64,000 nucleotides of DNA. Origin: a virus. Shown here piece by piece: positions 1 to 64,000 of the stretch. Every line of letters starts with the position of its first letter. Position 1 is the first letter of the stretch. The stretch spans positions 1 to 64,000 of the IMG/VR virus record IMGVR_UViG_3300049020_000031; one strand, given 5' to 3'. Both the position numbers and the translations under genes were made by a program. The notes beneath the pieces were generated by a model, which had not been told where the DNA came from, did not search any database, and saw only the letters and a program-made list of their open reading frames with translations.

Positions 1-33
1 GTTCTACGATAGTCGCGCCTTGCACCCATAATC

Positions 34-573
34 ATGAACATCAATTACGAAGAACCAGAGGAATTCTGGGAGACTCCATGTGACAAAAAATATGACGTAT
101 GGCACCTTCGATTCGGACGAAGGTACATGATGTTGGATCTGGGGTCTTGGTTCTTTCAAGGACGAATTAGTTGTCATCTATCAGTGGAGCATGGAACAGT
201 TGATGAAACAAATCCACGAGTGGCGGCGCTAGTCAAGAAGGTTATCGTCGGTGATTCTCAGGATCTTCCCAACATGGTGTGGGAGTTGAACGCACACCCG
301 GAAACCATGGCCGAAGAATTCAAGGCGCTGCAATCAATGGATAGACTGGTCAGAGATCGTCTGATGCAATTGTATCGAGCAGATGCCCTACAGAGCTGTC
401 TGGAATCCGAGAATGAAATGAAGAAGTGGGAACCACGAGCCCTTTTCCCCGACATGATGTCTTTGGAAAAATGGGAACAACATGGTGGTTGGTATGGCAT
501 GGATGAGCGCGATAAAGTAATTGCCATGTTGTCCAATGACAGGTTGGCTGAATATGTGAGAGACTATGGATGA
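34..573 (+). CDS. Hypothetical protein, paralogue of the next gene
   Basis: 179 aa, no family recognised. The C-terminal part (about residues 140-175) has a W-x3-HGGWYGMDE block followed by an LSNDRL segment. The next gene carries the same block as HQGWYGLGE and LSDDEL, so the two are diverged paralogues. It has no signal peptide or membrane segment. Its stop overlaps the next start by 8 nt, which suggests translational coupling. Confidence 0.75.
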   Translation: MNINYEEPEEFWETPCDKKYDVWHLRFGRRYMMLDLGSWFFQGRISCHLSVEHGTVDETNPRVAALVKKVIVGDSQDLPNMVWELNAHPETMAEEFKALQSMDRLVRDRLMQLYRADALQSCLESENEMKKWEPRALFPDMMSLEKWEQHGGWYGMDERDKVIAMLSNDRLAEYVRDYG

Positions 574-1060
574 AGTTGTTTACGATTTCAGATCATCGAT
601 CGGCCCACACCAACTTAGTGTTTGTCTGGAGCAATTGTTCCTGAACGGAGTTCTGGTATTAGCTATAAACGGCAAACCTATCAACCTATATCTGAGTGAT
701 AGTAATCTGGGTTCCTTCCCAGACGCGTTCCTGGATATGATCTGTGGTGAAACAAAGGGACGAGGGGAAATGGCTGACCTCATGATTGCCATTGATTGGC
801 CCAGTAAGACCCCCAGTGCAAACATATTGGCAAACTTTGATACCCAGCTTGCCAATATGCGCAGGTACATGAGAACCCAGACCTATTTTCCCAACGAACT
901 ATTGGATTCCAGGGAAAGAATGAATCAATGGATAGCTCATCAGGGTTGGTATGGCCTAGGGGAATCAGAAAAAATTCAACATATACTGAGTGACGATGAA
1001 TTGGGACATTGCTTCAAACAATTTGATCCCAACAAGACCTATTGGATCTGGGAGATGTGA
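566..1060 (+). CDS. Hypothetical protein, paralogue of the preceding gene
   Basis: 164 aa, function unknown. It shares the C-terminal HQGWYGLGE/LSDDEL block with the upstream gene, while the N-terminal halves have diverged strongly. The start overlaps the upstream stop (TATGGATGA). A soluble protein is expected. The pair sits directly before a 165-nt intergenic region with a direct repeat. Confidence 0.72.
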   Translation: MDEVVYDFRSSIGPHQLSVCLEQLFLNGVLVLAINGKPINLYLSDSNLGSFPDAFLDMICGETKGRGEMADLMIAIDWPSKTPSANILANFDTQLANMRRYMRTQTYFPNELLDSRERMNQWIAHQGWYGLGESEKIQHILSDDELGHCFKQFDPNKTYWIWEM

Positions 1061-1087
1061 TGTACAACCAGGGATTCACAATAGGCA

Positions 1088-1127
1088 ATTCAACGAGATT
1101 GTCACGATTATTCAACGAGATTGTCAC
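1088..1127 (+). repeat. 18-bp direct repeat, two copies
   Basis: ATTCAACGAGATTGTCAC occurs at 1088-1105 and again, identically, at 1110-1127, a 22-bp period. It lies in the 165-nt gap upstream of the PTH2 gene and could be an operator or iteron. Only two copies are present. Confidence 0.8.
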
Positions 1128-1225
1128 TTCGTTCCAGGAATCTCCAGGTAGATTTTGAGGAATTTGACAGGAACTCAACATATGGCGCCACCATAGTGTA
1201 GAGTTATGGCAACTATATCAACCAA

Positions 1226-1636
1226 ATGAATATGCAAGACTACGAAAAACAGATCATCGTATTGAGAAAAGATCTCGATATGGGAAAGGGTAAACTCATC
1301 GCCCAAGGTGCCCACGCAAGTATGGGTGCGATCCTGCGGAATGGATCGTTTCAAACCAATCCTGACGGAAAGACTCAGTTTGTGATTGACCTCGATCCAG
1401 CCATAGAAGGTTGGCTTCGTGGTTCTTTTACCAAGATTGCCGTATGGTGTGCGGATGAAGCCGAGTTGATGGCATTACATCACCAAGCCCTGGATGCTGG
1501 ACTTCATACGATCCTAATCAAGGATAACGGCAAGACTGCCTTCCATGGTGTTCCGACTCATACCGCTATTGCGATTGGTCCGGCACTTGCTTCCGTTCTT
1601 GATCCTATCACCAGACATTTGAAGTTGATTAACTGA
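1226..1636 (+). CDS. Peptidyl-tRNA hydrolase, PTH2 family
   Basis: 136 aa, close to the usual 115-140 aa of PTH2. PTH2 enzymes cleave the ester bond between peptide and tRNA in drop-off products. The N terminus has the family signature RKDLDMGKGKLIAQGAHA (about residues 14-31), the middle has FTKIAVWC, and the C terminus has HGVPTHTAIAIGPA. PTH2 is the archaeal/eukaryotic type and is uncommon in bacteria, so this is not a simple copy of a host pth. An in-frame ATG at 1232 is an alternative start. The gene overlaps the next one (TGATG) and leads a run toward the macro-domain gene and the tRNA-like RNA array. Confidence 0.92.
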   Translation: MNMQDYEKQIIVLRKDLDMGKGKLIAQGAHASMGAILRNGSFQTNPDGKTQFVIDLDPAIEGWLRGSFTKIAVWCADEAELMALHHQALDAGLHTILIKDNGKTAFHGVPTHTAIAIGPALASVLDPITRHLKLIN

Positions 1637-1854
1637 TGTCATTCTTTACCTCGATGTCTGAGAACCTCATGAGAAAACTTCAGGGGTTGGCGTTTAAACC
1701 CTCCTTCTGGTGTCGAATGGGTATCCACAAGTGGGAGAGATGGAACCATCGAGAGATAAAGCATGAGCTCTACTTAACACGATACATTTGCTCCACAAGA
1801 GAATGTGAATACTGTGGTAAGTTGGAAAAACAAACTCGTGAGTTGTTGAAATGA
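1636..1854 (+). CDS. Small Cys-rich protein, WCRxGIHKW type (copy 1)
   Basis: 72 aa, unknown. It has FWCRMGIHKWERW near residues 24-36 and Cys pairs in CSTRECEYCGK near the C terminus, which could bind zinc. The next gene has the same two blocks, so they are tandem paralogues. Start and stop overlap both neighbours (TGATG, ATGA). Confidence 0.75.
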   Translation: MSFFTSMSENLMRKLQGLAFKPSFWCRMGIHKWERWNHREIKHELYLTRYICSTRECEYCGKLEKQTRELLK

Positions 1855-2057
1855 GTGATTCCCAAGATGTAATAGACACATTAACATATGGTGATCGTCA
1901 ACCCAACATGTGGTGCCGTATTGGTATTCATAAGTGGACTAGATGGAAGATAGTCCACTCTGGTAGGTACTCGGACACCAAGAGTTTGTACTACGATATG
2001 CAGACTGACTGTAAACAATGCGGTCTTCCAAAACTAAAAGAAGTGGTTCAGAAATGA
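1851..2057 (+). CDS. Small Cys-rich protein, WCRxGIHKW type (copy 2)
   Basis: 68 aa, paralogue of the upstream gene with MWCRIGIHKWTRW and a C-terminal CKQCG pair. It probably binds a metal through Cys residues (inference). ATGA overlaps on both sides place it in one translationally coupled string with the macro-domain gene. Confidence 0.75.
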   Translation: MSDSQDVIDTLTYGDRQPNMWCRIGIHKWTRWKIVHSGRYSDTKSLYYDMQTDCKQCGLPKLKEVVQK

Positions 2058-2623
2058 AAAAGCAAGTTCAATATCGACATGGTGATCTATTGTCACACAA
2101 AGGCCGATTCGTCATGCACGGCTGTAACGCTCAGGGTGTTATGGGTTCCGGTGTTGCAAAAGAAATCAGAGCAACCTATCCATTGGCATACACCAAGTAT
2201 CGAGAAAAGTACGAGGAAGAAAACAAACTGGTGATGGGCTCCGTCGTCGCGGTAGATTGTGGTCGACATGTGATCTTCAATGCCATCACCCAAGAATTCT
2301 TTGGTAAGGATGGTCGGAGGTACGTGGACTACTCCGCGATATCCACCGCCCTTGTTTCGATCAACAAGCTGATCAATGACGCCAAACGAGAATTTGAGGG
2401 TAATCGATTCGCCCAACAAAGTAGGGGATATGGTTGGACTCCTTTTGAAGAAGAGGAACCCATTGAGCTGGCCATGCCCTTGATTGGTGCTGGTCTTGGT
2501 GGTGGGGATTGGGGAATCATTTCCAACATCCTCAGCCAGGACTATGAATTCCAACCAGTTGTCTATATTCGTGAGCTCGAACAATATCAAAAGATTGTTA
2601 AAGAATATCAGCAGGTAGATTGA
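2054..2623 (+). CDS. Macro-domain protein (ADP-ribose binding/processing)
   Basis: 189 aa. Macro domains bind or hydrolyse ADP-ribose derivatives, including ADP-ribose 1''-phosphate, a by-product of tRNA-splicing and RNA-repair 2'-phosphate removal. Visible features are HGDLLSHKGRFVMHGCNAQG (residues 8-27, HGCNAQG being the core loop), GVMGSGVAKEIR, and the C-terminal glycine-rich loop PLIGAGLGGGDWG. I chose ATG 2054, overlapping the upstream TGA as ATGA, over longer alternatives. It is the last protein gene before the tRNA-like RNA array. The family also includes ADP-ribosyl hydrolases countering host toxins, so the substrate is open. Confidence 0.9.
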   Translation: MKKQVQYRHGDLLSHKGRFVMHGCNAQGVMGSGVAKEIRATYPLAYTKYREKYEEENKLVMGSVVAVDCGRHVIFNAITQEFFGKDGRRYVDYSAISTALVSINKLINDAKREFEGNRFAQQSRGYGWTPFEEEEPIELAMPLIGAGLGGGDWGIISNILSQDYEFQPVVYIRELEQYQKIVKEYQQVD

Positions 2624-2647
2624 AATCTAGAAAATTGGTAGTAGAAT
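2620..2647 (+). promoter_or_regulatory. Sigma70-like promoter of the tRNA-like RNA array
   Basis: TTGAAA (2620-2625), 16-bp spacer, TAGAAT (2642-2647). The expected start near 2654 falls 3-4 nt before the first nucleotide of module 1's outer stem. This agreement is the main support. Confidence 0.6.
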
Positions 2648-2656
2648 AGAGTTATT

Positions 2657-2797
2657 AGGATAGATGCAGCAATCTATAACAATGGAATTTGAGAACTAAG
2701 GGTTCGAGCCCCTTTCTAGTGAGCAATCACTAGGTGGCGAAATTGGTAAACGCATCAAATGTTTTGGGTCGAAAGACCTGCTATCCTGTTAAAATTT
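2657..2797 (+). ncRNA. tRNA-like RNA module 1 (YrlA-type Y RNA candidate)
   Basis: The outer stem is AGGATAG (2657-2663) with CTATCCT (2781-2787). A CAGCA box lies at 2667-2671. The T-arm is 2698-2714 with loop TTCGAGC. An acceptor-like stem, TCTAGTG (2715-2721) with CACTAGG (2728-2734), is capped by a GCAA tetraloop. The D-arm is 2737-2753 with loop AAATTGGTAAA. An anticodon-stem-like helix is ATTTGA (2687-2692) with TCAAAT (2755-2760), and a GGTC-GAAA-GACC hairpin follows at 2767-2778. The tail is TGTTAAAATTT (2787-2797). The T half precedes the D half, so this is not a normal tRNA gene. The arrangement and the nearby Ro60-like gene fit a bacterial Y RNA of the YrlA subfamily, which mimics tRNA. 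No CCA end exists because the acceptor stem is closed. Confidence 0.78.
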
Positions 2798-2896
2798 GGA
2801 ATGTGCGCAGCAAATAAAATTGCAGGTTCGACTCCTGTTATGAATGGCAACGTTCATAACTTTGCCCATGGAAGGGCATCACATTCCGTTAAATTT
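2798..2896 (+). ncRNA. tRNA-like RNA module 2 (YrlA-type Y RNA candidate)
   Basis: The outer stem is GGAATGTG (2798-2805) with CACATTCC (2880-2887), 8 perfect pairs. The CAGCA box is at 2808-2812. The T-arm is 2822-2838 with loop TTCGACT. The acceptor-like hairpin is GTTATGAA (2837-2844) with TTCATAAC (2853-2860), 8 perfect pairs and an 8-nt loop. The D-arm stem GCCC/GGGC spans 2864-2877 with loop ATGGAA. The tail is GTTAAATTT (2888-2896), which can re-pair with AAATTT at 2792-2797 and extend the stem past a 3-nt bulge. This is the shortest module (99 nt) and lacks a separate anticodon-like helix. It begins exactly where module 1's tail ends. Confidence 0.78.
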
Positions 2897-3029
2897 GGGT
2901 TCCGTTCAGCAACTAATTTTCAATCAGCCTGTCGCGGGTTCGAGCCCCGCATAGTTCCTTGGGACTATTAGCTCAGTTGGGAGAGCAGCCGACTCATAAA
3001 AAAGTGAACCCGTTATTTTGAAGTTTTTT
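2897..3029 (+). ncRNA. tRNA-like RNA module 3 with Met-like CAU loop
   Basis: The outer stem is GGGTTC (2897-2902) with GAACCC (3006-3011). The CAGCA box is at 2907-2911. The T-arm is 2934-2950 with loop TTCGAGC. The acceptor-like stem is ATAGTTC (2951-2957) with GGACTAT (2962-2968), capped by CTTG. Then come T8/A9-like TA and a textbook D-arm GCTC-AGTTGGGA-GAGC (2971-2986). GCCGA (2988-2992) can pair with TCAGC (2924-2928), with one mismatch. The following CTCATAA (2993-2999) equals a tRNA-Met anticodon loop. The tail is GTTATTTT from 3012. It is the most tRNA-like of the four modules. Confidence 0.76.
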
Positions 3030-3180
3030 GGATCGATACAGCATACTTAAATGTATATCAAATTGAAATCATGAGGTTCGATTCCTCATAGCCCACCTGG
3101 TGGGTTTGGTCTAGTGGCAGGACATCATTCCCGAAAGGGGCAGCAGGCCGGGATGTTCCCGGAACGATCCAGTAAATGAT
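3028..3180 (+). ncRNA. tRNA-like RNA module 4 (YrlA-type Y RNA candidate)
   Basis: The outer stem is TTGGATCG (3028-3035) with CGATCCAG (3165-3172), 8 pairs including one GU. The CAGCA box is at 3039-3043. The T-arm is 3072-3088 with loop TTCGATT. The acceptor-like stem is AGCCCA (3090-3095) with TGGGTT (3101-3106), closed by a 5-nt loop. The D-arm is GTCT-AGTGGCA-GGAC (3109-3123). Two extra hairpins follow: CCC-GAAA-GGG (3130-3139) and CCGGGA-TGT-TCCCGG (3148-3162). ACATCATT (3122-3129) is also complementary to AATGATG (3175-3181), a possible alternative fold. No clear anticodon-like helix is seen. Confidence 0.7.
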
Positions 3181-3208
3181 GAGCGGAGCAATCCGCTCAT
3201 CGCCTTTT
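3178..3208 (+). terminator. Rho-independent terminator of the RNA array
   Basis: GATGAGCGGA (3178-3187), GCAA loop, TCCGCTCATC (3192-3201), then GCCTTTTG. A 10-bp stem with a tetraloop and a short T run. Confidence 0.8.
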
Positions 3209-3247
3209 GAGATTGATGAATTCCACTTGTGATGCTAGAGTTGGCTA

Positions 3248-3736
3248 ATGAATATACGTGACTTGAAATCCAAATTTGCGTCTTGGTTGATGCGCGACGC
3301 TATCAACCAAGAGGTTGACCTGCAAGTGAAGAAGTTCTTCGACTCTCGAAACCAGGATCGGCAGAGTTTTCGAGAACACGAGGCGCAATCACGACTTGGT
3401 AAATTGTGGATCGTAGTGTCCAATGAAATCGAAGATATCAGGGTGTGTTACGGGAAAGAATTCATGTTTATCACTATGGATAATACGCCGGCCGTGGTGT
3501 TCCATGATGTGGTAACGGGCGAGGACTTGATATGCGGTGGTGCTATTCTGGCGTATAATGAACAACGATATCTAGCTCTAGTTGGGATGGACCCCAACGC
3601 TAGAATTTCCCTATTCTTCAATCGCGAAGAACACAAACCTACCGATAAAACCAAAACACAAGCCAGGCCAACCACTCCCGTCAGCGAACAGATTGAAAAA
3701 ACTCGCCTCGCTGTAGAAAAATTCATAAAAGTGTAG
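3248..3736 (+). CDS. Hypothetical protein between the RNA array and the Ro60-like gene
   Basis: 162 aa, not recognised. The N-terminal 45 residues are highly charged and probably helical. The middle (about 55-125) is beta-rich (KLWIVVSNE, EFMFITMDN, AVVFHDV). The C-terminal tail is rich in Thr, Pro and Lys and looks disordered. There is no signal peptide. Position between a Y-RNA-like array and a TROVE gene makes a role with that RNP possible, but nothing in the sequence proves it. Confidence 0.75.
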   Translation: MNIRDLKSKFASWLMRDAINQEVDLQVKKFFDSRNQDRQSFREHEAQSRLGKLWIVVSNEIEDIRVCYGKEFMFITMDNTPAVVFHDVVTGEDLICGGAILAYNEQRYLALVGMDPNARISLFFNREEHKPTDKTKTQARPTTPVSEQIEKTRLAVEKFIKV

Positions 3737-3838
3737 TTGCCAGGTTTTCCAGGTGCTACAATGCATTCCTCACAGATAATGAAACCCAGGTTGGGTTCAG
3801 CAAACTCAATTTAACCAACCAGTAAACAAAGGAACAAT

Positions 3839-5245
3839 ATGGATCTCGCAAACGCATTCAAGGCTCAAGAAACCACCACCACGAACGGTATGGCCGCTCT
3901 CCAGTCCACCATGGACTCTAACGTGGACCTGTTCTTCAAGATTGGTGCAAGCCGCGGAAAAAACATTGTTCCTCAGTTCACCGCAGCATTCGTGGAAAAT
4001 CGCGAACTGGCTCTGCGTATCGCGCTGTGGGCACGTGACGTTCGCGGTGGTGCAGGTGAACGTCAACTGTTCCGTGATGTTCTGAACTATCTGGAGGGTG
4101 TCGATCCTGATGCAGCTCGCTCCCTGATTCTCTCGACTCCTGAACTGGGTCGTTGGGATGATCTCCTGATTGTGAAGACTCCAGCTCTCCGCGACCTGGC
4201 GTTCAGCTTGATCAAGGCCGGTCTGGAATCCCAGAACGGTCTGTGTGCAAAGTGGATGCCACGTAAGGGCAAGGATGCTGAAGCTCTGCGAGCATACCTG
4301 GGATACAGCCCAAAGCGCTATCGCAAGACTTTGGTTACCTTGACGCAAGTCGTGGAAACCCAAATGTGTGCCAAGGATTGGGATAACATCAACTTCTCCC
4401 ACGTTCCTTCCGTGGCCGCTGGCCGTTACCGCAAGGCATTCAAGAAGAATGCCGAAGAAGCATACACGAAGTATGCTGAAGGTCTGGCTACCGGTGAAAC
4501 CAAGATCAACGCTGGTGCGGTGTTCCCTTATGATGTCCTGAAGGGCAACATGAATGGTTACCAACGAGCAACTCTGACCAAGGTTGAACGCGATGTGATC
4601 TTGGCTCAGTGGGCTGCACTGGAAAATGTGGTTGGTGATGCCAAGATGTTGCCTATGGTTGACGTGTCCGGCTCCATGAGCTGCCCAGCTGGTACCAAGA
4701 GCTCGGTGACTTGTATGGACGTGGCTGTGAGCTTGGGCCTGTATCTGGCTGAAAAGAACACTGGTTCGTTCCGTGATATGTTCATCACGTTCACGGAACA
4801 ACCAACTCTGTATGCTCTGAAGGGTAACGTGTTGGATAAGCTGGACCAGATGACTGGACAGGTTGGTTACAACACGAACCTGGAAGCCGCGTACGATGCG
4901 TTGCTGAAGGTCGCAGTAACCTCCAAGGTTGCTCAGGAAGACATGCCTGAGTACATTGTGATGTTGTCGGATATGCAGTTTGACGGTTGCACTGGTCGCC
5001 CAACGGCTTCCGCGATCGACATGATCCGTGACAAGTACAAGGCTGCTGGTTACACCGCTCCAAAGGTGGTGTTCTGGAACATCAACGCGCACGACAATGT
5101 GCCAGTGAAGTTCAATGATCTGGGCGTTGCTCTGATCAGCGGCTTCTCCCCAACGATCGTTAAGTCGGTCCTGACGGCACAGAAGTTCAGCCCACAAGGC
5201 ATCATGTTGGAAGCTGTGATGTCTGATCGCTACAAGCCACAGTAA
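3839..5245 (+). CDS. Ro60-like TROVE/vWA ring protein (TROVE or DUF2828 type)
   Basis: 468 aa, near the usual 500-540 aa of Ro60/Rsr. Ro60 orthologues form a HEAT-repeat ring with a vWA domain. They bind Y RNAs and misfolded RNAs, and in bacteria they partner PNPase or RNA-repair enzymes. The N-terminal part (residues 1-265) is all-helical and contains IALWARDVRGGAGERQLF, matching the ARDxRGGxGER block of TROVE/DUF2828 proteins. The vWA domain starts near 272 with the MIDAS motif DVSGSM (Asp275), a Thr in GYNTNL and Asp in LSDMQFD, so metal binding looks intact. AAAGGAACAAT precedes the ATG, and a strong terminator follows. The tRNA-like RNA array about 0.6 kb upstream supports the Y RNA-binding reading. 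Confidence 0.85.
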   Translation: MDLANAFKAQETTTTNGMAALQSTMDSNVDLFFKIGASRGKNIVPQFTAAFVENRELALRIALWARDVRGGAGERQLFRDVLNYLEGVDPDAARSLILSTPELGRWDDLLIVKTPALRDLAFSLIKAGLESQNGLCAKWMPRKGKDAEALRAYLGYSPKRYRKTLVTLTQVVETQMCAKDWDNINFSHVPSVAAGRYRKAFKKNAEEAYTKYAEGLATGETKINAGAVFPYDVLKGNMNGYQRATLTKVERDVILAQWAALENVVGDAKMLPMVDVSGSMSCPAGTKSSVTCMDVAVSLGLYLAEKNTGSFRDMFITFTEQPTLYALKGNVLDKLDQMTGQVGYNTNLEAAYDALLKVAVTSKVAQEDMPEYIVMLSDMQFDGCTGRPTASAIDMIRDKYKAAGYTAPKVVFWNINAHDNVPVKFNDLGVALISGFSPTIVKSVLTAQKFSPQGIMLEAVMSDRYKPQ

Positions 5246-5260
5246 TGTGGTGAGGATGAA

Positions 5261-5288
5261 ATAAAACCGGCCTAATCGCCGGTTTTAT
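5261..5288. terminator. Bidirectional-type terminator after the Ro60-like gene
   Basis: Perfect 11-bp stem ATAAAACCGGC (5261-5271) with GCCGGTTTTAT (5278-5288), 6-nt loop. The stem itself supplies the T run on both strands. Confidence 0.85.
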
Positions 5289-5328
5289 TCATTTGTAATG
5301 TAGAATGCCATAACTTTGGAGGAATTTC

Positions 5329-6414
5329 ATGATTGATATCAATAGCCTCAACGTTTCCGATGAAATCAAGGCTACACTGCAAGATATGCGAGATGCTGAC
5401 GTGGATGATAAAACAATTCAATTGTGCCTGAACCTCTACGAATCTATGGCGAAAGAAGGGAAACGAAAACCTCTCCACCCAGATGGCGAAGAAGTGAGTC
5501 GCATCGAAATGAAGAAGATCTTGGGATCACTTGTTGATTCCCGGATGCTAATCATCGAAGATGATTCTCATAAGCAGAGCGAAATGCTAAAGCGGTCTTG
5601 GGCTCTAATCGATGCCCCCAAGAATTACGATTTCCAAGATGACGACTTCCGAAGGCAGGATGTCATGCGCGAGTTGATGCCGGAAGGATACGCAACTAAG
5701 TTCAAAACCGATTCTGGTGAAGACGCATACCAATGGAGTTCGATCTGGAGATGCCCGGAATGTGATGAATTGGTTCATCTTCGTCTGGTCGGTACCACTA
5801 TCTCTTTCCACAGTCATGTGGCATGCGAGAATCATTCCGACTTCAAGGTCACGATTGATTTCCCCACAGGCGAGGTACTGGCGCTTGACTGGTATGATGG
5901 GTTATCCGCTTGGAGAAAGCAATACCCAGAGTTTGAAGATCTCCCATCAGTCAACCAACAGATTGGCATTCATGCCGTGACCGATCTCTATGCTGAACAC
6001 AATATCTGTCACTTCTTTGTGGGTAATACTTGCCCTGGTGTGTATCTCACGGAAGATGGAAAAATTGTGATGCGTCCTGATGAAGGTGTTCGGACCAAAG
6101 ATAATGTCAACGAATTTGATGAAGACGAGCCTACGACCACAAGTGAAACCTTCCTGAATCCAGTCAAACTGAATAACATTTGCACTGATCTCTGGTGGGC
6201 AACTCTGGTGGATCGTAAAACTTGGGAAGGTATGATGAATTCCATTCCGAGAAGAAAGAATGCCAAGGCTCTTGATCTTGACGCTGAGTGGGCGGAATTG
6301 AAAGCAGACAAGCACGTAATTTCCGTACCCGCAGGTAGGTATGAATTCCATTGTAACTCTGGTTTCATGGATGGTGACCACGTTCGTCGAATCACTGGGG
6401 TGAAGGTATCTTGA
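5329..6414 (+). CDS. Hypothetical protein with a CxxC pair
   Basis: 361 aa, family unknown. The N-terminal 80 residues are acidic and helical. Around residue 140 a RCPECDEL block suggests half of a zinc ribbon, with later Cys/His residues (HVACENHSD) able to complete it. The C-terminal half is a mixed beta region with several Trp. TTTGGAGGAATTTC precedes the ATG. The stop overlaps the next gene's TTG start. Confidence 0.75.
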   Translation: MIDINSLNVSDEIKATLQDMRDADVDDKTIQLCLNLYESMAKEGKRKPLHPDGEEVSRIEMKKILGSLVDSRMLIIEDDSHKQSEMLKRSWALIDAPKNYDFQDDDFRRQDVMRELMPEGYATKFKTDSGEDAYQWSSIWRCPECDELVHLRLVGTTISFHSHVACENHSDFKVTIDFPTGEVLALDWYDGLSAWRKQYPEFEDLPSVNQQIGIHAVTDLYAEHNICHFFVGNTCPGVYLTEDGKIVMRPDEGVRTKDNVNEFDEDEPTTTSETFLNPVKLNNICTDLWWATLVDRKTWEGMMNSIPRRKNAKALDLDAEWAELKADKHVISVPAGRYEFHCNSGFMDGDHVRRITGVKVS

Positions 6415-6785
6415 GATCTACGATATCTGATTGGGAAGATATTCCACTGCGTAAGAAATTCGAGATTGCCCAACCGTCATTCAAATGGGCTGATCATCCT
6501 GGAACCATCCGGGTGATTCAAGATTATCCTGATGATACGCTTTTTGGGATTACCAATCCGTCACTGAGTCAACGTGATGCCATCAAGAAGTTTGCGGATT
6601 TGCACTCTTCGGAACAGGTTTCATTGTACTATGGTTACAATGTTGAGTTTTGCTGTGGTCTTGAGGAAGATCTTCAGACTGAAAAAGAGGACTACAAAAA
6701 TTTGTACGAAGTTGAATTCTTCCTCAACGTGAGGACATTTCAAGGAGTTGCATTCAAGTTAGCTTTTTCTGATTGGTTTGAATAA
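6411..6785 (+). CDS. FKL-signature protein
   Basis: 124 aa. A TTG start (TTGAG overlapping the upstream TGA) is chosen because AAGG lies just upstream and no ATG fits. The protein ends with TFQGVAFKLAFSDWFE, one version of a C-terminal FKLxF/W signature that recurs in about 14 small proteins of this window. The function is unknown. It is the last gene before an early-type promoter. Confidence 0.65.
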   Translation: MRSTISDWEDIPLRKKFEIAQPSFKWADHPGTIRVIQDYPDDTLFGITNPSLSQRDAIKKFADLHSSEQVSLYYGYNVEFCCGLEEDLQTEKEDYKNLYEVEFFLNVRTFQGVAFKLAFSDWFE

Positions 6786-6789
6786 GCGC

Positions 6790-6817
6790 TTGACTAGTTC
6801 ACCAAATGAACTATAAT
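6790..6817 (+). promoter_or_regulatory. Early-type sigma70 promoter
   Basis: TTGACT (6790-6795), 16 bp, TATAAT (6812-6817), with ACCAAATGAAC directly before the -10. This is the clearest example of the promoter class repeated through the window. Confidence 0.88.
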
Positions 6818-6844
6818 CAACTTATCGCAAACAAGGAGTTGAAC

Positions 6845-7192
6845 ATGAACGTAAAGCAAGCAATTATCGAAGTGTGTGTCCGCAAAGCTGAATTTGCTGA
6901 CCAGTCGATGGTGAAGTTTGTTGCAAAGCTCAATGAAAGTCCTATCTACGCTTTGTCGTGGGCTGATACGTTCCTGAAGGTAACCACCGAGAAGCAACTC
7001 TATTCGGGACTGAAGACTTTGTTGGAAACAACGTCTCTAACCATGGCTGATCTGGAAAAAGAATACATGGAACGTCTGATCCGTTTGTCGGGCTCCGGCG
7101 TGTCCAGCTCGGATATGTCAAACGTTATGACCAAGGTTGAACTGGCTGTGACCGGTGAAATCCTGCAAATGGTGTCCTCTTTCAAGGACTGA
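6845..7192 (+). CDS. Hypothetical helical protein
   Basis: 115 aa, mostly alpha-helical, no recognised family. A longer reading frame from 6806 would run through the promoter -10 box, so ATG 6845, preceded by AAGGAGTTGAAC, is taken as the start. The strong promoter implies high early expression. A late-type octamer follows just after the stop, driving the next gene. Confidence 0.78.
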   Translation: MNVKQAIIEVCVRKAEFADQSMVKFVAKLNESPIYALSWADTFLKVTTEKQLYSGLKTLLETTSLTMADLEKEYMERLIRLSGSGVSSSDMSNVMTKVELAVTGEILQMVSSFKD

Positions 7193-7197
7193 TTAGT

Positions 7198-7205
7198 CAT
7201 AAATA
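7198..7205 (+). promoter_or_regulatory. T4-like late promoter octamer
   Basis: CATAAATA 19 nt before the start codon at 7224. Confidence 0.6.
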
Positions 7206-7223
7206 GCTGTAAAGGAGGCTTTT

Positions 7224-7463
7224 ATGGCTAAGAAAATTGATGAATCCAAGATCGTACCGGGCTTCAGAGGCCCGGTATTTGTCATTGACGAAGGTAAGGA
7301 TGGTGGCTATTACGGCGTTTGGTTCAAGCACCCAAGCAACATGTGGTCTCATATTTGTTCTGGTCTCGCACCAGAAAATGCAACGGCTATCGCCAATGCG
7401 TTGAATGAACGAACCCTGTTCGGTGGTTTGAACAAGCATTTGAAAGCCCTTAGACTGCACTAA
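7224..7463 (+). CDS. Hypothetical protein
   Basis: 79 aa, unknown. The ribosome-binding site AAAGGAGGC is near-perfect. The protein is small and soluble, with a Gly/aromatic-rich middle (GGYYGVWFKHP). It stands alone between a late-type promoter and a strong terminator, so it is probably a monocistronic late gene. Confidence 0.75.
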   Translation: MAKKIDESKIVPGFRGPVFVIDEGKDGGYYGVWFKHPSNMWSHICSGLAPENATAIANALNERTLFGGLNKHLKALRLH

Positions 7464-7482
7464 GTCTTTCAAACCAAGTTTA

Positions 7483-7523
7483 CAATATGGCTAGATGAGT
7501 GTATCATCTAGCCATATTGTTTT
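7483..7523 (+). terminator. Strong Rho-independent terminator
   Basis: 16-bp perfect stem (7483-7498 with 7504-7519), 5-nt loop, followed by TTTT. Confidence 0.9.
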
Positions 7524-7534
7524 AGGAGTTCAAA

Positions 7535-7768
7535 ATGCTGAAGAAGTTCTTTGTTGGTATGTTTGGCCCCAAGACTATGACTATTCAAATTCATCTTATC
7601 GGCGGCTCCGTGATCACTCTGGATAACGTCATCGAAGTGAAAACGTCCACCAGTAATACCACCAACCGTTTCGTGTCGTACAGTATCGTACGCAAAGAAG
7701 GATGCAAAACATTCTTTGATATCTGCATGTCGGATATCTCGGCAGTTGTTCAAGTTCCAAACAAATAA
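7535..7768 (+). CDS. Hypothetical small beta protein
   Basis: 77 aa, unknown, predicted mainly beta with IQIHLIGGSVITLDNV near the N terminus. TTAGGAG lies 9 nt upstream of the ATG. The gene follows immediately after a terminator, so transcription must start close by or read through. Confidence 0.72.
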   Translation: MLKKFFVGMFGPKTMTIQIHLIGGSVITLDNVIEVKTSTSNTTNRFVSYSIVRKEGCKTFFDICMSDISAVVQVPNK

Positions 7769-7777
7769 GAGGAAATC

Positions 7778-8041
7778 ATGGCAAAAAGCAAAAAGTATCG
7801 TGACACACTGGCGATGGCTGGTAGTGACCTCTACAAACTCCTGGATGACGGCGAAGATGCAAAAGCCGAGAAGTCCTATTTCGAGACTGAACAAGCAAGC
7901 AAGAAGACTATGGGCGAACATGCTCATCGAGTGTGGAAAGAGAACAAGAAACATTATGAATTTGCGGCTCGCAAAGCCAGCGAACACATGGCTCACGTTT
8001 ACGCTCGAGTAAACTATTTGCTGACAACTCCGCAAAGTTGA
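7778..8041 (+). CDS. Hypothetical basic helical protein
   Basis: 87 aa, Lys- and His-rich and almost entirely helical (coiled-coil-like), with no known domain. GAGGAAATC precedes the ATG. Only one nucleotide separates its stop from the next start. Confidence 0.72.
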   Translation: MAKSKKYRDTLAMAGSDLYKLLDDGEDAKAEKSYFETEQASKKTMGEHAHRVWKENKKHYEFAARKASEHMAHVYARVNYLLTTPQS

Positions 8042-8042
8042 A

Positions 8043-8471
8043 ATGAAACGAGTAGAATCCATCACGGATGTACTACCAGAGACGATATATGAGATCTTCT
8101 TTGGTGCCGCTACCAAAAGTATGTTCATTGATACGGCCAATAATTGGGCCCGTCTCTTGATATATTTCCCCAAAGCAGAAACGCAAGGTTATGATAGGGG
8201 ATGGATTGACGTCGAAGTTTCACGAATGGGGTTTGGTGTAATTACCGCTCACCGAGTTATAGACAAATCCCCAGTTCCAATCAAGGTATTCAAACGGCAT
8301 TTTGATGACTCGTGGTTGATTGACCCCACGAGTCTTCGGTTCAGACTAGCCAATCCCGATTGGCGGAAGCAGACTATGACGAAATGCTTAGAGGAGATTT
8401 TGGAAAAAGAAAAAGAACTTGAGCAGCTTCACGCTCTAGCTGGTATGGTTCAGAACAGCCGTGTTTACTGA
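8043..8471 (+). CDS. Hypothetical protein
   Basis: 142 aa, mixed fold, not recognised. The C-terminal 35 residues (TKCLEEILEKEKELEQ) form a charged helix, possibly a coiled coil for oligomerisation. It is the last gene of the run starting at 7535. Confidence 0.72.
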   Translation: MKRVESITDVLPETIYEIFFGAATKSMFIDTANNWARLLIYFPKAETQGYDRGWIDVEVSRMGFGVITAHRVIDKSPVPIKVFKRHFDDSWLIDPTSLRFRLANPDWRKQTMTKCLEEILEKEKELEQLHALAGMVQNSRVY

Positions 8472-8521
8472 AACCAGGTTTTCTTAAATATGTAACAGTT
8501 GAAAAATAAGTTCATTTGGTG

Positions 8522-8549
8522 TTGATTCTATTTCATTTGGTGTTATAGT
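8522..8549 (+). promoter_or_regulatory. Early-type promoter, variant class
   Basis: TTGATT (8522-8527), 16 bp, TATAGT (8544-8549). The spacer holds TTCATTTGGTGT, the reverse orientation of the CCAAATGAA word of the main class. A second TTCATTTGGTGTT copy overlaps the -35 region at 8511-8523, suggesting an operator. Confidence 0.72.
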
Positions 8550-8606
8550 TGATACATGGTGCAGGTAAACTGCAAAACTTGAAACAAACTGAAAAGGAAA
8601 TAAATC

Positions 8607-8966
8607 ATGGCTGCAAATGTACAAGTTCTGAAGGTTGGTCACGCACTGGTTCAAGGCGCACGCGGTGCAGCTGGTGGCGCTCCTAGTAAGGATAGCGTTT
8701 ACGGTGTGGCGCTGATCCAAGGCAACCTGGTGACATTTGGTGGTCGTCGTGGCGGTACATTGCGTTTCAAGACGTATCGCAAGGCTGATACTGCCAAGGT
8801 TCTGGCTACTTTTGACACCAAGTTGGTGAAAGCACAAGGCGGCTTCAACTACACGGACGTTCAAGAAGTTGAAACTGTGGTGAACCCTGCAGAACTGGGC
8901 CGCATGTTCTACAAGGCAATGGCTCACGGCAAGCTGAACACCAACAGCACCCGCAAAGTCAAGTAA
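8607..8966 (+). CDS. Hypothetical protein, WGR-like block
   Basis: 119 aa. The segment VTFGGRRGGTLRFKTY followed by a helix and AQGGFNYTDV resembles the layout of WGR domains (nucleic-acid-associated modules), but the Trp-Gly-Arg core is replaced by FGGRRG, so the match is weak. GC-rich codons and a dedicated promoter/terminator pair suggest strong early expression. Confidence 0.6.
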   Translation: MAANVQVLKVGHALVQGARGAAGGAPSKDSVYGVALIQGNLVTFGGRRGGTLRFKTYRKADTAKVLATFDTKLVKAQGGFNYTDVQEVETVVNPAELGRMFYKAMAHGKLNTNSTRKVK

Positions 8967-8981
8967 TCCCTTGATCGTTGC

Positions 8982-9004
8982 AAAACCCCACATCGTGGGG
9001 TTTT
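8982..9004. terminator. Rho-independent terminator
   Basis: 10-bp stem AAAACCCCAC (8982-8991) with GTGGGGTTTT (8995-9004), 3-nt loop. Confidence 0.88.
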
Positions 9005-9031
9005 CGACCATTGGAGTTGGTAAATAGCTGC

Positions 9032-9610
9032 ATGAATATAGAAAATCTTTTCAATGGAACTGACGGGGTGTTGGTTATCGATCAACAATTTGATGCCAAA
9101 CTCCTCAGAGATGAAATGACTGAAATTCTGGGTGAATCAGAAGCTATGGATGCTTGGTCCACCTTCAGTCAATTGGGTCTCACACACCGCGTGGGAATAG
9201 ATCCCACGACTAGATATCGTGATGGGTGTGGTTCGTTGTATGACAAAGACACTCAAAAGATGCTGGCCGAGACTTCACAATTTTCTCAGTTATCCACTGA
9301 TAAGCCATACATCAATCAAGTCATTGATGTGGTTCGAGAGATCGCAAACACATATGGAAGACAAGTGGGTAGAGTTCGATTCATGAAACAGGATGCCAAA
9401 ACCTGTTTGAGTCTGCATCGTGACCTTGACGAGTTTAGATTCCACGTACCGATTCAGACCTTCAAGACTGCGTTCTTCATCGTTGATGACGTGGTGTGTA
9501 GAATGCCCAGAGAAGGCAATATGTACCTTCTGAATACTAAAGTACCGCACACCGCAGTGAATGCCGATTACACGAAAAGCAGGATTCACCTGCTTTTCGA
9601 TACCTACTAA
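9032..9610 (+). CDS. 2-oxoglutarate/Fe(II) oxygenase, Asp/Asn hydroxylase-like
   Basis: 192 aa. The double-stranded beta-helix signature is visible: HRDL (HxD iron ligands) in CLSLHRDLDEFRFHVPI, the second His in TKVPHTAVN, and the 2OG-binding Arg in SRIHLLFD. Such enzymes hydroxylate protein side chains or small molecules. ATG 9032 is chosen since an upstream in-frame start lies inside the preceding terminator. It converges on the (-) cluster of related genes, sharing its last 4 bases with the end of the neighbour at 9607. Confidence 0.8.
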   Translation: MNIENLFNGTDGVLVIDQQFDAKLLRDEMTEILGESEAMDAWSTFSQLGLTHRVGIDPTTRYRDGCGSLYDKDTQKMLAETSQFSQLSTDKPYINQVIDVVREIANTYGRQVGRVRFMKQDAKTCLSLHRDLDEFRFHVPIQTFKTAFFIVDDVVCRMPREGNMYLLNTKVPHTAVNADYTKSRIHLLFDTY

Positions 9611-10230
9611 TACTCAGTTACCAACAGATCATGATCGTGTATCGATCCGTCAATGACGAACCAGAGGACGACGCTCTGATTGTAGGTTATAAAATGTGGT
9701 CTGAATGATGAATTGAATTCAAACTTCGTTATACCATCTGGATACAGTTTGAGTTCTTGATAATCCAATCCAGAGGGAATTCTTGATGGATCAAGGTACC
9801 AACGTGATGGTCGTTTCACTGAATCCCTGGTTATCATCATAGATGGCAATTCACCATCTTGGGACAACGGTATGGCAAAAGTGGTAGTCATACAAGGATT
9901 GCCGTCAATCATATGATGCACATGTGAGGGACAATTTTGATATCCAAATGGAGCTGAAAACGTGAGGAAGCATTTGCTGTCCGGTGTTCGCTCCACGGTG
10001 CTATACAATTGATCCAACAGCGCCAAAACGTCACCCAGATACCTTGGTGACAGTGCCTTGACGTCATGGATCTTCTTGATCGTAGGTATGCCACTATAAG
10101 CCAAGATGTTGAATGACTTGTCCTTTTCAACATCAACTATTTGCCTGTCATAGAACGATGATCTTGGTTGATAATTGTTCTGTGCCTCCAAGGTCAACTC
10201 GATCAATTCTTCATTAGGAATATTGAGCAT
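9607..10230 (-). CDS. Possible cupin/2OG-oxygenase-like protein
   Basis: 207 aa. It has SHVHHMIDGNPC, TTTFAIPLSQDG and a C-terminal WFVIDGSIHDHD, an arrangement that could be a divergent double-stranded beta-helix, though no complete HxD...H...R set is certain. ATG 10230 overlaps the upstream stop as TAATG, giving a better start than the longer form at 10287. It is the last gene of a five-gene (-) operon rich in oxygenases. Confidence 0.55.
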   Translation of the reverse strand: MLNIPNEELIELTLEAQNNYQPRSSFYDRQIVDVEKDKSFNILAYSGIPTIKKIHDVKALSPRYLGDVLALLDQLYSTVERTPDSKCFLTFSAPFGYQNCPSHVHHMIDGNPCMTTTFAIPLSQDGELPSMMITRDSVKRPSRWYLDPSRIPSGLDYQELKLYPDGITKFEFNSSFRPHFITYNQSVVLWFVIDGSIHDHDLLVTEY

Positions 10231-11150
10231 TATGGATTCCACATCGTGATCGCGCCAGCCTTCTGTGAATCCGTTGCACCACGACATATCGCTTTTGCTT
10301 TTGCATATGAGGAAACAACGCCGTGCAGATTGATCTTGAAGGGTGCAAGATCGATAGTTCTTTCATTGCCGTTCAGGTTGTCGTAGAGGAAAAGAGTTGC
10401 CACTTCAGTCTTTGTTGGGTTCGCTTCATCAGCGAACGGCAACACGGGGAATGGGCACGGCTTGTTCAATTGTTCACAGGCCAAAACGGCAACCATGAAC
10501 CAATAGAAGTTCACTCTCTTGCTGAGACCTTGTGCCAAGTAATCCGTCTTGATCAACTCCTGATACACCTTGATTACTTCCTGATATCTACCGTCAATGA
10601 ACAGCTTTGCCATCTGTTTGTCAGAGAACTTCATAGGGCTAGTGTCATAGTCCCATTGATTGTCAGACCCAGATTTCTTGTAAGGAGTCTGAATGAAGTG
10701 GTTGGCCTTTGGGAAAGTCAACATGAACTTTGACGCATTCAAGGTATTGATTGGCCAGCAATGTGTATGCCATTTGAATTCCAATTTTATGTTTGAGAAC
10801 ATAATTCTGGAGTAATGATCCACCAGGAAGTAGTTGTCGCAGTTGTTAATCAACCCGTAAGTTACATCGGCGGTGAAGTGCTCGGTGGTTATCTGACCAA
10901 GCGTTCGCAAATCCAATCGCTCATCCAAATCCAACATCAGAGAAGTTTCAAGGTCGTAGTCGACTTTTTCCTGCAGAATATTTCTAGCCTTGTCTTCTTC
11001 GTGAAAGCAAGACGTGGCAATAGTAGTCAATCTGCATTTTGGGTGGTTTGTGACAAAGTCAATGCTGAACTTATCAGCATTGCTCTGAACGAACTCGAAT
11101 CTATCCACCCAGGGTTCATGATATTGCACGAACCCTTGGATGTTGTTCAT
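10230..11150 (-). CDS. Hypothetical protein in the oxygenase operon
   Basis: 306 aa, no family recognised. ATG 11150 is preferred (AGGTGAGGAA just upstream, 4 nt after the previous stop) over 11201, which would overlap the upstream gene by 47 nt. Contains KWHTHCWPIN near the middle and a helical segment around residues 200-240. By context it acts together with the flanking hydroxylase-like proteins, perhaps as a partner or substrate (inference). Confidence 0.68.
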   Translation of the reverse strand: MNNIQGFVQYHEPWVDRFEFVQSNADKFSIDFVTNHPKCRLTTIATSCFHEEDKARNILQEKVDYDLETSLMLDLDERLDLRTLGQITTEHFTADVTYGLINNCDNYFLVDHYSRIMFSNIKLEFKWHTHCWPINTLNASKFMLTFPKANHFIQTPYKKSGSDNQWDYDTSPMKFSDKQMAKLFIDGRYQEVIKVYQELIKTDYLAQGLSKRVNFYWFMVAVLACEQLNKPCPFPVLPFADEANPTKTEVATLFLYDNLNGNERTIDLAPFKINLHGVVSSYAKAKAICRGATDSQKAGAITMWNP

Positions 11151-11154
11151 TTCC

Positions 11155-11757
11155 TCACCTAAAAGGGCGAGGGCAACCAGCTTCTTCTGAATCATATTCA
11201 ATAACCTCCATTAGGGGTTGATGCTTGTCTGTTAAAACGTTCTCGAAAACAAAAATCCAATAAGTTGATTCAGTGGTGTTGTCCACCGCATGCGGTGCCT
11301 TCGAATCAAAGTTCAACACACCGTTATGGATCAAATAATCACTATCGCCCACAGTCAACGTCATTCCTGTCTTTTTCTTATCTGACGGAATGCAAAGAGT
11401 GACTGTGTTATTTTCTCTAAAATGCAGGTGAGAGGGAATCTTCCCACCTGGTGGACACACTATCATGAACGAGATTTCATATTGGCCATAACTCTCCGCC
11501 ACAAAGGATCGAGCGGCGTGCATGAGATCGAAAACTTCTTTCTTGAGTTCCCCACCCAGAGTCAAGTTTGCTGAATACCAAAATCCTGGTCTCAGGGATA
11601 CTTTGGATGAATCATATGGATAATCTAACTCCAAGCCACCGGTGCTGGTCTCGAATGCACTGAACGGCAATTTGCGCGTTTGCAGAGTATCGAGATCAAC
11701 ATAAAGACGTCCGAGCGTCAAAAACTTTTCCAACTCAGGATTGTTGTAATCCAGCAT
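11155..11757 (-). CDS. Cupin/2OG-oxygenase-like protein
   Basis: 200 aa. Core strands read GKIPSHLHFRENNTVTL, then NFDSKAPHAVDN and TYWIFVFE, matching the His-bearing strands of an Asp/Asn-hydroxylase-type beta-helix. The first ligand pair here is HLHF rather than HxD, so catalytic activity is less sure. ATG 11757 follows AAGGAAAATC. A late-type octamer lies about 25 nt upstream inside the previous gene, giving it an extra promoter. Confidence 0.6.
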   Translation of the reverse strand: MLDYNNPELEKFLTLGRLYVDLDTLQTRKLPFSAFETSTGGLELDYPYDSSKVSLRPGFWYSANLTLGGELKKEVFDLMHAARSFVAESYGQYEISFMIVCPPGGKIPSHLHFRENNTVTLCIPSDKKKTGMTLTVGDSDYLIHNGVLNFDSKAPHAVDNTTESTYWIFVFENVLTDKHQPLMEVIEYDSEEAGCPRPFR

Positions 11758-12328
11758 GATTTTCCTTGTACCAATAATCACTATTTATCGCGAATTCTAT
11801 TGAATAAATGTTCTGTTTAACATGATTGAATTCATGTTCGCCACGGAAGGCTAGGCGTTCCAAGAGCGTCTTTGATAGTTTGTTGGTTTTCTCAGAGTGT
11901 CTCTGTTGTTGAAACATCCTAGGGAGGTGACGGTTATAGGTATTTACCGTCAATACCATGGAATCAACACCTAGTGCAAGAGCTCGATTGTAGAACGCAG
12001 GTAACAGGTCGTTGATGAACGTATGACTATATTTCGACTCACTGTCAAAGGTGCAATAACGAACTCCAAACACCAGTGAATTTTGATACAAATATGCACC
12101 ACAACTCTTTATGGTTTTGCCCGCATCATCAACTGCTTCTAACCATCCACCATCATAAAACTTGTTCTGTTCAAAAAGACTCTGCAGAGTGTTTGTTGGT
12201 GGATTCGATTCATACCATTGATAGTTTTCTTCAGAGAGTCGATCAGTGGCTCTTCTATCAGAAAACAACTCCTTTTGACGCTTCAGAAAGTCCAAGTTCG
12301 AGGTGTCATACGTTGTGACTATTCTCAT
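11735..12328 (-). CDS. GNAT-like acyltransferase candidate
   Basis: 197 aa. The region VFGVRYCTFDSESKYSHTF followed by LLPAFYNRALALGVDSM and TVNTYNRHLPRMF resembles the substrate/acyl-CoA side of GNAT folds (beta4, helix, beta5, helix), although no clear QxxGxG/A loop is visible. It sits inside the oxygenase operon and overlaps the next gene by 23 nt. Confidence 0.5.
   Translation of the reverse strand: MRIVTTYDTSNLDFLKRQKELFSDRRATDRLSEENYQWYESNPPTNTLQSLFEQNKFYDGGWLEAVDDAGKTIKSCGAYLYQNSLVFGVRYCTFDSESKYSHTFINDLLPAFYNRALALGVDSMVLTVNTYNRHLPRMFQQQRHSEKTNKLSKTLLERLAFRGEHEFNHVKQNIYSIEFAINSDYWYKENHAGLQQS
11782..11789 (-). promoter_or_regulatory. T4-like late promoter octamer
   Basis: GATAAATA on the minus strand, about 25 nt before the start at 11757, internal to the upstream coding region. 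Confidence 0.5.
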
Positions 12329-13055
12329 GGAATTCCTCTACTCGATCTAACATCTTCTGGCCGTGAACATCAATGATTAGATGCAAGCGATGGCCATCGC
12401 TCTTATTCTCCGCCCAATGCTTGTGGCCGCTATTGAAGAAGTAAACCGACCCATCTGCTGGTAGGCTTCTACAGTCAACTTCACCATTGGCTATGATACC
12501 AAGAACACATAGGGGATTGGTTAGAATCGGGATATGGTATCTGACAATGTATGATGGATCATAGTCCACATGCTCTTTGATTTTGAATCCCGGCGTCAAG
12601 CACGCCAGCCTGACTCTGGTGACGGTGTCATCAAACATCTGAATTATTTCACGGAGATATTGAGGACAATCGTCCTTGATCTTGCCGTAGTTTCTCTCAT
12701 CGGCAATTGGATCATATTCGCCTCTAGATGGATCAAGTCTGCGGAGTCGATCACGAACAGTAGTGCCATCGCCCAATTGAGGAGTCACTTCTGGTCCTTG
12801 GTATTGAGTCAAATACAGTTGGCGATATCGCTCACCATTCAGTGATCCATCCTCAGAAAAGAATGAACGTTTGCTGAATGAATTGACTGTTGTGAAATCG
12901 ATGTGATCCCCACTGTTTGATTTCTGAACATTGATGTCGTTGTAGATGTCAAAATCCAGCATATTGCTAGATGCCAATTCTGCCATCAATCGATCGATGT
13001 CGATATGAAGACCTGGAACCTTTCCGAAGTTTGGTAATTGCTTTCTTGTTTTCAT
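12306..13055 (-). CDS. Aspartyl/asparaginyl beta-hydroxylase-like 2OG oxygenase
   Basis: 249 aa. The best-preserved oxygenase of the cluster: FKIKEHVDYD (HxD), RYHIPIL, then SVYFFNSGHKHWAENKS (distal His) and HRLHLIIDVHG (2OG-binding Arg). This matches the Asp/Asn hydroxylase (cupin_15-like) layout. The N-terminal 110 residues are extra and could recognise the substrate. It overlaps both neighbours, so it is co-translated with the GNAT-like and 192-aa genes. Confidence 0.8.
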   Translation of the reverse strand: MKTRKQLPNFGKVPGLHIDIDRLMAELASSNMLDFDIYNDINVQKSNSGDHIDFTTVNSFSKRSFFSEDGSLNGERYRQLYLTQYQGPEVTPQLGDGTTVRDRLRRLDPSRGEYDPIADERNYGKIKDDCPQYLREIIQMFDDTVTRVRLACLTPGFKIKEHVDYDPSYIVRYHIPILTNPLCVLGIIANGEVDCRSLPADGSVYFFNSGHKHWAENKSDGHRLHLIIDVHGQKMLDRVEEFHENSHNV

Positions 13056-13633
13056 TAAATTTTAAATTCCTCAAGAGCTTTGATAGTTTCATTGAATGAC
13101 AACGTACTACCAAAACTAATCATCTGACGATTGAACGCAGATGCATTTCTTGCGTTGTGGGGCTCACGCACATTCACCACAGAAACACAACGCATATTGT
13201 GAGAATATGCGAGTTCACACATCTCCGGTTTAAGGTAGCGCAAATTGTATTCAGATTTTCGCTCCTCCATCAAATGATCCTCTCCTTTGATACGCCAAAA
13301 CTGAGTGTACGCTTCTATGATGGAACAATCATATAGAGGGATGTTGATGGCAGAAACTCTACTATTTCCCCTAGATCCCAACCCATCGATATGAGGGAGT
13401 TCCAGCGAGAGATATGGTGGCATGTTCAACAAGGACGCGATATCAGGGTTCATGAATGGGAGTCTATTTACTAGGTTGGAGAACAGAGCTGATTCAGATA
13501 TTTCAATCTTGGTTGCAAGCAATTCCAAATTTGCCAACCTGTTAAATTCTGCCTGCATGGTTGGGATGTCAAACAGCGAATGGATATCGATGTTGGAAAC
13601 TTCGTGGATATAAGAGTTGCTCACTGGATTCAT
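13055..13633 (-). CDS. 2OG-oxygenase-like protein, first gene of the operon
   Basis: 192 aa. LELPHIDGLGSRGNSR supplies an HxD, RVSAINIPLYDC a core strand, VVNVREPHNARN the distal His, and NRQMISFG the Arg. This compact form is seen in phage hydroxylases. An AATAAATA late-type octamer lies about 60 nt upstream. It is back-to-back with the (+) gene starting at about 13634. Confidence 0.7.
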   Translation of the reverse strand: MNPVSNSYIHEVSNIDIHSLFDIPTMQAEFNRLANLELLATKIEISESALFSNLVNRLPFMNPDIASLLNMPPYLSLELPHIDGLGSRGNSRVSAINIPLYDCSIIEAYTQFWRIKGEDHLMEERKSEYNLRYLKPEMCELAYSHNMRCVSVVNVREPHNARNASAFNRQMISFGSTLSFNETIKALEEFKI

Positions 13634-14317
13634 ATGGAATTCCTAAATAAATTGTGCGGTCATTCGCTCGATTTTTGGATCAGGTTTGTGCAATATTTAT
13701 TCGCTTTCTATGTTGAAACTCGGTACGGGTTTCTCTATCGTTCACCTGAACCTTGGTTCAATCAAGCATTGGTTAGAGAACAATGTCCTGGTGTGATATT
13801 TCATTGTTCTGAAACGCACGTTCTCCACAAGTACGGTGGCTTTATGAAGAATCTGGGTCTTCGAGCTGCCATGATCCTGGAGACCCACAGTGCTGAAGAA
13901 GCAGTGATGCTCCGTATGATGTCGGAACAAATTGTCCTTCCAGTATCTGGAGTGAAGAGTCGCCCGCCGATACTGCAATTGATATTGGAAGATCCAGACT
14001 GGGATGTATTGGCTGAAATCAGCAAGCCATTGTGGTCTCATCGAGCAAATGAAGTAAAGCGTCGTCAAGATCTCCGAACCATCACCAGCTTGCAAAAGCA
14101 GATTGATAGAATGAATACGGTATTGGAAGATCACTCAGAAACACTAAGTGTTGATTTTATCAGGAACACTACTACGTTCGTCAACGCCAGTTATGATGAA
14201 ATTGATCGAATCAAGAACACTAGTAAGGTTGAATCTAGGAACGCATCAATGGCTAGGCGACAACTCCAGAGAAAGTTGATGAGTTATTCTGTCTTCTCCG
14301 CATCATCTGAAAGATAA
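13634..14317 (+). CDS. Hypothetical protein with C-terminal coiled coil
   Basis: About 227 aa if ATG 13634 is used. A GTG at 13688 in the same frame is an alternative because no ribosome site precedes 13634. The C-terminal third is a long charged helix with heptads. The central part has HSAEEAVMLRMMSEQIVLP. Not recognised; a structural or adaptor role is possible. Confidence 0.62.
   Translation: MEFLNKLCGHSLDFWIRFVQYLFAFYVETRYGFLYRSPEPWFNQALVREQCPGVIFHCSETHVLHKYGGFMKNLGLRAAMILETHSAEEAVMLRMMSEQIVLPVSGVKSRPPILQLILEDPDWDVLAEISKPLWSHRANEVKRRQDLRTITSLQKQIDRMNTVLEDHSETLSVDFIRNTTTFVNASYDEIDRIKNTSKVESRNASMARRQLQRKLMSYSVFSASSER
13694..13701 (-). promoter_or_regulatory. T4-like late promoter octamer
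   Basis: AATAAATA on the minus strand, upstream of the oxygenase operon start at 13633. Confidence 0.45.
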
Positions 14318-14359
14318 TTCCTGCTAGAATGGTTCATCTTGAACCAACAAAGGAATTTC

Positions 14360-14572
14360 ATGCCGGCAATCGCAATCGTAGTGGCGCTGATGGTAGGCGC
14401 CGCATCCGTGGAACAATCAACCGTTCCGCCAACCACCACAAACGAAAAGGTGATTTATCAACCTACTGGCAAGGAGATTGCTGAATCTCTGGGTTACCAC
14501 ACTGGGCCAAAGGGTTGGGAGAACGTCGACCCCACTGATCCTTGGATCAAGCGTCGAAACAAATATCAGTAA
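14360..14572 (+). CDS. Small exported or membrane-anchored protein
   Basis: 70 aa from ATG 14360 (AAAGGAATTTC upstream). Residues 3-20 (AIAIVVALMVGAASVEQS) form a hydrophobic signal or anchor. The rest is hydrophilic and Thr/Pro-rich. TAGAAT at 14325-14330 could be a -10 box. No family recognised. Confidence 0.68.
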   Translation: MPAIAIVVALMVGAASVEQSTVPPTTTNEKVIYQPTGKEIAESLGYHTGPKGWENVDPTDPWIKRRNKYQ

Positions 14573-14611
14573 TCGCTTGCATTGATTCATCTGCCATATT
14601 AGAATCCCAAT

Positions 14612-14998
14612 ATGGGAACCAACTATTACGCCACAAAAAAACCACACCTGATTGATAAACTCCGGGGAGCTGAAGATGAATATCTTCACATCGGAAAGAG
14701 TTCTGGTGGGTGGTGTTTTTCTCTTAGGATGCACCGAGAGCATGGATTGGTGAACCTTGCTTCTTGGTACAAATATTTGTCATCTGGGACCGTTATCATC
14801 ACCAATGAATACGATGCCGTGGTAAGCCTAGACGATCTGTTGGTTAAGATTACTAAACGAAAGTGGGATCGTACTGGTCAAAATATACTTGATGATGGTG
14901 ATACTTACCACCCAGATGGTTGCCGACGTCATGCTGTTGAGAGTAGGGTGTTCCACGGAGCAGGAACTTACGATCTGCTCGACGTTGAATTCAGTTAA
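14612..14998 (+). CDS. Conserved MGTNYY-type protein
   Basis: 128 aa. The N terminus MGTNYYATKKP and the block HIGKSSGGWCFSLRMH are typical of a widespread family of small phage and bacterial proteins of unknown function. The middle is beta-rich. It is followed after 9 nt by the next gene. Confidence 0.75.
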   Translation: MGTNYYATKKPHLIDKLRGAEDEYLHIGKSSGGWCFSLRMHREHGLVNLASWYKYLSSGTVIITNEYDAVVSLDDLLVKITKRKWDRTGQNILDDGDTYHPDGCRRHAVESRVFHGAGTYDLLDVEFS

Positions 14999-15007
14999 GG
15001 AGAAACG

Positions 15008-15508
15008 ATGAACCTGAATCATATGCCTCTTTCTTTACGAACTAGGTATTCTGAAATCAACAAAGACCTTGATGTGGTGTTGAGTCATACCGAAGTTTTG
15101 GAAAAATGGCGCGTCTATCAGAAACTTGAAAATGAAGTTTCGGATCTGGATCAGTCCGTTGGAATGGAGAAGAATCAGGTTGCTGCTATCAACAATGCAG
15201 ACAATCTATATCTGAAGAGTGGATACAATCACTATGACCGTGATTATTATGGCAACATGTCTGCCAATTATGATGCTATTTCGCCATTGTTCTTGAACTT
15301 GCTTAAGAATCAAGCAAACGTCCATTTGGCAAAACGATCGAAGTTTTTGAAATCTCAGCAGTACAAATTGGCTGCCCTCGAGACTGATCTCTTTGGGTAT
15401 ATCTACCAAAATGTCCGCCTTTATGGTCACCCAATAACCAAGACCACGAAAGAGACGATTCGATTCATCATTAAAAATCATGAACCAACAGATCTGTCAA
15501 TATCTTAA
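15008..15508 (+). CDS. Hypothetical helical protein
   Basis: 166 aa, largely helical, with a Tyr-rich insertion around residues 72-90 (YNHYDRDYYGNM). Family unknown. TAAGGAGAAACG precedes the ATG. It overlaps the next gene by 29 nt. Confidence 0.72.
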   Translation: MNLNHMPLSLRTRYSEINKDLDVVLSHTEVLEKWRVYQKLENEVSDLDQSVGMEKNQVAAINNADNLYLKSGYNHYDRDYYGNMSANYDAISPLFLNLLKNQANVHLAKRSKFLKSQQYKLAALETDLFGYIYQNVRLYGHPITKTTKETIRFIIKNHEPTDLSIS

Positions 15509-15812
15509 TGTTCACTATCGGATTGATGGTCCCAAGTTGTATCCGTATGACTTGTTTTCTCACACCGAGAAAGATCAACGAATCATGTTTGCGGTTCGTT
15601 CTCATGTAAATTTCGTTGACTCCAAGGGGCATGATTGCTACTTTTGGTTCAACGAGATTCCAATCAAACTCTTGAAAATTGGTGGGACCTGGTCAATCTT
15701 TAAAGACCCTGGCTTCCACTTGAAGTCGATGATTCCCGTTCATGATTTCCCAGCCCAGAAGATGCCATTATGTTTATGGTGCTCAATGGTGGAAAACCAG
15801 GAACTCACTTGA
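15480..15812 (+). CDS. Hypothetical protein
   Basis: 110 aa, aromatic-rich, unrecognised. It starts within the preceding gene. Its end overlaps the -35 of the next promoter. Confidence 0.62.
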   Translation: MNQQICQYLNVHYRIDGPKLYPYDLFSHTEKDQRIMFAVRSHVNFVDSKGHDCYFWFNEIPIKLLKIGGTWSIFKDPGFHLKSMIPVHDFPAQKMPLCLWCSMVENQELT

Positions 15813-15837
15813 TGGAATAACCAGATGAATGTATAAT
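15809..15837 (+). promoter_or_regulatory. Early-type sigma70 promoter
   Basis: TTGATG (15809-15814), 17 bp, TATAAT (15832-15837), with CCAGATGAATG before the -10, a near-match to the CCAAATGAAC word. Confidence 0.78.
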
Positions 15838-15862
15838 GGTCATATCGTAACTGAGGTTGAAT

Positions 15863-17020
15863 ATGACCCAAAACACCGCAGACTCCCAGTACCTGATCCC
15901 AGAAAAGAACTTCCCAGCTTTTGAGAAGGCTATCGCCGCTCTTTCGAAGAAATGCCTGAAGTTCACCGGAGAGGAAATTTCCCTGGTGGTGTTTGGTTAC
16001 GAGCTGGTTGAATTCAAGCCACAACAATTCGTCAAATGCTACAACGTTCTGCTCAATACTCCCCAACTTGTGTCTGGAGATTGGAAGTTCGTTGGGGTAC
16101 TGGATCATTCACTTGATCCCAATATTGGAAACCTTGTCCGATCTCTTACTAGCGATCAAGTACCCGTAGAGTTTCGCCACGGATATCGATGCAATCACTG
16201 TTCAGTGAACCGATTCCGCAAGCAGACTTTCTTACTTCGTGAAACGACCAGTGGCGAATACAAGCAAGTTGGTTCCTCTTGCTTGAAAGATTTCACCAAG
16301 ATTGATTCCGTCCATGCTACTGCCAAGGCGGCTGAGCTCTTGTCAGAAGTAAGGTCGTTGGCTCATGCGAGCTCTAGGATATCCGCTTCAGATAACTCTG
16401 GGTTAGATCTTCTCACCTATATGGCTCATGTCGCCAGTATCGTTCGTAAGGACGGTGGTTTTATCTCGGTGTCGGCAGCAAAACAGAATTACAAACTTTC
16501 TCATGAAACTGTTGTGTCAACAGCTGAACAAGCTCGAAACATGATGGCATACGAACGCAACTACGATCTTACACCCGATGATTATTCAATTGCGAATCAC
16601 GTGATAGAATGGGGTAAGGAATTGGTGAATGATCCACGTTCCCAGTGGAGTGATTATTTCTACAACCTCAGTCTGATCGCCAGAAATCCAGTGATTACCT
16701 GGCCGTCAACCAATATGGCAGCGAGCCTGTATAATGCCTGCTTGCCCAGTAGGGTGAAGACTTCTGAGTTCCTGGGTGAGGTTGGTGAAACGGTGACTCT
16801 TACTTTCACAGCCACTCATGTGGAACGCAAGGGCGATGGTTCCGGAGTTTCATATATTCTGCACCGAGGCCACGATGAGCATGGCAATTATGTGACCTTC
16901 ACACGTCAAAGTATTTTTGTAAACCAAGGACAACACGTGAAGATGACTGGAACTATCAAACAACTGGATGTCTGGGGTCGTGACAAATCTACTCGCTTGG
17001 TAAGGATTGCTCGTGTCTAA
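15863..17020 (+). CDS. Zinc-finger/OB-like protein of unknown function
   Basis: 385 aa. The centre (about residues 103-150) reads FRHGYRCNHCSVNRFRKQTF then GEYKQVGSSCLKDF. This H/C-x2-C...C arrangement is a conserved module in phage and plasmid proteins of unknown role. The C-terminal 95 residues (GEVGETVTLTFTATHVER, then YVTFTRQSIF and GQHVKMTGTIKQL) look like an OB-type barrel, so nucleic-acid binding is a reasonable guess. ATG 15863 is chosen because GAGG lies 6 nt upstream. Confidence 0.72.
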   Translation: MTQNTADSQYLIPEKNFPAFEKAIAALSKKCLKFTGEEISLVVFGYELVEFKPQQFVKCYNVLLNTPQLVSGDWKFVGVLDHSLDPNIGNLVRSLTSDQVPVEFRHGYRCNHCSVNRFRKQTFLLRETTSGEYKQVGSSCLKDFTKIDSVHATAKAAELLSEVRSLAHASSRISASDNSGLDLLTYMAHVASIVRKDGGFISVSAAKQNYKLSHETVVSTAEQARNMMAYERNYDLTPDDYSIANHVIEWGKELVNDPRSQWSDYFYNLSLIARNPVITWPSTNMAASLYNACLPSRVKTSEFLGEVGETVTLTFTATHVERKGDGSGVSYILHRGHDEHGNYVTFTRQSIFVNQGQHVKMTGTIKQLDVWGRDKSTRLVRIARV

Positions 17021-17663
17021 ACGTACCTACCCAGGCCTCAATCCCTCGATAGCCTATAAGTTGGGGTCCTTCAACGACTATTTGAAGGCTAGGTTCAAAC
17101 AGAAAGTTATCACGAATCAACTGCATCAAATGGCGATGGATGAATACACTCATGAATTTGCCAACGAGATGCTTCTTCTCCCACCTGTGGATTTTGAATC
17201 ACAGAGTGCGGCAAAGTTGATGGTTCGTTCAGCGGTGATTGGTACCCAAAACAGATCAACCTATATTGGTGACAAATACGATGTGGAGTTGCCAACTCAG
17301 TTAGAATGGTACGCGGAAATGATGGGGAGGGGAACCATTACCAGTTACGCTTGGATCTCTGAAGACAGTGTTCTTCCAATCATGTTGGAAAAATATTCAA
17401 CAAGCTCTAGGCGTCCCTACGCACAATGGATGATCAGTTCCATTTGGCGGATCATCGGTGATGGTTGGGACCTAACCTTTGGAGAAGGAATGTTTCAATG
17501 GGACAACGCCGCCGGTGCAGTGTTGTTTGAATATGAAACTCCCGCGGAAGTGAATTACCACGCACTCACTCATAAGGTTTCTAAATTGCAAAGCCCCAGG
17601 CTTATTGGGGATGAAGAAAAGTTTCGTGATGACTTGTGTTTGATTAAACTACTTGAAAGGTAA
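17013..17663 (+). CDS. Hypothetical protein
   Basis: 216 aa with a GTG start at 17013 (TAAGGATT upstream; a TTG at 17007 is also possible). It overlaps the preceding stop. Rich in Tyr/Trp, mixed fold, no known motif. It is cotranscribed with the metallopeptidase, 2 nt downstream. Confidence 0.66.
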   Translation: MSKRTYPGLNPSIAYKLGSFNDYLKARFKQKVITNQLHQMAMDEYTHEFANEMLLLPPVDFESQSAAKLMVRSAVIGTQNRSTYIGDKYDVELPTQLEWYAEMMGRGTITSYAWISEDSVLPIMLEKYSTSSRRPYAQWMISSIWRIIGDGWDLTFGEGMFQWDNAAGAVLFEYETPAEVNYHALTHKVSKLQSPRLIGDEEKFRDDLCLIKLLER

Positions 17664-17665
17664 GA

Positions 17666-18916
17666 ATGAAGATTGTAACTTTGAACAATGGAGCTCGCCT
17701 CCTTTTCTCTGGACGGACGGACACCCAAGCAGTGGCCGTTTCTGTGTTTGTGAATACCGGTTCTGTCAATGAAACAGAGAAGCTGAATGGCATCAGTCAC
17801 TTCTTGGAACATATGGCTTTCAAGGGCACCCCCACCCGGGACTACACGAAAATCAGTAGCGATGTGGAACGTCTGGGTGCGAACATCAACGCTTATACGA
17901 GCCAACAAAGCACCGCCTACTATGTGACTGGTCTTGCCAAGCACACCGGTATCTTCGTTGACCTGTTGGCAGACATCTTGCTGAACAGTACCTTCCCAGA
18001 AGATCAGATCGAACAAGAGCGTTCGGTGATCATTCAGGAATACGAACAATATGAAGATGACCCCAGTTGGGTGATGTTTTATGGTTTGGCCTCAAAGATC
18101 AACAAGGCCAACGGTTGGAAGAACACCCCACTGGGCCCCAAGAAGAACATCAATTCGTTCGTCAAGGGTGACTTCCAGAAGTACATGAAGGATTTCTACA
18201 CGGCCCCCAACATCATCATCGGCATCGCGGGCAACGTGGATGAAGACGAAGCTATCAAGATGGTTGAAACTGCATTCCGTGATCTGCCACAAGGTACGTT
18301 CACTCCACGTATTGCATCCGTCTATGAGCCTGGTGAATTCCTGAAAACCAAGAAGACACAAAAGCAGACCAAACTGATCACCGTGTTTGGTGGCACTCAG
18401 GACACTCATCACCGAGATCATTACATCGAACAAATCGCATTCTCAGTTATGGGTGGTGGTATGAGTTCGCCACTGTTCAACGAAGTCAGGGAAAAGCGAG
18501 GTCTGGCTTATAGTGTGGGGAGTAGCCATTATTCAGGCCACAATCTGTTGGTCATCAATTGCGCGACTACCGAAGAACATTTGGATGAATACTTCAAGGC
18601 AACGGCAGATGTGATGAAGGGTATGGTCGACAAGGTCGCTGACATTGATCTGGAACGAGCCCAGAACTCTATCGCGGTGGCGTCAACTCGCATCCAGGAA
18701 AGCCGGTTTTCATTCCTGGAACAGAACGTAAGTGATTTGTTCAACTACAACCGGCCCACTGATTTTGATGCCGAGATTGAAAAGTACATGTCAATTACCG
18801 CCCAAGAAGTGAAGGACTGCTTTGCGAGAATCATTACCACACCACCATCCATTGCAATGGTTGGCAAATGCGGAACCAAGGATTATCTGCAGAAGTTCAC
18901 AGAAGCTTTGAAGTAA
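17666..18916 (+). CDS. M16-family zinc metallopeptidase
   Basis: 416 aa, the length of bacterial processing-peptidase-like M16B enzymes. The inverted zinc motif HFLEH is at residues 45-49, with the third ligand Glu125 in IIQEYEQYE exactly 76 residues later, so the active site is complete. The C-terminal half has the non-catalytic repeat with the Arg/Tyr block VREKRGLAYSVGS. M16 enzymes degrade peptides or remove leader peptides. No signal peptide is seen, so it acts in the cytoplasm. It is unusual in phages and may process a phage protein or host targets. Confidence 0.92.
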   Translation: MKIVTLNNGARLLFSGRTDTQAVAVSVFVNTGSVNETEKLNGISHFLEHMAFKGTPTRDYTKISSDVERLGANINAYTSQQSTAYYVTGLAKHTGIFVDLLADILLNSTFPEDQIEQERSVIIQEYEQYEDDPSWVMFYGLASKINKANGWKNTPLGPKKNINSFVKGDFQKYMKDFYTAPNIIIGIAGNVDEDEAIKMVETAFRDLPQGTFTPRIASVYEPGEFLKTKKTQKQTKLITVFGGTQDTHHRDHYIEQIAFSVMGGGMSSPLFNEVREKRGLAYSVGSSHYSGHNLLVINCATTEEHLDEYFKATADVMKGMVDKVADIDLERAQNSIAVASTRIQESRFSFLEQNVSDLFNYNRPTDFDAEIEKYMSITAQEVKDCFARIITTPPSIAMVGKCGTKDYLQKFTEALK

Positions 18917-18933
18917 GAAGCACTGAAATAATA

Positions 18934-18957
18934 AGAGGGAGCAGATGCTCCCTCTTT
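18934..18957 (+). terminator. Rho-independent terminator
   Basis: 10-bp stem AGAGGGAGCA (18934-18943) with TGCTCCCTCT (18946-18955), then TT. Confidence 0.85.
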
Positions 18958-18980
18958 CCATATCCAAACAATGGATGGTA

Positions 18981-19006
18981 GAATGGCTCCCCTAGGGGAG
19001 CCATTC
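18981..19006 (-). terminator. 26-nt perfect palindrome between convergent genes
   Basis: A perfect inverted repeat from GAATGGCTCCCC to its complement, lying 16 nt beyond the end of the (-) gene at 19023. It is the probable terminator for that gene, though it lacks a T tract. Confidence 0.6.
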
Positions 19007-19022
19007 TTCACGCATCAAAGCC

Positions 19023-19430
19023 TTATGCGGCTTGCATACGTGGCTTGCGACCACGCTTCGCTGGTGCAGCCTGGGCCTTCGACACCACTTCGTCCATTTC
19101 ACGCCACAGGCGAGCGGTTGGAACGACCTTGCTGGGCTTGCCTTCCACGGCGTCAGCTGCGATCCAGCGATAGCTGGTACCGGCCATTGCCATGTGGGTG
19201 CCACGAGACATCTGGGTGGATTCAAGGAATTGGGAAGCAAATTTCCCGGTCATCGTAATACCCAGCCCGCCACGAGTGCGAGGTGACAGTGGGAAAATAC
19301 CACGGCCGGTTTCTTTGTCGGTGGCCTTGAACAGAACACGACCCGGACCTTCAATCTTGATCTTGACCGCATGGGCCTTGTCAAAGAATTGAGCTGCTGC
19401 TGGCTTGTTGAAAGTGAGATTCAATTGCAT
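19023..19430 (-). CDS. Hypothetical basic protein with AT-hook-like tail
   Basis: 135 aa. The C terminus KRGRKPRMQ resembles an AT-hook (GRKP core), and the middle has a Gly/Arg-rich stretch (PRTRGGLGITMTG). DNA or RNA association is plausible but unproven. CTTGGAG precedes the ATG. It is divergent from 19719 with inverted repeats in between. Confidence 0.68.
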   Translation of the reverse strand: MQLNLTFNKPAAAQFFDKAHAVKIKIEGPGRVLFKATDKETGRGIFPLSPRTRGGLGITMTGKFASQFLESTQMSRGTHMAMAGTSYRWIAADAVEGKPSKVVPTARLWREMDEVVSKAQAAPAKRGRKPRMQAA

Positions 19431-19463
19431 TTACGATACTCCAAGAAAAGTTTGTCATATTCG

Positions 19464-19509
19464 CCAACAACATTGTTGGAGAATTTGCAACAACCATATC
19501 GTCGTTGCA
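19464..19509. promoter_or_regulatory. Two inverted repeats in a divergent intergenic region
   Basis: CCAACAA-CA-TTGTTGG (19464-19479), then TGCAAC (19486-19491) with GTTGCA (19504-19509). They lie between divergent genes 19023(-) and 19719(+), so they are operator candidates. The remaining 288-nt gap shows no convincing gene. Confidence 0.5.
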
Positions 19510-19718
19510 TAAGCCGTACTGTAAATGGTAGCCGTAAATATGTCAAACCATAAGGTTAATCACTCTTAAACCTAGAAGGCACGACGTCCGCCATTGATTT
19601 TATGTATGTGTATACAGTATTGCCTACACAGTTCGTTACACAAAATCATGAAGTAATCAAGCATTACTTCATTTCATTTGAATGTTGTAAATACACGAAA
19701 GGAATTTTAAGAATCACC

Positions 19719-19967
19719 ATGTTCGATCATTTACCATTCAAAGTAAGAGTATTGGCCTATGAATCACCGTCCATGACAGCGACAATTAGGCCAGTGAAAA
19801 TCCATAGTCCGGTTTCTCTTAATGAGGATTGGTGTGCGGATAATTGTACAGGTGATTACGACTTTGAGGTTGAAATAGAAGAAGACGAGGATAGTCGTCT
19901 TCATTATATTCTGTATCGTTTCTCTGACGAAACTGATGCCATCTTATTCAAATTAGCGAGATGTTAA
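19719..19967 (+). CDS. FKL-signature protein
   Basis: 82 aa from ATG 19719 (GGAATTTTAAG upstream; the longer frame to 19602 has no ribosome site). It ends RFSDETDAILFKLARC, a member of the recurrent C-terminal FKL family. An acidic stretch EIEEDEDS precedes the signature. Function unknown. Confidence 0.65.
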   Translation: MFDHLPFKVRVLAYESPSMTATIRPVKIHSPVSLNEDWCADNCTGDYDFEVEIEEDEDSRLHYILYRFSDETDAILFKLARC

Positions 19968-19995
19968 GTGAGCTTATTGTTATCGACGTTTCACC

Positions 19996-20003
19996 TATAA
20001 ATA
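19996..20003 (+). promoter_or_regulatory. T4-like late promoter octamer
   Basis: TATAAATA, the exact T4 late consensus, 25 nt before ATG 20028. Confidence 0.7.
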
Positions 20004-20027
20004 TTTCGTGAACAGTCACTTGGAACT

Positions 20028-20276
20028 ATGATGAGCAAAGTAATTAAATTTCCTAGAGCAGAGGAACGGAAACAGTTGGTTGCAAACCCAGAACCGACAC
20101 TGGATAAAATGTATTTGGGATCGTTCACATTCACTTGTTCCTGTGGAGAAACAGGAACATTTGAACCCAAGAACATGATATTCAGAAGCCTGGAGCTGTA
20201 TTGCGCGAAGTGTGGAGTCCCACACAGACTCGTCAATCCAGCTTTTTCCACGCCCAAGACTCCTAGGCAACGATAA
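20028..20276 (+). CDS. Small zinc-ribbon-like protein
   Basis: 82 aa. TCSCGE (CxC) and YCAKCGV (CxxC) about 20 residues apart make a four-Cys zinc ribbon. N and C termini are basic. A nucleic-acid or protein adaptor is likely. ATG 20031 is an alternative start. It is driven by a perfect late octamer. Confidence 0.74.
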   Translation: MMSKVIKFPRAEERKQLVANPEPTLDKMYLGSFTFTCSCGETGTFEPKNMIFRSLELYCAKCGVPHRLVNPAFSTPKTPRQR

Positions 20277-20351
20277 ACGTTGGTTGGTATTTTGACAATG
20301 AATTTCCACCAGTTAAAATCTGGTGTGTAAATAATTCACTTCAGGAAATTC

Positions 20352-20801
20352 ATGTCTAAAATTCAAATGAAAATCGTCGATCCGCGCATCCTTGAACTGA
20401 TGCCGGAATACGCAACCGCCGGCTCTGCGGCTTTTGATCTCCGCGCTTGTATCGACTCTCCATTGACTCTTCAACCCAATCAAGTTCAGCTCATTGATAC
20501 GGGTATTTCTATCTTCATGGCCGATCCTGCCATGGCAGCAATGATCCTCCCTCGCTCTGGTATGGGTCACAAGAACGGTATTGTTCTGGGTAACCTAGTT
20601 GGCCTCATCGACAGTGACTATCAGGGCAATCTGAAGGTCAGTTGCTGGAATCGCAGTGAGGTTGAATTCACCATCGATCCCATGGATCGAATTGCTCAAT
20701 TGGTTATTGTTCCAGTCCTTCGCCCTGAATTTGAAATCGTGGATACCTATTCTGAATCAAATCGCGGTGTTGGTGGTTTCGGTTCTTCCGGTACGAAATA
20801 A
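20352..20801 (+). CDS. dut: dUTPase (trimeric dUTP pyrophosphatase)
   Basis: 149 aa, typical of the trimeric class. It hydrolyses dUTP to dUMP and PPi, keeping uracil out of phage DNA and feeding dTMP synthesis. All five motifs are seen: [10 protein letters not shown] (I), [10 protein letters not shown] (II), [13 protein letters not shown] (III), [11 protein letters not shown] (IV) and the C-terminal P-loop-like [10 protein letters not shown] (V). AGGAAATTC precedes the ATG, and the stop shares a base with the next start (TAATG). Confidence 0.96.
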
Positions 20802-21154
20802 TGGATTACCCAGGTCTAGAATTGGACAAATTGTCAGATGACGCCCTGGTCGCCAGGATTTCGGAATTGCACGGCAAGATGGTCCATGTGCAAAACTTTG
20901 GAGGTAATTCCACCGTCATGGATCAGTTGTTTGCGTTATTGGAGACTCTGGAGTTTGAACAAGACACCAGACGCAACAAGAAGGCCTGGGACTCAGAATT
21001 GAAAGCTAAGGGTGTCATGGTAGAAACAGAACCAGACCTAATCGTAAAGAACGAAATCCCACAAGCTCAAAAGAAGTCAAACAAGCCCGGTTATGCCCCA
21101 GGTAGTTTGTTCAAGAAGACGTCGGCCCCGGCCAAAGACAACTTGGACGATTAA
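20801..21154 (+). CDS. Hypothetical protein downstream of dUTPase
   Basis: 117 aa, helical N terminus and a Lys/Pro-rich, probably disordered C-terminal 40 residues. Not recognised. It is translationally coupled to dut by TAATG. Confidence 0.7.
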   Translation: MDYPGLELDKLSDDALVARISELHGKMVHVQNFGGNSTVMDQLFALLETLEFEQDTRRNKKAWDSELKAKGVMVETEPDLIVKNEIPQAQKKSNKPGYAPGSLFKKTSAPAKDNLDD

Positions 21155-21174
21155 AACAGCACTTCATAAATATT

Positions 21175-21182
21175 CAGTGGGT
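21175..21182 (+). promoter_or_regulatory. T4-like late promoter octamer
   Basis: CATAAATA, 60 nt upstream of the gene at 21242. Confidence 0.58.
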
Positions 21183-21241
21183 GGTGGTGAACCATTCCTG
21201 GTCGCTCAAATATCACCACCCACTAACACGAGGAAAACAAA

Positions 21242-21928
21242 ATGAGTATGGAAGACGATTACGACGACGACACCTGTTTCACTTGGGCGCATTTTAAATT
21301 CAAATCCATACGTATCCTTGACAACACATTGATGTCAAGCGTCAGCAGTGTAAAGGCTGAAATCGTACCAATCGACGATGCTACTGATATTGATATCAAA
21401 ACTGTTCTGGATAAGATTCACTTCTGGTTTGATTCTATCGTGGGCACCTCGATCATGTTCGAGCGCGAAAACGAATTCGCGGTGAATCTTATGTTCACAG
21501 AACTGGGTCTGGCTAGAACTGACAATATCCCCATGGTTCTTCCCGCGATCCCATCAGATGACGTACTGGCTAGAATTCTCCATGCCAAGATGAATGCCTT
21601 GGGTAACGGCAAAGTAGTTTTCGGGATGATTGAAATCAACAGCGATAACGATTTCACGGTTACCTTCACTGGTAGTGGTGAGGAAGAGCTTCCTGACATG
21701 GAAACCTGGATCGGAGAACGGTCGTATTATGAAGTTCCTTGGTGGGCCAGAAACGATGGTAGTACACTGGACATTATTCCTGAAGAAGATGCTGATCTCA
21801 CAAACCCACCAAACATTGGTGTTGATTTGAGCTTCATCGAATCACGTTATAAACCACAAGAAGAGGTCGCGATTATTTTGAGACCACGTTTCTCACCTGA
21901 AGTAATCAGCGGCGGAAAGAACGATTAA
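21242..21928 (+). CDS. Hypothetical acidic late protein
   Basis: 228 aa, strongly acidic N terminus (MEDDYDDD) and an overall beta-rich body. Its late-type promoter suggests a virion or assembly role, but no known structural family can be assigned. AGGAAAACAAA precedes the ATG. One nucleotide separates it from the next gene. Confidence 0.72.
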   Translation: MSMEDDYDDDTCFTWAHFKFKSIRILDNTLMSSVSSVKAEIVPIDDATDIDIKTVLDKIHFWFDSIVGTSIMFERENEFAVNLMFTELGLARTDNIPMVLPAIPSDDVLARILHAKMNALGNGKVVFGMIEINSDNDFTVTFTGSGEEELPDMETWIGERSYYEVPWWARNDGSTLDIIPEEDADLTNPPNIGVDLSFIESRYKPQEEVAIILRPRFSPEVISGGKND

Positions 21929-21929
21929 A

Positions 21930-22457
21930 ATGCAAAGAGTTGACGAATGGGGGCGAGTCATTCTGGATGATCCAGCCTTGTTGGAATTTTTCTACAAGGA
22001 CTTGGATCAAACCAGTGAATTGTATGTTGATGATTCACCAGCAATCCAACAATACAATCAAATGTGTCAGCTGTTCGATCAACCACAGCTCGTCCTCACT
22101 CCGGTTACCACGCCTGATGTATCCCCTGAAGATTTCCACCGAGAGCGCCAGAAACAGTGGCTGATGCCTCCAGAGTATCAGGAAATCGATCTGGAGTCTT
22201 GGTTGATACAGAAATGCTCATCCGTTGATGAGTGGGATAGAGTCAAATACGAGCTTGAATTATTCCAAAAGCACAATATGATGGATGTGCTTAGATTATT
22301 CATCTATATCACCACTGAACTCAGGGATCATGGAGTTTTGTGGGGAGTGGGTCGTGGTAGCAGTGTGGCGAGCTACTGCCTGTTTCTTATTGGTATCCAT
22401 CGAATTGATAGTATCAAGTACGGCCTTGATATCAAGGAGTTTCTGAGAGATGAGTAA
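21930..22457 (+). CDS. DnaE-like fragment (Pol III alpha palm segment only)
   Basis: 175 aa. The C-terminal 60 residues, including LWGVGRGSSVASYCLFLIGI and IKYGLDIKEFL, match the GRGS nucleotide-binding block of bacterial DNA polymerase III alpha. In DnaE the catalytic DxD Asp residues come right after this block, but here the protein stops (FLRDE), so polymerase activity is not expected. The N-terminal 110 residues are unlike DnaE. It could be a nucleotide-binding or decoy protein. It overlaps the next gene by 8 nt. Confidence 0.72.
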   Translation: MQRVDEWGRVILDDPALLEFFYKDLDQTSELYVDDSPAIQQYNQMCQLFDQPQLVLTPVTTPDVSPEDFHRERQKQWLMPPEYQEIDLESWLIQKCSSVDEWDRVKYELELFQKHNMMDVLRLFIYITTELRDHGVLWGVGRGSSVASYCLFLIGIHRIDSIKYGLDIKEFLRDE

Positions 22458-22911
22458 CCTTTCAATAACAACTGGCGTCGTTGATTCAGATCATAAGGGC
22501 ACCACAGGACGCGGTACCATATTCTGGATGGAAATATTGTTTGGTGAAGAACGGCACTACTATGAATGGGGGTTGCTTGAAGAACTAAATGGGTCCTTCA
22601 AACCAGATGAAATCACCAAACCATTCAAAGTTTGGGCTCGGGAACAACAGAAGATTCAAGACGACTCTGAAAGAAAGACCAAAGAGGATGCTCTGTCTAA
22701 AAGAAAATCAGAAGTCTCATTGCCTGGATCTGTAATCCAAGTTATCAACCAAATAGTTGGTGATAACCCGGATATTGTGAATCAATTCAAATCCGGAAAC
22801 GTGAAAGCTCTTAACTCTTTGGTGGGAAAAGTCATAGCCATCACCAAGAAGAATGGAATCGCCTGTGATGCGTTCTCCATCAGCACGTATGTCACCGGCC
22901 AATTGTCCTGA
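22450..22911 (+). CDS. Protein with GatB/YqeY-like C-terminal domain
   Basis: 153 aa. Residues about 92-150 (INQIVGDNPDIVNQFKSGN, then ALNSLVGKVIAITKKNG) follow the GatB_Yqey tail pattern NPxxVxxYxxGKxKxxxxLVGQVMK. In GatB this tail contacts tRNA in Asp/Glu-tRNA amidotransferase, and YqeY carries it alone. The N-terminal 60 residues are unrelated. A tRNA-linked role is inference. Confidence 0.6.
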   Translation: MSNLSITTGVVDSDHKGTTGRGTIFWMEILFGEERHYYEWGLLEELNGSFKPDEITKPFKVWAREQQKIQDDSERKTKEDALSKRKSEVSLPGSVIQVINQIVGDNPDIVNQFKSGNVKALNSLVGKVIAITKKNGIACDAFSISTYVTGQLS

Positions 22912-22921
22912 TAACTACGTG

Positions 22922-22929
22922 TATAAATA
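22922..22929 (+). promoter_or_regulatory. T4-like late promoter octamer
   Basis: Exact TATAAATA, 18 nt before ATG 22948. Confidence 0.7.
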
Positions 22930-22947
22930 CGGTATCAGGGAGGCTAT

Positions 22948-23313
22948 ATGAAAGTCAAAAGTATGAGAGGTGTCGTTCTAGACCTCGCACAAATCATGGC
23001 GCAAAACGAAAAGGTTGTTGCTGTGGGTAATGCAAAAATGAATGCTCGAGGCGATCAAGTTGGACCTGGTGGCAAGGTTATCAAACGAAGAGAACAGGTT
23101 GCAAAGGAATACCACGAATCAAACCCCAAGGCTGTAAAGAAGATCAGCTTGAAGGAAGTGGAGCCTGATGTGTTTTTGTCACCAGCAGAAGCCGTTTCTC
23201 AGGCTTTGGCGGCAGTAGAAGCTTCTAAAGCAGAAGCGGCTAAAGTACAAGCCCCCGAAGTCAAAATGGACGAAAAGCCCAACAAGGGCCGAGTAATCAG
23301 AGATAACGACTAA
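22948..23313 (+). CDS. Conserved late phage protein
   Basis: 121 aa. The N-terminal half (MKVKSMRGVVLDLAQIMAQN, then AVGNAKMNARGDQVG and VIKRREQVAKEYH) resembles a conserved family of large myoviruses, recalled rather than searched. The C-terminal half is an Ala/Glu/Lys-rich low-complexity tail. The exact late promoter suggests a virion or assembly protein. A strong terminator follows. Confidence 0.7.
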   Translation: MKVKSMRGVVLDLAQIMAQNEKVVAVGNAKMNARGDQVGPGGKVIKRREQVAKEYHESNPKAVKKISLKEVEPDVFLSPAEAVSQALAAVEASKAEAAKVQAPEVKMDEKPNKGRVIRDND

Positions 23314-23334
23314 AGAGGTAACGCTCTAGCCTGA

Positions 23335-23353
23335 CCCCGCGAATGCGGGGTTT
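23335..23353 (+). terminator. Rho-independent terminator
   Basis: CCCCGC (23335-23340), GAAT loop, GCGGGG (23345-23350), TTT. It also separates the converging (-) gene ending at 23366. Confidence 0.85.
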
Positions 23354-23365
23354 GTGCTTTCTGGC

Positions 23366-23635
23366 TTAGAACCAGGTAAGGTAAAATTCCATCATAGTTT
23401 GTTCATCAGCAAACGGAATCATTATGAAATTCTTATCTACAAACACCTCGACACCCGTTAGCTTTTCAAAGTTTATAACGTAACGGAGAAAGTCACGAGA
23501 TGACTCCATGTGTTCTTCCACAATAAGAGTCAGCTCCGAGATAGTCAGGAACAGATTGCTCCCAACGAATCTATCCGGAGGATCTTTGAGAGAGATGGCA
23601 GAATCGGAGTTTGCGTTTGTAACAGTCATAGCCAA
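23366..23635 (-). CDS. FKL-signature protein (tandem copy 3)
   Basis: 89 aa. It ends MIPFADEQTMMEFYLTWF, the aromatic variant of the FKL signature. The N-terminal part is Ser/Asp-rich and the middle helical. It overlaps the upstream paralogue by 10 nt. Third of three consecutive family members. Confidence 0.7.
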   Translation of the reverse strand: MAMTVTNANSDSAISLKDPPDRFVGSNLFLTISELTLIVEEHMESSRDFLRYVINFEKLTGVEVFVDKNFIMIPFADEQTMMEFYLTWF

Positions 23636-23838
23636 GTCAATTTGAATTGAATAAATGCCTCATCGTTGGGAAACTCCACACCCAAAAATCCATGAGTGGG
23701 ATAGGTCAGCAAATCAACACCACAAATATTTTTGAATTCACTACGTACTGTTTCAATTGACTTGAATGTGTACATTTGGGACTTTTTGAAGTCTACGATC
23801 TTCCTGACATCATCCATCGATATTTCGTATTTCATCAA
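23626..23838 (-). CDS. FKL-signature protein (tandem copy 2)
   Basis: 70 aa. It ends GVEFPNDEAFIQFKLTWL, a classic form of the signature. A helix-beta-helix layout appears likely. ATGA overlap with the upstream copy. Confidence 0.7.
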   Translation of the reverse strand: MMKYEISMDDVRKIVDFKKSQMYTFKSIETVRSEFKNICGVDLLTYPTHGFLGVEFPNDEAFIQFKLTWL

Positions 23839-24053
23839 ACACCAAACCTCAATTTGAATTCAATCAGTTCCACTTCGGTCTCGAATTTGACGTATCTCGT
23901 GTATTCAATCCATCGATACGTCTTACCAGTAGCTTTCTGGAAGATCACCAATTCAGACATAGGATCATCAACCGGGAAATCAGTACGACTGATATAGTCA
24001 TCCACGATGGCGTGGATTTTATCCGCGGAGAGTATCAAACTGTACATAAGCAT
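23835..24053 (-). CDS. FKL-signature protein (tandem copy 1)
   Basis: 72 aa. It ends FETEVELIEFKLRFGV. First gene of a three-gene paralogous string. ATG 24047 is an alternative start. Function unknown. Confidence 0.7.
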   Translation of the reverse strand: MLMYSLILSADKIHAIVDDYISRTDFPVDDPMSELVIFQKATGKTYRWIEYTRYVKFETEVELIEFKLRFGV

Positions 24054-24061
24054 CTTGAAGA

Positions 24062-24083
24062 GAAGGGGCCCTAGGGCCCCTTC
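24062..24083 (-). terminator. 22-nt GC-rich palindrome after the TAXI operon
   Basis: Perfect inverted repeat, arms GAAGGGGCCCT and its complement, 22 nt beyond the stop at 24105 on the minus strand. Likely terminator. Confidence 0.7.
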
Positions 24084-24104
24084 GTGTTCTACCCAATAGT
24101 GGGT

Positions 24105-25124
24105 TTACTTCTTTGCGCCAACAGGGGCTGGCAGCTCATACCATGGCCACTTGGAGCTACGGGCGTCCAGGGATGGCTTCACGCTTTGTTCACGCCATTT
24201 TGCATGCACCTTGCGGTCATCCTTCATCAGAGGCAGGCTTTCGTTGAAGCACTTACGCAGAGTAGCCAGACCACCTTGCATCACTGGGCTATTGAATTCG
24301 CGAGCCAACAGAGTTGCTGGGATGCTTGCGGTTTCCACACCTTCATTATCGGGACCCATCTTGCGATAGCTGATCTTGGCTGGGTTGTAGAAGCTCAGTG
24401 CAGCTTCCTTGCCCAGATATTGAGCAGGGATGGACAGCAGTTTGTATTCTTCACCCATGTCCTTCATTGGTTCGCCAGGGGAACCAGTCACAGCCAGGAA
24501 CGCATCGATCTTGCCTTCATCAAGAGCTTGTTTGAGCGCAGCGTTGTCCTTGAAGTCACGGACGATCTGATAGTTGATACCAGTCTTCTGTTGCACGATC
24601 AGAGCGGTGGAAGCAGAGCCACCTACAGCACCCAGACGTAGACCAGCAAGGTCATCAATGGTCGAGAGTGGAGCCGCCGTGCCCGTTCCTGGAACCGTCT
24701 TACCAAGGAGGACCTTTGCGCCACGAACAACCGTCTTGCCCTTCAGCGTGACCCAGTGCAGTTCTTCGCTGTGGAGGGTTGCCAGGGTCTTGATACCACT
24801 CAGGCCGTCCATTTCACGATCACGGCGCAGGAACGCGGCGTCAAGTTGTACCGGAGCAATGTCAACCGGACGGTCGCTCTTGCCCGTGAGTGCATCAATG
24901 TTCTCGCTGGAGTTGCCACCAGGTTGCTTGATCAGCTTGAAACCAGCTGCGTTCATGGTTGGGCCGCAGTAGGCGATCAGATTGTTCACCATGGTGTCAT
25001 ACGTGCCACCAGTAGAACCGCCGGAGATCACAAATTCCTGGCTTTGTGCCGGTTGGGCAAGCGCTGCCACGGATACCACACTCAGAGCGAGCGCGGAGAT
25101 CATATTGCGAATAGATTTTTGCAT
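24105..25124 (-). CDS. TAXI-family periplasmic solute-binding protein
   Basis: 339 aa, near the usual 320-340 of TAXI (TRAP-associated extracytoplasmic immunogenic) binding proteins. A Sec signal peptide (MQKSIRNMISALALSVVSVA, cleavage near ALAQPAQS) sends it to the periplasm. The family hallmark GGSTGGTYDTM follows the signal, and PGGNSSENIDALTGKSD and the receptor-fold strands continue. TRAP partners (DctM/Q) are absent, so it cannot itself make a transporter. It may sequester a ligand, feed a host TRAP system, or act at the cell surface. AAAGGAAATCCTG precedes the ATG. It is the last gene of a three-gene membrane/periplasm operon. Confidence 0.88.
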   Translation of the reverse strand: MQKSIRNMISALALSVVSVAALAQPAQSQEFVISGGSTGGTYDTMVNNLIAYCGPTMNAAGFKLIKQPGGNSSENIDALTGKSDRPVDIAPVQLDAAFLRRDREMDGLSGIKTLATLHSEELHWVTLKGKTVVRGAKVLLGKTVPGTGTAAPLSTIDDLAGLRLGAVGGSASTALIVQQKTGINYQIVRDFKDNAALKQALDEGKIDAFLAVTGSPGEPMKDMGEEYKLLSIPAQYLGKEAALSFYNPAKISYRKMGPDNEGVETASIPATLLAREFNSPVMQGGLATLRKCFNESLPLMKDDRKVHAKWREQSVKPSLDARSSKWPWYELPAPVGAKK

Positions 25125-25145
25125 CAGGATTTCCTTTCGAGAATT

Positions 25146-25310
25146 TCAGAACTTCAGGTTACGGGCGGCATCTGCGTCACCGCTCCTTGCGGGAGCGGAA
25201 CGTGTAGGGGGTGTAGGCTTAGCTTGGGTGCCAGTTTCTTCACCGTCAAAGAAGTATAACACCAAAAGCACCAGTGCCAACAGGATGAAACTAAAAATTG
25301 TGGTTTTCAT
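25146..25310 (-). CDS. Single-span membrane microprotein in the TAXI operon
   Basis: 54 aa. Residues 3-20 (TTIFSFILLALVLLVLYF) are one membrane helix, followed by a Thr/Pro/Ala-rich hydrophilic tail. It lies 15 nt after the upstream stop and 21 nt before the TAXI gene, with AAAGGAAACGAC before the ATG. It is probably a membrane partner of one neighbour. Confidence 0.7.
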   Translation of the reverse strand: MKTTIFSFILLALVLLVLYFFDGEETGTQAKPTPPTRSAPARSGDADAARNLKF

Positions 25311-25325
25311 GTCGTTTCCTTTTGA

Positions 25326-26111
25326 TTACTTGTATTCAGCCGCCACCGGGATCTTGACAGAACCCATGTCCATGATGTTGCCCAGCACCACACGATCGTC
25401 AGCATCGTAAGCCACAGCATGCACTTCGGTATCAGCGATTTGACTGGTCACCACTGCGTCGTCGATCAGCGCCATGCGGAGGTTTGCCATAGCGGTGTTG
25501 TTGGCCTTGTCAATGGCGTCAAAAGCAGTCTTCTCACGGTACAGAGACATGAAGTCATTACCCTTGTTGAAGCTCTTACCCAATGCTGCATCAGCGACTG
25601 CCATCTCATAGATGGCTTCAGCCTTCTCGACTTCACCGATAAATTTCTGGGTTTCCTTCTTGGCGTGCTTGAACAAGTCAATGCGATACGCGAACAACTT
25701 TTCATATCCGGCCAGCTTCTCGGCCATCTGACCAGCATCTTCTGGGAAGCGCTTGGCGAAATTCGCAGCCTTCTTCTTGAACCCTTCCAGGTTCGCAGCC
25801 TGTTCGTTCAACACTTCACGTTGATTGTTCAGCTCTTCAACACGCTCTTTGGCTCGTTGATACAGAGATTCAACTGGTGCTCGACTGATCACCGCATTCA
25901 AAGCCTGGAACTTCAATTGCGTGAGTCGTTCGGTGACTGCTGGGCGGAATGCCAAGAATACCGCACAGACAACTGCCGCAGTTACCAGCCCGATCAATCC
26001 GCTGACTACGTACCAGATGATTGGAGCTACCACAAGGCAGACACCACCGATTGCCAAAACATTTAGCATCTTGCGATACCCTGCTTCAGTCATGTTGCTG
26101 AAAAACTTCAT
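25326..26111 (-). CDS. Membrane protein with long coiled coil
   Basis: 261 aa. Two hydrophobic spans (about residues 17-55) form an N-terminal hairpin, followed by a long helical, heptad-containing region (about 80-200) and a small C-terminal beta domain (VVLGNIMDMGSVKIPV). The layout recalls PspA/YjfJ-like or stomatin-adjacent envelope proteins but without sequence identity I can name. TAGGAGGTTCA precedes the ATG. First gene of the TAXI operon. Confidence 0.72.
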   Translation of the reverse strand: MKFFSNMTEAGYRKMLNVLAIGGVCLVVAPIIWYVVSGLIGLVTAAVVCAVFLAFRPAVTERLTQLKFQALNAVISRAPVESLYQRAKERVEELNNQREVLNEQAANLEGFKKKAANFAKRFPEDAGQMAEKLAGYEKLFAYRIDLFKHAKKETQKFIGEVEKAEAIYEMAVADAALGKSFNKGNDFMSLYREKTAFDAIDKANNTAMANLRMALIDDAVVTSQIADTEVHAVAYDADDRVVLGNIMDMGSVKIPVAAEYK

Positions 26112-26186
26112 TGAACCTCCTATTAAATGTGAACGAACTATAACACTTTGGTGAAAATTTCTATCACCATCGCAAGAAAATTTAGA

Positions 26187-26468
26187 TTACTGGCACTTCA
26201 TGACTTCCATTCGAGCATCAACCACAACCAATCCCTCACTGGAATTCAAAACATGGAGTTCACCATTTTTACAAACTCCAATAACGGCTTGCCTCCCAGC
26301 AGAAGTTGGTTGAGCTTGTTGTACAGGAATGGCCAGGGTGGCATCGTTGGGCCTAGGTGTGTTGAAATACTTCACCAGGTAAAGGGGAACACCTATTGCA
26401 AAGAAGAATACTAGAAAGACCAACCCTATCACTGTGGGGAGTTCTGAACGTCTACCTTGAGTTTTCAT
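26187..26468 (-). CDS. Small single-span membrane protein
   Basis: 93 aa. A basic N terminus, then the membrane helix VIGLVFLVFFFAIGVPLYLV (residues 13-32), then a periplasm-facing domain with two Cys (GVCKNGELHVLNS, VMKCQ) that could form a disulphide. It overlaps the HD gene by ATGA. Confidence 0.72.
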   Translation of the reverse strand: MKTQGRRSELPTVIGLVFLVFFFAIGVPLYLVKYFNTPRPNDATLAIPVQQAQPTSAGRQAVIGVCKNGELHVLNSSEGLVVVDARMEVMKCQ

Positions 26469-27160
26469 GCTGCAACACCTTGAGCGTTTGCGCCTTCAAA
26501 GATGCGCAGTTGGGCAGTCAGAACAAACTTGATGTTTTCGTATGCGAGATCTTGCTCTGGGAAGTTCTTACGAGCAGTCTTCAGCATGCTGAAGAAATAT
26601 GTGCGGGTTTCAACGCAGTATTCAATCTGCTTTTCCAGCTTGAACACACCGGCCATGGTGCTAATGTTGTTGATGCGATCAATACCCTTGGCCAGACTGG
26701 AAACTGGATTACCAGTCATATCAAGGAAGTAGATGTCCATTTCCTTCTTAGTACCGCGGTATTCTTTTGTCAGCAACTCGATGTCATCGCTGCTTTCATG
26801 ACCGAACTTCAACCGAATTTCTTCGTGAGAGATGCGAGTATCTTCCGGAGTATCATGTAGCAGAACAGCTACGATGAGACGAACTTGATGCAGCACATGA
26901 GGCAACAAGGTCAGGGCAAACAACGCCATCTCAACCTGATGCATATAGGACGGGGTGATTTTGTCCTTGCGGAAACCTGGGTGGTGCTTTTCACCAAAGT
27001 TCAGAGCATTTACTGCCCGGAACCAATCCGGATTGGCGATCGCCATACCCTGGAGACGGCCACGGAGAATGCCCTTCTTCTTGGTATACTCCAGAAGTTT
27101 TTCTTGTCGCTGTACCAGAAGAGCGTCATCCATGGTCGTGTTCCTTACTGTTGAAGCCAT
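26465..27160 (-). CDS. HD-domain (p)ppGpp hydrolase-like protein
   Basis: 231 aa, the size of small alarmone hydrolases (MESH1-type). HD residues appear in the order expected of the RelA/SpoT hydrolase: His74 (SYMHQVEMAL), HDTPED (residues 102-107) and a later KGIDRINNI block that corresponds to the KLADRxxN motif. No synthetase, TGS or ACT domain follows. The enzyme would remove (p)ppGpp raised by infection or starvation. Other HD phosphohydrolases are possible. It overlaps the small membrane-protein gene. Confidence 0.85.
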   Translation of the reverse strand: MASTVRNTTMDDALLVQRQEKLLEYTKKKGILRGRLQGMAIANPDWFRAVNALNFGEKHHPGFRKDKITPSYMHQVEMALFALTLLPHVLHQVRLIVAVLLHDTPEDTRISHEEIRLKFGHESSDDIELLTKEYRGTKKEMDIYFLDMTGNPVSSLAKGIDRINNISTMAGVFKLEKQIEYCVETRTYFFSMLKTARKNFPEQDLAYENIKFVLTAQLRIFEGANAQGVAA

Positions 27161-27185
27161 ATGATATGTTCATATGGTAGATTCA

Positions 27186-27929
27186 TCAACAGTTTTTCAG
27201 TTGGAGTTTTAGAAATATGATATCTTTGCGGATCTCTTTGATCTTGTTTGAATATCTGATCATGGTGGCATCATTTATCGTCCAACATTCATAGAACGAC
27301 TCACAGCACAGAATCAGCAACTCAAGCATCCATTGAGGAACAAACGGTTGACTATCTTTTAGCAAAGCTATGAATTGATTTATCGTGGTATCGGAGCGAT
27401 GTGAGTCCACCGCATTGTTCTTCACAAGATGTGCTTTGAAATCATCTTTATTGAACAGTTCTTCCGGGAATTCCCAATCCACGAGATTATTCAAGGTGTC
27501 GATCCTTTTCTTTGATTCCAATGCATTGTGGATCTGGTGTTCCGATGCATGCATGCAAAATTCATAGCCAACATTGTCCTTTGCGTTATTGTTGATGGCG
27601 GTTATGGCATTTTGCAAAGAACGTTTGTGAAATCTTTCTACGATCCTGACGTGGTAATCAGTCACGTACTTCATCCTTTGTCTCCGCTCCTTGGTACCAA
27701 ATTGATAGTAGGGGAGTTGGGAAATATCCCCTTCCACACTATGGAAGAAAGTCGTTGGGAAGAATCTTGTTCCTATCAGATCGAAATTGCTATGTGGGGA
27801 ATACATGAGTTCAAAAAGGAATTGAGATGCCCATTCTTCCTTTGTGTGGCGGTAATACTCATGATTGAATCTACTCCGAGACCAGAACCATTCCGTGCAG
27901 ACGGCGTGAAACGGATGTGGTTTGATCAT
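27186..27929 (-). CDS. Hypothetical protein
   Basis: 247 aa, helical, rich in His, Phe and Asn, with EFCMHASEHQIHNAL in the middle that could bind metal. No family recognised. ATGA overlap with the HAD gene upstream. Confidence 0.7.
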   Translation of the reverse strand: MIKPHPFHAVCTEWFWSRSRFNHEYYRHTKEEWASQFLFELMYSPHSNFDLIGTRFFPTTFFHSVEGDISQLPYYQFGTKERRQRMKYVTDYHVRIVERFHKRSLQNAITAINNNAKDNVGYEFCMHASEHQIHNALESKKRIDTLNNLVDWEFPEELFNKDDFKAHLVKNNAVDSHRSDTTINQFIALLKDSQPFVPQWMLELLILCCESFYECWTINDATMIRYSNKIKEIRKDIIFLKLQLKNC

Positions 27930-28375
27930 TGCCAGTTGACCTGATAGTCAATAGGGTTGAGAGTTTCCCAATACAAGGCATCGATAACATTGCGCCAATC
28001 CACATAGGGATCAAAGCCAGCCTTATCGTCGATCAGAATACTAAAGTAGAACTTCTTCGAGAAGTCGCCCGTGGTGGTGCTGGCCTCCAGTGGGTTCTCA
28101 TTGAAGAACGCGACCTTGATCATGTTGTCATCGAAGAACTTGATGATCTTTTGTTGTTCTTCTGGGTAGCAACCAGACCACAGAATGATCTTGGAATCTT
28201 CCCGGTCTGAAATTTTCTGTAACGCCCTGATTGTTTCTTCGTTGATGAATTCGTAGCTGCCGTTTTCGTAATTTGATTTCAGGCAGGTACCATGAAGATC
28301 AATTGCCCAGTAGATGGTGTCATAGCCACGCTCACGCTTTACGGTAAAGGCTCGTTCAATTGCTTTGCTGATCAT
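27926..28375 (-). CDS. HAD-like phosphatase
   Basis: 149 aa, compact. Motif I is IDLHGTCL (the second acid of DxD replaced by His, as in several phage HAD proteins), motif II is ILWSGC, and motif IV is ILIDDKAGF. These proteins dephosphorylate nucleotides or polynucleotide ends. Since the Asp+2 acid is missing, activity is uncertain. It sits 6 nt after a predicted lipoprotein gene. Confidence 0.72.
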   Translation of the reverse strand: MISKAIERAFTVKRERGYDTIYWAIDLHGTCLKSNYENGSYEFINEETIRALQKISDREDSKIILWSGCYPEEQQKIIKFFDDNMIKVAFFNENPLEASTTTGDFSKKFYFSILIDDKAGFDPYVDWRNVIDALYWETLNPIDYQVNWQ

Positions 28376-28381
28376 TTTGTT

Positions 28382-28498
28382 TTATCGAAATTGATTGCTC
28401 GAATTTGATGGAATATGAGGGCCACCACTTTGTTGCCGCCCAACGACACAAGACTGCATCAAGGCAACCACGATCATCACAAGAAAAATGCCCTTCAT
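28382..28498 (-). CDS. Small lipoprotein candidate
   Basis: 38 aa. MKGIFLVMIVVALMQSC is a lipoprotein signal with lipobox LMQSC (Cys17), leaving a 22-residue polar tail. It overlaps the upstream stop as ATGA and precedes the HAD gene. Possibly a superinfection or lysis accessory (inference). Confidence 0.62.
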   Translation of the reverse strand: MKGIFLVMIVVALMQSCVVGRQQSGGPHIPSNSSNQFR

Positions 28499-28779
28499 TT
28501 GCATGATATGGATACCCCATCTTTAAGATATTTGTCTATGACTATCATCCCGTCTTCAATGGCAAATGCCAATCGCACTTGGAGCATATCGGATTCATTC
28601 TCAAAAGTGAATGTTAAAATTGCACCAGGAGGAGTGTCAATATGCACCGGAACACCGGCCAGCCCACAGTAATGAACGATTCTGGCCACATTGTTGGCCA
28701 CCACTCTGGGGGCCAGGCCAGAGCAGTTAATTTTCAATTGATGAGCCATCCGAATGTTCTGCGTTGTATTGATCGACAT
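28495..28779 (-). CDS. FKL-like protein
   Basis: 94 aa from ATG 28779 (GAGG upstream). Starts at 28749 or 28803 are also possible because it overlaps the SWIM gene. It contains LTFTFENESDMLQVRLAF, the signature in an internal rather than terminal position, followed by 20 more residues. Confidence 0.58.
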   Translation of the reverse strand: MSINTTQNIRMAHQLKINCSGLAPRVVANNVARIVHYCGLAGVPVHIDTPPGAILTFTFENESDMLQVRLAFAIEDGMIVIDKYLKDGVSISCK

Positions 28780-29167
28780 GCTTGCATCGTCCTCGGAATC
28801 CAAAACCAGGACAAGTGCAAGTCTTCGTGCCGTCCCCAGAAATCGTGATTTGATAACTGTTGGAATTGCTTCCCTGAACTATAACATATTCCGGCATACT
28901 GGCTTTCAGTACTTCATGCGACGTGTAGTGGAATTTGTTGCCATTCCAGGAAAGAATGTTCTTGAACATGATGACTCGAAGATCAACCATGGGGTCGTCA
29001 CTGGTGATTCGAACGCTGTCATGTGGATCGTAATCCGCCTTGGGCAGAACTTCACCCTCGAAAGTAACAGTCTTGGGGATATGTTTGAACTTGCCAGGGA
29101 GCAGTGGGCTATTGTGCTTCACCGTGATAATGACTTTGTCACCAACTTTGATCTTTGTGTTTGCCAT
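28727..29167 (-). CDS. SWIM zinc-finger protein
   Basis: 146 aa. The C terminus has CTCPGFGFRGRCKHV, the CxC...CxH pattern of SWIM fingers, which bind nucleic acids or proteins. Residues 1-80 are beta-rich with KVGDKVIITVKHNS, like an SH3/KOW-type barrel. ATG 29167 has GGAG upstream. Confidence 0.8.
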   Translation of the reverse strand: MANTKIKVGDKVIITVKHNSPLLPGKFKHIPKTVTFEGEVLPKADYDPHDSVRITSDDPMVDLRVIMFKNILSWNGNKFHYTSHEVLKASMPEYVIVQGSNSNSYQITISGDGTKTCTCPGFGFRGRCKHVDQYNAEHSDGSSIEN

Positions 29168-29185
29168 GTCAAGCTCCAAAATACG

Positions 29186-29214
29186 ACAGCCAGATGATAC
29201 ACTCATCTGGCTGT
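29186..29214. terminator. Hairpin terminator
   Basis: 12-bp stem ACAGCCAGATGA (29186-29197) with TCATCTGGCTGT (29203-29214), 5-nt loop, between two (-) genes. Confidence 0.75.
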
Positions 29215-29271
29215 TTCATCAAGTTGGATCAGAGATAAATTGGAGTACCAATCGTTACCCCTTCCAACAAC

Positions 29272-29772
29272 TTACACCAGGGTCAGTTGCTTTGCGTCAG
29301 CCTTCTTTGCGCGAGGCTTGCGGGTCTTCACAGGGGCAACCACCACCGGAGCAGGAGTGCTAACTACCATCTTCGCAGCCAGAGCACGACTTGCTGCCTT
29401 GATTTCATCAGCGGTCAGCTTGGCGGTCACACCATGACGCTTAGGGGCGCGCTTCATCTTGGGACGCTTCACTTGTTGTTCGCGAACTTCGAACATCAGC
29501 TTGATCAGAGCCGCATCTTCTTCGCTGCTCAGATAGATTTTGTCGATGAACACGTACTTTTCAGTGAACACCCCACCAACCTTCACGCTGTCTTCGTGGG
29601 TATAGCAGGTGATCTTGTAATAGCCTTGGCAGTGTTCACGGCACCAGGTCAGCACATCTTCTGGGTGCACCATGCTTTGACCGAACCAGAACTTGATCGG
29701 GAAAGCGTAGTAGAAACCAATGTTACCGAAACGTTCGCTGTTGTGGCCAAAGTCTTTGATCGTAGTGGACAT
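29272..29772 (-). CDS. FKL-like protein with basic tail
   Basis: 166 aa. Residues about 65-95 include the signature variant IYLSSEEDAALIKLMFEV. The C-terminal 70 residues are Lys/Arg/Ala/Pro-rich (KRPKMKRAPKRH, KTRKPRAKKADAK), suggesting nucleic-acid contact. It has its own strong early promoter. Confidence 0.7.
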   Translation of the reverse strand: MSTTIKDFGHNSERFGNIGFYYAFPIKFWFGQSMVHPEDVLTWCREHCQGYYKITCYTHEDSVKVGGVFTEKYVFIDKIYLSSEEDAALIKLMFEVREQQVKRPKMKRAPKRHGVTAKLTADEIKAASRALAAKMVVSTPAPVVVAPVKTRKPRAKKADAKQLTLV

Positions 29773-29807
29773 TTTCGTTTCCTTCTATACTGTGTTGCGA
29801 TGTATGT

Positions 29808-29835
29808 ATTCTAGTTCATTTGGCGAACAAGTCAA
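29808..29835 (-). promoter_or_regulatory. Early-type sigma70 promoter
   Basis: TTGACT (29835-29830), 16 bp with GCCAAATGAAC, TAGAAT (29813-29808), for the gene starting at 29772. Confidence 0.82.
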
Positions 29836-29862
29836 CACCAGGTGAAGAAAAAGTTGAACTAT

Positions 29863-30567
29863 TTAAAACCAATCTTTGAACTTTTCCTGAAAAGCTGGTG
29901 CGGCGTCATAGGGCATCAATACTTCGATATAGAACTGATTTTCACCGGCGAATATTTCACCCTTCTTGGGGGCGGTGAAATATCCCGGCATCATTGCAAT
30001 TTTAGACAGTTCGATAACCCTACGAGCTGATTGTCCTATGACCCAAGAACCCTTGGGGATAATTTCCCCAGTGACCAAATCCTTCATTGGTGAACCACAG
30101 AATTCATAAAGCCAACTACAGAGAGCATCATATTGTTTCTGGGAGATGGTAGATGTGGAAAAGATCGCTCCATTTTTCCCCATACCTTCGACCTTAAAAA
30201 TACCATCCTTGGTATCAAATTGGAAAGGTATTGGGGGAATAACCGGTTCCGTTGTCAGCTCTGAGGTTGGCGAACTTTTGTATCTGGTTACTGCGGCCAT
30301 CCCCAGCAACCAGGCTTTTTTATCAGGATGCGTTTGTGAGGACAGATCTCTGAGATCTTGTCTTTGCTGTTTCACGAGCTCGGTATTCTTACCATCTAGA
30401 CTCACGGAGTCGAATGCCTTCAAAGCACCAATGATTTCTCCAAGACGAAATGCTTCTTCAAGAGAATTGAAGGATTGCAGAGCCTCAATGGTAAGCCGAT
30501 CCAGAGGGTCATTGACAGAAATTGGATCACCCTCTGGGGTTGTTCCAAATACGGTGATGGTCGTCAT
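29863..30567 (-). CDS. Hypothetical protein
   Basis: 234 aa. Begins with a small beta segment (TTITVFGTTPEGDPIS), followed by helices. The C terminus has FYIEVLMPYDAAPAFQEKF, faintly reminiscent of the FKL signature. No assigned function. It has its own promoter at 30611-30638. Confidence 0.7.
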   Translation of the reverse strand: MTTITVFGTTPEGDPISVNDPLDRLTIEALQSFNSLEEAFRLGEIIGALKAFDSVSLDGKNTELVKQQRQDLRDLSSQTHPDKKAWLLGMAAVTRYKSSPTSELTTEPVIPPIPFQFDTKDGIFKVEGMGKNGAIFSTSTISQKQYDALCSWLYEFCGSPMKDLVTGEIIPKGSWVIGQSARRVIELSKIAMMPGYFTAPKKGEIFAGENQFYIEVLMPYDAAPAFQEKFKDWF

Positions 30568-30610
30568 ATCGTGATTTCCTCGAAGTGATGTTCATACAAA
30601 AGATGAACAC

Positions 30611-30638
30611 AGTCTACTTCATTTGGCTAAAAAATCAA
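30611..30638 (-). promoter_or_regulatory. Early-type promoter
   Basis: TTGATT (30638-30633), 16 bp including GCCAAATGAAG, TAGACT (30616-30611). Confidence 0.7.
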
Positions 30639-30669
30639 GTAGTTACCGTTGTGTGAATTCAACGAACAA

Positions 30670-31110
30670 TCACCCAGTAAATTTCTTTTTCTTAGGGTTC
30701 TCAATATAGTAGCAATGTTCTTGGATGTGCCCTCTAGACTCCAGAGAACCATGGGGATAAACTTCGTATCCCAATATAGGCGCGTTGATCAAGTAAACCT
30801 TGTACCAATCATCATATTTCTGACATTCGAATTTGTTGTGCGCTTCTTCAACCGCTCGAAAGATGGTACTGGTTTTCCCCATCTGTCTAATTGCTGATAA
30901 CGGGATGAGGTTAGCTATCTTCTTATAATCTCTTGTTGAATCCCACATCGAATAGAGTTCTTGAACTGGAATAAGAGCTCTCAACCGTTCCTTCTCTTTA
31001 CTCACTTCAGTCGTCATACGGTCAATCGCGTGATCGTAATCTGAGTGGGTGGAAACTTGTTCTTCAAATACATTTCCGTGTGGAATTCGCATCAGCAAAT
31101 ATGCCATCAT
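30670..31110 (-). CDS. Hypothetical protein
   Basis: 146 aa, helical N-terminal half with many charges, ending in a Lys-rich tail (ENPKKKKFTG). Not recognised. The start overlaps the upstream stop (ATGATG). Confidence 0.68.
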   Translation of the reverse strand: MMAYLLMRIPHGNVFEEQVSTHSDYDHAIDRMTTEVSKEKERLRALIPVQELYSMWDSTRDYKKIANLIPLSAIRQMGKTSTIFRAVEEAHNKFECQKYDDWYKVYLINAPILGYEVYPHGSLESRGHIQEHCYYIENPKKKKFTG

Positions 31111-31400
31111 TTCACCTGTAAGTAAAACTGAACCGCATCGATTTCATCCACGAACTGAACACTTGTGAAATAATTCCCACATTCAAGATTCCAACTTCCT
31201 TCTGGGAGGTGGTTCAACTCTTTCATTATGGCCATTTGCATGTATTTCTGGTATCCGGTATATCTCAAATCCTTCACTGCTATATGTTCAATCTGGACAA
31301 CATGGGAAAAAGATGGGCCATATCTCTTTACTATGACCGGTTCCAGTTTGGTCAGGTTAACGGTGAACTTGGCGAAATGTTCTTTGAATAGAATCATCAC
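31107..31400 (-). CDS. FKL-signature protein
   Basis: 97 aa. It ends SVQFVDEIDAVQFYLQVK. Start is GTG at 31400 or ATG at 31397. A TATAAT box (31408-31403) lies directly upstream and would give an almost leaderless message. Function unknown. Confidence 0.66.
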   Translation of the reverse strand: MMILFKEHFAKFTVNLTKLEPVIVKRYGPSFSHVVQIEHIAVKDLRYTGYQKYMQMAIMKELNHLPEGSWNLECGNYFTSVQFVDEIDAVQFYLQVK

Positions 31401-31419
31401 ACATTATACTGGAAATGGC

Positions 31420-31440
31420 GAAAGCGGCTTAGCCGCTTTC
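31420..31440 (-). terminator. Hairpin terminator
   Basis: GAAAGCGGC (31420-31428), 3-nt loop, GCCGCTTTC (31432-31440), just beyond the stop of the gene ending at 31443. Confidence 0.75.
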
Positions 31441-31442
31441 CT

Positions 31443-31724
31443 TTAGAAGTGAGTCGTGTAGTTATTCACGATGTAATTCGATATGTCCCGTAGCCTGGCG
31501 TAGTTTTCACCCGGCGCTAAGTGTAGGACATTACGCCATCCGCTTTTCACCTTGGTGATGATGTCCATGAGTTCAGCATCGGTGATCGCATGGATGCGAA
31601 TCAGATCAGGACGTTTCAGCTTCACTTCCTTGAAGATCTGATTGGCAGTCAGAGGTTGTTCGCTCATACGGTAGAGGTTGTTGCGAACATCATATTCAAT
31701 CCGACCAGAGATTCTGATTGCCAT
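31443..31724 (-). CDS. Hypothetical protein
   Basis: 93 aa from ATG 31724, 2 nt after the upstream stop. Basic, helical middle (KEVKLKRPDLIRIH, AELMDIITKVKSGW). Unrecognised. Confidence 0.7.
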   Translation of the reverse strand: MAIRISGRIEYDVRNNLYRMSEQPLTANQIFKEVKLKRPDLIRIHAITDAELMDIITKVKSGWRNVLHLAPGENYARLRDISNYIVNNYTTHF

Positions 31725-31726
31725 GA

Positions 31727-31954
31727 TTAACCCTTTGAGTTCAGGTGATCCAACCACATGGGTTTCACGGCTGAGCGAGTAGAAACTACTTTCGCAGCAT
31801 CGTCAGCTGACAACCCGGAGTCGTGAATCACTTCATCGTCAGACGTACCGTCCAGAACATCGCACAGAGAAAAAGCCACGTCGTTATAGGTTGGCAAACC
31901 CATGTCAGTTAGTGCCTTGTTGATATCAGCCAGTGTCAGTGTTGTTTGTGCCAT
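31727..31954 (-). CDS. Hypothetical small acidic protein
   Basis: 75 aa. ATG 31954 has AGGAGAAAATT upstream and sits about 25 nt from the promoter -10. A longer frame to 31990 would cross that promoter. Helical, acidic, no known domain. Confidence 0.72.
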   Translation of the reverse strand: MAQTTLTLADINKALTDMGLPTYNDVAFSLCDVLDGTSDDEVIHDSGLSADDAAKVVSTRSAVKPMWLDHLNSKG

Positions 31955-31978
31955 AATTTTCTCCTTTGTGATAATCAA

Positions 31979-32006
31979 ATTATAGTTCATCTGGCAGATT
32001 AGTCAA
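31979..32006 (-). promoter_or_regulatory. Early-type sigma70 promoter
   Basis: TTGACT (32006-32001), 16 bp including GCCAGATGAAC, TATAAT (31984-31979). Confidence 0.82.
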
Positions 32007-32019
32007 CACTCACCATCAA

Positions 32020-32679
32020 TTAAGTTGGTGTGAAGTTGCTAGTTTGAGCAAAACCCTTGGTGATGGTCATCGGACCGTAATAGCCATTACCATTGAGGCT
32101 TTGGCCTGTTCTCGCACCGATTTCCCAGCTACTTGCCGTATAGTTTCTGAAGTCTGGTCTGGCCGCTGAAGTGGCTACCACAGTACCGTTCTTGAACATT
32201 CTAAAAATATTGGTTGTGACGTCATGTGACAAAGTCATGTTCACCCAAGTATTGAGCGTAGGCGTTTCAGTGTATGTAATAACATTGACTATCGCATCAC
32301 CACAATTCCAAGTACCAAAAGAACCGTAATACTGCAATGGATAGAACACATCTGCTCCAAATACACCCAAAAGGTTGTTGAATGTATTGGTTGATGGATA
32401 CAACCACCCACTTATGGTATATGAGTCAGTTCTGATGTTGAGAGATTTCGACAATGTGAAACGCAACCCGCCAGAAGAACCGACCATTCTCAACGAACCA
32501 TCCTGCCCTGGTCTAGTGACCGTCGTAGATATGCTGGCGCCACCAGCAACCGTGAATGCACCCGCGGTTCCTGTTGAATCTACCGGTACTACCGAGGTCC
32601 CGTTATTGGTAAACCCCAGAGAGAATATCACTTCTTGATTGGCTACCACTGTTGATTTCTTCTTACTAATGTATATCAT
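32020..32679 (-). CDS. LamG/concanavalin-A-like lectin-fold protein
   Basis: 219 aa. Residues about 75-215 read as a laminin-G-like jelly roll: RTDSYTISGWLYPST, TPTLNTWVNMTLSHD, FRMFKNGTVV, SWEIGARTG and YYGPMTITKGFA. This domain is common in phage tail fibres and virion decoration proteins that bind glycans. The N terminus (about 1-70) is a separate beta segment. It overlaps the next upstream gene by 4 nt. Confidence 0.8.
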   Translation of the reverse strand: MIYISKKKSTVVANQEVIFSLGFTNNGTSVVPVDSTGTAGAFTVAGGASISTTVTRPGQDGSLRMVGSSGGLRFTLSKSLNIRTDSYTISGWLYPSTNTFNNLLGVFGADVFYPLQYYGSFGTWNCGDAIVNVITYTETPTLNTWVNMTLSHDVTTNIFRMFKNGTVVATSAARPDFRNYTASSWEIGARTGQSLNGNGYYGPMTITKGFAQTSNFTPT

Positions 32680-32861
32680 AATTTCCTTCTTATGGCTAGA
32701 TGTCTAACTCTTTCTAATTCAAAAATCTCAGTGTCAAGCTCGTGATCTTCTTGATGCTTCTTCAGGAAAACCACACATTCATCAACAAAGGCTTCTATAT
32801 CCTGGATCGTAATCCGGGCGTCCTTACCCATATCTTCTATCAGTTTCAGTATCGAGCTCAT
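32676..32861 (-). CDS. Hypothetical small helical protein
   Basis: 61 aa, charged and helical, overlapping both neighbours (ATGA with 32679, 38 nt with the metallopeptidase). Unknown. Confidence 0.62.
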   Translation of the reverse strand: MSSILKLIEDMGKDARITIQDIEAFVDECVVFLKKHQEDHELDTEIFELERVRHLAIRRKL

Positions 32862-33330
32862 TGCATTCCTGGAACGTGTATGGTTGCAACCTGCTTTTAA
32901 TCTTCACAGGGGTGACCACCAGTCCGTAATCTCTGGCACTATTCACCAGCATGTGATATTTATGGTCGCAGTAACGCGCCAACATGGTGAAATATATGTG
33001 AACGAATATGCCACCATGCATCACATTGCCCCAAGGATCAATCAAACCGGATATGTTGTGCGCGAGTTCATGCGTAATCACCGTGATGTTTCTGCTCCAG
33101 CGGGGCATTGAAATGACCCCAGTTTCAGATCGAGCAGATATTGAACCCCGACCATCACGAACTCTTGGCGGCTCCAGGTTAATACCCAGGTCACCCCATA
33201 TTTCATTTACGTGTCTTTGGCATCCATCTAGAGTCAGGTAGGTTCTTTTGCAATCTGGGAGGACTGAATCTTCCCAGGAATAGAACGGAAATGTCTGATC
33301 CATCGATACCGATGATCTCATCACAGTCAT
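32824..33330 (-). CDS. HExxH metallopeptidase-like protein
   Basis: 168 aa. VITHELAHNISG supplies the zinc motif HExxH, and HGGIFVHIYF follows about 20 residues later with a third His, as in SprT-like or minigluzincin folds. No signal peptide. GGGAGGC precedes the ATG. Another HExxH protein with an HGDFF block lies at 45699. Confidence 0.74.
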   Translation of the reverse strand: MTVMRSSVSMDQTFPFYSWEDSVLPDCKRTYLTLDGCQRHVNEIWGDLGINLEPPRVRDGRGSISARSETGVISMPRWSRNITVITHELAHNISGLIDPWGNVMHGGIFVHIYFTMLARYCDHKYHMLVNSARDYGLVVTPVKIKSRLQPYTFQECNELDTETDRRYG

Positions 33331-33391
33331 GACGAAGCCTCCCCTATACCCAACACTTTACTGGATATTTAAGGGGAGGCCAGGGACCTAT

Positions 33392-33415
33392 AACAACCAC
33401 GTTTGTGTGGTTGTT
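33392..33415 (-). terminator. Hairpin terminator
   Basis: AACAACCAC (33392-33400), 6-nt loop, GTGGTTGTT (33407-33415), just beyond the stop at 33429. Confidence 0.7.
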
Positions 33416-33428
33416 GAGTTGCAGGAGC

Positions 33429-33869
33429 TTAGGCTGCTGACGGCTCTTGGCTTGCGTCGCCGGATACTTCCTTGACGATCACATCGTTGGTTTTGGTGAT
33501 TTCATGAGTGTCAGATGCTTGTGGGGCTTGGTACTCGGAGACCGTGAACGTTTCTTCGGTCTGATCTTCGGCTTCCAAGGCTTTGACTGTAAACCAGCCA
33601 TAGCCAACGTCCACCAGCTTGTAGGTGGTGCCAATCTCGAGAGCCGGTGCACCTGCAGCGGCCACATCAGCATCGTCGATTTGAACTTCAGATGTTCCAC
33701 CATCACGGAGAGCCACCATCACCTTGGTGTTCTTGCCGCTGACTCGATAGCTGGGGCGCAGAGCCAAGTAGGCTTGGCCACCACGAGTCAGGCTCTTGAG
33801 GCGGAGTCGGGTATTGGAACCCAGGAGTGAAGTTGCTTGTTTGTTGAGAGTAAGAGCTAGCACGGTCAT
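33429..33869 (-). CDS. Hypothetical beta-rich protein
   Basis: 146 aa from ATG 33869 (AAGGGATCC upstream; a longer frame to 33947 would overlap the promoter). Probably two small beta barrels: RLRLKSLTRGGQAYLALRP, then TTYKLVDVGYGWFTVKALE. The acidic C-terminal tail ends in EPSAA. Unknown function. Confidence 0.7.
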   Translation of the reverse strand: MTVLALTLNKQATSLLGSNTRLRLKSLTRGGQAYLALRPSYRVSGKNTKVMVALRDGGTSEVQIDDADVAAAGAPALEIGTTYKLVDVGYGWFTVKALEAEDQTEETFTVSEYQAPQASDTHEITKTNDVIVKEVSGDASQEPSAA

Positions 33870-33937
33870 CGGAGGGATCCCTTCTGAAGTAAAACGAATG
33901 AAAAGTATGACTAATGAAATATCATCAGCCGCAATTG

Positions 33938-33965
33938 AATTTAACACAGTTCATTCATTTGTCAA
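33938..33965 (-). promoter_or_regulatory. Early-type promoter
   Basis: TTGACA (33965-33960), 16 bp with AATGAATGAAC, TAAATT (33943-33938). Confidence 0.65.
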
Positions 33966-34045
33966 AGCATTTTCAGCGCTAATTGAACATTTTTCAAGTA
34001 AGCAAAACTTTACATTACCTTGGTAGAAAATCGAGGATTCAATCA

Positions 34046-34053
34046 CATAAATA
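34046..34053 (+). promoter_or_regulatory. T4-like late promoter octamer
   Basis: CATAAATA, 26 nt before ATG 34079. Confidence 0.62.
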
Positions 34054-34078
34054 GAAACATTAAAGGAGGCTTTTTGCC

Positions 34079-34789
34079 ATGAACTTTCTCACTAAACTGT
34101 TTCAGAAAATTACCGCTCTGCTTCTGGGTAAGAAGCGTGAACCAGACTTGACCGAAGCCATCAAGGTCAAGTATCCAGATGCTCTTTATATCAAGGACAT
34201 TTTCCCTGCATCCACTTTGAACATCGAATTCGTAGTTCTCCCAAGTGTAGCAGATGGTGGCCTTCCTGATGATCTCAAGGAAGTCATTCAACGTAAGGAC
34301 GGATATGTCACCGTGGTATTCACTGGTGAAACTGCCGTGGCAGTTGCTGCCCTGAAGGATGACCCAGCAAGCGTTGCTGAAATCCTGACTGACAAGCTGT
34401 TGTCTATGACAACCATTGACGAAACGATCGTCAAGGTTCTGGATCAACTGACAGAAGCATACAACAAGATTATCCCAGGCAAGAAGCTGGCCGAAGACGC
34501 TCTGATGAAGAAGCTGTTGGGTATGGCTGCTGCTCTGATGAAGCGTAGCGAGACTTTTGCCTCAGCGAAAGAACTGTATGCCGCTCTGTTGTCAACTGTG
34601 CTGGTAAACGGCCACGTTCAAATCGAATTGCCAGAAAAGCTGGAAGGCAAGTTGGCTAAGTTGGGTCTGGCTAAGCTGGCTGAAAAGAATGAAACCGCTG
34701 CTTTGGCAGTTAAGATGTTGGAAGGTCAAATCAACAACATCCTGGAAGCTGTTCTGAAGAACCTGAAGGGTGACGTAGTAGTCGTCTAA
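34079..34789 (+). CDS. Hypothetical late protein
   Basis: 236 aa, with a hydrophobic/basic N terminus (FLTKLFQKITALLLGKK, amphipathic rather than a clear membrane span) and a long helical C-terminal region. It is monocistronic: late octamer, AAAGGAGGC ribosome site, strong terminator. GC-rich codons fit high expression. It could be virion-associated, but no family is recognised. Confidence 0.74.
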   Translation: MNFLTKLFQKITALLLGKKREPDLTEAIKVKYPDALYIKDIFPASTLNIEFVVLPSVADGGLPDDLKEVIQRKDGYVTVVFTGETAVAVAALKDDPASVAEILTDKLLSMTTIDETIVKVLDQLTEAYNKIIPGKKLAEDALMKKLLGMAAALMKRSETFASAKELYAALLSTVLVNGHVQIELPEKLEGKLAKLGLAKLAEKNETAALAVKMLEGQINNILEAVLKNLKGDVVVV

Positions 34790-34803
34790 GGTTTTACCAA
34801 AAT

Positions 34804-34830
34804 AAAAGATCCCACATCGTGGGATCTTTT
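34804..34830. terminator. Bidirectional terminator
   Basis: 12-bp stem AAAAGATCCCAC (34804-34815) with GTGGGATCTTTT (34819-34830), 3-nt loop, between convergent genes. Confidence 0.9.
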
Positions 34831-35079
34831 TCATGGAAGAAATTTGTATGAAGTCATCGCCATTCTGAATCCATACACATCAGCCTCGTCGTACAAATAT
34901 ACTAGACTGAATGACATCCGCGCGAGTTGATGGTAAGAACCATCAGGAAGCCCATTCAAATATTCCGTGACTTCAGTTCCTGGGAACTGAATCATGAATA
35001 CCCCCGCTGGTTCCCTTTCATCCCCAGGAAACCGGTCTAATGGTTTCTTGGGTTTTATCAGGGCGAAATGGATCATCAA
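34831..35079 (-). CDS. FKL-like protein (FRM variant)
   Basis: 82 aa. It contains FSLVYLYDEADVYGFRMAM close to the C terminus, a variant of the FKL signature. ATGA overlap with the upstream gene. Confidence 0.64.
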   Translation of the reverse strand: MMIHFALIKPKKPLDRFPGDEREPAGVFMIQFPGTEVTEYLNGLPDGSYHQLARMSFSLVYLYDEADVYGFRMAMTSYKFLP

Positions 35080-35465
35080 ATCTTCGAGATATCACCCAGA
35101 AGAGCTGGCAGTTCCTTTTCACCAAAGAAACTATGCAGAACTTCACTCATCTTGATGACCTTCTGAACAACCAGATAGGGCTCTTGACCCAGGATGTCTG
35201 GGATCTGGGTGGAATCAAGGAACGTGGCCAGTGGCATTTCAACATTGTACTTGTTGAGGGCACCGTTATTGTGTGAACCAGTAGCAGTCGATTTGGTAAC
35301 CGTACCAAACGAAAGTTTCACCAACGAACCAGTGACAATCATTTCGATTTCACGGTACACCTTGGCCGATGGATTCAGTGCCAGTTCTTTATCAGCACCG
35401 GGGGTTTTCACATACTTGACGAACTTGATTTCTGCGACGTTCAGGAGTTCTTCTACTTGGGACAT
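35076..35465 (-). CDS. Hypothetical protein
   Basis: 129 aa from ATG 35465 (AAGGAAACCACG upstream). Mixed fold: KVYREIEMIVTGSLVKLSF, then EPYLVVQKVIKMSEVLHSF. Unknown. Early promoter at 35501-35528. Confidence 0.72.
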   Translation of the reverse strand: MSQVEELLNVAEIKFVKYVKTPGADKELALNPSAKVYREIEMIVTGSLVKLSFGTVTKSTATGSHNNGALNKYNVEMPLATFLDSTQIPDILGQEPYLVVQKVIKMSEVLHSFFGEKELPALLGDISKI

Positions 35466-35500
35466 CGTGGTTTCCTTAAAAGGGTTGTTGCGTTGACTCA

Positions 35501-35528
35501 ACTATAACACCAAATGAATAGAGATCAA
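35501..35528 (-). promoter_or_regulatory. Early-type promoter, variant class
   Basis: TTGATC (35528-35523), 16 bp with TTCATTTGGTGT, TATAGT (35506-35501). Same variant as at 8522. Confidence 0.72.
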
Positions 35529-36862
35529 CGTTTTTTCATTTGCTGTTCTGCCACACCGAACGCCGTATAGTCAAACTTTAGATCGACAGCTTGTTTTGAA
35601 TCAAGAGCATTTGTGACATCATAGATGAATCTAGATCTCATGGTGAGCATCAGGGAGTTGAGTTCGATTTCTTTAAATTCTGGCTCATGGGTCATCACAA
35701 CCAACAGATCACTATCGACCACACTGTCGTAAGGGTCGAAATATTCGATGCCACGACTATGGGTCATTTGAGCACCATTGGGATCGTAGTATCGAACTTC
35801 AAAATTTCTAGATGAAAACCATTGAGCAACTTTCATTGATGGTGACTCTCTGGTATCGGCAGAACCAGCTTTGAATCCCATCCCCCAGAAGGTAATGGTT
35901 TTGCCCTTGTTTCCGTTCTTCTCCAGAATCCGTTTCACTTCACTAATTATGTGATGTGCGGCATTGTTGTTGCTTGAAACTATTTGATTCACCATACTCT
36001 CATGCATTGCATTGTTGGCGATTTGTGACCCAAGGGCATGTACATCCTTGGGTAGACAATAACCACCAAAACCAGGACCATGTTTCAAATATTGATCTCC
36101 GATTCGTGGATCAATGGAAATTCCAGTCACGACATCACGAATGTCAGCATCGTAGTTTTCACACAGTTGTGCCAACTCATTCACCATAGCGATACGAGCT
36201 GCTAAAAAGGTGTTCGCAGCCAGCTTGGTTATGACAGCGGAATTGAAACTCATGGGGATGATTGGTGCCCCATTTGCCAGCACCTCGATGACATCGACTA
36301 CATGGGGTTCAAGTGAGTCAAGGGTGCTGGTGGTGGTCCCTACCACCAGCCTATGGGGATGGTTAGCATCATGTAGTGCCTTACCTTCCTGAAAGAATTC
36401 CGGGAGTACCACTAGGCTGGCGAATGTTTTCTCAGGCTCCTTTAGGATATTCTGAATCGTATCCACGGCCATGGTAGAACGAACGAATACATAATGTGGG
36501 GAAATTTCTGTTTCCTTGAGGCCATACCTACAGCTATTGAATACGGATGAGATGGCATAAGAATCAAGATGTGTGCGGACTGACTGTGGTGTACCAACAC
36601 AGATGAACACCAACATACTCTCGTCCATTTCTTCAGGCCAGAAATTATTTTTGTGATCTCTACAGATCTCCAGAGACCCGTCAGAGATAAGTTCTGAAAC
36701 CGCCTCCTTGACTCCAGGCTCATCGATGTGGCAGTCACCATTCAAGAGTTTGCTGATGACCGTTTTGTTCGTGTCAAACCCGATGACTTTGTATCCAGAT
36801 TTGGCGAGGGTGATAGCGGTCGCCAATCCTGAATAACCCAGACCAAACACAGCCGCTCTCAT
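35525..36862 (-). CDS. UDP-glucose/nucleotide-sugar 6-dehydrogenase
   Basis: 445 aa, full length for the family that oxidises UDP-hexose to UDP-uronic acid with two NAD+. Rossmann motif GLGYSG at residues 7-12, central FLAARIAMVNELAQL, and catalytic-Cys block GPGFGGYCLPKD (usual form GFGGSCFPKD). The C-terminal UDP-binding domain starts near ITFWGMGFKAGSADTRESP. The stop overlaps -35 bases of the promoter at 35501. It pairs by ATGA overlap with a sugar epimerase, so the two probably make a UDP-uronate pair that could feed glycan or DNA-modification chemistry (inference). Confidence 0.9.
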   Translation of the reverse strand: MRAAVFGLGYSGLATAITLAKSGYKVIGFDTNKTVISKLLNGDCHIDEPGVKEAVSELISDGSLEICRDHKNNFWPEEMDESMLVFICVGTPQSVRTHLDSYAISSVFNSCRYGLKETEISPHYVFVRSTMAVDTIQNILKEPEKTFASLVVLPEFFQEGKALHDANHPHRLVVGTTTSTLDSLEPHVVDVIEVLANGAPIIPMSFNSAVITKLAANTFLAARIAMVNELAQLCENYDADIRDVVTGISIDPRIGDQYLKHGPGFGGYCLPKDVHALGSQIANNAMHESMVNQIVSSNNNAAHHIISEVKRILEKNGNKGKTITFWGMGFKAGSADTRESPSMKVAQWFSSRNFEVRYYDPNGAQMTHSRGIEYFDPYDSVVDSDLLVVMTHEPEFKEIELNSLMLTMRSRFIYDVTNALDSKQAVDLKFDYTAFGVAEQQMKKR

Positions 36863-37812
36863 TTATGATAGTCCTTATACCATTCCACGAAATTTTTCAA
36901 ACCTTCCGCCATCGAAGTTGTCTTGCAATAGCCGATTCTGGATTGTAACTTATCAACAGACGATCTGGTGATGGAAGATTCATATACTGGCAAATCTATT
37001 TCAATAATTTCTGGTTTCTTTCCCAGTATTTCACCAATCGTCATGATCATCGACTCGACGGAAATAGATCTGCCAGATCCCAGATTGTAGATTTCGTGCG
37101 TACCGGGAACTGCCTTATCCAAGATACCAACTACCATATCAACCAGATCATCCACATATGTGAAGTCCCGTCTAGTCATTATACCACGGAGTAGAACTGG
37201 CTTGTCTTCCATGATAGCCTTGGTGAATAGCCAATATGCCATATCAGGTCGCCCCCATGGTCCGTATGCTGTGAAAAACCGCATACCTACCATAGTCCCA
37301 CCATAACTTTGGTGATGCATGTCGGCCTGTTGTTCGTTCGTGAGTTTACTCAAAGCGTAATTGCTACTGGGGAAAGTTTGATCATGTTCTTTTACTGAGC
37401 TGGTACCCGCACCGTAAACACTTGAGCTACTGGCGTAGAAGATTCTTTCTACGCCATATTTCTGGCAGGCGTCAAGTACCGCTGCCGTCCCCACGACGTT
37501 TGTTTTATACGTTCTGGCTGGATCAACCATTGATGCCGTAACTCCAGGTTGAGCGGCTAGGTGAATTACGGTCTTGATATCGTTTTCCGAAAACAACCTA
37601 TTGAGGTAATCCTGATTCGTGATGTCAGCGTAGAAGAATTTTACCTTACCACCGGTCATCAAAGAATTGAGACGATCTCGTTTTAGCTGCGGTGCGTAAT
37701 AGTTGTTCAAACTATCGACAAGAACCAGGTCCTCACCCATTGCTAGAAGTCGCTCCGAGACTGCTCTACCGATGAAACCTGCCGCCCCAGTGATTAGAAT
37801 TTTACCGTTCAT
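36859..37812 (-). CDS. NAD-dependent sugar epimerase (UDP-glucuronate 4-epimerase-like)
   Basis: 317 aa, extended SDR. GAAGFIG is the NAD loop (residues 8-14), VIHLAAQPGV the SDR strand, SSSSVYG and the YALSK Tyr/Lys pair form the active site, and RFFTAYGPWGRPDMA is typical of UDP-glucuronate 4-epimerases. ATG 37812 aligns with the family start. The order dehydrogenase-epimerase implies UDP-glucose to UDP-glucuronate to UDP-galacturonate. Confidence 0.88.
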   Translation of the reverse strand: MNGKILITGAAGFIGRAVSERLLAMGEDLVLVDSLNNYYAPQLKRDRLNSLMTGGKVKFFYADITNQDYLNRLFSENDIKTVIHLAAQPGVTASMVDPARTYKTNVVGTAAVLDACQKYGVERIFYASSSSVYGAGTSSVKEHDQTFPSSNYALSKLTNEQQADMHHQSYGGTMVGMRFFTAYGPWGRPDMAYWLFTKAIMEDKPVLLRGIMTRRDFTYVDDLVDMVVGILDKAVPGTHEIYNLGSGRSISVESMIMTIGEILGKKPEIIEIDLPVYESSITRSSVDKLQSRIGYCKTTSMAEGLKNFVEWYKDYHK

Positions 37813-37933
37813 TTTTATGCCATTAGTTACCTGGAATTGTACGTTTGGCGTCAATAAATCACAATAAACATCAGATATACCGGTTTAATCTTCGAGGAAA
37901 CTCCCGTAAATAAAGGAAACTTCATCGGGGATT

Positions 37934-38602
37934 ATGATGGCAACTTATTCAACATGGTGGTATTCCAGATGGGAAAAGCTCACCACCCTTGTTTCCAGTA
38001 TCGAATGGACCAAGTTCAGATCGATAGTTCGTGGCGGCAAGAACGGCTACGACCTCACGGAAGCTGATCACGAACTCATCAAACAAAGATTGGCATCCGG
38101 TTACTACATTATCCTCACCAAGAGAGAAACCCATCTTACTACCTACTTCATCTCTCTGATGAGTTTGGTTAAGACTGGAAAGCCATCTGAATACACTCAT
38201 GCCTTGATGAATCTGGACTTGGTCGAGAATCCAGATTCTTTCGAGAAGTTCAAGCTGATGGAAGCAACCAGCAAGGGTGTGCATCTTTCATCTTTCCTGA
38301 ATGTCTTTGATTGCGATTCAGTATGTCTGCTTCAACCTAAGAATGTTAAGGAAGATCACTGGGATGAGATCATGGCCGGGTTGGCTCAGCAAATGGGAAA
38401 GAAGTACGACAACTTGTTCAATATCAACGACGACACATATGTGAGCTGCGTTGAGATGGTTCTAGATGCACTTCGTTTCAGTCCTCAGTATTGGGATGCG
38501 TTTCCACATTTGGAGGAAATGATTAAGAATGTGGGCAACTTGACTCCACAAATGTATCGAGACTGTTCTGATTTTTCAGTAGTGTTGGAAATCAAGAGAT
38601 AA
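37934..38602 (+). CDS. Permuted NlpC/P60 (YiiX-like) cysteine hydrolase candidate
   Basis: 222 aa. The permuted papain-like order is visible: YYIILTKRE, then SEYTHALMNLDL with the catalytic His, FKLMEATSKGV, and VYDNLFN-like KKYDNLFNINDD, with the nucleophile in YVSCVEMVL. YiiX-like proteins cleave amide bonds in peptidoglycan peptides or lipids. No signal peptide. GGGGATT precedes the ATG. Confidence 0.72.
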   Translation: MMATYSTWWYSRWEKLTTLVSSIEWTKFRSIVRGGKNGYDLTEADHELIKQRLASGYYIILTKRETHLTTYFISLMSLVKTGKPSEYTHALMNLDLVENPDSFEKFKLMEATSKGVHLSSFLNVFDCDSVCLLQPKNVKEDHWDEIMAGLAQQMGKKYDNLFNINDDTYVSCVEMVLDALRFSPQYWDAFPHLEEMIKNVGNLTPQMYRDCSDFSVVLEIKR

Positions 38603-38606
38603 AGAA

Positions 38607-38630
38607 ATAGGGGAGCAAACGCTCCCCTAT
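38607..38630. terminator. Bidirectional hairpin terminator
   Basis: ATAGGGGAGC (38607-38616), AAAC loop, GCTCCCCTAT (38621-38630), between convergent genes. Confidence 0.82.
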
Positions 38631-38923
38631 CCCAATTTGGTCCCATAACCATCCCACCTTAGATAGAACGTCGTCGCATCTTCCTTGTGGTCGAAATAAA
38701 CGGTGTGGCTTGTGATTACATCATCATTGAACCAATAATTTGATGGCTTTTCAAAATCCCTACAAAGAACCGTGTCTAGATTATCTGATAAGAATTGTTC
38801 CAATTCTTTGCGATCTTCTTCGGTTGTTGGGACGGGGATGATGACGAGGAATTTGTCGTCAAGATGCTTATTTCGTGGTTGATATGAATAGCTGTTAGCC
38901 ACGATGCTCTTCCAGATTGCCAC
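38627..38923 (-). CDS. FKL-signature protein
   Basis: 98 aa. It contains TVYFDHKEDATTFYLRWDGY near the C terminus. One nucleotide separates it from the next paralogue. Member of a four-gene string of FKL proteins (38627-40213). Confidence 0.7.
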   Translation of the reverse strand: MAIWKSIVANSYSYQPRNKHLDDKFLVIIPVPTTEEDRKELEQFLSDNLDTVLCRDFEKPSNYWFNDDVITSHTVYFDHKEDATTFYLRWDGYGTKLG

Positions 38924-38924
38924 T

Positions 38925-39230
38925 TCAAATATCCAGTGATAGTTTGAATCTCACTAGAGATTCAGCCCACATAAAATAGAAATCCGTGTAGCCTGCTGCG
39001 TTCTTGATCATTCTATAGGGTTTACACGTATCAAGGATTTCTTTGATTTCTGGCTTCAATACTGCCAATGAAGATGAGTAATGGGGGTTTATACTAGTGT
39101 GCAGACCCCAGATGTAGCCAAGTTCTGGTTCGAACAACCGATCGCGCTTTGGTTCATCAACTCGGATGTGAAACCCATCCCGGAAATTTCTCCGAAACTT
39201 CTTCTCTTGAAAATAGTGGCTAGTGGTCAT
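38925..39230 (-). CDS. FKL-signature protein
   Basis: 101 aa. It ends DFYFMWAESLVRFKLSLDI. The N terminus is basic and His-rich. Unknown function. Confidence 0.68.
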   Translation of the reverse strand: MTTSHYFQEKKFRRNFRDGFHIRVDEPKRDRLFEPELGYIWGLHTSINPHYSSSLAVLKPEIKEILDTCKPYRMIKNAAGYTDFYFMWAESLVRFKLSLDI

Positions 39231-39245
39231 CTTGCCAGTGTAACA

Positions 39246-39605
39246 TCAATCTAATGATCCATTACCACCAAACATCAACTTAAACTTGATGGCATCTGAG
39301 GAATCCAGAAACCATATAGTCTTCGTCACATCAAGTCGAGTATTGGTGGTGTGGGAGTACCATCTGATGATTTTGAATGGTTGACATTCACTTAGGAAAA
39401 CTAACACGTCCTCGGAAAAATCAATGATCATCATCAATTCTTTCAACGAATAAGTTCGTATCCAGGTGATAGTTTTTGGAGGGAGTTCACTCCAATCACC
39501 GTTGAAATTGAACTTGTTCTCTTCAGTGATGTGAACGCATGATGCGCCAACCAGTTGTGGGCGAATAAGGAAAAGAACTTCTTTGCAGATACGAATAATA
39601 TTCAT
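39246..39605 (-). CDS. FKL-signature protein
   Basis: 119 aa from ATG 39605. It ends TIWFLDSSDAIKFKLMFGGN. A hydrophobic N-terminal helix (IIRICKEVLFLIRPQLVG) precedes a beta-rich body. Confidence 0.68.
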   Translation of the reverse strand: MNIIRICKEVLFLIRPQLVGASCVHITEENKFNFNGDWSELPPKTITWIRTYSLKELMMIIDFSEDVLVFLSECQPFKIIRWYSHTTNTRLDVTKTIWFLDSSDAIKFKLMFGGNGSLD

Positions 39606-39635
39606 ATGTGCATGATAGCACCATTCCAAATAGGA

Positions 39636-39660
39636 GAGCCCCTAATGGCGTTAGGGGCTC
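39636..39660 (-). terminator. Hairpin
   Basis: GAGCCCCTAA (39636-39645), 5-nt loop, TTAGGGGCTC (39651-39660), upstream of the gene at 39605 on the minus strand. It would stop transcription entering from 39797 onward, or end a + transcript. Confidence 0.65.
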
Positions 39661-39712
39661 AACGTAGCCTTCACAAAAGAGGGGGTAGCTGTCCCTCTTT
39701 GTCTCGCGTGCT

Positions 39713-39770
39713 ACCGCGAGTTTGACACCTGCATCGCTATAACATAACGGTCCTAAGGTGAAACTTTTTG
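39713..39770. other. Fragment resembling the conserved 23S rRNA ACGGTCCTAAGGT region
   Basis: ATAACGGTCCTAAGGT at 39744-39759 is identical over 16 nt to one of the most conserved stretches of 23S rRNA (domain IV, near helix 69-71; also the core of the I-CeuI site). TTTGACACCTGCA at 39721 resembles the TGACGCCTGC that precedes it in rRNA, but without the intervening helices. Nearby hairpins are AAAGAGGG/TCCCTCTTT (39677-39700 region) and CTCGCG-TGCTAC-CGCGAG (39703-39720). The 167-nt gap (39630-39796) has no gene. Sense orientation of the rRNA-like part is +. Confidence 0.6.
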
Positions 39771-39790
39771 GTTATTGCTAACCTTCAATC

Positions 39791-39798
39791 TATTTATT
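39791..39798 (-). promoter_or_regulatory. Possible late promoter octamer
   Basis: AATAAATA on the minus strand at the end of the 39797 gene. It could transcribe the 39630-39796 gap and the 39605 gene. Confidence 0.35.
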
Positions 39799-40213
39799 AT
39801 CCAATGTAGGTAATCTTGTCATAAACCGGCCCCTTGTCGTCACCACTGAATGCCAATTTGAAACAGATCAGATCATGCATTGAGATGAAATACAATGGAT
39901 AGACAATTGCGAAGCAATCCCTTGCGTGGCCGGATATCTTAATTTCTTCAGAGGACGAAGGCTTGACATCATACTGTTTTCCCATCTCATATCCCTGACA
40001 AGACTCAAGGAAATCATGTATTTCTGGTTTCCATCCATACTCCAATCCATATTCCAAATTCATACCGTTATGATATGAATTGAAAACTCGGTTGCCATTC
40101 TGATAATTGATGTAGTCGTGTTGATAGATGGGATAAAGATGACCAAACACTCTGGGAAGAAGGCGAAACAACCGTAGATGAATAGCTGCCTTGATCTCTA
40201 GGAATGTTTTCAT
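39797..40213 (-). CDS. FKL-signature protein
   Basis: 138 aa. It has YFISMHDLICFKLAFSGDD near the C terminus. The N-terminal 60 residues are basic and Tyr/His-rich. It is the most upstream of the four-gene FKL string. Confidence 0.68.
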   Translation of the reverse strand: MKTFLEIKAAIHLRLFRLLPRVFGHLYPIYQHDYINYQNGNRVFNSYHNGMNLEYGLEYGWKPEIHDFLESCQGYEMGKQYDVKPSSSEEIKISGHARDCFAIVYPLYFISMHDLICFKLAFSGDDKGPVYDKITYIG

Positions 40214-40278
40214 GTTTGGTATGATAGCATCATCGTGAAAAAGCCACTATTTTGTAGTGGCTTTTGTGGGGAACTTAT

Positions 40279-40665
40279 TTAATAAGGATCGTATGAATCA
40301 CGATCATCATATTGATCAGACTTGGAATCTGCATCTTCCCAAGCCTTCTCACCCAATTGATTCATCACCGCTGGGGGAACTGCATCCGTGATGTCTTCAC
40401 CAGTGGAAAGACGGAAGACTGAAAGGCTTTCCAGTTCCGGATATTCCGCTGGGTGACTGTCACCCGGATCTGCGGTAATCTTTGCTGGGCGATACTTTCC
40501 AGATATGGAATAGTTGATGCCCACATCAAACTCTTCCTCATAATCAGGATCATTGCCCGGATCTTTGAATGGGTTATCGATTGTCCAGTTAAAGTCGTAA
40601 CGTGCTGGAGCTTCAGAAAGACCTTGAATAAGGTCCATGCTTTCTCTTAGGGAAATTCTTTTCAT
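40279..40665 (-). CDS. Late protein with N-terminal LxE site
   Basis: 128 aa, acidic. The N terminus MKRISLRESMDLIQGLSEA ends in L-S-E before Ala, matching the (L/I)xE consensus cut by T4-type prohead proteases after capsid-targeting peptides. The remainder (Asp/Pro/Tyr-rich) shows no known fold. The stop/start overlap with 40665 links it to the next gene. Confidence 0.68.
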   Translation of the reverse strand: MKRISLRESMDLIQGLSEAPARYDFNWTIDNPFKDPGNDPDYEEEFDVGINYSISGKYRPAKITADPGDSHPAEYPELESLSVFRLSTGEDITDAVPPAVMNQLGEKAWEDADSKSDQYDDRDSYDPY

Positions 40666-41387
40666 TATGATACCGCAATGTTGAGGCCTGGTTCGCCCAT
40701 ACTAACACGTTCGCTCTTGTCGCCCACGATGCTATCGAAGACCAGTTTGAATGTGAGATGACCGTAATCACGATCATGGCTCAGATAATCCAAAGTGTAG
40801 CGACCGTTAGGTTGGAGACCCAAGTCTTGGATTTGTTTCCCCGTCAGAGAGGAACTATAGAGAGTGGTGGCCTTACCATCTTCACCTTCAGTGCTTCCAC
40901 CCATTCTGCGATGGAGCTTGGTGAATTGATCGGGACCAGTGCCGTAAACTTCGCCACCGAATGCATCCAAGTATTCAGCACCACAAAGAATCAACACTAC
41001 TTCACCACCCCTGCGAGTGATACGAACACCAGTCACACCGTGACTGAATTCGCTGTTGTCCTTGATGATCTGATTAGTGAATGCTGCATTGTAGTCGATA
41101 GTGGCCTTGCTTGCGCCTAGGGCTCTTTTATCGTGCTCCATGTGCTTATCAATCTGCGTTTGCACATTCCTAACTGCTTCATCAGCAGTTGTGCCCTGGC
41201 CAATTGGTGCATTGGGGTTACGGGGATGTGAACCCATAGCCTTGAATGTCTTCCCATCAACCTCTGGCTTCAGCTTTGCTTTGATGGTCCAAGCGCCGTA
41301 CTTTACTTCCTTGATTGGAATTTCAGGCTTTTTCTTTGGGGCTTCTTTGATTGCTCTAGGAGCATCAAACAATTCAAATAGTTTCAT
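40665..41387 (-). CDS. Late protein with N-terminal IxE site
   Basis: 240 aa. It begins MKLFELFDAPRAIKEA, an amphipathic peptide ending I-K-E before Ala, a likely prohead-protease site. Beyond it lies a beta-rich domain (GVTGVRITRRGGEVVLILCG), and near the C terminus YGHLTFKLVFDS. Possibly an internal capsid protein. Function unproven. Confidence 0.7.
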   Translation of the reverse strand: MKLFELFDAPRAIKEAPKKKPEIPIKEVKYGAWTIKAKLKPEVDGKTFKAMGSHPRNPNAPIGQGTTADEAVRNVQTQIDKHMEHDKRALGASKATIDYNAAFTNQIIKDNSEFSHGVTGVRITRRGGEVVLILCGAEYLDAFGGEVYGTGPDQFTKLHRRMGGSTEGEDGKATTLYSSSLTGKQIQDLGLQPNGRYTLDYLSHDRDYGHLTFKLVFDSIVGDKSERVSMGEPGLNIAVS

Positions 41388-41402
41388 TATCCCGGCTCCT
41401 TA

Positions 41403-42803
41403 TTAGACTTGCCATTCTCTGGAGCGGGCTTCGTCTTCCAATTCTTGACCGAATTGCATCAAAGCCATTGTTTCCGGACTTGATGAGTCACGGATATGGT
41501 TCTTAGCAATCTTCCAGTGGTTCAAGTATTGTTCCAATTCTGCGTCATCCAATGTGGCAGCAACAGGATACATGCTTTCCGCTGCATCTTCATATTCGGT
41601 AAGACCCTGATTGTCGTCACCCATTTCCAAATCTTCGTCTTCCAGGCTGAGTTCTTTCTGGTTTGCAACTTGCTGGTATTCATAGTCGCTCTTCAACATG
41701 GCAACCGCGTCACTGTAATTCTTGGGTTCACGATGCCATTGCAACTTCTTACCAGCACTATTAACCATGGAGATGGTTTCACGACCATCTTGAACGGCAC
41801 GCCAGATGTAAACTTTTGATCCTTCATGGGTTTGCCATGTGGAGATCAATGCTGGCTCATCCATGGACTTTTGCGTACCATGATTCTGAGCTATACCTTG
41901 GTCATATGGCGTCTTCTTGGTTTGGAAATCACGACCAACCTTGTCATATGCACTGGAGCCGTATTCGTCAACCAATTGTTCTTCCAAGGACTTTTCACCG
42001 TCTTTCTTATCGCCGCACTTGTCACAAACATGATAGTCGTCGCTATCGATTTTTGCACCACATTCCGTGCATTCGTTGCGATCGTCTTGTTTGGCTTCAG
42101 CAAATGCTTGCCAAGGGGACTTGCTTTCTGGAGCTGCCCAACGCATGTCAACGTTTGATTCCAAGGCAGTGATGGATTCGCCCAGAGCAGCTTGCGCCTT
42201 CAGGGAGTCCAGCTTGGAGTCATATTTTCCAGCCCAGTTGCTAACCGCAGCGGCGAATTTGGCAAACTTTGCCTTCAACTCATCCCAGAATCCTTCGTTG
42301 AGTGATTCTTCTGTGGCTACTGGCTTGATGGACAGAGCGGGTTCTTTATTAGTGACGGATTTGTATTTTTCCTTCAGAGATTCCATGACCTTGATCAGCT
42401 CAGGAGTCAGGCTGGATTCAAGTTCACCAAGAATCTTAGCATACGAATATGTTTCTGTGGCTTTGGGATTCTTGGTCAATGTGAAGATGAAACTGCAAGT
42501 TTCCACGATACGGGTTCTAACCACGTCGTCAGCTGAAAACAAATCAGCAACCTTTTCTCTGCCCAATTGCTTTACTTCTTCTTTGAGCGCCTTGGCTTCT
42601 TTTTCCAATTCGGAAATACGTTCAATCTTCTGTGCCAATTTGGTGTATGACTGGCTGTCATAGCTCTTGAGTGTGGCAACCACTTTGTCTGGTGTCGACA
42701 CATATTGAATGTCTGGTGAAGCAGCGCGACCATCATCACCTCTAGGCAGAGCAGGAGCGGTGTCTTCCATCAAATTCATGAACTTGCGGATATCGTTTGT
42801 CAT
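41403..42803 (-). CDS. Large late protein with zinc ribbon and LxE sites
   Basis: 466 aa from ATG 42803 (AGGATCC upstream). The N terminus MTNDIRKFMNLMED holds L-M-E, and an internal SLNEGFWDELK (about residue 185) holds another L-N-E, so it may be processed twice. A four-Cys zinc ribbon, CTECGAKIDSDDYHVCDKCG, lies near residues 245-265. The N-terminal 150 residues are helical, with a coiled coil. Exact TATAAATA promoter upstream. Probable virion component. Confidence 0.74.
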   Translation of the reverse strand: MTNDIRKFMNLMEDTAPALPRGDDGRAASPDIQYVSTPDKVVATLKSYDSQSYTKLAQKIERISELEKEAKALKEEVKQLGREKVADLFSADDVVRTRIVETCSFIFTLTKNPKATETYSYAKILGELESSLTPELIKVMESLKEKYKSVTNKEPALSIKPVATEESLNEGFWDELKAKFAKFAAAVSNWAGKYDSKLDSLKAQAALGESITALESNVDMRWAAPESKSPWQAFAEAKQDDRNECTECGAKIDSDDYHVCDKCGDKKDGEKSLEEQLVDEYGSSAYDKVGRDFQTKKTPYDQGIAQNHGTQKSMDEPALISTWQTHEGSKVYIWRAVQDGRETISMVNSAGKKLQWHREPKNYSDAVAMLKSDYEYQQVANQKELSLEDEDLEMGDDNQGLTEYEDAAESMYPVAATLDDAELEQYLNHWKIAKNHIRDSSSPETMALMQFGQELEDEARSREWQV

Positions 42804-42853
42804 ATAGGATCCTTGAAATTTCGACTGGCAAAACACTTCCAGTTAACTCGTGT

Positions 42854-42861
42854 TATTTATA
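42854..42861 (-). promoter_or_regulatory. T4-like late promoter octamer
   Basis: Exact TATAAATA on the minus strand, 50 nt before ATG 42803. Confidence 0.7.
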
Positions 42862-42881
42862 CGCAGACGAAAGTTCGTGGC

Positions 42882-44441
42882 TCAGGAACGATGCACGTAT
42901 CGTTTCCCCATATGGTTATATCCCTCTGCCGTGATTCCTCGATGTTTCTCGATTCGATGAATCAAATCTGCGAATTTCTTTTGTCTGTCTAGTTGCGAAT
43001 GTATGGCAATCGTTCGTATTTCGCAAAATAATTGGCCAAAATTTACATAGACGTCGGTCTGGCCCGTAAACGACAATTCACTATCTGAGTGTATGACCGT
43101 GACCTCCATTCTGGCGTATTTGTCTAGGGCCCGTTTGAATTCCAGCTCCCCACCAAACTCCTTGATGGTATTCTCCCAGAGAACCCTCCGAACATTCTCA
43201 TCAAGACCAATTCGATATTGCGCCATCAATGAATCCACAAATTCATGATGCCTGTCATATCCAGTACGAAGCTGTTGGCAATTTTCCCTAGCGGGGTTGT
43301 TTCTCAGATAGATCACTTTCGTACCATCATTAGTGCGATTGTAGTGAAGGAGCTTGATGGTATCAATGATTGGCAGTGTGGAATAAAATACGCCTATATC
43401 AATCTGCCGCCTATTTTTCAAAATCGAAGATCGAAAGCCATAACTCATCAAGTTGCCAGCAGTTTGCTTTCCTGGTTTATGGTTTGTATCGGATGCTACC
43501 AACCATTCTGCCCAATTGGATGATTCCAAATCATTATCGGAAAGTGATGCCAGTTTCAAATCAACTTTGTTGTTGATTGAGTGGAAGGCATTGTGGTAAT
43601 AGACTCGATTGGTATCTAACCAAACTTGAAGAATAGTAGAATTGATACTCCCTTGATTTGGTAAACCAGTAGATACCCCGGGTTGATCTCGATTCAACAA
43701 GTCTCGGATCATGACGGGTTCGTGTTGACCCCAGGTAGCGTCAGGACCGGTATAGGTTTTACTGTTCCAGAGTGCGTAATAATCACCGTTCAGGAGGCTG
43801 GGATTGCTGCCATCAAATGCCGCTTCTCTATTTCCATAGAAGGGTTCAGAGCAATTATCTGCCAACATGATAAGTCTGAACCATTGTTGATCAGCTGATA
43901 GATTATTATTCTGGTGTACATCAGTTCCATCATTTTTGAACTTGTTCACAAAATAAATTGGCATGTTCAAATAGTTGTTGAAGCTACTTCCTCCAAGATA
44001 TTGAAACTTGATATCTCTGAGAAAGATCGAAGCAACCAGAGAATTCATATCCTTGGCGACACCTACCGAGAAGAGGACATTTTCTGATGGATCGTACCAA
44101 GTGTTCGTCTTTGAAACAAAGTAAGCACTCGGTGTATCATCAGGTTCCGTGTTATCGCCGTCACTGCGATACACTGCACCATGTGGGTAGGTGGTTGCAC
44201 AAAACAATTGTTTCAGATCCACATTGGGTTTCATCAAGATGCCAGTTTCAACTGCTATCAACCGTTTGTTCGGTGAACGCTCGAACCCCTTCATCATTGA
44301 ACCAAAGTCATCAAAAAAGTGAATCGTTTGGGCGCCAACTTTATACAAACTTGATGCGGTGAGATCTTCCACTCGCTCTTGGATAAAGGAATCCAAATGA
44401 CGAGTCTTTATGACAGCAAAGAATACGTCTCCGTACATCAT
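42882..44441 (-). CDS. Large hypothetical protein
   Basis: 519 aa, soluble, no recognisable family. Asn/Asp-rich with many aromatic residues. Notable segments are IYFVNKFKNDGTDVHQN (about 170), TGYDRHHEFVDSL (about 400) and VTVIHSDSELSFTGQTDVYV (about 450). Size and lack of repeats suggest an enzyme or virion protein. It directly precedes the cluster of late LxE proteins on the same strand. Confidence 0.7.
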   Translation of the reverse strand: MMYGDVFFAVIKTRHLDSFIQERVEDLTASSLYKVGAQTIHFFDDFGSMMKGFERSPNKRLIAVETGILMKPNVDLKQLFCATTYPHGAVYRSDGDNTEPDDTPSAYFVSKTNTWYDPSENVLFSVGVAKDMNSLVASIFLRDIKFQYLGGSSFNNYLNMPIYFVNKFKNDGTDVHQNNNLSADQQWFRLIMLADNCSEPFYGNREAAFDGSNPSLLNGDYYALWNSKTYTGPDATWGQHEPVMIRDLLNRDQPGVSTGLPNQGSINSTILQVWLDTNRVYYHNAFHSINNKVDLKLASLSDNDLESSNWAEWLVASDTNHKPGKQTAGNLMSYGFRSSILKNRRQIDIGVFYSTLPIIDTIKLLHYNRTNDGTKVIYLRNNPARENCQQLRTGYDRHHEFVDSLMAQYRIGLDENVRRVLWENTIKEFGGELEFKRALDKYARMEVTVIHSDSELSFTGQTDVYVNFGQLFCEIRTIAIHSQLDRQKKFADLIHRIEKHRGITAEGYNHMGKRYVHRS

Positions 44442-44447
44442 TTGATA

Positions 44448-44549
44448 TCAAGAAAATGCAAGAGCCAGAATTATGATAGCCAACAGAAAGATTACTCCGG
44501 TGAGAAACGGAATCAGAGTGGCGTCCTTGGTGTGGTTGTTATTTTTCAT
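44448..44549 (-). CDS. Membrane microprotein
   Basis: 33 aa. MKNNNHTKDATL followed by one membrane helix (IPFLTGVIFLLAIIILALA). The start overlaps the upstream microprotein stop (ATGA). Confidence 0.62.
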   Translation of the reverse strand: MKNNNHTKDATLIPFLTGVIFLLAIIILALAFS

Positions 44550-44674
44550 ATAAAGAATCCATCAGTGGGGGATTGGGGAAAGTTGAAATCGTCAAGGGTG
44601 AAGTCGGCAGATTCTTTGGTGATCCAGGCCCAATTCACATATGCGATTACCAACAGAATGATCTCAAAGGTCAT
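44546..44674 (-). CDS. Membrane microprotein
   Basis: 42 aa. An N-terminal hydrophobic helix (TFEIILLVIAYVNWAW) and a polar tail. It starts inside the deaminase 3' end and is coupled to the next microprotein. Confidence 0.62.
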   Translation of the reverse strand: MTFEIILLVIAYVNWAWITKESADFTLDDFNFPQSPTDGFFI

Positions 44675-45158
44675 GAGCTATACCACTATTGAACATGACC
44701 GGCGTTACGATTGATCCTGACCAAAATCTAAGACTCACACCACAATCAGCCATCATCTCCTTGGCATAATTGATAGACTCTGACCACCTGGAGTCCACGT
44801 TATTCTTGGGGTGTTCGGCGTGTAGGATGATTTCCGTGAGACCGCTTTGGATGATGCCTCGAGCACAATCGGAACAGGGACACCAGGGAGAATAAATCTT
44901 GCAGCCCTTTATGCTCACACCCATTCTGGCTGCGTTATAAATGGCATTTCGTTCCGCGTGTTCAAAGAAGGCGTATTTCTTTGGACGCTCATGAATATCT
45001 TCACGATTGTCATCAATGCCTCGTACTGGGCTGTTATATCCAGTCGATCTGATTTCATTGTCAGGACCGACGATAATAGCACCAACTTTGGTGCTTCTGT
45101 CCTTGCTTTTCATCGAAGCCAGATACGCCTGGCTCATAAAATATTGGTCCCAATCCAT
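44664..45158 (-). CDS. dCMP/cytidine deaminase family enzyme
   Basis: 164 aa. Zinc motifs HAERNAIYNAA (HAE) and PWCPCSDCARGI (PCxxC) are complete. Deoxycytidylate deaminases turn dCMP into dUMP for dTMP synthesis, consistent with the dUTPase at 20352. The N-terminal block STKVGAIIVGPDNEI is typical. Related ComE/RibD-type deaminases cannot be fully excluded. Followed by two overlapping membrane microprotein genes. Confidence 0.9.
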   Translation of the reverse strand: MDWDQYFMSQAYLASMKSKDRSTKVGAIIVGPDNEIRSTGYNSPVRGIDDNREDIHERPKKYAFFEHAERNAIYNAARMGVSIKGCKIYSPWCPCSDCARGIIQSGLTEIILHAEHPKNNVDSRWSESINYAKEMMADCGVSLRFWSGSIVTPVMFNSGIAHDL

Positions 45159-45172
45159 TGTTCTGCCGTAAA

Positions 45173-45196
45173 AAGAGCGGAGTTATTTCCGCTCTT
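45173..45196 (-). terminator. Hairpin terminator
   Basis: AAGAGCGGA (45173-45181), 6-nt loop, TCCGCTCTT (45188-45196), beyond the stop at 45225. Minus-strand T-rich flank. Confidence 0.78.
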
Positions 45197-45224
45197 ATTG
45201 TGGCAGTGGTATCAACTTACCGCA

Positions 45225-45491
45225 TTATTTTTCCATGTTCTTTTTCAACTTGTCAAACAGTTCCCAGAAATCACTAAGATCGCCCAAACTAAGATCACGG
45301 ATGCGAAGGGCTCGCATGTTCGTCTGGTCACATGGAGCTGGAATAGGCTCGCCTACATACAAACGACCATCACCGTATTCTTCAATAGTGCGGCAGTACA
45401 GGTGGATTCGTTCGATATCAAAATTGGTAACACCGTTACCACCTTGAGAGAAATGTTCTAGATGTTTGGTTTGACGAGAGACTCCGGACAT
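45225..45491 (-). CDS. Hypothetical protein
   Basis: 88 aa, soluble, mixed charge, unrecognised. Two nucleotides after the upstream membrane-protein stop. Confidence 0.68.
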   Translation of the reverse strand: MSGVSRQTKHLEHFSQGGNGVTNFDIERIHLYCRTIEEYGDGRLYVGEPIPAPCDQTNMRALRIRDLSLGDLSDFWELFDKLKKNMEK

Positions 45492-45493
45492 GT

Positions 45494-45697
45494 TTAATCC
45501 TCTGTACGTTTATGGTTACCAAATAAGATATCAAGCAACAAGGTCACGATGACAATTGGCGCAACAATTGTCAGAATAATGATAATCAACTCCGAAGTCA
45601 AGGCAGGAATTTCTTTTGGCACCGGATTCATCTTTCGGATGACAATCGAACCAAGGATAAGGTAGACCAAAGCCAGGATGAGAAAAGTTATGTCCAT
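45494..45697 (-). CDS. Two-span small membrane protein
   Basis: 67 aa. Helices at about residues 3-20 (ITFLILALVYLILGSIVI) and 38-60 (IIIILTIVAPIVIVTLLLD), short loop. Holin-like in size but with no holin motif; the role is open. Confidence 0.7.
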   Translation of the reverse strand: MDITFLILALVYLILGSIVIRKMNPVPKEIPALTSELIIIILTIVAPIVIVTLLLDILFGNHKRTED

Positions 45698-45698
45698 A

Positions 45699-46409
45699 TC
45701 AGGTATTTCTAAGAGCGTTTCTGATCCGCTCCTCTGTTGTTTTATATAAGGTTTCCGTTATTGGACATTGCACGATGAACTTCCAAATTCTGGCTCTGGG
45801 TTGGTATGTGATGATCTGCAATTTTCCAAACTTAGGGCTCTGATAAAATTTACCCAGCCATTCATGTTCGTGTCTGATCGATATCTTGGCAACCGGGGCA
45901 CCCAGCGCTTCTTTGTCAACAAGCGTATTTACAAATTCATCCCTGAATTGAACGTAGATGTTCTTGAAAAAATCTCCATGATCACCGGACCAATTACCCA
46001 ATCCCTGAAATGCGTTAGGGGAAGCCAACGCAAGTTTGTTGGATCTACCATTGAGAGAAAACTGCACGACGTGGCTGTATTCATGAGCCATTAAAGTAGT
46101 GACATAGACTCGCCAGTCACTTGATGCCACATTCCCAATCCTCTTGTGTTTCGAGTATCGAGCGTATTCAGGGAAACCATGGGGGCGGTATTTTTGAAGC
46201 ACACCCAGATACAAAGTCATTGAGGGGCGATTCATGGAATCCACCCCACCGAAAGAACGACCCGTAGTATCTTTGAAATCAAGTTTAATTTGTGGTACCC
46301 AGTCATCCGGGAGATCAAACTGTTCTCTGGAAAATACGTTCATCATATACGCATTTTCATATACGAGGGTCGTCAACTCTTGTTGTGACGGGAATGAATC
46401 TTCGTTCAT
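45699..46409 (-). CDS. SprT-like HExxH metallopeptidase candidate
   Basis: 236 aa from ATG 46409 (TTG 46421 is the alternative). TTLMAHEYSHVVQFSL carries HExxH, and GDHGDFFKNIYVQF about 25 residues later gives the third ligand, as in SprT/WSS1-type proteases, some of which cut DNA-protein crosslinks. The C-terminal strand region (QIITYQPRARIWKFIVQCP) resembles the zinc-ribbon-like SprT tail without Cys pairs. Soluble. Confidence 0.76.
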   Translation of the reverse strand: MNEDSFPSQQELTTLVYENAYMMNVFSREQFDLPDDWVPQIKLDFKDTTGRSFGGVDSMNRPSMTLYLGVLQKYRPHGFPEYARYSKHKRIGNVASSDWRVYVTTLMAHEYSHVVQFSLNGRSNKLALASPNAFQGLGNWSGDHGDFFKNIYVQFRDEFVNTLVDKEALGAPVAKISIRHEHEWLGKFYQSPKFGKLQIITYQPRARIWKFIVQCPITETLYKTTEERIRNALRNT

Positions 46410-46472
46410 GTTTGCTTGCAAAAGAATACTGCTGTAAGTAAGCTAAACGTTCCAAAATCAATGGAGCGCTTT

Positions 46473-47207
46473 ATGATTACCAGGATACGATGGAATCAAG
46501 AGGAAAATGTTTTAGTGGCAAAAAAATGGATAGAAATTTGCACCTATCAGTTTCAAAATCCTCTGAGTCCCGGAAGTCTAGTTGAGACTGCTATGGCAGC
46601 ACAAAATGTTCTTCCGGAAACAAGACGGCGACCAAGATCATCGCTACAGGGGAAACAGGGAATGTCTACCCTGTTTCGGACCATCGAACAAATTATCAAC
46701 GAACCGAAAGTTAAGCAAGAACAAGCTATTCCTATTAAGGAAGACAAGGTCGAAACTATCGATTCAATCATTAGGGATTTGAACCTGGATTCAGTAGCTG
46801 GTGAATTAGGTAAACGAATCGGAGCTGTAATAGTCCGAGAAGCCATGGCTGCTTTGACCACTGAATTCAATACACGACTACCAGAGTTACAAAAGAAAGC
46901 AACCATGATATCAAGGAAGCTGCCTAAAGTGCTAGTCATTGGGCCTTTGAACGGACAACAGGAAATCTTGGAAAAAGCTGTTGACGGCATGCTGGATCTC
47001 AGATTTGTGTCCAGTGCCGAGGGGGCTCAACTAATCGACCTTAGGGGAAAGCATTGTGATGCGTGTTTCCTATGGACCGATTATATGAATCATTCACATC
47101 AGAGCGTGGCAAAGAGAACATTCACCAGCGAGCAAATAACATTCATCAACGGTGGTGTTGACAAGTTAAAGAACCATCTTGAAGAATTTGCGATATCAGT
47201 CATGTAG
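46473..47207 (+). CDS. Hypothetical protein with SANT/Myb-like N terminus
   Basis: 244 aa from ATG 46473 (GGAG upstream). The N terminus ITRIRWNQEENVLVAKKW resembles a SANT/Myb helix start (RWxxEE). A linker follows, then a helical region, and a C-terminal alpha/beta domain beginning KVLVIGPLNGQQEIL and ending FINGGVDKLKNHL, similar in outline to small Rossmann-like phage/plasmid domains (DUF2325-like outline). A DNA-binding regulator is a guess. Confidence 0.62.
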   Translation: MITRIRWNQEENVLVAKKWIEICTYQFQNPLSPGSLVETAMAAQNVLPETRRRPRSSLQGKQGMSTLFRTIEQIINEPKVKQEQAIPIKEDKVETIDSIIRDLNLDSVAGELGKRIGAVIVREAMAALTTEFNTRLPELQKKATMISRKLPKVLVIGPLNGQQEILEKAVDGMLDLRFVSSAEGAQLIDLRGKHCDACFLWTDYMNHSHQSVAKRTFTSEQITFINGGVDKLKNHLEEFAISVM

Positions 47208-47219
47208 ATAAACCAGGTT

Positions 47220-47248
47220 GGTGGCTCAGTTTACTCTGAGCCACCTTT
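47220..47248 (+). terminator. Rho-independent terminator
   Basis: GGTGGCTCAG (47220-47229), 6-nt loop, CTGAGCCACC (47236-47245), TTT. Confidence 0.88.
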
Positions 47249-47264
47249 CGAGTTGCCAATATAG

Positions 47265-47272
47265 CATAAATA
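47265..47272 (+). promoter_or_regulatory. T4-like late promoter octamer
   Basis: CATAAATA, 22 nt before ATG 47295. Confidence 0.62.
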
Positions 47273-47294
47273 TTCCAAATCTTTGGAATATGGC

Positions 47295-48446
47295 ATGTCT
47301 TATTATCTCGATGACGCAATTGTTTTTCACAACACCCTAAACCCCAAGCTGTGGGATAGAAATGGAGCAATGCATTCCAATATTTTGCAGGGTTTGCGGA
47401 ATATGGCGGCTGAATTCCAGGACTTCTTGGGTCTAGAAGAATTGGATGTTCTGGATATAACCATATCTGGGTCAAACGCGGCATACACGTACACACCACA
47501 TTCTGACATCGATCTGCACTTGGTTGTGAAAGTTCCAGAGGATGCCAAAACTCTGTACAAGGAGTTGTTCGATGCCAAGAAGAACCTCTACAACTTGGTG
47601 CATGATCAGAAGATCAAAGGATTTGACGTAGAATTCTACGTGCAGAATGACAGCGATCCTGTCCAATCAATGGGTATTTTCTCAGTGATGCGCAATCGTT
47701 GGATCAGTGTGCCAAAGAAAATAAAAGCCACGATTGACGATCAAAGTGTGAAGAGTAAGGTAGCCGATTTCAAGAGTAGAATCCAAGAAGCCTTGAACTC
47801 AGATGATTACTTGATGGCTCAGAAAGCATGGGACGACTTTAAGAACATGCGACGTAGTGGATTGGAACGTGGTGGTGAGTTCTCTCCTGAAAATCTGGCT
47901 TTCAAGATCTTGCGAACACAGGGTTACCAGGACTCACTATATGATCACATCAAGAGTTTGAAAGACAGAGAACTAAGTGTTGAAAGCCTGCAGGAAACAC
48001 CTACCACTCCCTCAATTTCATATCAAGAACTTGATGGTTCCACGTTCTATTATCAGTACATTGGTGGTGATGATACTGCCAGAAAGAGACTGAAGTACCT
48101 GAGCCAGGGATATGATCTTCAACATGAAACCAATCTGATTGCTCTTCAGGGCGATAAGGTCATTGGTGCCGTGGGCCTTCAGAAATCACCATACGAGGAA
48201 AATGTTCTATGGATGCTTTTCGTATCAGTAGATCCAGAATTCCAAGGCAAGGGCGTGGCTAAGAATTTGGTTCAAATGATCTTTGAATACGCGAAGAAGA
48301 ACGATCTCCGTCTTAGAATCAGTTCATACTCAGATATGGGTGAGAAATATTTGAAGAAAGTATTCGATCACTACCAGGAAGTCTATAGTGATGTGCAGGT
48401 CAAGGACTCCACCGACCATCACCAATTCGATCAAGATATCAAATAA
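47295..48446 (+). CDS. Nucleotidyltransferase-GNAT fusion protein
   Basis: 383 aa. The N-terminal half (residues about 25-235) is a Pol-beta-type nucleotidyltransferase: ITISGSNAAYTYTPHSDIDLHLVV has the GS and DxD elements. The C-terminal half (about 245-383) is a GNAT acetyltransferase: VSVDPEFQGKGVAKNLV is the acetyl-CoA loop QGKGVAKN. Between them SLQETPTTPS contains L-Q-E, a possible prohead-protease cut that would free the two enzymes. A late octamer drives it. A TTG at 47283 in frame is another start. Delivery with the virion is possible (inference). Confidence 0.84.
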   Translation: MSYYLDDAIVFHNTLNPKLWDRNGAMHSNILQGLRNMAAEFQDFLGLEELDVLDITISGSNAAYTYTPHSDIDLHLVVKVPEDAKTLYKELFDAKKNLYNLVHDQKIKGFDVEFYVQNDSDPVQSMGIFSVMRNRWISVPKKIKATIDDQSVKSKVADFKSRIQEALNSDDYLMAQKAWDDFKNMRRSGLERGGEFSPENLAFKILRTQGYQDSLYDHIKSLKDRELSVESLQETPTTPSISYQELDGSTFYYQYIGGDDTARKRLKYLSQGYDLQHETNLIALQGDKVIGAVGLQKSPYEENVLWMLFVSVDPEFQGKGVAKNLVQMIFEYAKKNDLRLRISSYSDMGEKYLKKVFDHYQEVYSDVQVKDSTDHHQFDQDIK

Positions 48447-48450
48447 TCGC

Positions 48451-48478
48451 TTGACTCATTTACCAAATGAACTATAAT
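48451..48478 (+). promoter_or_regulatory. Early-type sigma70 promoter
   Basis: TTGACT (48451-48456), 16 bp with ACCAAATGAAC, TATAAT (48473-48478). Nearly identical to the promoter at 6790. Confidence 0.88.
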
Positions 48479-48511
48479 CATCCTTAACGCAAACAAACGA
48501 GGATGATGAAA

Positions 48512-48747
48512 ATGGACTTCAGCAAGTACGAAAACAAGGTTCCCTATCCCAGCCGCGATGAAGCGTACACGACGAAGAACGTCGAATCATGGACCAGTTC
48601 TACACCGATGTCAAGGACGATCTGGGCATCACCAATAACCCCAAGGCCGACAAGCTCATGAGCAAGGCTTGGGAACGAGGTCACAGCAGTGGTTACCAGG
48701 AAGTCTACAACTGCGCTTGTGACCTCGTGGAACTGATTGAAGACTAA
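48512..48747 (+). pseudogene. Small gene split by a -1 frameshift
   Basis: The first frame starts at ATG 48512 (MDFSKYENKVPYPSRDEA) after CGAGGATGATG and a strong promoter, but would stop at TGA about 48656. The -1 frame reads DEERRIMDQFYTDVKDDLG, then KAWERGHSSGYQEVYNCA and DLVELIED, and ends at TAA 48747. Together they resemble one conserved phage protein of about 78 aa, MDFSKYENKVPYP...GHSSGYxEVYN. The shift point is near 48560-48585. No classical slippery heptamer is seen, so a real lesion, a sequencing error or unusual recoding are all possible. ATG 48589 would give a 52-aa C-terminal product. Confidence 0.7.
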
Positions 48748-49298
48748 CCCTGGGTGGTCAATGGGTCGTTCATAACCAACGTCCCATTCTTTCGTTTCAT
48801 GATGTTGTCTGGGTGAAGATCAAAATTACACCCTCCCTTGGAGCTCTTGATTAATTCAAGGGCTTCAGCTATTTCTGGTTCTTCCACATCCAACATGTTG
48901 GCGAGCTTCGTGATCTGGCCTGGTGAATACTTGCCCAGATAGACATCCCGCGGTGTTTTCCAGTTGGCGTTCACAACCAACCATGCCGCGATCTTTTGAT
49001 ACAACGGCGACTTGAAGAAGTTCTCTGGAACATCATAGAGTCGTTCTATCTTAGCCAGATAATGGTTACCCATGATTTCAATGTCTTCAATTTGCGGAAG
49101 ATGTTTGTTGCCAGAACCTTTGGCATTCTTGGCAAAAGCCAACCAACAGTCCTTGGTTGGTCCAATCTTTATCACAGTAGCACCGTCACTGAGTACTAAG
49201 GCAGACGCACCACGAGCTACAATCTTGAAACCCTTGGCAGCATAGTCTCTAGCTGCCTGTCTTATTGGTGATATCTGTTCAAATTCATAAAGCCGCAT
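48744..49298 (-). CDS. Kinase-fold late protein
   Basis: 184 aa from ATG 49298. A truncated kinase-like fold: SALVLSDGATVIKIG holds the strand-3 Lys, NFDLHPDNIMKRKNG equals the catalytic loop HPDN, and LVMNDPLT the metal-binding Asp (DFG-like NDP). Phage small-kinase proteins of this type are known, target unknown. The N terminus MRLYEFEQIS holds L-Y-E, another prohead-protease-like site. The late octamer upstream supports virion packaging. Confidence 0.76.
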   Translation of the reverse strand: MRLYEFEQISPIRQAARDYAAKGFKIVARGASALVLSDGATVIKIGPTKDCWLAFAKNAKGSGNKHLPQIEDIEIMGNHYLAKIERLYDVPENFFKSPLYQKIAAWLVVNANWKTPRDVYLGKYSPGQITKLANMLDVEEPEIAEALELIKSSKGGCNFDLHPDNIMKRKNGTLVMNDPLTTQG

Positions 49299-49322
49299 GG
49301 CAAAATACTCCACAAAGTGGAG

Positions 49323-49330
49323 TATTTATG
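49323..49330 (-). promoter_or_regulatory. T4-like late promoter octamer
   Basis: CATAAATA on the minus strand, 24 nt before ATG 49298. Confidence 0.65.
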
Positions 49331-49345
49331 AGTTAGAGTTGAAAC

Positions 49346-49678
49346 TTAGAAGCCGAACAAGATCGAGAATTCACCACTTACTGTGATCTGCTTGATTGGA
49401 CGGCCCATCAGTTCTTCCAACTTGGTGAGATCACCAGGGGTGAAGGAATGGATATCTGGCATCAGGACTTCAATTTCCCGTTCACTCCAGTAGAAGTTGT
49501 ATGAGTGTTGTTCACCACGGAACACGTCAATCCCGTTCATTGCTTGTTTGAGCTTGATACCAAACGCACGCTCTTTTGCGACTTGTTGATCCAGTAGGCG
49601 CTCATCTTCTGGCCGGTCGTCAACTGGTGCTTCGTTCAGTCCCGCGAGTTCACGAATTCTATTCATATTGATTGGCAT
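49346..49678 (-). CDS. Late protein with N-terminal LxE site
   Basis: 110 aa from ATG 49678 (AAGGAGCATGAT upstream). N terminus MNRIRELAGLNEAPVD has L-N-E before Ala. The rest is acidic then beta-rich (SYNFYWSEREIEVLMPD), ending VSGEFSILFGF. Late octamer upstream. Candidate internal head protein. Confidence 0.7.
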   Translation of the reverse strand: MPINMNRIRELAGLNEAPVDDRPEDERLLDQQVAKERAFGIKLKQAMNGIDVFRGEQHSYNFYWSEREIEVLMPDIHSFTPGDLTKLEELMGRPIKQITVSGEFSILFGF

Positions 49679-49695
49679 ATCATGCTCCTTTGGAA

Positions 49696-49703
49696 TATTT
49701 ATG
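49696..49703 (-). promoter_or_regulatory. T4-like late promoter octamer
   Basis: CATAAATA on the minus strand, 17 nt before ATG 49678. Confidence 0.65.
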
Positions 49704-49706
49704 CAA

Positions 49707-49949
49707 TCAAACCAACTTACTAAGAAGGTACCAGGAAACGGCCATCCAGGTAAGCAAACTAACTCCCAGACCAAAATTGGTGAACTTGCCTCGATGCTCA
49801 CGCGGAACTTTCCTCTCGAAACGCATGATGAAAAGAAATACAACTAGGGCGATGCACGCACCCAAAATAATGGGAAAGAATTCTCCACTGGAAAGACCCT
49901 GCCAGATAGCAGCTTCCAGCGGGCTGCGATACACAATAATTTCCTGCAT
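49707..49949 (-). CDS. Two-span membrane protein (holin-like size)
   Basis: 80 aa. Helices at about residues 25-42 (PIILGACIALVVFLFIM) and 60-78 (GLGVSLLTWMAVSWYLL) joined by a basic loop. The layout is like class II holins, but nothing else proves lysis function. It directly overlaps the stop of the upstream gene. Confidence 0.64.
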   Translation of the reverse strand: MQEIIVYRSPLEAAIWQGLSSGEFFPIILGACIALVVFLFIMRFERKVPREHRGKFTNFGLGVSLLTWMAVSWYLLSKLV

Positions 49950-50143
49950 CAGGCACCTTTCGTGAGTTCCAAGCCGATCAGAAAAGACAGGGCTTGGTTA
50001 GCTCGAACACTGGTTTCCACCGCACTCCAGAGATTTACCGCGTCATCAGAAACGGTCACATCTGGACGGCCAACCAGATGAGCAATACCACCGGTGCCAC
50101 CGATAGCAAGCAATTTGAGAAGTTTTTCAAGAGTGATGTGCAT
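49949..50143 (-). CDS. Hypothetical small protein
   Basis: 64 aa, with a Gly-rich hydrophobic N-terminal part (LLKLLAIGGTGGIAHLVG) and helical C terminus. Unknown. One-base overlap with the membrane gene below. Confidence 0.62.
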   Translation of the reverse strand: MHITLEKLLKLLAIGGTGGIAHLVGRPDVTVSDDAVNLWSAVETSVRANQALSFLIGLELTKGA

Positions 50144-50153
50144 GATTTTTCCT

Positions 50154-50495
50154 TCAGACGGTTACTTTGATTTCCAGGGTCTTCTTCAGAGGAACTGCTC
50201 GGGCCACATTCAGATTGTGATCCCAGGCATCCACCATTTCAATAACGATGGTGTGCTCTCCAGTCCGACCTTCGCGTTCGATGACTTGACGAACACAGGC
50301 TTGTACCAACTTCTTCAGGCTTTTCACCTTGAAGTGATCAACTCGCCCGATGCGCACTCCATCGGGCAGGATAGTGCTGCATTCACGTGTCTTCCAGAAC
50401 TCAGTCAGACCTGTCATCGTCTCCCAGGAATTGGTGAGATCGTTGAAAGTTTGGAAAGAGTTGATCGTTGCGTCAGAAAACTTTTGAACTTGCAT
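50154..50495 (-). CDS. Hypothetical early protein
   Basis: 113 aa, mixed fold, with basic middle (RVDHFKVKSLKKLVQACVRQ). First gene after a strong early promoter, AGAGGATAACCAA before the ATG. Unrecognised. Confidence 0.74.
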   Translation of the reverse strand: MQVQKFSDATINSFQTFNDLTNSWETMTGLTEFWKTRECSTILPDGVRIGRVDHFKVKSLKKLVQACVRQVIEREGRTGEHTIVIEMVDAWDHNLNVARAVPLKKTLEIKVTV

Positions 50496-50523
50496 TTGGT
50501 TATCCTCTAAAGTTGATAACTCA

Positions 50524-50551
50524 ATTATAGTTCATTTGGTGAGCCAGTCAA
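50524..50551 (-). promoter_or_regulatory. Early-type sigma70 promoter
   Basis: TTGACT (50551-50546), 16 bp with ACCAAATGAAC, TATAAT (50529-50524). Confidence 0.88.
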
Positions 50552-50558
50552 GTGAATT

Positions 50559-50726
50559 TCACTTATTTTGTTCCAGTGCTGCCTTGATTCGCTCAGCCAG
50601 AAGTTCTCGATTCTTAGAACGAGTCGTGACGTATCCTGCACGAATGCAATCATCCGCGTAATCGTCGGCCGTGCGAACCAAATAGTCGATGATTTGGTCC
50701 TGAGTCATATCGGAAAAGTCTTCCAT
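50559..50726 (-). CDS. Hypothetical small helical protein
   Basis: 55 aa from ATG 50726 (GAGGGAAC upstream). Acidic N terminus, Arg-rich middle. Upstream a terminator hairpin isolates it from 50775. Confidence 0.65.
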   Translation of the reverse strand: MEDFSDMTQDQIIDYLVRTADDYADDCIRAGYVTTRSKNRELLAERIKAALEQNK

Positions 50727-50744
50727 GATTGTTCCCTCAATGAA

Positions 50745-50764
50745 TGAGACCCCGAAGGGTCTCA
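50745..50764. terminator. Hairpin terminator
   Basis: TGAGACCC (50745-50752), CGAA, GGGTCTCA (50757-50764), beyond the stop at 50775. Confidence 0.78.
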
Positions 50765-50774
50765 TGTTTGCTAA

Positions 50775-51302
50775 TTACCAGCCCTTGCCGTTGGTGCGGC
50801 TTACTTCCAGACCGTCAACACGGATAGTCTGGATGCTGTCGCACTTGAATGTACGGATGATCACCTTGTTTTCCAGACCACCTTGCGATTCTTCCTTGAC
50901 AGCAGCTGGTTCCAGACCTTCGATTTCAGCAGCATCAACTTCCTTGCCGTCCAGCAGGAATACGGTTTCCTTGGGAGCCTTCAGGAAGATCACTTCCAGA
51001 TACGTTTCGCCCTTGTGCTCGATGAACGGAGTTCCGGTAATACGGGTACCCCAAGCACGTTCACCAAGGGTAAAGGAAGCTGGATCCTTACCTTCAGCCT
51101 TCAGACGACGCTCAACCATGTTTTCGTAAGCGTTGCTATTCTTGTTTTGGAACACCATAACACTTGCACCCTTGCTGATCTTGGTCACTCGACCTTGATG
51201 TGGGTTCTTCTTGCCACCCTTCAGGACTGGCACAGTTTCCGTGTCGATGGAGATGAACGATGCGCCGTTGACGTCAGCCAGGAGTTTTTGCAGCTTGTTC
51301 AT
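50775..51302 (-). CDS. Conserved hypothetical early protein
   Basis: 175 aa. Begins MNKLQKLLADVNGASFISID and shows alternating beta strands and charged loops with KGGKKNPHQGRV. Such proteins recur in large myoviruses without known function (recollection, not searched). Dedicated strong promoter and terminator, GC-rich codons: high early expression. Confidence 0.74.
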   Translation of the reverse strand: MNKLQKLLADVNGASFISIDTETVPVLKGGKKNPHQGRVTKISKGASVMVFQNKNSNAYENMVERRLKAEGKDPASFTLGERAWGTRITGTPFIEHKGETYLEVIFLKAPKETVFLLDGKEVDAAEIEGLEPAAVKEESQGGLENKVIIRTFKCDSIQTIRVDGLEVSRTNGKGW

Positions 51303-51336
51303 TTTGTTTCCTTCAGTTGTTTGTTGCGATGTATGT

Positions 51337-51364
51337 ATTATAGTTCATTTGGCTAAAATGTCAA
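51337..51364 (-). promoter_or_regulatory. Early-type sigma70 promoter
   Basis: TTGACA (51364-51359), 16 bp with GCCAAATGAAC, TATAAT (51342-51337). Confidence 0.88.
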
Positions 51365-51760
51365 CTGTTCCTTGGATTCATCTTGTGACGGATAGCGGGC
51401 ATATCCAAGGTTGCATTCATCCCAAGTCAACTTGGACAACGCGATGTCTTGATTTCGTTTGAAGAGGATCGAACACCCATCCGACCAACCAAGATAAACG
51501 AGCATCTGAATATCGTTCAGAAACACCCACTCTAGGTATTCCTCCCCAGGCATGAGAAGATTATGAATCTCACTCAGTGTTAATGTGATGCCGTATTCTT
51601 TCAACCTCTTGTGAAATTTCGGATTGTTGGGGATGGGTTGGCACAGGTTAGGTCTCATGAAACATCCCCAACTCCCTGGATAACTTTGCGGATCGCCTTT
51701 GGTAAACAGGATATCCGGATCGTCTATTACCATCTGGGTGTAGGGCCCAATTACAGTCAT
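51353..51760 (-). CDS. Hypothetical protein, distant FKL type
   Basis: 135 aa from ATG 51760 (ATGA overlap). Its end overlaps the neighbouring promoter. SILFKRNQDIALSKLTWDE near the C terminus resembles the FKL signature. Unknown. Confidence 0.62.
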   Translation of the reverse strand: MTVIGPYTQMVIDDPDILFTKGDPQSYPGSWGCFMRPNLCQPIPNNPKFHKRLKEYGITLTLSEIHNLLMPGEEYLEWVFLNDIQMLVYLGWSDGCSILFKRNQDIALSKLTWDECNLGYARYPSQDESKEQLTF

Positions 51761-51978
51761 GTCCAAGTTCTCGCGATGTCGACCAATCGATCTTCTTCCC
51801 CTAGGTAGAACTTACCATAGAAGTGAGGTTCTCCACCATATTGAGGAACTTCGTAGAGTTCGTAACCATCAGATATTCGATGAACTTCTCCACCGCCTTC
51901 TTCTGACCAGAAAACAGTCGTGGTTTCACCAAACAACAAATCCTTGACTGCTTGGATATCTTGATCTCGAGTTCTCAC
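51757..51978 (-). CDS. Hypothetical small acidic protein
   Basis: 73 aa, Gly/Tyr-rich and acidic (FWSEEGGGEVHRISDGYEL). Coupled to the next gene by ATGA. Unrecognised. Confidence 0.64.
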   Translation of the reverse strand: MRTRDQDIQAVKDLLFGETTTVFWSEEGGGEVHRISDGYELYEVPQYGGEPHFYGKFYLGEEDRLVDIARTWT

Positions 51979-51986
51979 GGTAGTCC

Positions 51987-52373
51987 TTAGATTACGATAA
52001 ATTTCTTGCGGTTCTTGATTTGTTTGTGCATTTCAAGAAGTTGCAAGTGAGATTCAACGGCCTTCTTATAGGCCAGATAGAGATCACCACCCAATTCATT
52101 CTTTTCAGAATCACTGAGTTGGTTCCAGTGGTGATGGAAGTTCACCACATAGTCATTGGTGTTCTCCAGATGCTTCTCATAGTCTACCAAGTTTTCGTCA
52201 GTAACTTCTTGGAGAACCCCGTTGACCATTGCGAGATTCTTCACCACTGGTTTGGCTGTGGACGGGATGATGGTAAACACGCCATCGATTTCTCGAGCCA
52301 TGTTGACGCCTGGATTCTCTTCATGGAGCTCCATGATAGAATGGGCATATTGTTGACCTTGAATGAATGGCAT
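51987..52373 (-). CDS. Hypothetical early protein
   Basis: 128 aa, helical C-terminal two thirds with HHHW and heptad-like segments (ESHLQLLEMHKQIKN). First gene after an early promoter. Confidence 0.7.
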   Translation of the reverse strand: MPFIQGQQYAHSIMELHEENPGVNMAREIDGVFTIIPSTAKPVVKNLAMVNGVLQEVTDENLVDYEKHLENTNDYVVNFHHHWNQLSDSEKNELGGDLYLAYKKAVESHLQLLEMHKQIKNRKKFIVI

Positions 52374-52400
52374 GTGGTATCCGTTATCGTTGTTGATGCC

Positions 52401-52428
52401 AGTCTAGTTCATTTGACGATAAAGTCAA
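52401..52428 (-). promoter_or_regulatory. Early-type sigma70 promoter
   Basis: TTGACT (52428-52423), 16 bp with GTCAAATGAAC, TAGACT (52406-52401). Confidence 0.8.
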
Positions 52429-52973
52429 GGTCTCCAGTTCATCTTGGCAACTTTTCTAAAATCTGGTTGGTCTTTTATCGCAACCAAGAAGTCTGCGAGG
52501 TTCAAAAGCTCGTCATCATCCAAATCACCCAACCATTCCGTGATGGGGATATAGTTGTTGATGATGTTCTGGTAGTTCTGCTGGTAGTCATCCACTGCCA
52601 TGATTCTTGACATTGGATATTTGGCACCATATTGTGATGCCTCGATAAGTCTGCCCTCTTTGATTCTTCTCACGGATGAGCTGAATGCATACGGCGTACT
52701 ATCTACAGTTTCGGTCGTGTGGGAACGGTCCCACAGGAAGACCAATTTAGACCTGAGGTCCAGGTCGATCTCACGCTTAATCGTTGCCAAACCCTCTTCT
52801 GCCCAATCCAGGGTAGCTGCCGTCCATACCGCAAGATCGTACCATGGGCTGACCGTATCAATGAAATGCCGAAGATGAGGACGAAGATAGAATACGTTGG
52901 AATAATTGTCATCAGAGACAATGCCATACCACAACGTTTCGTCCAGATCCAAAATCAGAAGAGGCTTGTTCAT
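52425..52973 (-). CDS. FCP1/SCP-like HAD phosphatase
   Basis: 182 aa. ILDLDETLWYG is the FCP1/NIF-type motif I (Asp9, Asp11). RPHLRHFIDTVSPWYDLAVW and TAATLDWAEE match the NLI-interacting-factor phosphatase family, and MAVDDYQQN is motif III/IV. Members dephosphorylate proteins in eukaryotes; phage versions have unknown targets. One nucleotide after the peptidase-like gene. Confidence 0.84.
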   Translation of the reverse strand: MNKPLLILDLDETLWYGIVSDDNYSNVFYLRPHLRHFIDTVSPWYDLAVWTAATLDWAEEGLATIKREIDLDLRSKLVFLWDRSHTTETVDSTPYAFSSSVRRIKEGRLIEASQYGAKYPMSRIMAVDDYQQNYQNIINNYIPITEWLGDLDDDELLNLADFLVAIKDQPDFRKVAKMNWRP

Positions 52974-53279
52974 TTAAGGTTCAACAGCGATGCATTTTCC
53001 ATAGATTGAATTTAAACCTGTCCAGCCGTTTGTCCCACCTCGATTGTTACCAATGAGAAAACGGTTATCTTGCTTGGCTTGAATCAAATGCAAATATTGA
53101 TTACCACGAACCTTGCAAAGGACGATGTCACCTGGTTCCAGTGTAACGTCTTCTGTGATTGGTACGACGGTGCAGAGATCGCCAGATTCTACCCGTCCTT
53201 TCATGGAACTTCCACGTGGTCGAAACTTTACTGTCTGACCAGCCAGTAGATCCCTGATGTAGTAAGTAGCCCAACTCAT
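52974..53279 (-). CDS. S24/S26-like serine peptidase domain
   Basis: 101 aa. RPRGSSMKGRVESGDL holds the catalytic Ser-Met pair of LexA/signal peptidases, and GDIVLCKVRGNQYLHLIQ the strand that usually carries the Lys (a KVRG Lys is present). IGNNRGGTNGWT is the end block. No membrane span, no DNA-binding domain: a stand-alone cytosolic domain. Overlaps the ATP-grasp gene by ATGA. Confidence 0.78.
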   Translation of the reverse strand: MSWATYYIRDLLAGQTVKFRPRGSSMKGRVESGDLCTVVPITEDVTLEPGDIVLCKVRGNQYLHLIQAKQDNRFLIGNNRGGTNGWTGLNSIYGKCIAVEP

Positions 53280-54109
53280 GGGTTTGCTTCCTCGAGTGCC
53301 ATTACCAACTTCTGAAGGTCTGCGGCGTAGAAACCAGAACTATTGATGGTGTTGACCTCTACGATCTTCCAACCCTCTGAGGTTTCACAAACATCTAGAC
53401 AGAATGCATCGTGGGGGACCCATACATCTTTGATGATTGACCATGCGAAATTTCTAGCCCTATCACCCAACAACCCATCCATGTTTTCATAGACGACGCG
53501 ATTGCCTCGTTTGTACAAAGACATGGTGATCAATTCGCGACTAACAACCCAGCAACGGTATTCCGTGTAAATTTCCTTGGGCTTGGCGATTTGAATCAAG
53601 GTTTCTGGTGTCAAACTGTTGCCGTAGTCAAGACCAAGAACACAAACGTTCGTTTGCCATTCCTTGAATTCGCCAGCATCAATCAACTTACCAGCAAAAT
53701 ATTTGGAGTCGTTCGTGGGGCGAATAAATCTCTCACCGCCACTCCATTGTGCATCTCGAAATGACATCACAACAGAGTCAGCATTCAGCATCAGGTTTCC
53801 CCAATGTTTGAAGCAGTTGTCAAAGTCGCCAACCTCCATGAGGTCATAGACGCCAGGAGTCCAATCATATTTCTTAGCGGAATGGCGCATGGAATATGAA
53901 CCCATACATATCACCGGACCAGCCAACTCCTTGAACATTGGGTTCTCGTAGTTCTCCACGTCATCAATCACTTCACCAACTGGCAGAAGATTTCCGATAA
54001 ACGGGACTACCTTGTGTTCGCTGTGAGGGATATCAAAACGGCGCAAGACTGCAAGCAAATTTTCAAATGCCTGCTCCTTGAAAATATTGTTCTGTAGAAT
54101 CCAGTGCAT
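53276..54109 (-). CDS. ATP-grasp ligase-like protein (DUF4343 type)
   Basis: 277 aa from ATG 54109, overlapping the upstream stop. ATP-grasp features: FIRPTNDSKYFAGKLI (nucleotide-binding Lys region), IYTEYRCWVVSRELI (central strand), FCLDVCETSEGWKIVEVN with Glu/Asn metal ligands, then TINSSGF. These enzymes join a carboxylate to an amine or thiol. The phage substrate is unknown. It forms a coupled trio with the peptidase-like and phosphatase genes. Confidence 0.82.
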   Translation of the reverse strand: MHWILQNNIFKEQAFENLLAVLRRFDIPHSEHKVVPFIGNLLPVGEVIDDVENYENPMFKELAGPVICMGSYSMRHSAKKYDWTPGVYDLMEVGDFDNCFKHWGNLMLNADSVVMSFRDAQWSGGERFIRPTNDSKYFAGKLIDAGEFKEWQTNVCVLGLDYGNSLTPETLIQIAKPKEIYTEYRCWVVSRELITMSLYKRGNRVVYENMDGLLGDRARNFAWSIIKDVWVPHDAFCLDVCETSEGWKIVEVNTINSSGFYAADLQKLVMALEEANP

Positions 54110-54110
54110 A

Positions 54111-54335
54111 TCAGTACCAAGCCACGCAGCGCACGTCACCAGGCTTCACCGTATCCTGATATACAACTTGAGTGGAGCCATCAGTGTACTTAATGATGGC
54201 ATTTCGATATTCAACAGACAATATCGAAACAACCGTCTTCTCTAGAGCACACTTTTTGGCCGGCATCGTCCCGACGACAAAAAATACCATAAGGGACAAT
54301 AACAATGGTACACCAAGAGCAATCCACAATCTCAT
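54111..54335 (-). CDS. Small signal-anchored protein
   Basis: 74 aa. MRLWIALGVPLLLSLMVFFV is one membrane helix or signal. The rest is a small beta domain with two Cys (KKCALEK, DVRCVAWY) that may form a periplasmic disulphide. ATGA overlap with the gene upstream. Confidence 0.7.
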   Translation of the reverse strand: MRLWIALGVPLLLSLMVFFVVGTMPAKKCALEKTVVSILSVEYRNAIIKYTDGSTQVVYQDTVKPGDVRCVAWY

Positions 54336-54682
54336 TGGAAAATTTCCTTCCTAATATCGGGCCACAGTTCATCAGCTTGTTTCAGATATTCCTCGTAGAC
54401 CAATCCGTGAACTGCGGCAGTCATAGTCTCAAAGGACAGTTTGTAGACAGGCAAATTATCAACAGTCACTTGGGTTTTTGTGAGCTTGATCATTTGCAGA
54501 TCATCAAGTTGTGAACCCAAGATCATTTGATCAATGCCCAAATCTGGGAAGCGGGAATCGTCATCCCATTCAAATACCTTGCCAGAATGGCTTACTTGAC
54601 CATTGACAATTGGCAACAACGCATATGCGAACTTTCGATCCACTGGATTAATCCGGATGACGGCTACATTGATGACTTGCAT
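54332..54682 (-). CDS. Hypothetical protein
   Basis: 116 aa, alpha/beta, ends EELWPDIRKEIFQ-like (ADELWPDIRKEIFQ). Unrecognised. It lies 30 nt downstream of the RNA-ligase gene in the same direction. Confidence 0.7.
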   Translation of the reverse strand: MQVINVAVIRINPVDRKFAYALLPIVNGQVSHSGKVFEWDDDSRFPDLGIDQMILGSQLDDLQMIKLTKTQVTVDNLPVYKLSFETMTAAVHGLVYEEYLKQADELWPDIRKEIFQ

Positions 54683-54712
54683 TTTATTCCTCTTTTATTC
54701 TTGATATGGAAA

Positions 54713-55747
54713 TCAGACGTCGCTGACCTTCAATTTATTTACCGTCATGGGGCCGCGCTGCCAATGATGGGCTGATGGTTGAACGTGATCTTTTCTCACA
54801 AACTTGGCAACACTTCCGCGAAATTGAGAATAAGCAAATTCATCAGCCAATCGAACCACATAACCTTCACAAGTTTTGGAACTCTTGGTTTTCCACAGTG
54901 CTCTGATTGCCTTTTCATCCCAGATACCATCGTACCACACGGGCACTTGTTCAATATCAAGAAGTTGGAAGAATTGAACAGTGGTATCCCAATCCAAGCA
55001 AACGTTCCGTTCATTCCAAATGCTGTAGCCCATAACGTATGAATTCAGGGAATCATACTCAATGGAATGTTTGGCGTACAGGTTTTCCAAACAGATTCGC
55101 CAATATTCCGGAATATCACCACATCGTTTCGCCCACTCGGCCTTCATCCAGTTTCTGGAGGGGTGATTCTTGCTGTCAACGCTTCGGGCATGGCAATAGT
55201 CCTGATACCATGTGGTATTTTCACCATCCATCTTCTCGGTGACTATGACTCTTCGACCTTCGAACTGACTCACGGATTCAATCATACGATCATCCGATGT
55301 CATGTTTTCCGACCATGGGAGATGGTAAGTTCTTGGATATTTGACGTGATGGGTGAAGTCTTTCAGGAATCCACCAGAATTCAGAATCTTCTGAACCGAC
55401 TCATCAAAGAACAGATCACCCTTGAGCCTTTGACCATTTGGCATGACTGGGTTTCCCCACTTGTCATATTCTTGGTCTGGGTATAGGTGTGGGGGAATTG
55501 GAAACTTGGTGATGCCACAGGCGTCACGAACTTGACTCAACGAAATCGTGGTCTGTTCACAGAGGATGTGATGTTCTTCACAAACTGATGCACCGTTCTC
55601 CAGATAGTAACCACCGTCTGGCCACAGTTTTCGTTCCATTATGTGATGGGCATCCTTTGCGTCTTTGTCACAGAAGACGCATTTGTGATTGTCGCGAGAG
55701 AAAACACCTTCTCTGAAGTCGTCGCGTGATAAGAGTTTGAATGCCAT
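54713..55747 (-). CDS. HNH domain fused to RNA ligase
   Basis: 344 aa. Residues 20-63 are an HNH-type zinc module: CVFC, then AHHIMERKLWPDGG and CEEHH. Residues 165-325 are an Rnl2-like RNA ligase: motif I EKMDGEN with nucleotidyl Lys172, motif III-like MGYSIWNER, motif IV EGYVVR (294-299) and motif V KFVRK (315-319). RNA ligases reseal nicked RNA, for example tRNAs cut by host anticodon nucleases. The HNH part may be a nuclease or only a zinc scaffold, since it keeps the paired Cys and HH/H residues. It is the best protein link to the RNA-repair theme of the window. Confidence 0.88.
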   Translation of the reverse strand: MAFKLLSRDDFREGVFSRDNHKCVFCDKDAKDAHHIMERKLWPDGGYYLENGASVCEEHHILCEQTTISLSQVRDACGITKFPIPPHLYPDQEYDKWGNPVMPNGQRLKGDLFFDESVQKILNSGGFLKDFTHHVKYPRTYHLPWSENMTSDDRMIESVSQFEGRRVIVTEKMDGENTTWYQDYCHARSVDSKNHPSRNWMKAEWAKRCGDIPEYWRICLENLYAKHSIEYDSLNSYVMGYSIWNERNVCLDWDTTVQFFQLLDIEQVPVWYDGIWDEKAIRALWKTKSSKTCEGYVVRLADEFAYSQFRGSVAKFVRKDHVQPSAHHWQRGPMTVNKLKVSDV

Positions 55748-55808
55748 AATATCGCGAGTATACGCTATATGGCATATTACTCAAGTGACTTTTCTCTCCC
55801 AGATACCG

Positions 55809-56021
55809 TCAGTCTCTCGCAGCTGGTATGACGTCACCCAACGCTTGCCTGGCTTGCAACCATGGGCAATCATGATCGTGATCTGTCAGGTACCGATAGG
55901 CGTTTGAATATCGCCTACCGGGTTCCCCACCACCACACCATACACACCCACCTTGTTCGTCCTGATTGATGGGTGAATACGGTGCGAGTGCTTCCAGAAG
56001 AAGCCGGGTTTCTTCATTCAT
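55809..56021 (-). CDS. Small Cys/His protein
   Basis: 70 aa. GCVWCGGGEPG (CxxC) and LTDHDHDCPW (His/Cys) make a zinc site likely. Conserved-looking small zinc proteins of this layout occur in many phages. ATGA overlap with the upstream gene. Confidence 0.72.
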   Translation of the reverse strand: MNEETRLLLEALAPYSPINQDEQGGCVWCGGGEPGRRYSNAYRYLTDHDHDCPWLQARQALGDVIPAARD

Positions 56022-56890
56022 GGTGCTGATTGCAATTGTTGATCATCAGCTACTGCACCATCGTCGAATGGAATTGCCGAATAGATGTTGGTGATCATGT
56101 CGTTGAACAGAATATTGCTCTTCTGTGAGCCATCATCAGTAATTACCTGACCGGAGAAGGTCACGACGTCACCGTAGATCTTGTCGACCCAGATTTCGTC
56201 CACCGAATCACGTGAACCGTAAAGCGTGGTGCCTTTCCACTGAACAGCAACAACAATCTTCTTGCCGTTGATATCCAGAGTCAGCATGGCGTTTGGAACG
56301 TAGTTTGCTTCCAGATCATCCTTGTTCGCCAAGATGTTATCAATGGTCTGCGAACCATCCTGATATGTCTTCACGCGCACGTCAGTGACTGCCATGCCGT
56401 CTTCACCCACTTCTTTGCGTGGGCTAAAGGAGTCTTCGCTGACTTCACCCTTCTTGCGCAGCTCGTCCATCATCTTCTTGATTTCAAGATCCTTGGCTTT
56501 TTCTTCGTCAGTACGCTTGTCGTACTTGTCGTCATCACCCAAGTTGTAAATCTCGGCGATGGTTCTCATGTCGTTGATGTCATATGGATCTGGGGTGTCC
56601 CAGTTCACCATGTCAGTGTGGCGATCTGCTGCGCGGCTGTAAGTGCCAACCAGGAGATCGTGCTTCTTGACAAATGCTTCTTGATCCGCCGCGGTGGCGT
56701 GATCAAAAACATACACGGTGGTTTTGAACAGTTCGAAGTCTGGGTCACACAGGTGATCCATGATTTCTGTTTCACGCGAAGATGTGAAATGTTCAGTACC
56801 CACATTCAGATACCATGATTCGAACGTTGCTCGATTCTGGGCTGCGGCAACCACAGTTACCAGTGGGGATGGAAGGTGAGCGTAAATCAT
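56018..56890 (-). CDS. Hypothetical protein
   Basis: 290 aa from ATG 56890 (CTGGAG upstream). Helical middle with a charged linker (TDEEKAKDLEIKKMMDELRK), and a beta-rich C-terminal domain (MLTLDINGKKIVVAVQWKG). GC-rich codons. Unrecognised; could be virion or host-interaction protein. Confidence 0.72.
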   Translation of the reverse strand: MIYAHLPSPLVTVVAAAQNRATFESWYLNVGTEHFTSSRETEIMDHLCDPDFELFKTTVYVFDHATAADQEAFVKKHDLLVGTYSRAADRHTDMVNWDTPDPYDINDMRTIAEIYNLGDDDKYDKRTDEEKAKDLEIKKMMDELRKKGEVSEDSFSPRKEVGEDGMAVTDVRVKTYQDGSQTIDNILANKDDLEANYVPNAMLTLDINGKKIVVAVQWKGTTLYGSRDSVDEIWVDKIYGDVVTFSGQVITDDGSQKSNILFNDMITNIYSAIPFDDGAVADDQQLQSAP

Positions 56891-56941
56891 TGAAACTCCA
56901 GTTGAACAGATTGTGCCATTATACACAATCGTGCCAAAGTT

Positions 56942-57202
56942 TCACGACCTCGTTTGAGACAATTGACGGAAGACTTCAGCATCAATGCTGTCGCTCATTT
57001 CTTTGTGAAACTTGTTCATGGTCTCCTGAAGCATCTTATCACGCTGCTCCTTGTCATAGGCCTTGATAGCATTAGACAAGATCAAATACGCTTTTTCATT
57101 TTCAGGATTGTTATCAAGTGATGTTCGGAGATCTGTAGACAACTGACGAACTTGTTTACTAACGTCATCTGTCCAATATTTAATTTGAGGAATCTTAATC
57201 AT
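56942..57202 (-). CDS. Hypothetical coiled-coil protein
   Basis: 86 aa, almost wholly helical with heptads (KQVRQLSTDLRTSLD). Overlaps the next upstream gene by 8 nt. Confidence 0.7.
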   Translation of the reverse strand: MIKIPQIKYWTDDVSKQVRQLSTDLRTSLDNNPENEKAYLILSNAIKAYDKEQRDKMLQETMNKFHKEMSDSIDAEVFRQLSQTRS

Positions 57203-57602
57203 CTAATGGGCCTACCTGGGTGGAAATATAGAACGGGTTTGGTGAATTCACCATATTCAAAACGTTCATATAGTAACTTCCAGGTTGAGCATCTATCAAA
57301 TAGCTCTTCGTCATTGGATTCAATATGGGTTCAGTCGTCGATGCAATCACGATTTCAAAGGTCGCGACTCGATTCAAATGCCAATATGATTCAACGGGTT
57401 CCAGGGTGATACTTTCACCACCAGGATACTTACTGATCCAACACCGCAGACTGAAATCTTGAGTGGGGTTCATTCGGACCATCCTGAATCGAATGGTCTC
57501 ATCTTCAGGTAAAACAAATTGCCCACAAGCAAGGCAACCCTCCAGAAGAGGGTTGTTTCCTTCAATCAGGGGGTTGAAATAGGAGATAGGATATGCAGCC
57601 AT
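57195..57602 (-). CDS. Hypothetical protein
   Basis: 135 aa, mainly beta, with GCLACGQFVLPEDE (CxxC). Aromatic-rich C terminus. Between the wall hydrolase and a coiled-coil gene. Unknown; a virion protein is possible. Confidence 0.68.
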   Translation of the reverse strand: MAAYPISYFNPLIEGNNPLLEGCLACGQFVLPEDETIRFRMVRMNPTQDFSLRCWISKYPGGESITLEPVESYWHLNRVATFEIVIASTTEPILNPMTKSYLIDAQPGSYYMNVLNMVNSPNPFYISTQVGPLDD

Positions 57603-57609
57603 CAGCTAC

Positions 57610-58224
57610 TTATCTTCTCAGCTTGAGAAAGGTGTGATTGCCTACCTTTGATATATGAATCATCGTTCCGTTGTTAGACCACGCAGGTGTGACCTGACGA
57701 TGACTATAAAAGTGAGTCGCGCCCTTGGCAACTCCGGAGAAGTTGTTGTGATAAACGATGATTGCCGCCATGATACTCTGATACCATTCCACGTGATTGG
57801 CGGTACCTTCCTTGACCTTGGGGGCTTGTACTCCGCGGGTGCACACCCAAGAGAATTGACACACCTTGGTACCAGAACGAACTGACGACTGTTTGACAAC
57901 TTCACATGGTGTGTTGGGATAAGCTGGGTGTGACGAACGATTCACAACCACTTCACTTACTGCAATCTTACCCTGAAGGCCTTCTCCCCTGGCTTCATAG
58001 TAGTTGTTGACTGCTAGACACAGCAAGTCTTGATTTGTTGCTTTCATATTTTCAACAAATTCTTCATCTAATTGAATCTCATTTACCAATTGAGCAATTT
58101 GTTCTTTAGTTGATAATGGTTTCCCATTTTCAACTTCCTGGGCATACACGCCAGTTCCTAGAAAGATCATAGCAACCATAAGAAATGGTGTTATCATCTT
58201 CAACAATATGTTGTATTGTTTCAT
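57610..58224 (-). CDS. SleB-type cell wall hydrolase with signal peptide
   Basis: 204 aa from ATG 58224 (GAGGATCG upstream). The Sec signal ITPFLMVAMIFLGTGVYA is followed by a linker and a hydrolase_2/SleB domain: CLAVNNYYEARGEGLQGK holds the catalytic Glu, then VVVNR, PCEVVKQ, VCQFSWVC, GATHFYS and PAW. SleB-family enzymes cut peptidoglycan glycan strands (lytic transglycosylase). The secreted form fits lysis or entry through the periplasm. Two Cys could pair after export. Confidence 0.9.
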   Translation of the reverse strand: MKQYNILLKMITPFLMVAMIFLGTGVYAQEVENGKPLSTKEQIAQLVNEIQLDEEFVENMKATNQDLLCLAVNNYYEARGEGLQGKIAVSEVVVNRSSHPAYPNTPCEVVKQSSVRSGTKVCQFSWVCTRGVQAPKVKEGTANHVEWYQSIMAAIIVYHNNFSGVAKGATHFYSHRQVTPAWSNNGTMIHISKVGNHTFLKLRR

Positions 58225-58328
58225 GTTTTCGATCCTCAAAAAAATATGATCTGCTCACCTCAACGAAGTGGCAGATCGAACGTTTATTTAAGAGGGTTAG
58301 ATGAACAGTAAAACCGCTCTTTAACCAC

Positions 58329-58336
58329 GATAAATA
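58329..58336 (+). promoter_or_regulatory. T4-like late promoter octamer
   Basis: GATAAATA, 25 nt before ATG 58361. Confidence 0.58.
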
Positions 58337-58360
58337 TTCGAATAACCATTTTAACACCAT

Positions 58361-58939
58361 ATGCCAAAGATCAAAACTTTCAGTAATCTTTTCAAGATCG
58401 CATTTATTACGGCAGCATTATCTGCTTCTTTCGCCCACGCAAATACATTCAAGGCATCTGGATCTTGTGAAGTATATTTCAGCCCCAAGGGAGGCGCTAC
58501 TCAAGCAACAGTTGGCCACATCAACAGAGCAAAGAGTGAAATCAAGGTATTGGCTTTTTACTTCACGTCAAAACCAATTGCACAAGCGATTGAATACGCC
58601 CGCTCCAAGGGAGTAAATGTTCGCATCGTATTGGATCGTAGTCAACCAACTGCTAAGGGTAATCGCATCAAGGAACTACAGGATAGTGGTGCGGAAGTAC
58701 GCATCGATTCCACTCATCCAATCATGCACAACAAAGTCATCATCATTGATAACGAAATTGTGATTACCGGATCATTCAACTTCTCAGCTACTGCTGAAAC
58801 CAGAAACGCAGAAAACCTGCTCATCTGTAAGAACAAAGAGCAGGCAGCATTGTACAGTGAGAACTGGAATTACCTATGGGGTATCGCTCGTGATCCCAAG
58901 GATGCACCTGCTCCATTGAAGCGAACGAGCAGTGAATAA
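58361..58939 (+). CDS. Secreted PLD-family nuclease (Nuc-like)
   Basis: 192 aa. Sec signal peptide (FLKIAFI-like FKIAFITAALSASFAHA, cleavage after about residue 27) and one HKD motif: MHNKVIIIDNE with His123, Lys125 and Asp130, followed by GSFNFS. This one-HKD form acts as a dimer, as in Nuc/BfiL endonucleases. Located in the periplasm, it could digest incoming foreign DNA (superinfection exclusion) or host debris. No ribosome site is clear (AACACCAT before the ATG). Strong terminator after it. Confidence 0.88.
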   Translation: MPKIKTFSNLFKIAFITAALSASFAHANTFKASGSCEVYFSPKGGATQATVGHINRAKSEIKVLAFYFTSKPIAQAIEYARSKGVNVRIVLDRSQPTAKGNRIKELQDSGAEVRIDSTHPIMHNKVIIIDNEIVITGSFNFSATAETRNAENLLICKNKEQAALYSENWNYLWGIARDPKDAPAPLKRTSSE

Positions 58940-58965
58940 AAAGGGGAGCAGTTGCTCCCCTTTTT
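58938..58965 (+). terminator. Rho-independent terminator
   Basis: 13-bp stem AAAAAGGGGAGCA (58938-58950) with TGCTCCCC plus TTTTT (58953-58965). Confidence 0.9.
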
Positions 58966-58970
58966 CAATG

Positions 58971-59600
58971 TCAACAACTTCTACTGATTGATGCTGGTAT
59001 CAATGAGTGAAAACGTTTCAACATGCTAATCATCTGATCTTTATCCCACACGTGAACGTAGTAATATGGACCAAATTCTGGTTCGTCATCACTTGACTGT
59101 GAGAAACCCTTGGTATCATCAACATCAGTGAAATGCGCGGAGAGATCACCAGCACGGTGAAGGCGTAACTCCCACACACGCTTTCGTCTACCGATCACCA
59201 ACCGATATCCTGAATCAGAACGGGCAGCATCATTCAACATAATTGTGATGCGCTGCCAAGGGGTACTGTGTGGATATCTCGGTGGAACCTCTTCCATTTT
59301 GAATAGGAAGCCAGCTTCAATACAAGCATTGCTGATGTCTCGGTATGCGTTCATCTTCATGACGCCTTCGTGACACGACCGATGCATGACTCGATCATCA
59401 ACATGGGTTTGATTTAGCAATTCATCTGTGGTGTTTCCCCAGCCCTTACCACAGATGTAACACTCACAGGATCGTACATCCGCAATCATCCTCATGGTAG
59501 TGTAGCCATGAGGATCAGGTAGGGTAACTGACATCAATTGATTATAGGTGTCAAACCCCGTTCGGCCATCAGGGGTGATGGGCTTAACGATTTGATTCAT
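58971..59600 (-). CDS. Hypothetical zinc-finger-like protein
   Basis: 209 aa. SCECYICGKGWGN with a later DRVMHRSCHEGV gives a CxxC...HxxC zinc site (about residues 46-78). The C terminus holds HVWDKDQMISMLKRF, loosely like the FKL signature. GGGAGAATC precedes the ATG. Confidence 0.7.
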   Translation of the reverse strand: MNQIVKPITPDGRTGFDTYNQLMSVTLPDPHGYTTMRMIADVRSCECYICGKGWGNTTDELLNQTHVDDRVMHRSCHEGVMKMNAYRDISNACIEAGFLFKMEEVPPRYPHSTPWQRITIMLNDAARSDSGYRLVIGRRKRVWELRLHRAGDLSAHFTDVDDTKGFSQSSDDEPEFGPYYYVHVWDKDQMISMLKRFHSLIPASISRSC

Positions 59601-59612
59601 TGATTCTCCCAG

Positions 59613-59885
59613 TTAGTGATAGACGCGGGGGATGCCCATCGCCTCTTGTAGAATCAAAGTGTCCCAGTATTTCTGGTGGGGATCAGTTTCTTCTTCTGAA
59701 CTCATACGCATCATCAATGCAGTAAGTTCCGGGTCGTCCACAATATCAAGATCATCCCACTCCAGATTGGGGTCTTGATATTGCTTCCGGATGTGGTCCA
59801 AGAGGACTGCCTGATTTTCCTCAGTCACCGATGACATTCCACCACTGATGACAACTTTGAGTTTTTCGGATTTTTGATCAGGCAT
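59613..59885 (-). CDS. Hypothetical acidic protein
   Basis: 90 aa, acidic, Met-rich (LTALMMRMSSEEETD). Unrecognised. It lies 10 nt after a small basic-protein gene. Confidence 0.68.
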   Translation of the reverse strand: MPDQKSEKLKVVISGGMSSVTEENQAVLLDHIRKQYQDPNLEWDDLDIVDDPELTALMMRMSSEEETDPHQKYWDTLILQEAMGIPRVYH

Positions 59886-59895
59886 TACCAGTCCT

Positions 59896-60072
59896 TTAGT
59901 TCTTTTCGTTGCGGTCGCCGCGTTCCTTGCGAGCAGGAGCTTCGCTGCCTTGCAGCTCTGCTTGAATCATGGCGCGACGGAATTCACCACGGGCGTGAGC
60001 GTCCACGATGGTGGCGCACAGGCGCTTGGCTTGCTTGCTCAGACGAAAAGATTTGGTAGTTTTGCGATCCAT
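59896..60072 (-). CDS. Small basic protein
   Basis: 58 aa, strongly basic helical protein (MDRKTTKSFRLSKQAKRLCA, Arg/Lys-rich tail with RKERGDRNEKN). GC-rich codons and CGGAGAAC ribosome site. RNA or DNA binding is plausible. No family named. Confidence 0.68.
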   Translation of the reverse strand: MDRKTTKSFRLSKQAKRLCATIVDAHARGEFRRAMIQAELQGSEAPARKERGDRNEKN

Positions 60073-60133
60073 TAAGTTCTCCGGTTAAAAAATGCATTGT
60101 AGCATGGCAAATCATCATGATGAATGAAGTTCA

Positions 60134-60745
60134 TCATTTTGTCAACATGTCACCCCATCTGAGCTTAAACAACACGAGATCATCAGGGTCTTGACACATC
60201 ATGTGAACCAAGCATGGGTTTGAATTGTGAACCCTGGTTCTGAACTTGCCAGCAAAATTGTCAGTACACCACCGATTGATTTCTTCTTCAAATTTCCTAG
60301 GATCATCGTTCTCAGAAACTTTCACGAATGGAAACGGACGTTGCCCTCTCTTTTGAATCCAGTCCTGAAACATCTGCCAATCCGTTGAATTCAGAAACGA
60401 CATACTCCAATCTTCACCACCAGTTCGTCTTGCGAAACAAAGGTCTTCACAGTTGTCTTCGATCCATTGACTGATCTCTCTTTGATGCCAGAAGCAATTG
60501 TGAATCAACCAACTATGCACCTGTGAGGTGTATAAGGGGGAGTTGGAATTTGCATACCAGGAAACATAGGTAGTCAATGGATCATATATCAGTTCGCTAT
60601 TGAATCTAGTTTGCTCAACTGAAATGTGACCAGCGTCTTGGGTAGTATAAACACCCGGTCGGGTGAATTCTGCCACCGCTCCGCCTGACCTAATACACGA
60701 GCCGGAGAAGTAGATTGTCTCTGGCACTAGGATGAATTTATTCAT
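60134..60745 (-). CDS. FKL-signature protein, large form
   Basis: 203 aa. It ends MCQDPDDLVLFKLRWGDM, the classic signature. A second, weaker copy, SFLNSTDWQMFQDW, occurs near residue 120, so the protein may be an internal duplication. Overlaps the hydrolase gene by 4 nt. Confidence 0.7.
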   Translation of the reverse strand: MNKFILVPETIYFSGSCIRSGGAVAEFTRPGVYTTQDAGHISVEQTRFNSELIYDPLTTYVSWYANSNSPLYTSQVHSWLIHNCFWHQREISQWIEDNCEDLCFARRTGGEDWSMSFLNSTDWQMFQDWIQKRGQRPFPFVKVSENDDPRKFEEEINRWCTDNFAGKFRTRVHNSNPCLVHMMCQDPDDLVLFKLRWGDMLTK

Positions 60746-61317
60746 TTCTTGAATGTGAAATTCTTCACAAGGTTTACTGTTTCATTAGACAACAATACTT
60801 CAAAGTGATTGAGTGGTATCGCTACCTTTTCACCATATTGCAAAGCTGTCTGACTCTTGAGTGACACCACACCATCATTTTTCTCAAACATCATGGGGTT
60901 GTTGCCAACTGTCGTGATGATACTCTTTAGATCACATTCAAGAGGTTTCCTAGATATCGCAGTCAATATAGGATTGTTTGAAGCCAGACTGCGATATAGT
61001 TCATGCGTGTTGAACCATCTAAGAGTATTGGCCAACCGGCTTCCACCAAAAGGTGTACTCATAGTCAGGACAGATTTCACTCGATCGTTGATGTGCGCCA
61101 CGCCAACACCCACAATGCCGCCAAGACTGTGAGATACGATGTGAACATCGCTATCAAGTTCTATGATAAGATCGTTGACTGCATCAATGATGTCTCCGAG
61201 TGATTGCTTGACATCATATTGTGGGGTGATCATTTCGTGTTTGGGTAAGGCTTCCATAATTCTCTGGAAGCTGACTCCCGAACTGAACGCCCCATGGATG
61301 TAAACAACTTTCTTCAT
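60742..61317 (-). CDS. Alpha/beta hydrolase (lipase/esterase-like)
   Basis: 191 aa. VVYIHGAFSSG is the oxyanion-hole HG strand, VSHSLGG holds the nucleophile Ser64, NDGVVSL the acid Asp and NHFEVL the His. Compact with no signal peptide. Substrate unknown; such phage hydrolases may cut host lipids or acyl groups. ATGA overlap with the gene upstream. Confidence 0.86.
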   Translation of the reverse strand: MKKVVYIHGAFSSGVSFQRIMEALPKHEMITPQYDVKQSLGDIIDAVNDLIIELDSDVHIVSHSLGGIVGVGVAHINDRVKSVLTMSTPFGGSRLANTLRWFNTHELYRSLASNNPILTAISRKPLECDLKSIITTVGNNPMMFEKNDGVVSLKSQTALQYGEKVAIPLNHFEVLLSNETVNLVKNFTFKK

Positions 61318-62552
61318 AGGTCCTTCTTGATAATTACGCCATTCTTGGTGGTCAGTTCAAATTCCAATTTGAAAAAGTGGTCAGTATCTGATGAGTCAAC
61401 GCATACTCCATATCGATGTGCGGTTGGAATTTCTCTCACGATTCCCTGACTCAACAAGCTGTCCTCAATTGGCGTCATAGACAGATCTTTGCTGGTCACA
61501 TAACCTCGATTATGAATATATCGACTAGTGCCATTTATGGAATAGCTGAAATTAGCCAAACTAACATGATGCGCCTGGTTTGCCAGTGGCGCGGGATCTA
61601 GATGATTGGTTTTGATTGGAGCTGGGCTTCTGTAGAGAATTTGATGATGCGTTTCACTCCAGATATTCTTACCATTGATGTCATTCTTCAAGTCATCGTA
61701 ATCAAGAGCTATTTCCGCCACTTTGGTGGTCACTTCTTCAGAAGCAATAAAAGCCAGAACTCGTTCACGATAATTTCGCATCCCCTGCAGACGACATTTG
61801 TCAGTAGAGGTTGAGATCAACAATTCAACATCTCGCAGAGTCATCTTCTCTGTGGTTGGTTCCAGGATATCAGATACTTTGAAACTCGAAATACCCTGGA
61901 AAAATGTTTCACCATTATCACTGGTGATTTTCAATACATGGACTTTCTTCTCAACTACTCTGGGTTGCCAGGAGTTACTACTAGAAGACAGACTGGTAGA
62001 GAAGATTACGGGGTGGAGATACCCCATATAGATACCAACTAGAGCTTTATCGGTTTGAACCTTATCACCAATATTAAGGGTTCTAGTGGATACCTTGGTG
62101 GTAACGCGGCGTGTGTTTTCTTTCGCTTCCTTGTATGGTTCGCTGTTTACTGGCAACAACACATTGAACGAACCATCTCGAGCCCAAACACATTCTTGGA
62201 GAATCTCACCATTTTGGATTAGCGCGTTATCGGTCAACATTACCAAATTGGTCATCGTGATTTCGATTTCGAATCCACGAGGATCTTCCATCATAATCGA
62301 GGTAATTACGTTCTTCCAACCAGCGTGTCGCTGGGCTCTGCTTACCTTGAAACCAGAGATGGGCTTGTTCTCCAGAATCACCCGGCTCTTTTCTCTTCCC
62401 CAATGATCAACATTGGCCATTCTTTTCCTACCTGCGGCATTATCTTCATACGGAATCATATACCCATGAGCCACACTACCTTTACGTGACTGCACACCCA
62501 GGTACAACTTATCAAAGATTCGAATTGAGAGATTATCTTGTTTGGTAGTCAT
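61314..62552 (-). CDS. Large hypothetical protein with FKL-like end
   Basis: 412 aa, soluble, mostly beta in the N-terminal half. Near the C terminus SSDTDHFFKLEFELTT resembles the FKL signature in a larger context. Unknown. Seven nucleotides precede it after the upstream stop. Confidence 0.7.
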   Translation of the reverse strand: MTTKQDNLSIRIFDKLYLGVQSRKGSVAHGYMIPYEDNAAGRKRMANVDHWGREKSRVILENKPISGFKVSRAQRHAGWKNVITSIMMEDPRGFEIEITMTNLVMLTDNALIQNGEILQECVWARDGSFNVLLPVNSEPYKEAKENTRRVTTKVSTRTLNIGDKVQTDKALVGIYMGYLHPVIFSTSLSSSSNSWQPRVVEKKVHVLKITSDNGETFFQGISSFKVSDILEPTTEKMTLRDVELLISTSTDKCRLQGMRNYRERVLAFIASEEVTTKVAEIALDYDDLKNDINGKNIWSETHHQILYRSPAPIKTNHLDPAPLANQAHHVSLANFSYSINGTSRYIHNRGYVTSKDLSMTPIEDSLLSQGIVREIPTAHRYGVCVDSSDTDHFFKLEFELTTKNGVIIKKDL

Positions 62553-62558
62553 GATGTA

Positions 62559-62804
62559 TTAGCTGATTAGTGAGAGGAGCATTGAATATGCGGCTTCTTG
62601 TTCTGCGAGTTCTTCTTTGTATTTTTCATCAATTGCAATACAAGCTGCCACCTTCTCGGCGTTGATCTTGGCTCTGATGTCACTCATATCGTTGAATGCT
62701 TCTGCAAATTCTTCTCTCGTGGAGATCAATTCTGGTTCGGAAAGGTCGGATGAACTAATGGCACCAGCAGTTCGAGCAGACTTCAGATAATTCTTTTCAC
62801 TCAT
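62559..62804 (-). CDS. Hypothetical helical protein
   Basis: 81 aa from ATG 62804. Ala/Glu-rich coiled-coil-like C-terminal half (EKYKEELAEQEAAYSML). First gene of a three-gene (-) string. Divergent from the CCA-adding gene. Confidence 0.7.
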   Translation of the reverse strand: MSEKNYLKSARTAGAISSSDLSEPELISTREEFAEAFNDMSDIRAKINAEKVAACIAIDEKYKEELAEQEAAYSMLLSLIS

Positions 62805-62876
62805 TGTTGTTCTTATAAAATGGAATGGCAATATGGAAGTCATGATACTAATGGCAAAACATATTTGCAAAATAGG

Positions 62877-62905
62877 TTTACTTTTTATTCAAATGAACAT
62901 ATAAT
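62877..62905 (+). promoter_or_regulatory. Early-type sigma70 promoter
   Basis: TTTACT (62877-62882), 17 bp with TCAAATGAACA, TATAAT (62900-62905), for the CCA-adding enzyme. Confidence 0.75.
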
Positions 62906-62930
62906 GGAGTTAATGAAACACGGAGCTAAC

Positions 62931-64000
62931 ATGCACACTACGATTCTCAATCAGGACCTCATGACGTTGCGACAAGCCTTTCTGGATGCTGGTCGGGACA
63001 TCCGTTTGGTTGGTGGTGTAGTTCGTGACCTTATCATGGGGCAAACACCCAAGGACATCGACCTTTGCACTGATGCAACTCCAGACGAACAGCATGCGAT
63101 CTACATGAATGCTGGTTTGCAGTACGTTGACACTGGCATTGATCACGGCACTATCACGGTGGTGATGAATGGTGAAGGTTACGAAATCACCAGCTTGCGC
63201 ACTGAAAGCCAACATGATGGCCGTCATGCTGTGGTGGCGTTTACTCGTGATTGGACGGAAGACTTGAGTCGTCGTGACCTCACAATCAATGCAATTTCAA
63301 TGACGTTTGATGGTGAAATCCATGATCCTTTTGGTGGTGTCCAGGATATCGAGAACAATGTTGTTCGATTCGTGGGTAATCCACAGGAACGTATGACCGA
63401 AGACTACTTGCGCATCATGCGTTACTTCCGATTCCTTGGTCGTATGGCCGGTGAACGTGATGAAGACTATGACCGCTATCTTGATATCAAGATCGATCCA
63501 GTGACTGTTAATGCAATCTACCAGTGTGTTGATGGATTGGCCGGAGTCAGTGCTGAGCGTATCTGGGTGGAATTGAAGAAGATCGTTGCTCACCCATCAG
63601 CATTTGTTGTTTTGACACACATGAAGCGTTTGGGAGTGTTTTCTCCTGCTCGTATCCCATACAGCTTGGACCCCGATGAAGTTCATGATGCTGGTGTGGG
63701 TGTTGGCATCAACGACCCAATCGTGATCTTGGCTTCATGCTTGGATAAGAGCGCGGTACGTAAAATCAGCACGGACTTGAAGTGGAGTTCCGAAGAAGTG
63801 AAGTGGGCTTTGGAATTCCAACGCATGCGGGAACACACTGCGGAAGACTTGTTCCGCGAAGTCATCCTGAATGGTACTCGGACGGATCATGCTTCGAAGG
63901 TGGCTCGCTTGAATGGATACCACTATGTCGCGACGTTGTTGACACAACCATTGCCCGTATGCCCGGTCAATGGGGCGACGTTGGCAGCTCGTGGTATGAA
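62931..64000 (+). CDS. cca: CCA-adding tRNA nucleotidyltransferase (partial at window end)
   Basis: At least 356 aa, cut by the window edge. Adds or repairs the 3' CCA of tRNAs. Class II nucleotidyltransferase head: IRLVGGVVRDLIMG, KDIDLCTD with the DxD metal Asp pair, TSLRTES, RRDLTINAIS (ribose/base-selection) and YLRIMRYFRFLGRM. GGAG lies upstream, and a promoter of the early type is just before. It could mature phage or host tRNAs. The closed acceptor stems of the array at 2.7-3.2 kb would not be substrates unless cut open. Confidence 0.93.
   Translation, partial: MHTTILNQDLMTLRQAFLDAGRDIRLVGGVVRDLIMGQTPKDIDLCTDATPDEQHAIYMNAGLQYVDTGIDHGTITVVMNGEGYEITSLRTESQHDGRHAVVAFTRDWTEDLSRRDLTINAISMTFDGEIHDPFGGVQDIENNVVRFVGNPQERMTEDYLRIMRYFRFLGRMAGERDEDYDRYLDIKIDPVTVNAIYQCVDGLAGVSAERIWVELKKIVAHPSAFVVLTHMKRLGVFSPARIPYSLDPDEVHDAGVGVGINDPIVILASCLDKSAVRKISTDLKWSSEEVKWALEFQRMREHTAEDLFREVILNGTRTDHASKVARLNGYHYVATLLTQPLPVCPVNGATLAARGM

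What the first reader, a model, noticed from the sequence alone, without database searches (positions are those of the whole stretch)
2654..3208. Tandem array of four tRNA-like, permuted RNA modules (poly-Y-RNA candidate)
Seen: four modules, each with a GTTCGANNC T-arm, then an acceptor-like stem closed by a 4-8 nt loop, then a D-arm with a GG loop. Each has an outer stem (GGATAG/CTATCC, GGAATGTG/CACATTCC, GGGTTC/GAACCC, GGATCG/CGATCC), a CAGCA box 9-10 nt after the stem start, and an AT-rich tail after the closing CC (GTTAAATTT-like in modules 1-3, weaker in module 4). Sigma70-like promoter and terminator frame the array. Known: bacterial YrlA-type Y RNAs carry a tRNA-like domain and lie near Ro60 genes. 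Inference: a single transcript with four Y RNA modules, possibly binding several Ro60 rings. A four-unit tandem is not something I can place in described systems.
Basis: partly seen in the sequence, partly recalled or inferred. Interest (0 to 1): 0.93.

Follow-up and report, generated by a model that had tools for sequence, protein, structure and literature searches.

The report
Phage array of four Y RNAs
This bacteriophage carries four small non-coding RNAs in a row, each a tRNA body cut open and re-joined in a different order on a conserved stem, just upstream of a gene for a Ro60-like RNA-binding ring protein; such arrays turn out to be widespread in large phages and probably display tRNA look-alikes on the ring.

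Summary
Four tandem, circularly permuted tRNA-like modules lie at 2657-3170, each on a 6-8 bp terminal stem followed by CAGCA. No such core occurs in shuffled windows. Rotated back, three of four are called tRNA by ARAGORN; none as they stand. The core covaries strongly over 26 relatives.

The gene at 3839-5245 is Ro60-like: DUF2828/DUF7788, and all nine significant PDB fold matches are Ro60/TROVE. The stem signature occurs 110 times on the gene's strand against once on the other. A search with RNA text alone found the gene in 59 of 117 loci, always on the same strand. Arrays of 2-7 modules occur in 44 of 89 loci with modules; only the window's has four modules all tRNA-like.

These are YrlA-type Y RNAs in a poly-Y array, a new variant of a known kind, below Rfam's YrlA cut-off. 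Relatives include tRNAs with the Y stem replacing the anticodon loop and mini-modules carrying anticodon stem-loops, which suggests display of tRNA decoys or tethers on Ro60. Binding, processing and function are untested.

The parts
2620..2647 (+). sigma70-like promoter TTGAAA-16-TAGAAT; predicted start at about 2654, the first bases of module 1
   Evidence: not above chance in number; position is suggestive
2657..2787 (+). Y module 1: outer stem 2657-2663/2781-2787, CAGCA 2667-2671, anticodon-type stem 2687-2692/2755-2760, T-arm 2698-2714, acceptor hairpin 2715-2734 (GCAA loop), Leu-like D-arm 2737-2753, extra GAAA hairpin
2798..2887 (+). Y module 2 (compact): outer stem 2798-2805/2880-2887, CAGCA 2808-2812, T-arm 2822-2838, acceptor hairpin 2839-2858 (GCAA loop), D-arm 2863-2878
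   Evidence: (z = -5.3)
2897..3011 (+). Y module 3: outer stem 2897-2902/3006-3011, CAGCA 2907-2911, T-arm 2934-2950, acceptor hairpin 2951-2968 (CUUG loop), D-arm 2971-2986; best Rfam YrlA match 2927-2989
   Evidence: (33.5 bits, E 2e-5)
3030..3170 (+). Y module 4: outer stem 3030-3035/3165-3170, CAGCA 3039-3043, T-arm 3072-3088, acceptor hairpin 3090-3106, Glu/Gly-like D-arm 3109-3123, extra hairpins before the 3' strand
3178..3208 (+). 9-bp GC-rich hairpin with short T tail (possible weak terminator)
   Evidence: did not pass the terminator scan
3248..3736 (+). 162-aa ORF of unknown function between array and Ro60-like gene
   Evidence: no family
3789..3820 (+). mini Y hairpin in the leader of the Ro60-like gene (GGTTGG-GTT-CAGCA ... 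CCAACC)
   Evidence: same geometry as the last modules of other loci
3839..5245 (+). Ro60-like protein, 468 aa (DUF2828 + DUF7788; TROVE-type HEAT ring plus vWA domain, MIDAS DVSGSM)
2054..2623 (+). Macro-domain protein directly upstream; also a neighbour of the Y RNA and DUF2828 gene in Sinorhizobium phage phiM12
1226..1636 (+). peptidyl-tRNA hydrolase Pth2

Best explanation
The feature is a phage-encoded array of four YrlA-type Y RNAs ('poly-Y array'), partner of the Ro60-like DUF2828 protein encoded next to it. Each module has two parts. The first is a terminal stem with a CAGCA box, conserved across phages, that is inferred to be the Ro60-binding handle. The second is a circularly permuted tRNA body (T-arm, acceptor stem closed by a tight loop, D-arm), inferred to be the effector end. 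The AT-rich GTTAAATTT linkers are inferred to be where a common transcript is cut into units, or left as a chain that carries several Ro60 rings. The tRNA bodies most likely work by mimicry: held on Ro60, they tether or soak up host enzymes that recognise tRNA. Candidates are PNPase, as in the Deinococcus RYPER machine, or the tRNA-cutting nucleases that hosts use against phages. In either case they would serve the phage's RNA-repair equipment (RtcB, RNA ligase, RlaP, Pth2, Macro). Shown by sequence: modules, permutation, covariation, association with the Ro60-like gene. Inferred: Ro60 binding, co-transcription, processing, and the decoy/tether role (about 0.4 that decoying or tethering tRNA-acting enzymes is the main function). 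The confidence given is for the identity as Ro60-partner Y RNAs.
For: Core and chance. Covariation of the tRNA core over 26 modules, 13 of 14 pairs with double changes, 0/500 shuffles reach the covariation score. Terminal stem without selection for pairing: 34 of 46 anchored modules have six or more contiguous pairs, against 3.6 on re-dealing partners. Strand control 110:1. Rotation makes tRNAs in 20 of 22, 0 as they stand, 0 of 440 shuffled. Ro60 fold. RNA-text search finds the gene on the same strand 59:0, mostly 90-700 nt downstream. Arrays of 2-7 modules. RNA-repair genes in the same genome. Isolated relatives: phiM12, GAP32, Kaldavass, JH2, DyoEdafos, ZJGS3, KP13-26. Independent transcript and protein data in a relative: in Listeria phage CKA15 three very highly transcribed non-coding regions lie within 2 kb upstream of an Rsr-like gene on the same strand, and that protein is found in purified virions (PMC12282133). 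tRNA-like YrlA domains bind PNPase and are substrates of tRNA-modifying enzymes (PMC8394870).
Against: Rfam YrlA scores are below the cut-off, and that model also rings on tandem tRNA genes. No transcript or binding data exist for this phage. Thermodynamics alone is unimpressive for modules 1, 3 and 4 (z about -0.5 to -1.9). In the window an unrelated ORF separates array and Ro60-like gene. The window's modules lack the anticodon stem-loops that make the nuclease-decoy idea attractive in other phages.
Confidence: 0.8

Rival explanations
1. Permuted tRNA genes: the modules are precursors that are circularised and cut to give ordinary translating tRNAs, as in some algae and archaea.
For: Halves are in permuted order and rotate into tRNA folds. 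The genome has almost no ordinary tRNA genes. Phage S13 and phiM12 modules carry an ACCA in the acceptor loop.
Against: The window's acceptor stems are closed by tight 3-4 nt loops without CCA. There is no anticodon stem-loop, and the anticodon side is replaced by the Y stem with its own conserved CAGCA. Strong linkage to a Ro60-like gene.
Confidence: 0.04
2. Broken remains of a tRNA cluster, or a cluster rearranged by recombination, without function.
For: tRNA-like fragments; low overall identity between modules (47-53%); many relatives lie inside tRNA clusters.
Against: Double compensatory changes in 13 of 14 core pairs; conserved terminal stems and linkers over very different tRNA bodies; same order four times; same-strand linkage 59:0.
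Confidence: 0.02
3. The array is mainly a cis-acting leader: Ro60 binds the modules in its own mRNA and shuts down its synthesis; the tRNA bodies matter little.
For: In most loci the last module ends 22-200 nt before the start codon of the Ro60-like gene, often abutting the ribosome-binding site. The window has a mini Y hairpin 18 nt before the start codon.
Against: In the window the main array is 0.67 kb upstream behind an ORF and a hairpin. In S13 and Ci1 the modules lie downstream of the gene, in KVP40 and GAP32 far away. Selection on the tRNA bodies needs a role of their own.
Confidence: 0.15
4. Decoy array: the displayed tRNA parts absorb host anticodon nucleases or other tRNA-acting defence proteins.
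For: In relatives, 41 of 84 short modules carry a 7-nt loop hairpin with U33 and purine 37 (anticodons such as UUU, UCU, UGU, UGA) against 2.6 in shuffles. The phage encodes RtcB, RNA ligase and RlaP, the tool set attributed to repair of cleaved tRNAs (PMC7824862). A competitive-inhibitor role for YrlA has been suggested (PMC7790460). The Ro60-like protein of a Listeria phage is in virions (PMC12282133).
Against: The window's own modules have elbow and acceptor parts but no anticodon loop. No nuclease or host is known. PMC7790460 reports that YrlA was not a substrate of the Salmonella anticodon nuclease.
Confidence: 0.35

Closest known systems
YrlA Y RNA (Rfam RF02553; Salmonella and other bacteria, some phages)
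   Same: 90-150 nt; terminal stem formed by the two ends; permuted tRNA-like domain of T-arm, acceptor stem with closed loop and D-arm; encoded beside a Ro60/Rsr gene and, in this genome, with RtcB elsewhere
   Different: Terminal stem has a different conserved text (AGGNNNN-nnn-CAGCA ... CCT-GTT); scores 33.5 bits at best against a cut-off of 69; four modules in direct tandem with different tRNA bodies; partner is the DUF2828/DUF7788 branch of Ro60
Rsr-Y RNA-PNPase (RYPER) of Deinococcus radiodurans
   Same: Ro60 ring plus Y RNA with a stem for the ring and a separate effector end
   Different: No array is described there in the papers I could read; no PNPase contact tested here
Putative Y RNAs of Listeria phage CKA15 (PMC12282133)
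   Same: Several abundant non-coding RNAs just upstream of an Rsr-like gene on the same strand, by RNA-seq
   Different: The authors offer Y RNA as one of several explanations and give no structure; CKA15 itself was not read here, only the related phage AG20
'tRNA-Pseudo' genes of KVP40, S13, Ci1 and Ahp1
   Same: tRNA body joined to a stem followed by CAGCA/CTGCA
   Different: The tRNA halves are in normal order: tRNA ends open (often with CCA) and the Y stem, capped by a short loop, sits in place of the anticodon loop. It is the same circle opened elsewhere
Permuted tRNA genes (algae, archaea)
   Same: 3' half precedes 5' half
   Different: No anticodon arm, no CCA, no processing leader; not a translating tRNA

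Membership tests
YrlA-type Y RNA | terminal stem formed by 5' and 3' ends | tested here: met
   6-8 bp in each module; partner re-dealing control
YrlA-type Y RNA | tRNA-like domain with T, acceptor and D arms in permuted order | tested here: met
YrlA-type Y RNA | length 90-150 nt | tested here: met
   131, 90, 115 and 141 nt
YrlA-type Y RNA | encoded near a Ro60 orthologue | tested here: met
   Ro60-fold gene 0.67 kb downstream, same strand; linkage general
YrlA-type Y RNA | score above the Rfam RF02553 gathering threshold | tested here: not met
   33.5 and 19 bits against 69; no phage relative passes either
YrlA-type Y RNA | binds Ro60/Rsr; tRNA domain binds PNPase and is modified by tRNA enzymes | not testable with these tools
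   needs biochemistry
Ro60 (TROVE) protein | HEAT-repeat ring plus vWA domain with MIDAS | tested here: met
   all nine PDB fold matches at E <= 0.001 are Ro60/TROVE; DVSGSM conserved in 31 sequences
Ro60 (TROVE) protein | sequence match to Pfam TROVE or to solved Ro60 chains | tested here: not met
   Pfam gives DUF2828/DUF7788; profile search of PDB sequences finds none
canonical tRNA | called in place by a tRNA finder | tested here: not met
   ARAGORN none; Rfam tRNA hit is an inter-module chimera

The most novel reading that the evidence does not exclude
Large phages encode modular Y RNA arrays, of which this is one, in which a constant Ro60-binding handle presents an interchangeable set of tRNA parts (whole bodies in either circular order, elbows, or single anticodon stem-loops), forming a Ro60-borne decoy library against host tRNA-cutting defences.
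Probability: 0.35. Interest if true: 0.93.

Novelty: new variant of a known kind. Interest (0 to 1): 0.82.

Why it matters
Bacterial Y RNAs are known mostly as single RNAs whose tRNA-like domain has no settled purpose. Tandem arrays in many phages give natural sets of handles with varied tRNA parts, in cultivable phages (phiM12, KVP40, GAP32, felixounaviruses, Listeria phages). That makes it directly testable whether Y RNAs act as tRNA decoys, as tethers for nucleases, or as regulators of Ro60. It also offers an explanation for long-annotated phage 'pseudo-tRNAs' and for the 'RNA-binding protein' DUF2828 family found in 681 phage records. In the held papers I found one tentative mention of phage Y RNAs by expression (PMC12282133) and none of arrays; the key Y RNA papers (Chen 2014, Sim 2018/2020) are not in the library, so earlier description there cannot be excluded.

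Tried and rejected
(1) Thermodynamic folding alone: only module 2 stands out, so it was not used as the argument. (2) A first motif scan on CAGCA plus any stem was far too noisy and was replaced by a signature with a strand control. (3) Rfam E-values as proof: rejected because the YrlA model also rings in 9-13 of 14 control genomes. (4) The Rfam tRNA hit: an artefact across modules 3 and 4. (5) Permuted tRNA genes and tRNA pseudogenes: see rivals. (6) Looking for YrlA in E. coli with the Rfam consensus: no match. (7) Sequence search of PDB: none; fold search worked. (8) No convincing further Y modules or complete cores in the rest of the 141.5-kb record. (9) Two of 29 candidate cores were left out of the covariation alignment by eye, one an ordinary tRNA end (L011_3293) and one without the pattern (L057_4723), plus a near-duplicate (L034). 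(10) Papers by Chen 2014, Sim 2020 and Burroughs 2016 could not be read.

Full report
What was checked. The window is part of a 141.5-kb virus record with a T4-type major capsid protein. The four modules described at 2654-3208 are in the sequence exactly as described. A strict scan for a T-arm (5 bp, TTCRA loop), a closed hairpin directly after it and a D-arm with GG in its loop finds four places in 64 kb, all in this array, and none in ten shuffled windows on both strands. ARAGORN sees no tRNA in the window.

Permutation. When each module is opened in its acceptor-hairpin loop and re-joined at the Y end, ARAGORN calls a tRNA in 20 of 22 modules (3 of the window's 4), against none as they stand and none in 440 shuffles (CCA was appended and an intron of up to 60 nt allowed, so this tests overall shape, not tRNA function). 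Window modules 1 and 3 have acceptor stems of 7-8 bp, 5-bp T-stems and two-base links between acceptor and D-arm as in tRNA. Module 1 also keeps a 6-bp anticodon-type stem and a 5-nt variable loop. Acceptor loops are GCAA, GCAA, CUUG and a tight 3-nt loop.

Homologues. The Ro60-like protein was used to fetch 80 viral loci. A simple signature, stem of 6 or more pairs with GG near its start, 2-5 nt, CAGCA, the complementary strand 45-190 nt on, then (T)GT/GTT, occurs 110 times on the gene's strand and once on the other strand in 867 kb. Because that scan selects for pairing, a second test anchored modules only on TTTA...CAGCA and CTGTTRA: 34 of 46 have six or more contiguous pairs between the ends, against 3.6 on average (maximum 10) when partners are re-dealt. 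Consensus around the box and at the 3' end is AGGAT...CAGCAA and CCT-GTT. In 26 permuted cores, chosen by the terminal stem and GTTCRA (with the exclusions named under Tried and rejected), 90.4% of cells pair, 13 of 14 pairs show changes on both sides, and sliding partners by one column halves pairing.

The partner gene. The 468-aa product at 3839-5245 matches Pfam DUF2828 and DUF7788 and PHROG 850 'RNA-binding protein'. Its AlphaFold2 model (pLDDT 75, pTM 0.72) matches only Ro60/TROVE structures at E <= 0.001, including the classical Ro autoantigen structures, Deinococcus Rsr and a Thermus phage Ro60. The loci are tied together: DNA patterns for the junction of two modules, with no protein information, fetched 117 loci, of which 59 hold the gene within the fetched stretch, all 59 on the motif's strand, most with the motif 90-700 nt upstream.

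How unusual is four? In 102 distinct loci plus the window, relaxed calling gives arrays (gaps up to 45 nt) of 2 (29), 3 (15), 4 (7), 6 (1) and 7 (1) modules on the coding strand, against five single calls and no array on the reverse strand. So tandem arrays are a general feature of this phage group. The window's is the only array found in which four successive modules are all tRNA-like; the seven-module array of L055 has four among seven. Module identity within the window is only 47-53%, so these are not recent duplicates.

What else hangs on the same handle. In Cronobacter phage S13, Citrobacter phage Ci1, KVP40 and Aeromonas phage Ahp1, genes annotated as tRNA-Ser, tRNA-OTHER or tRNA-Pseudo of 113-124 nt are tRNA bodies in normal order whose anticodon loop is replaced by a closed Y hairpin followed by CAGCA or CTGCA, for example GCAAACT-GATA-AGTTTGT-ATT-CAGCA. 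Topologically this is the window's module opened at the acceptor end instead of at the Y end. In 84 short modules (up to 70 nt), 41 contain a 7-nt-loop hairpin with T at position 33 and a purine at 37, such as TTTGA-CTTTTAA-TCAAA, against 2.6 in shuffles: these look like bare anticodon stem-loops. The window's modules are of the elbow/acceptor type and have none.

Setting. The gene directly upstream encodes a Macro domain and a nearby one Pth2. Elsewhere in the same record lie an RNA ligase (window 54713-55747), RtcB (record 105681-106904) and RlaP (97813-98700). PMC7824862 interprets this set, with a TROVE protein, as jumbo-phage equipment against host tRNA cleavage. The record has almost no ordinary tRNAs: one tRNA-Pyl(CTA) call and a permuted tmRNA call. 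Sinorhizobium phage phiM12 has the same neighbours: permuted module, Macro gene, DUF2828 gene.

Mechanism. Shown: structure, conservation, association. Inferred: the CAGCA stem is the Ro60 handle, because it is the constant part and the only part shared by all module kinds. Inferred: the tRNA part is the effector, because it is under base-pair selection but freely exchanged. For bacterial YrlA the literature assigns the stem to Rsr and the tRNA domain to PNPase and tRNA-modifying enzymes (PMC8394870), and suggests competition with an anticodon nuclease as an alternative (PMC7790460). In Listeria phage CKA15 the regions upstream of the Rsr-like gene are among the most transcribed early loci, and the Rsr-like protein is in virions (PMC12282133). 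That fits a role at the start of infection. I put about 0.4 on decoy or tether of tRNA-acting enzymes as the main role. A self-regulating leader is a partial rival, since in most loci the last module lies close to the ribosome-binding site.

Membership. All structural and genomic criteria of YrlA-type Y RNAs that could be tested are met, except the Rfam score threshold. Ro60 binding is untested. It is therefore filed as a new variant (array form, distinct stem, DUF2828-type partner) and not as a plain YrlA.

Limits. Loci are partly related to each other, so counts are not independent events. The module finder's thresholds were set by hand, and its false-positive rate is judged by the reverse strand and shuffles. 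No expression data exist for this phage. The literature library lacks the central Y RNA papers, so the novelty of arrays is a best estimate.

Noticed in passing
L086:4855-5105 (Cronobacter phage S13), L092:4855-5090 (Citrobacter phage Ci1), L111:1882-2128 and 3679-3794 (KVP40), L093:832-945 (Ahp1): Genes annotated tRNA-Ser, tRNA-OTHER or tRNA-Pseudo (113-124 nt) are normally ordered tRNA bodies whose anticodon loop is replaced by a Y hairpin followed by CAGCA/CTGCA; in S13 and Ci1 a permuted module follows directly.
   Followed up: partly
short modules in L002-L089, e.g. L011:1485-1545, L035:1899-1960, L053:1642-1703, L066:25-86: Mini Y modules of 50-66 nt carry isolated anticodon stem-loops with anticodons UUU, UCU, UGU, UGA and others; 41 of 84 against 2.6 expected.
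   Followed up: partly
L006:4028-4117, L041:889-1001, L044:4688-4806, L075:4815-4905: Y modules that appear to enclose a normally ordered tRNA-like body or parts of one (T-loop near the 3' end) instead of a permuted one.
   Followed up: no
L055:3637-4700: Largest array seen: seven modules in tandem plus two more, upstream of the Ro60-like gene.
   Followed up: partly
L001:4845-4965: Closest relative by Ro60-like protein (65%) has a single Y module (TGGATCAG-ATA-CAGCA) 27 nt before the gene without any recognisable tRNA core; long modules of 150-210 nt without tRNA core in L011, L022-L032 and others are also unexplained.
   Followed up: no
L108 (Sinorhizobium phage phiM12) about 1949-2076 and 690-830: Isolated phage with the window's neighbours: permuted Y RNA, Macro gene, DUF2828 gene; a second permuted module has ACCA in the acceptor loop.
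   Followed up: partly
L096:7849-7923 (record 111849-111923, minus strand): The only ordinary tRNA call in the whole record is tRNA-Pyl with anticodon CTA, a possible amber suppressor.
   Followed up: no
L097:1769-2195 (record 125769-126195, minus strand): ARAGORN calls a permuted-type tmRNA with tag ANDNSYNQAIAA.
   Followed up: no
L096:1681-2904, L095:13813-14700, window:54713-55747: RtcB, RlaP nucleotidyltransferase and an RNA ligase in the same phage record.
   Followed up: no
L105:146-503 (Endomicrobium MAG contig), L099, L100 (Roseiflexaceae MAGs): DUF2828 genes on contigs binned as bacterial, with weaker Y-like stems upstream; may be prophage or misbinned phage.
   Followed up: no
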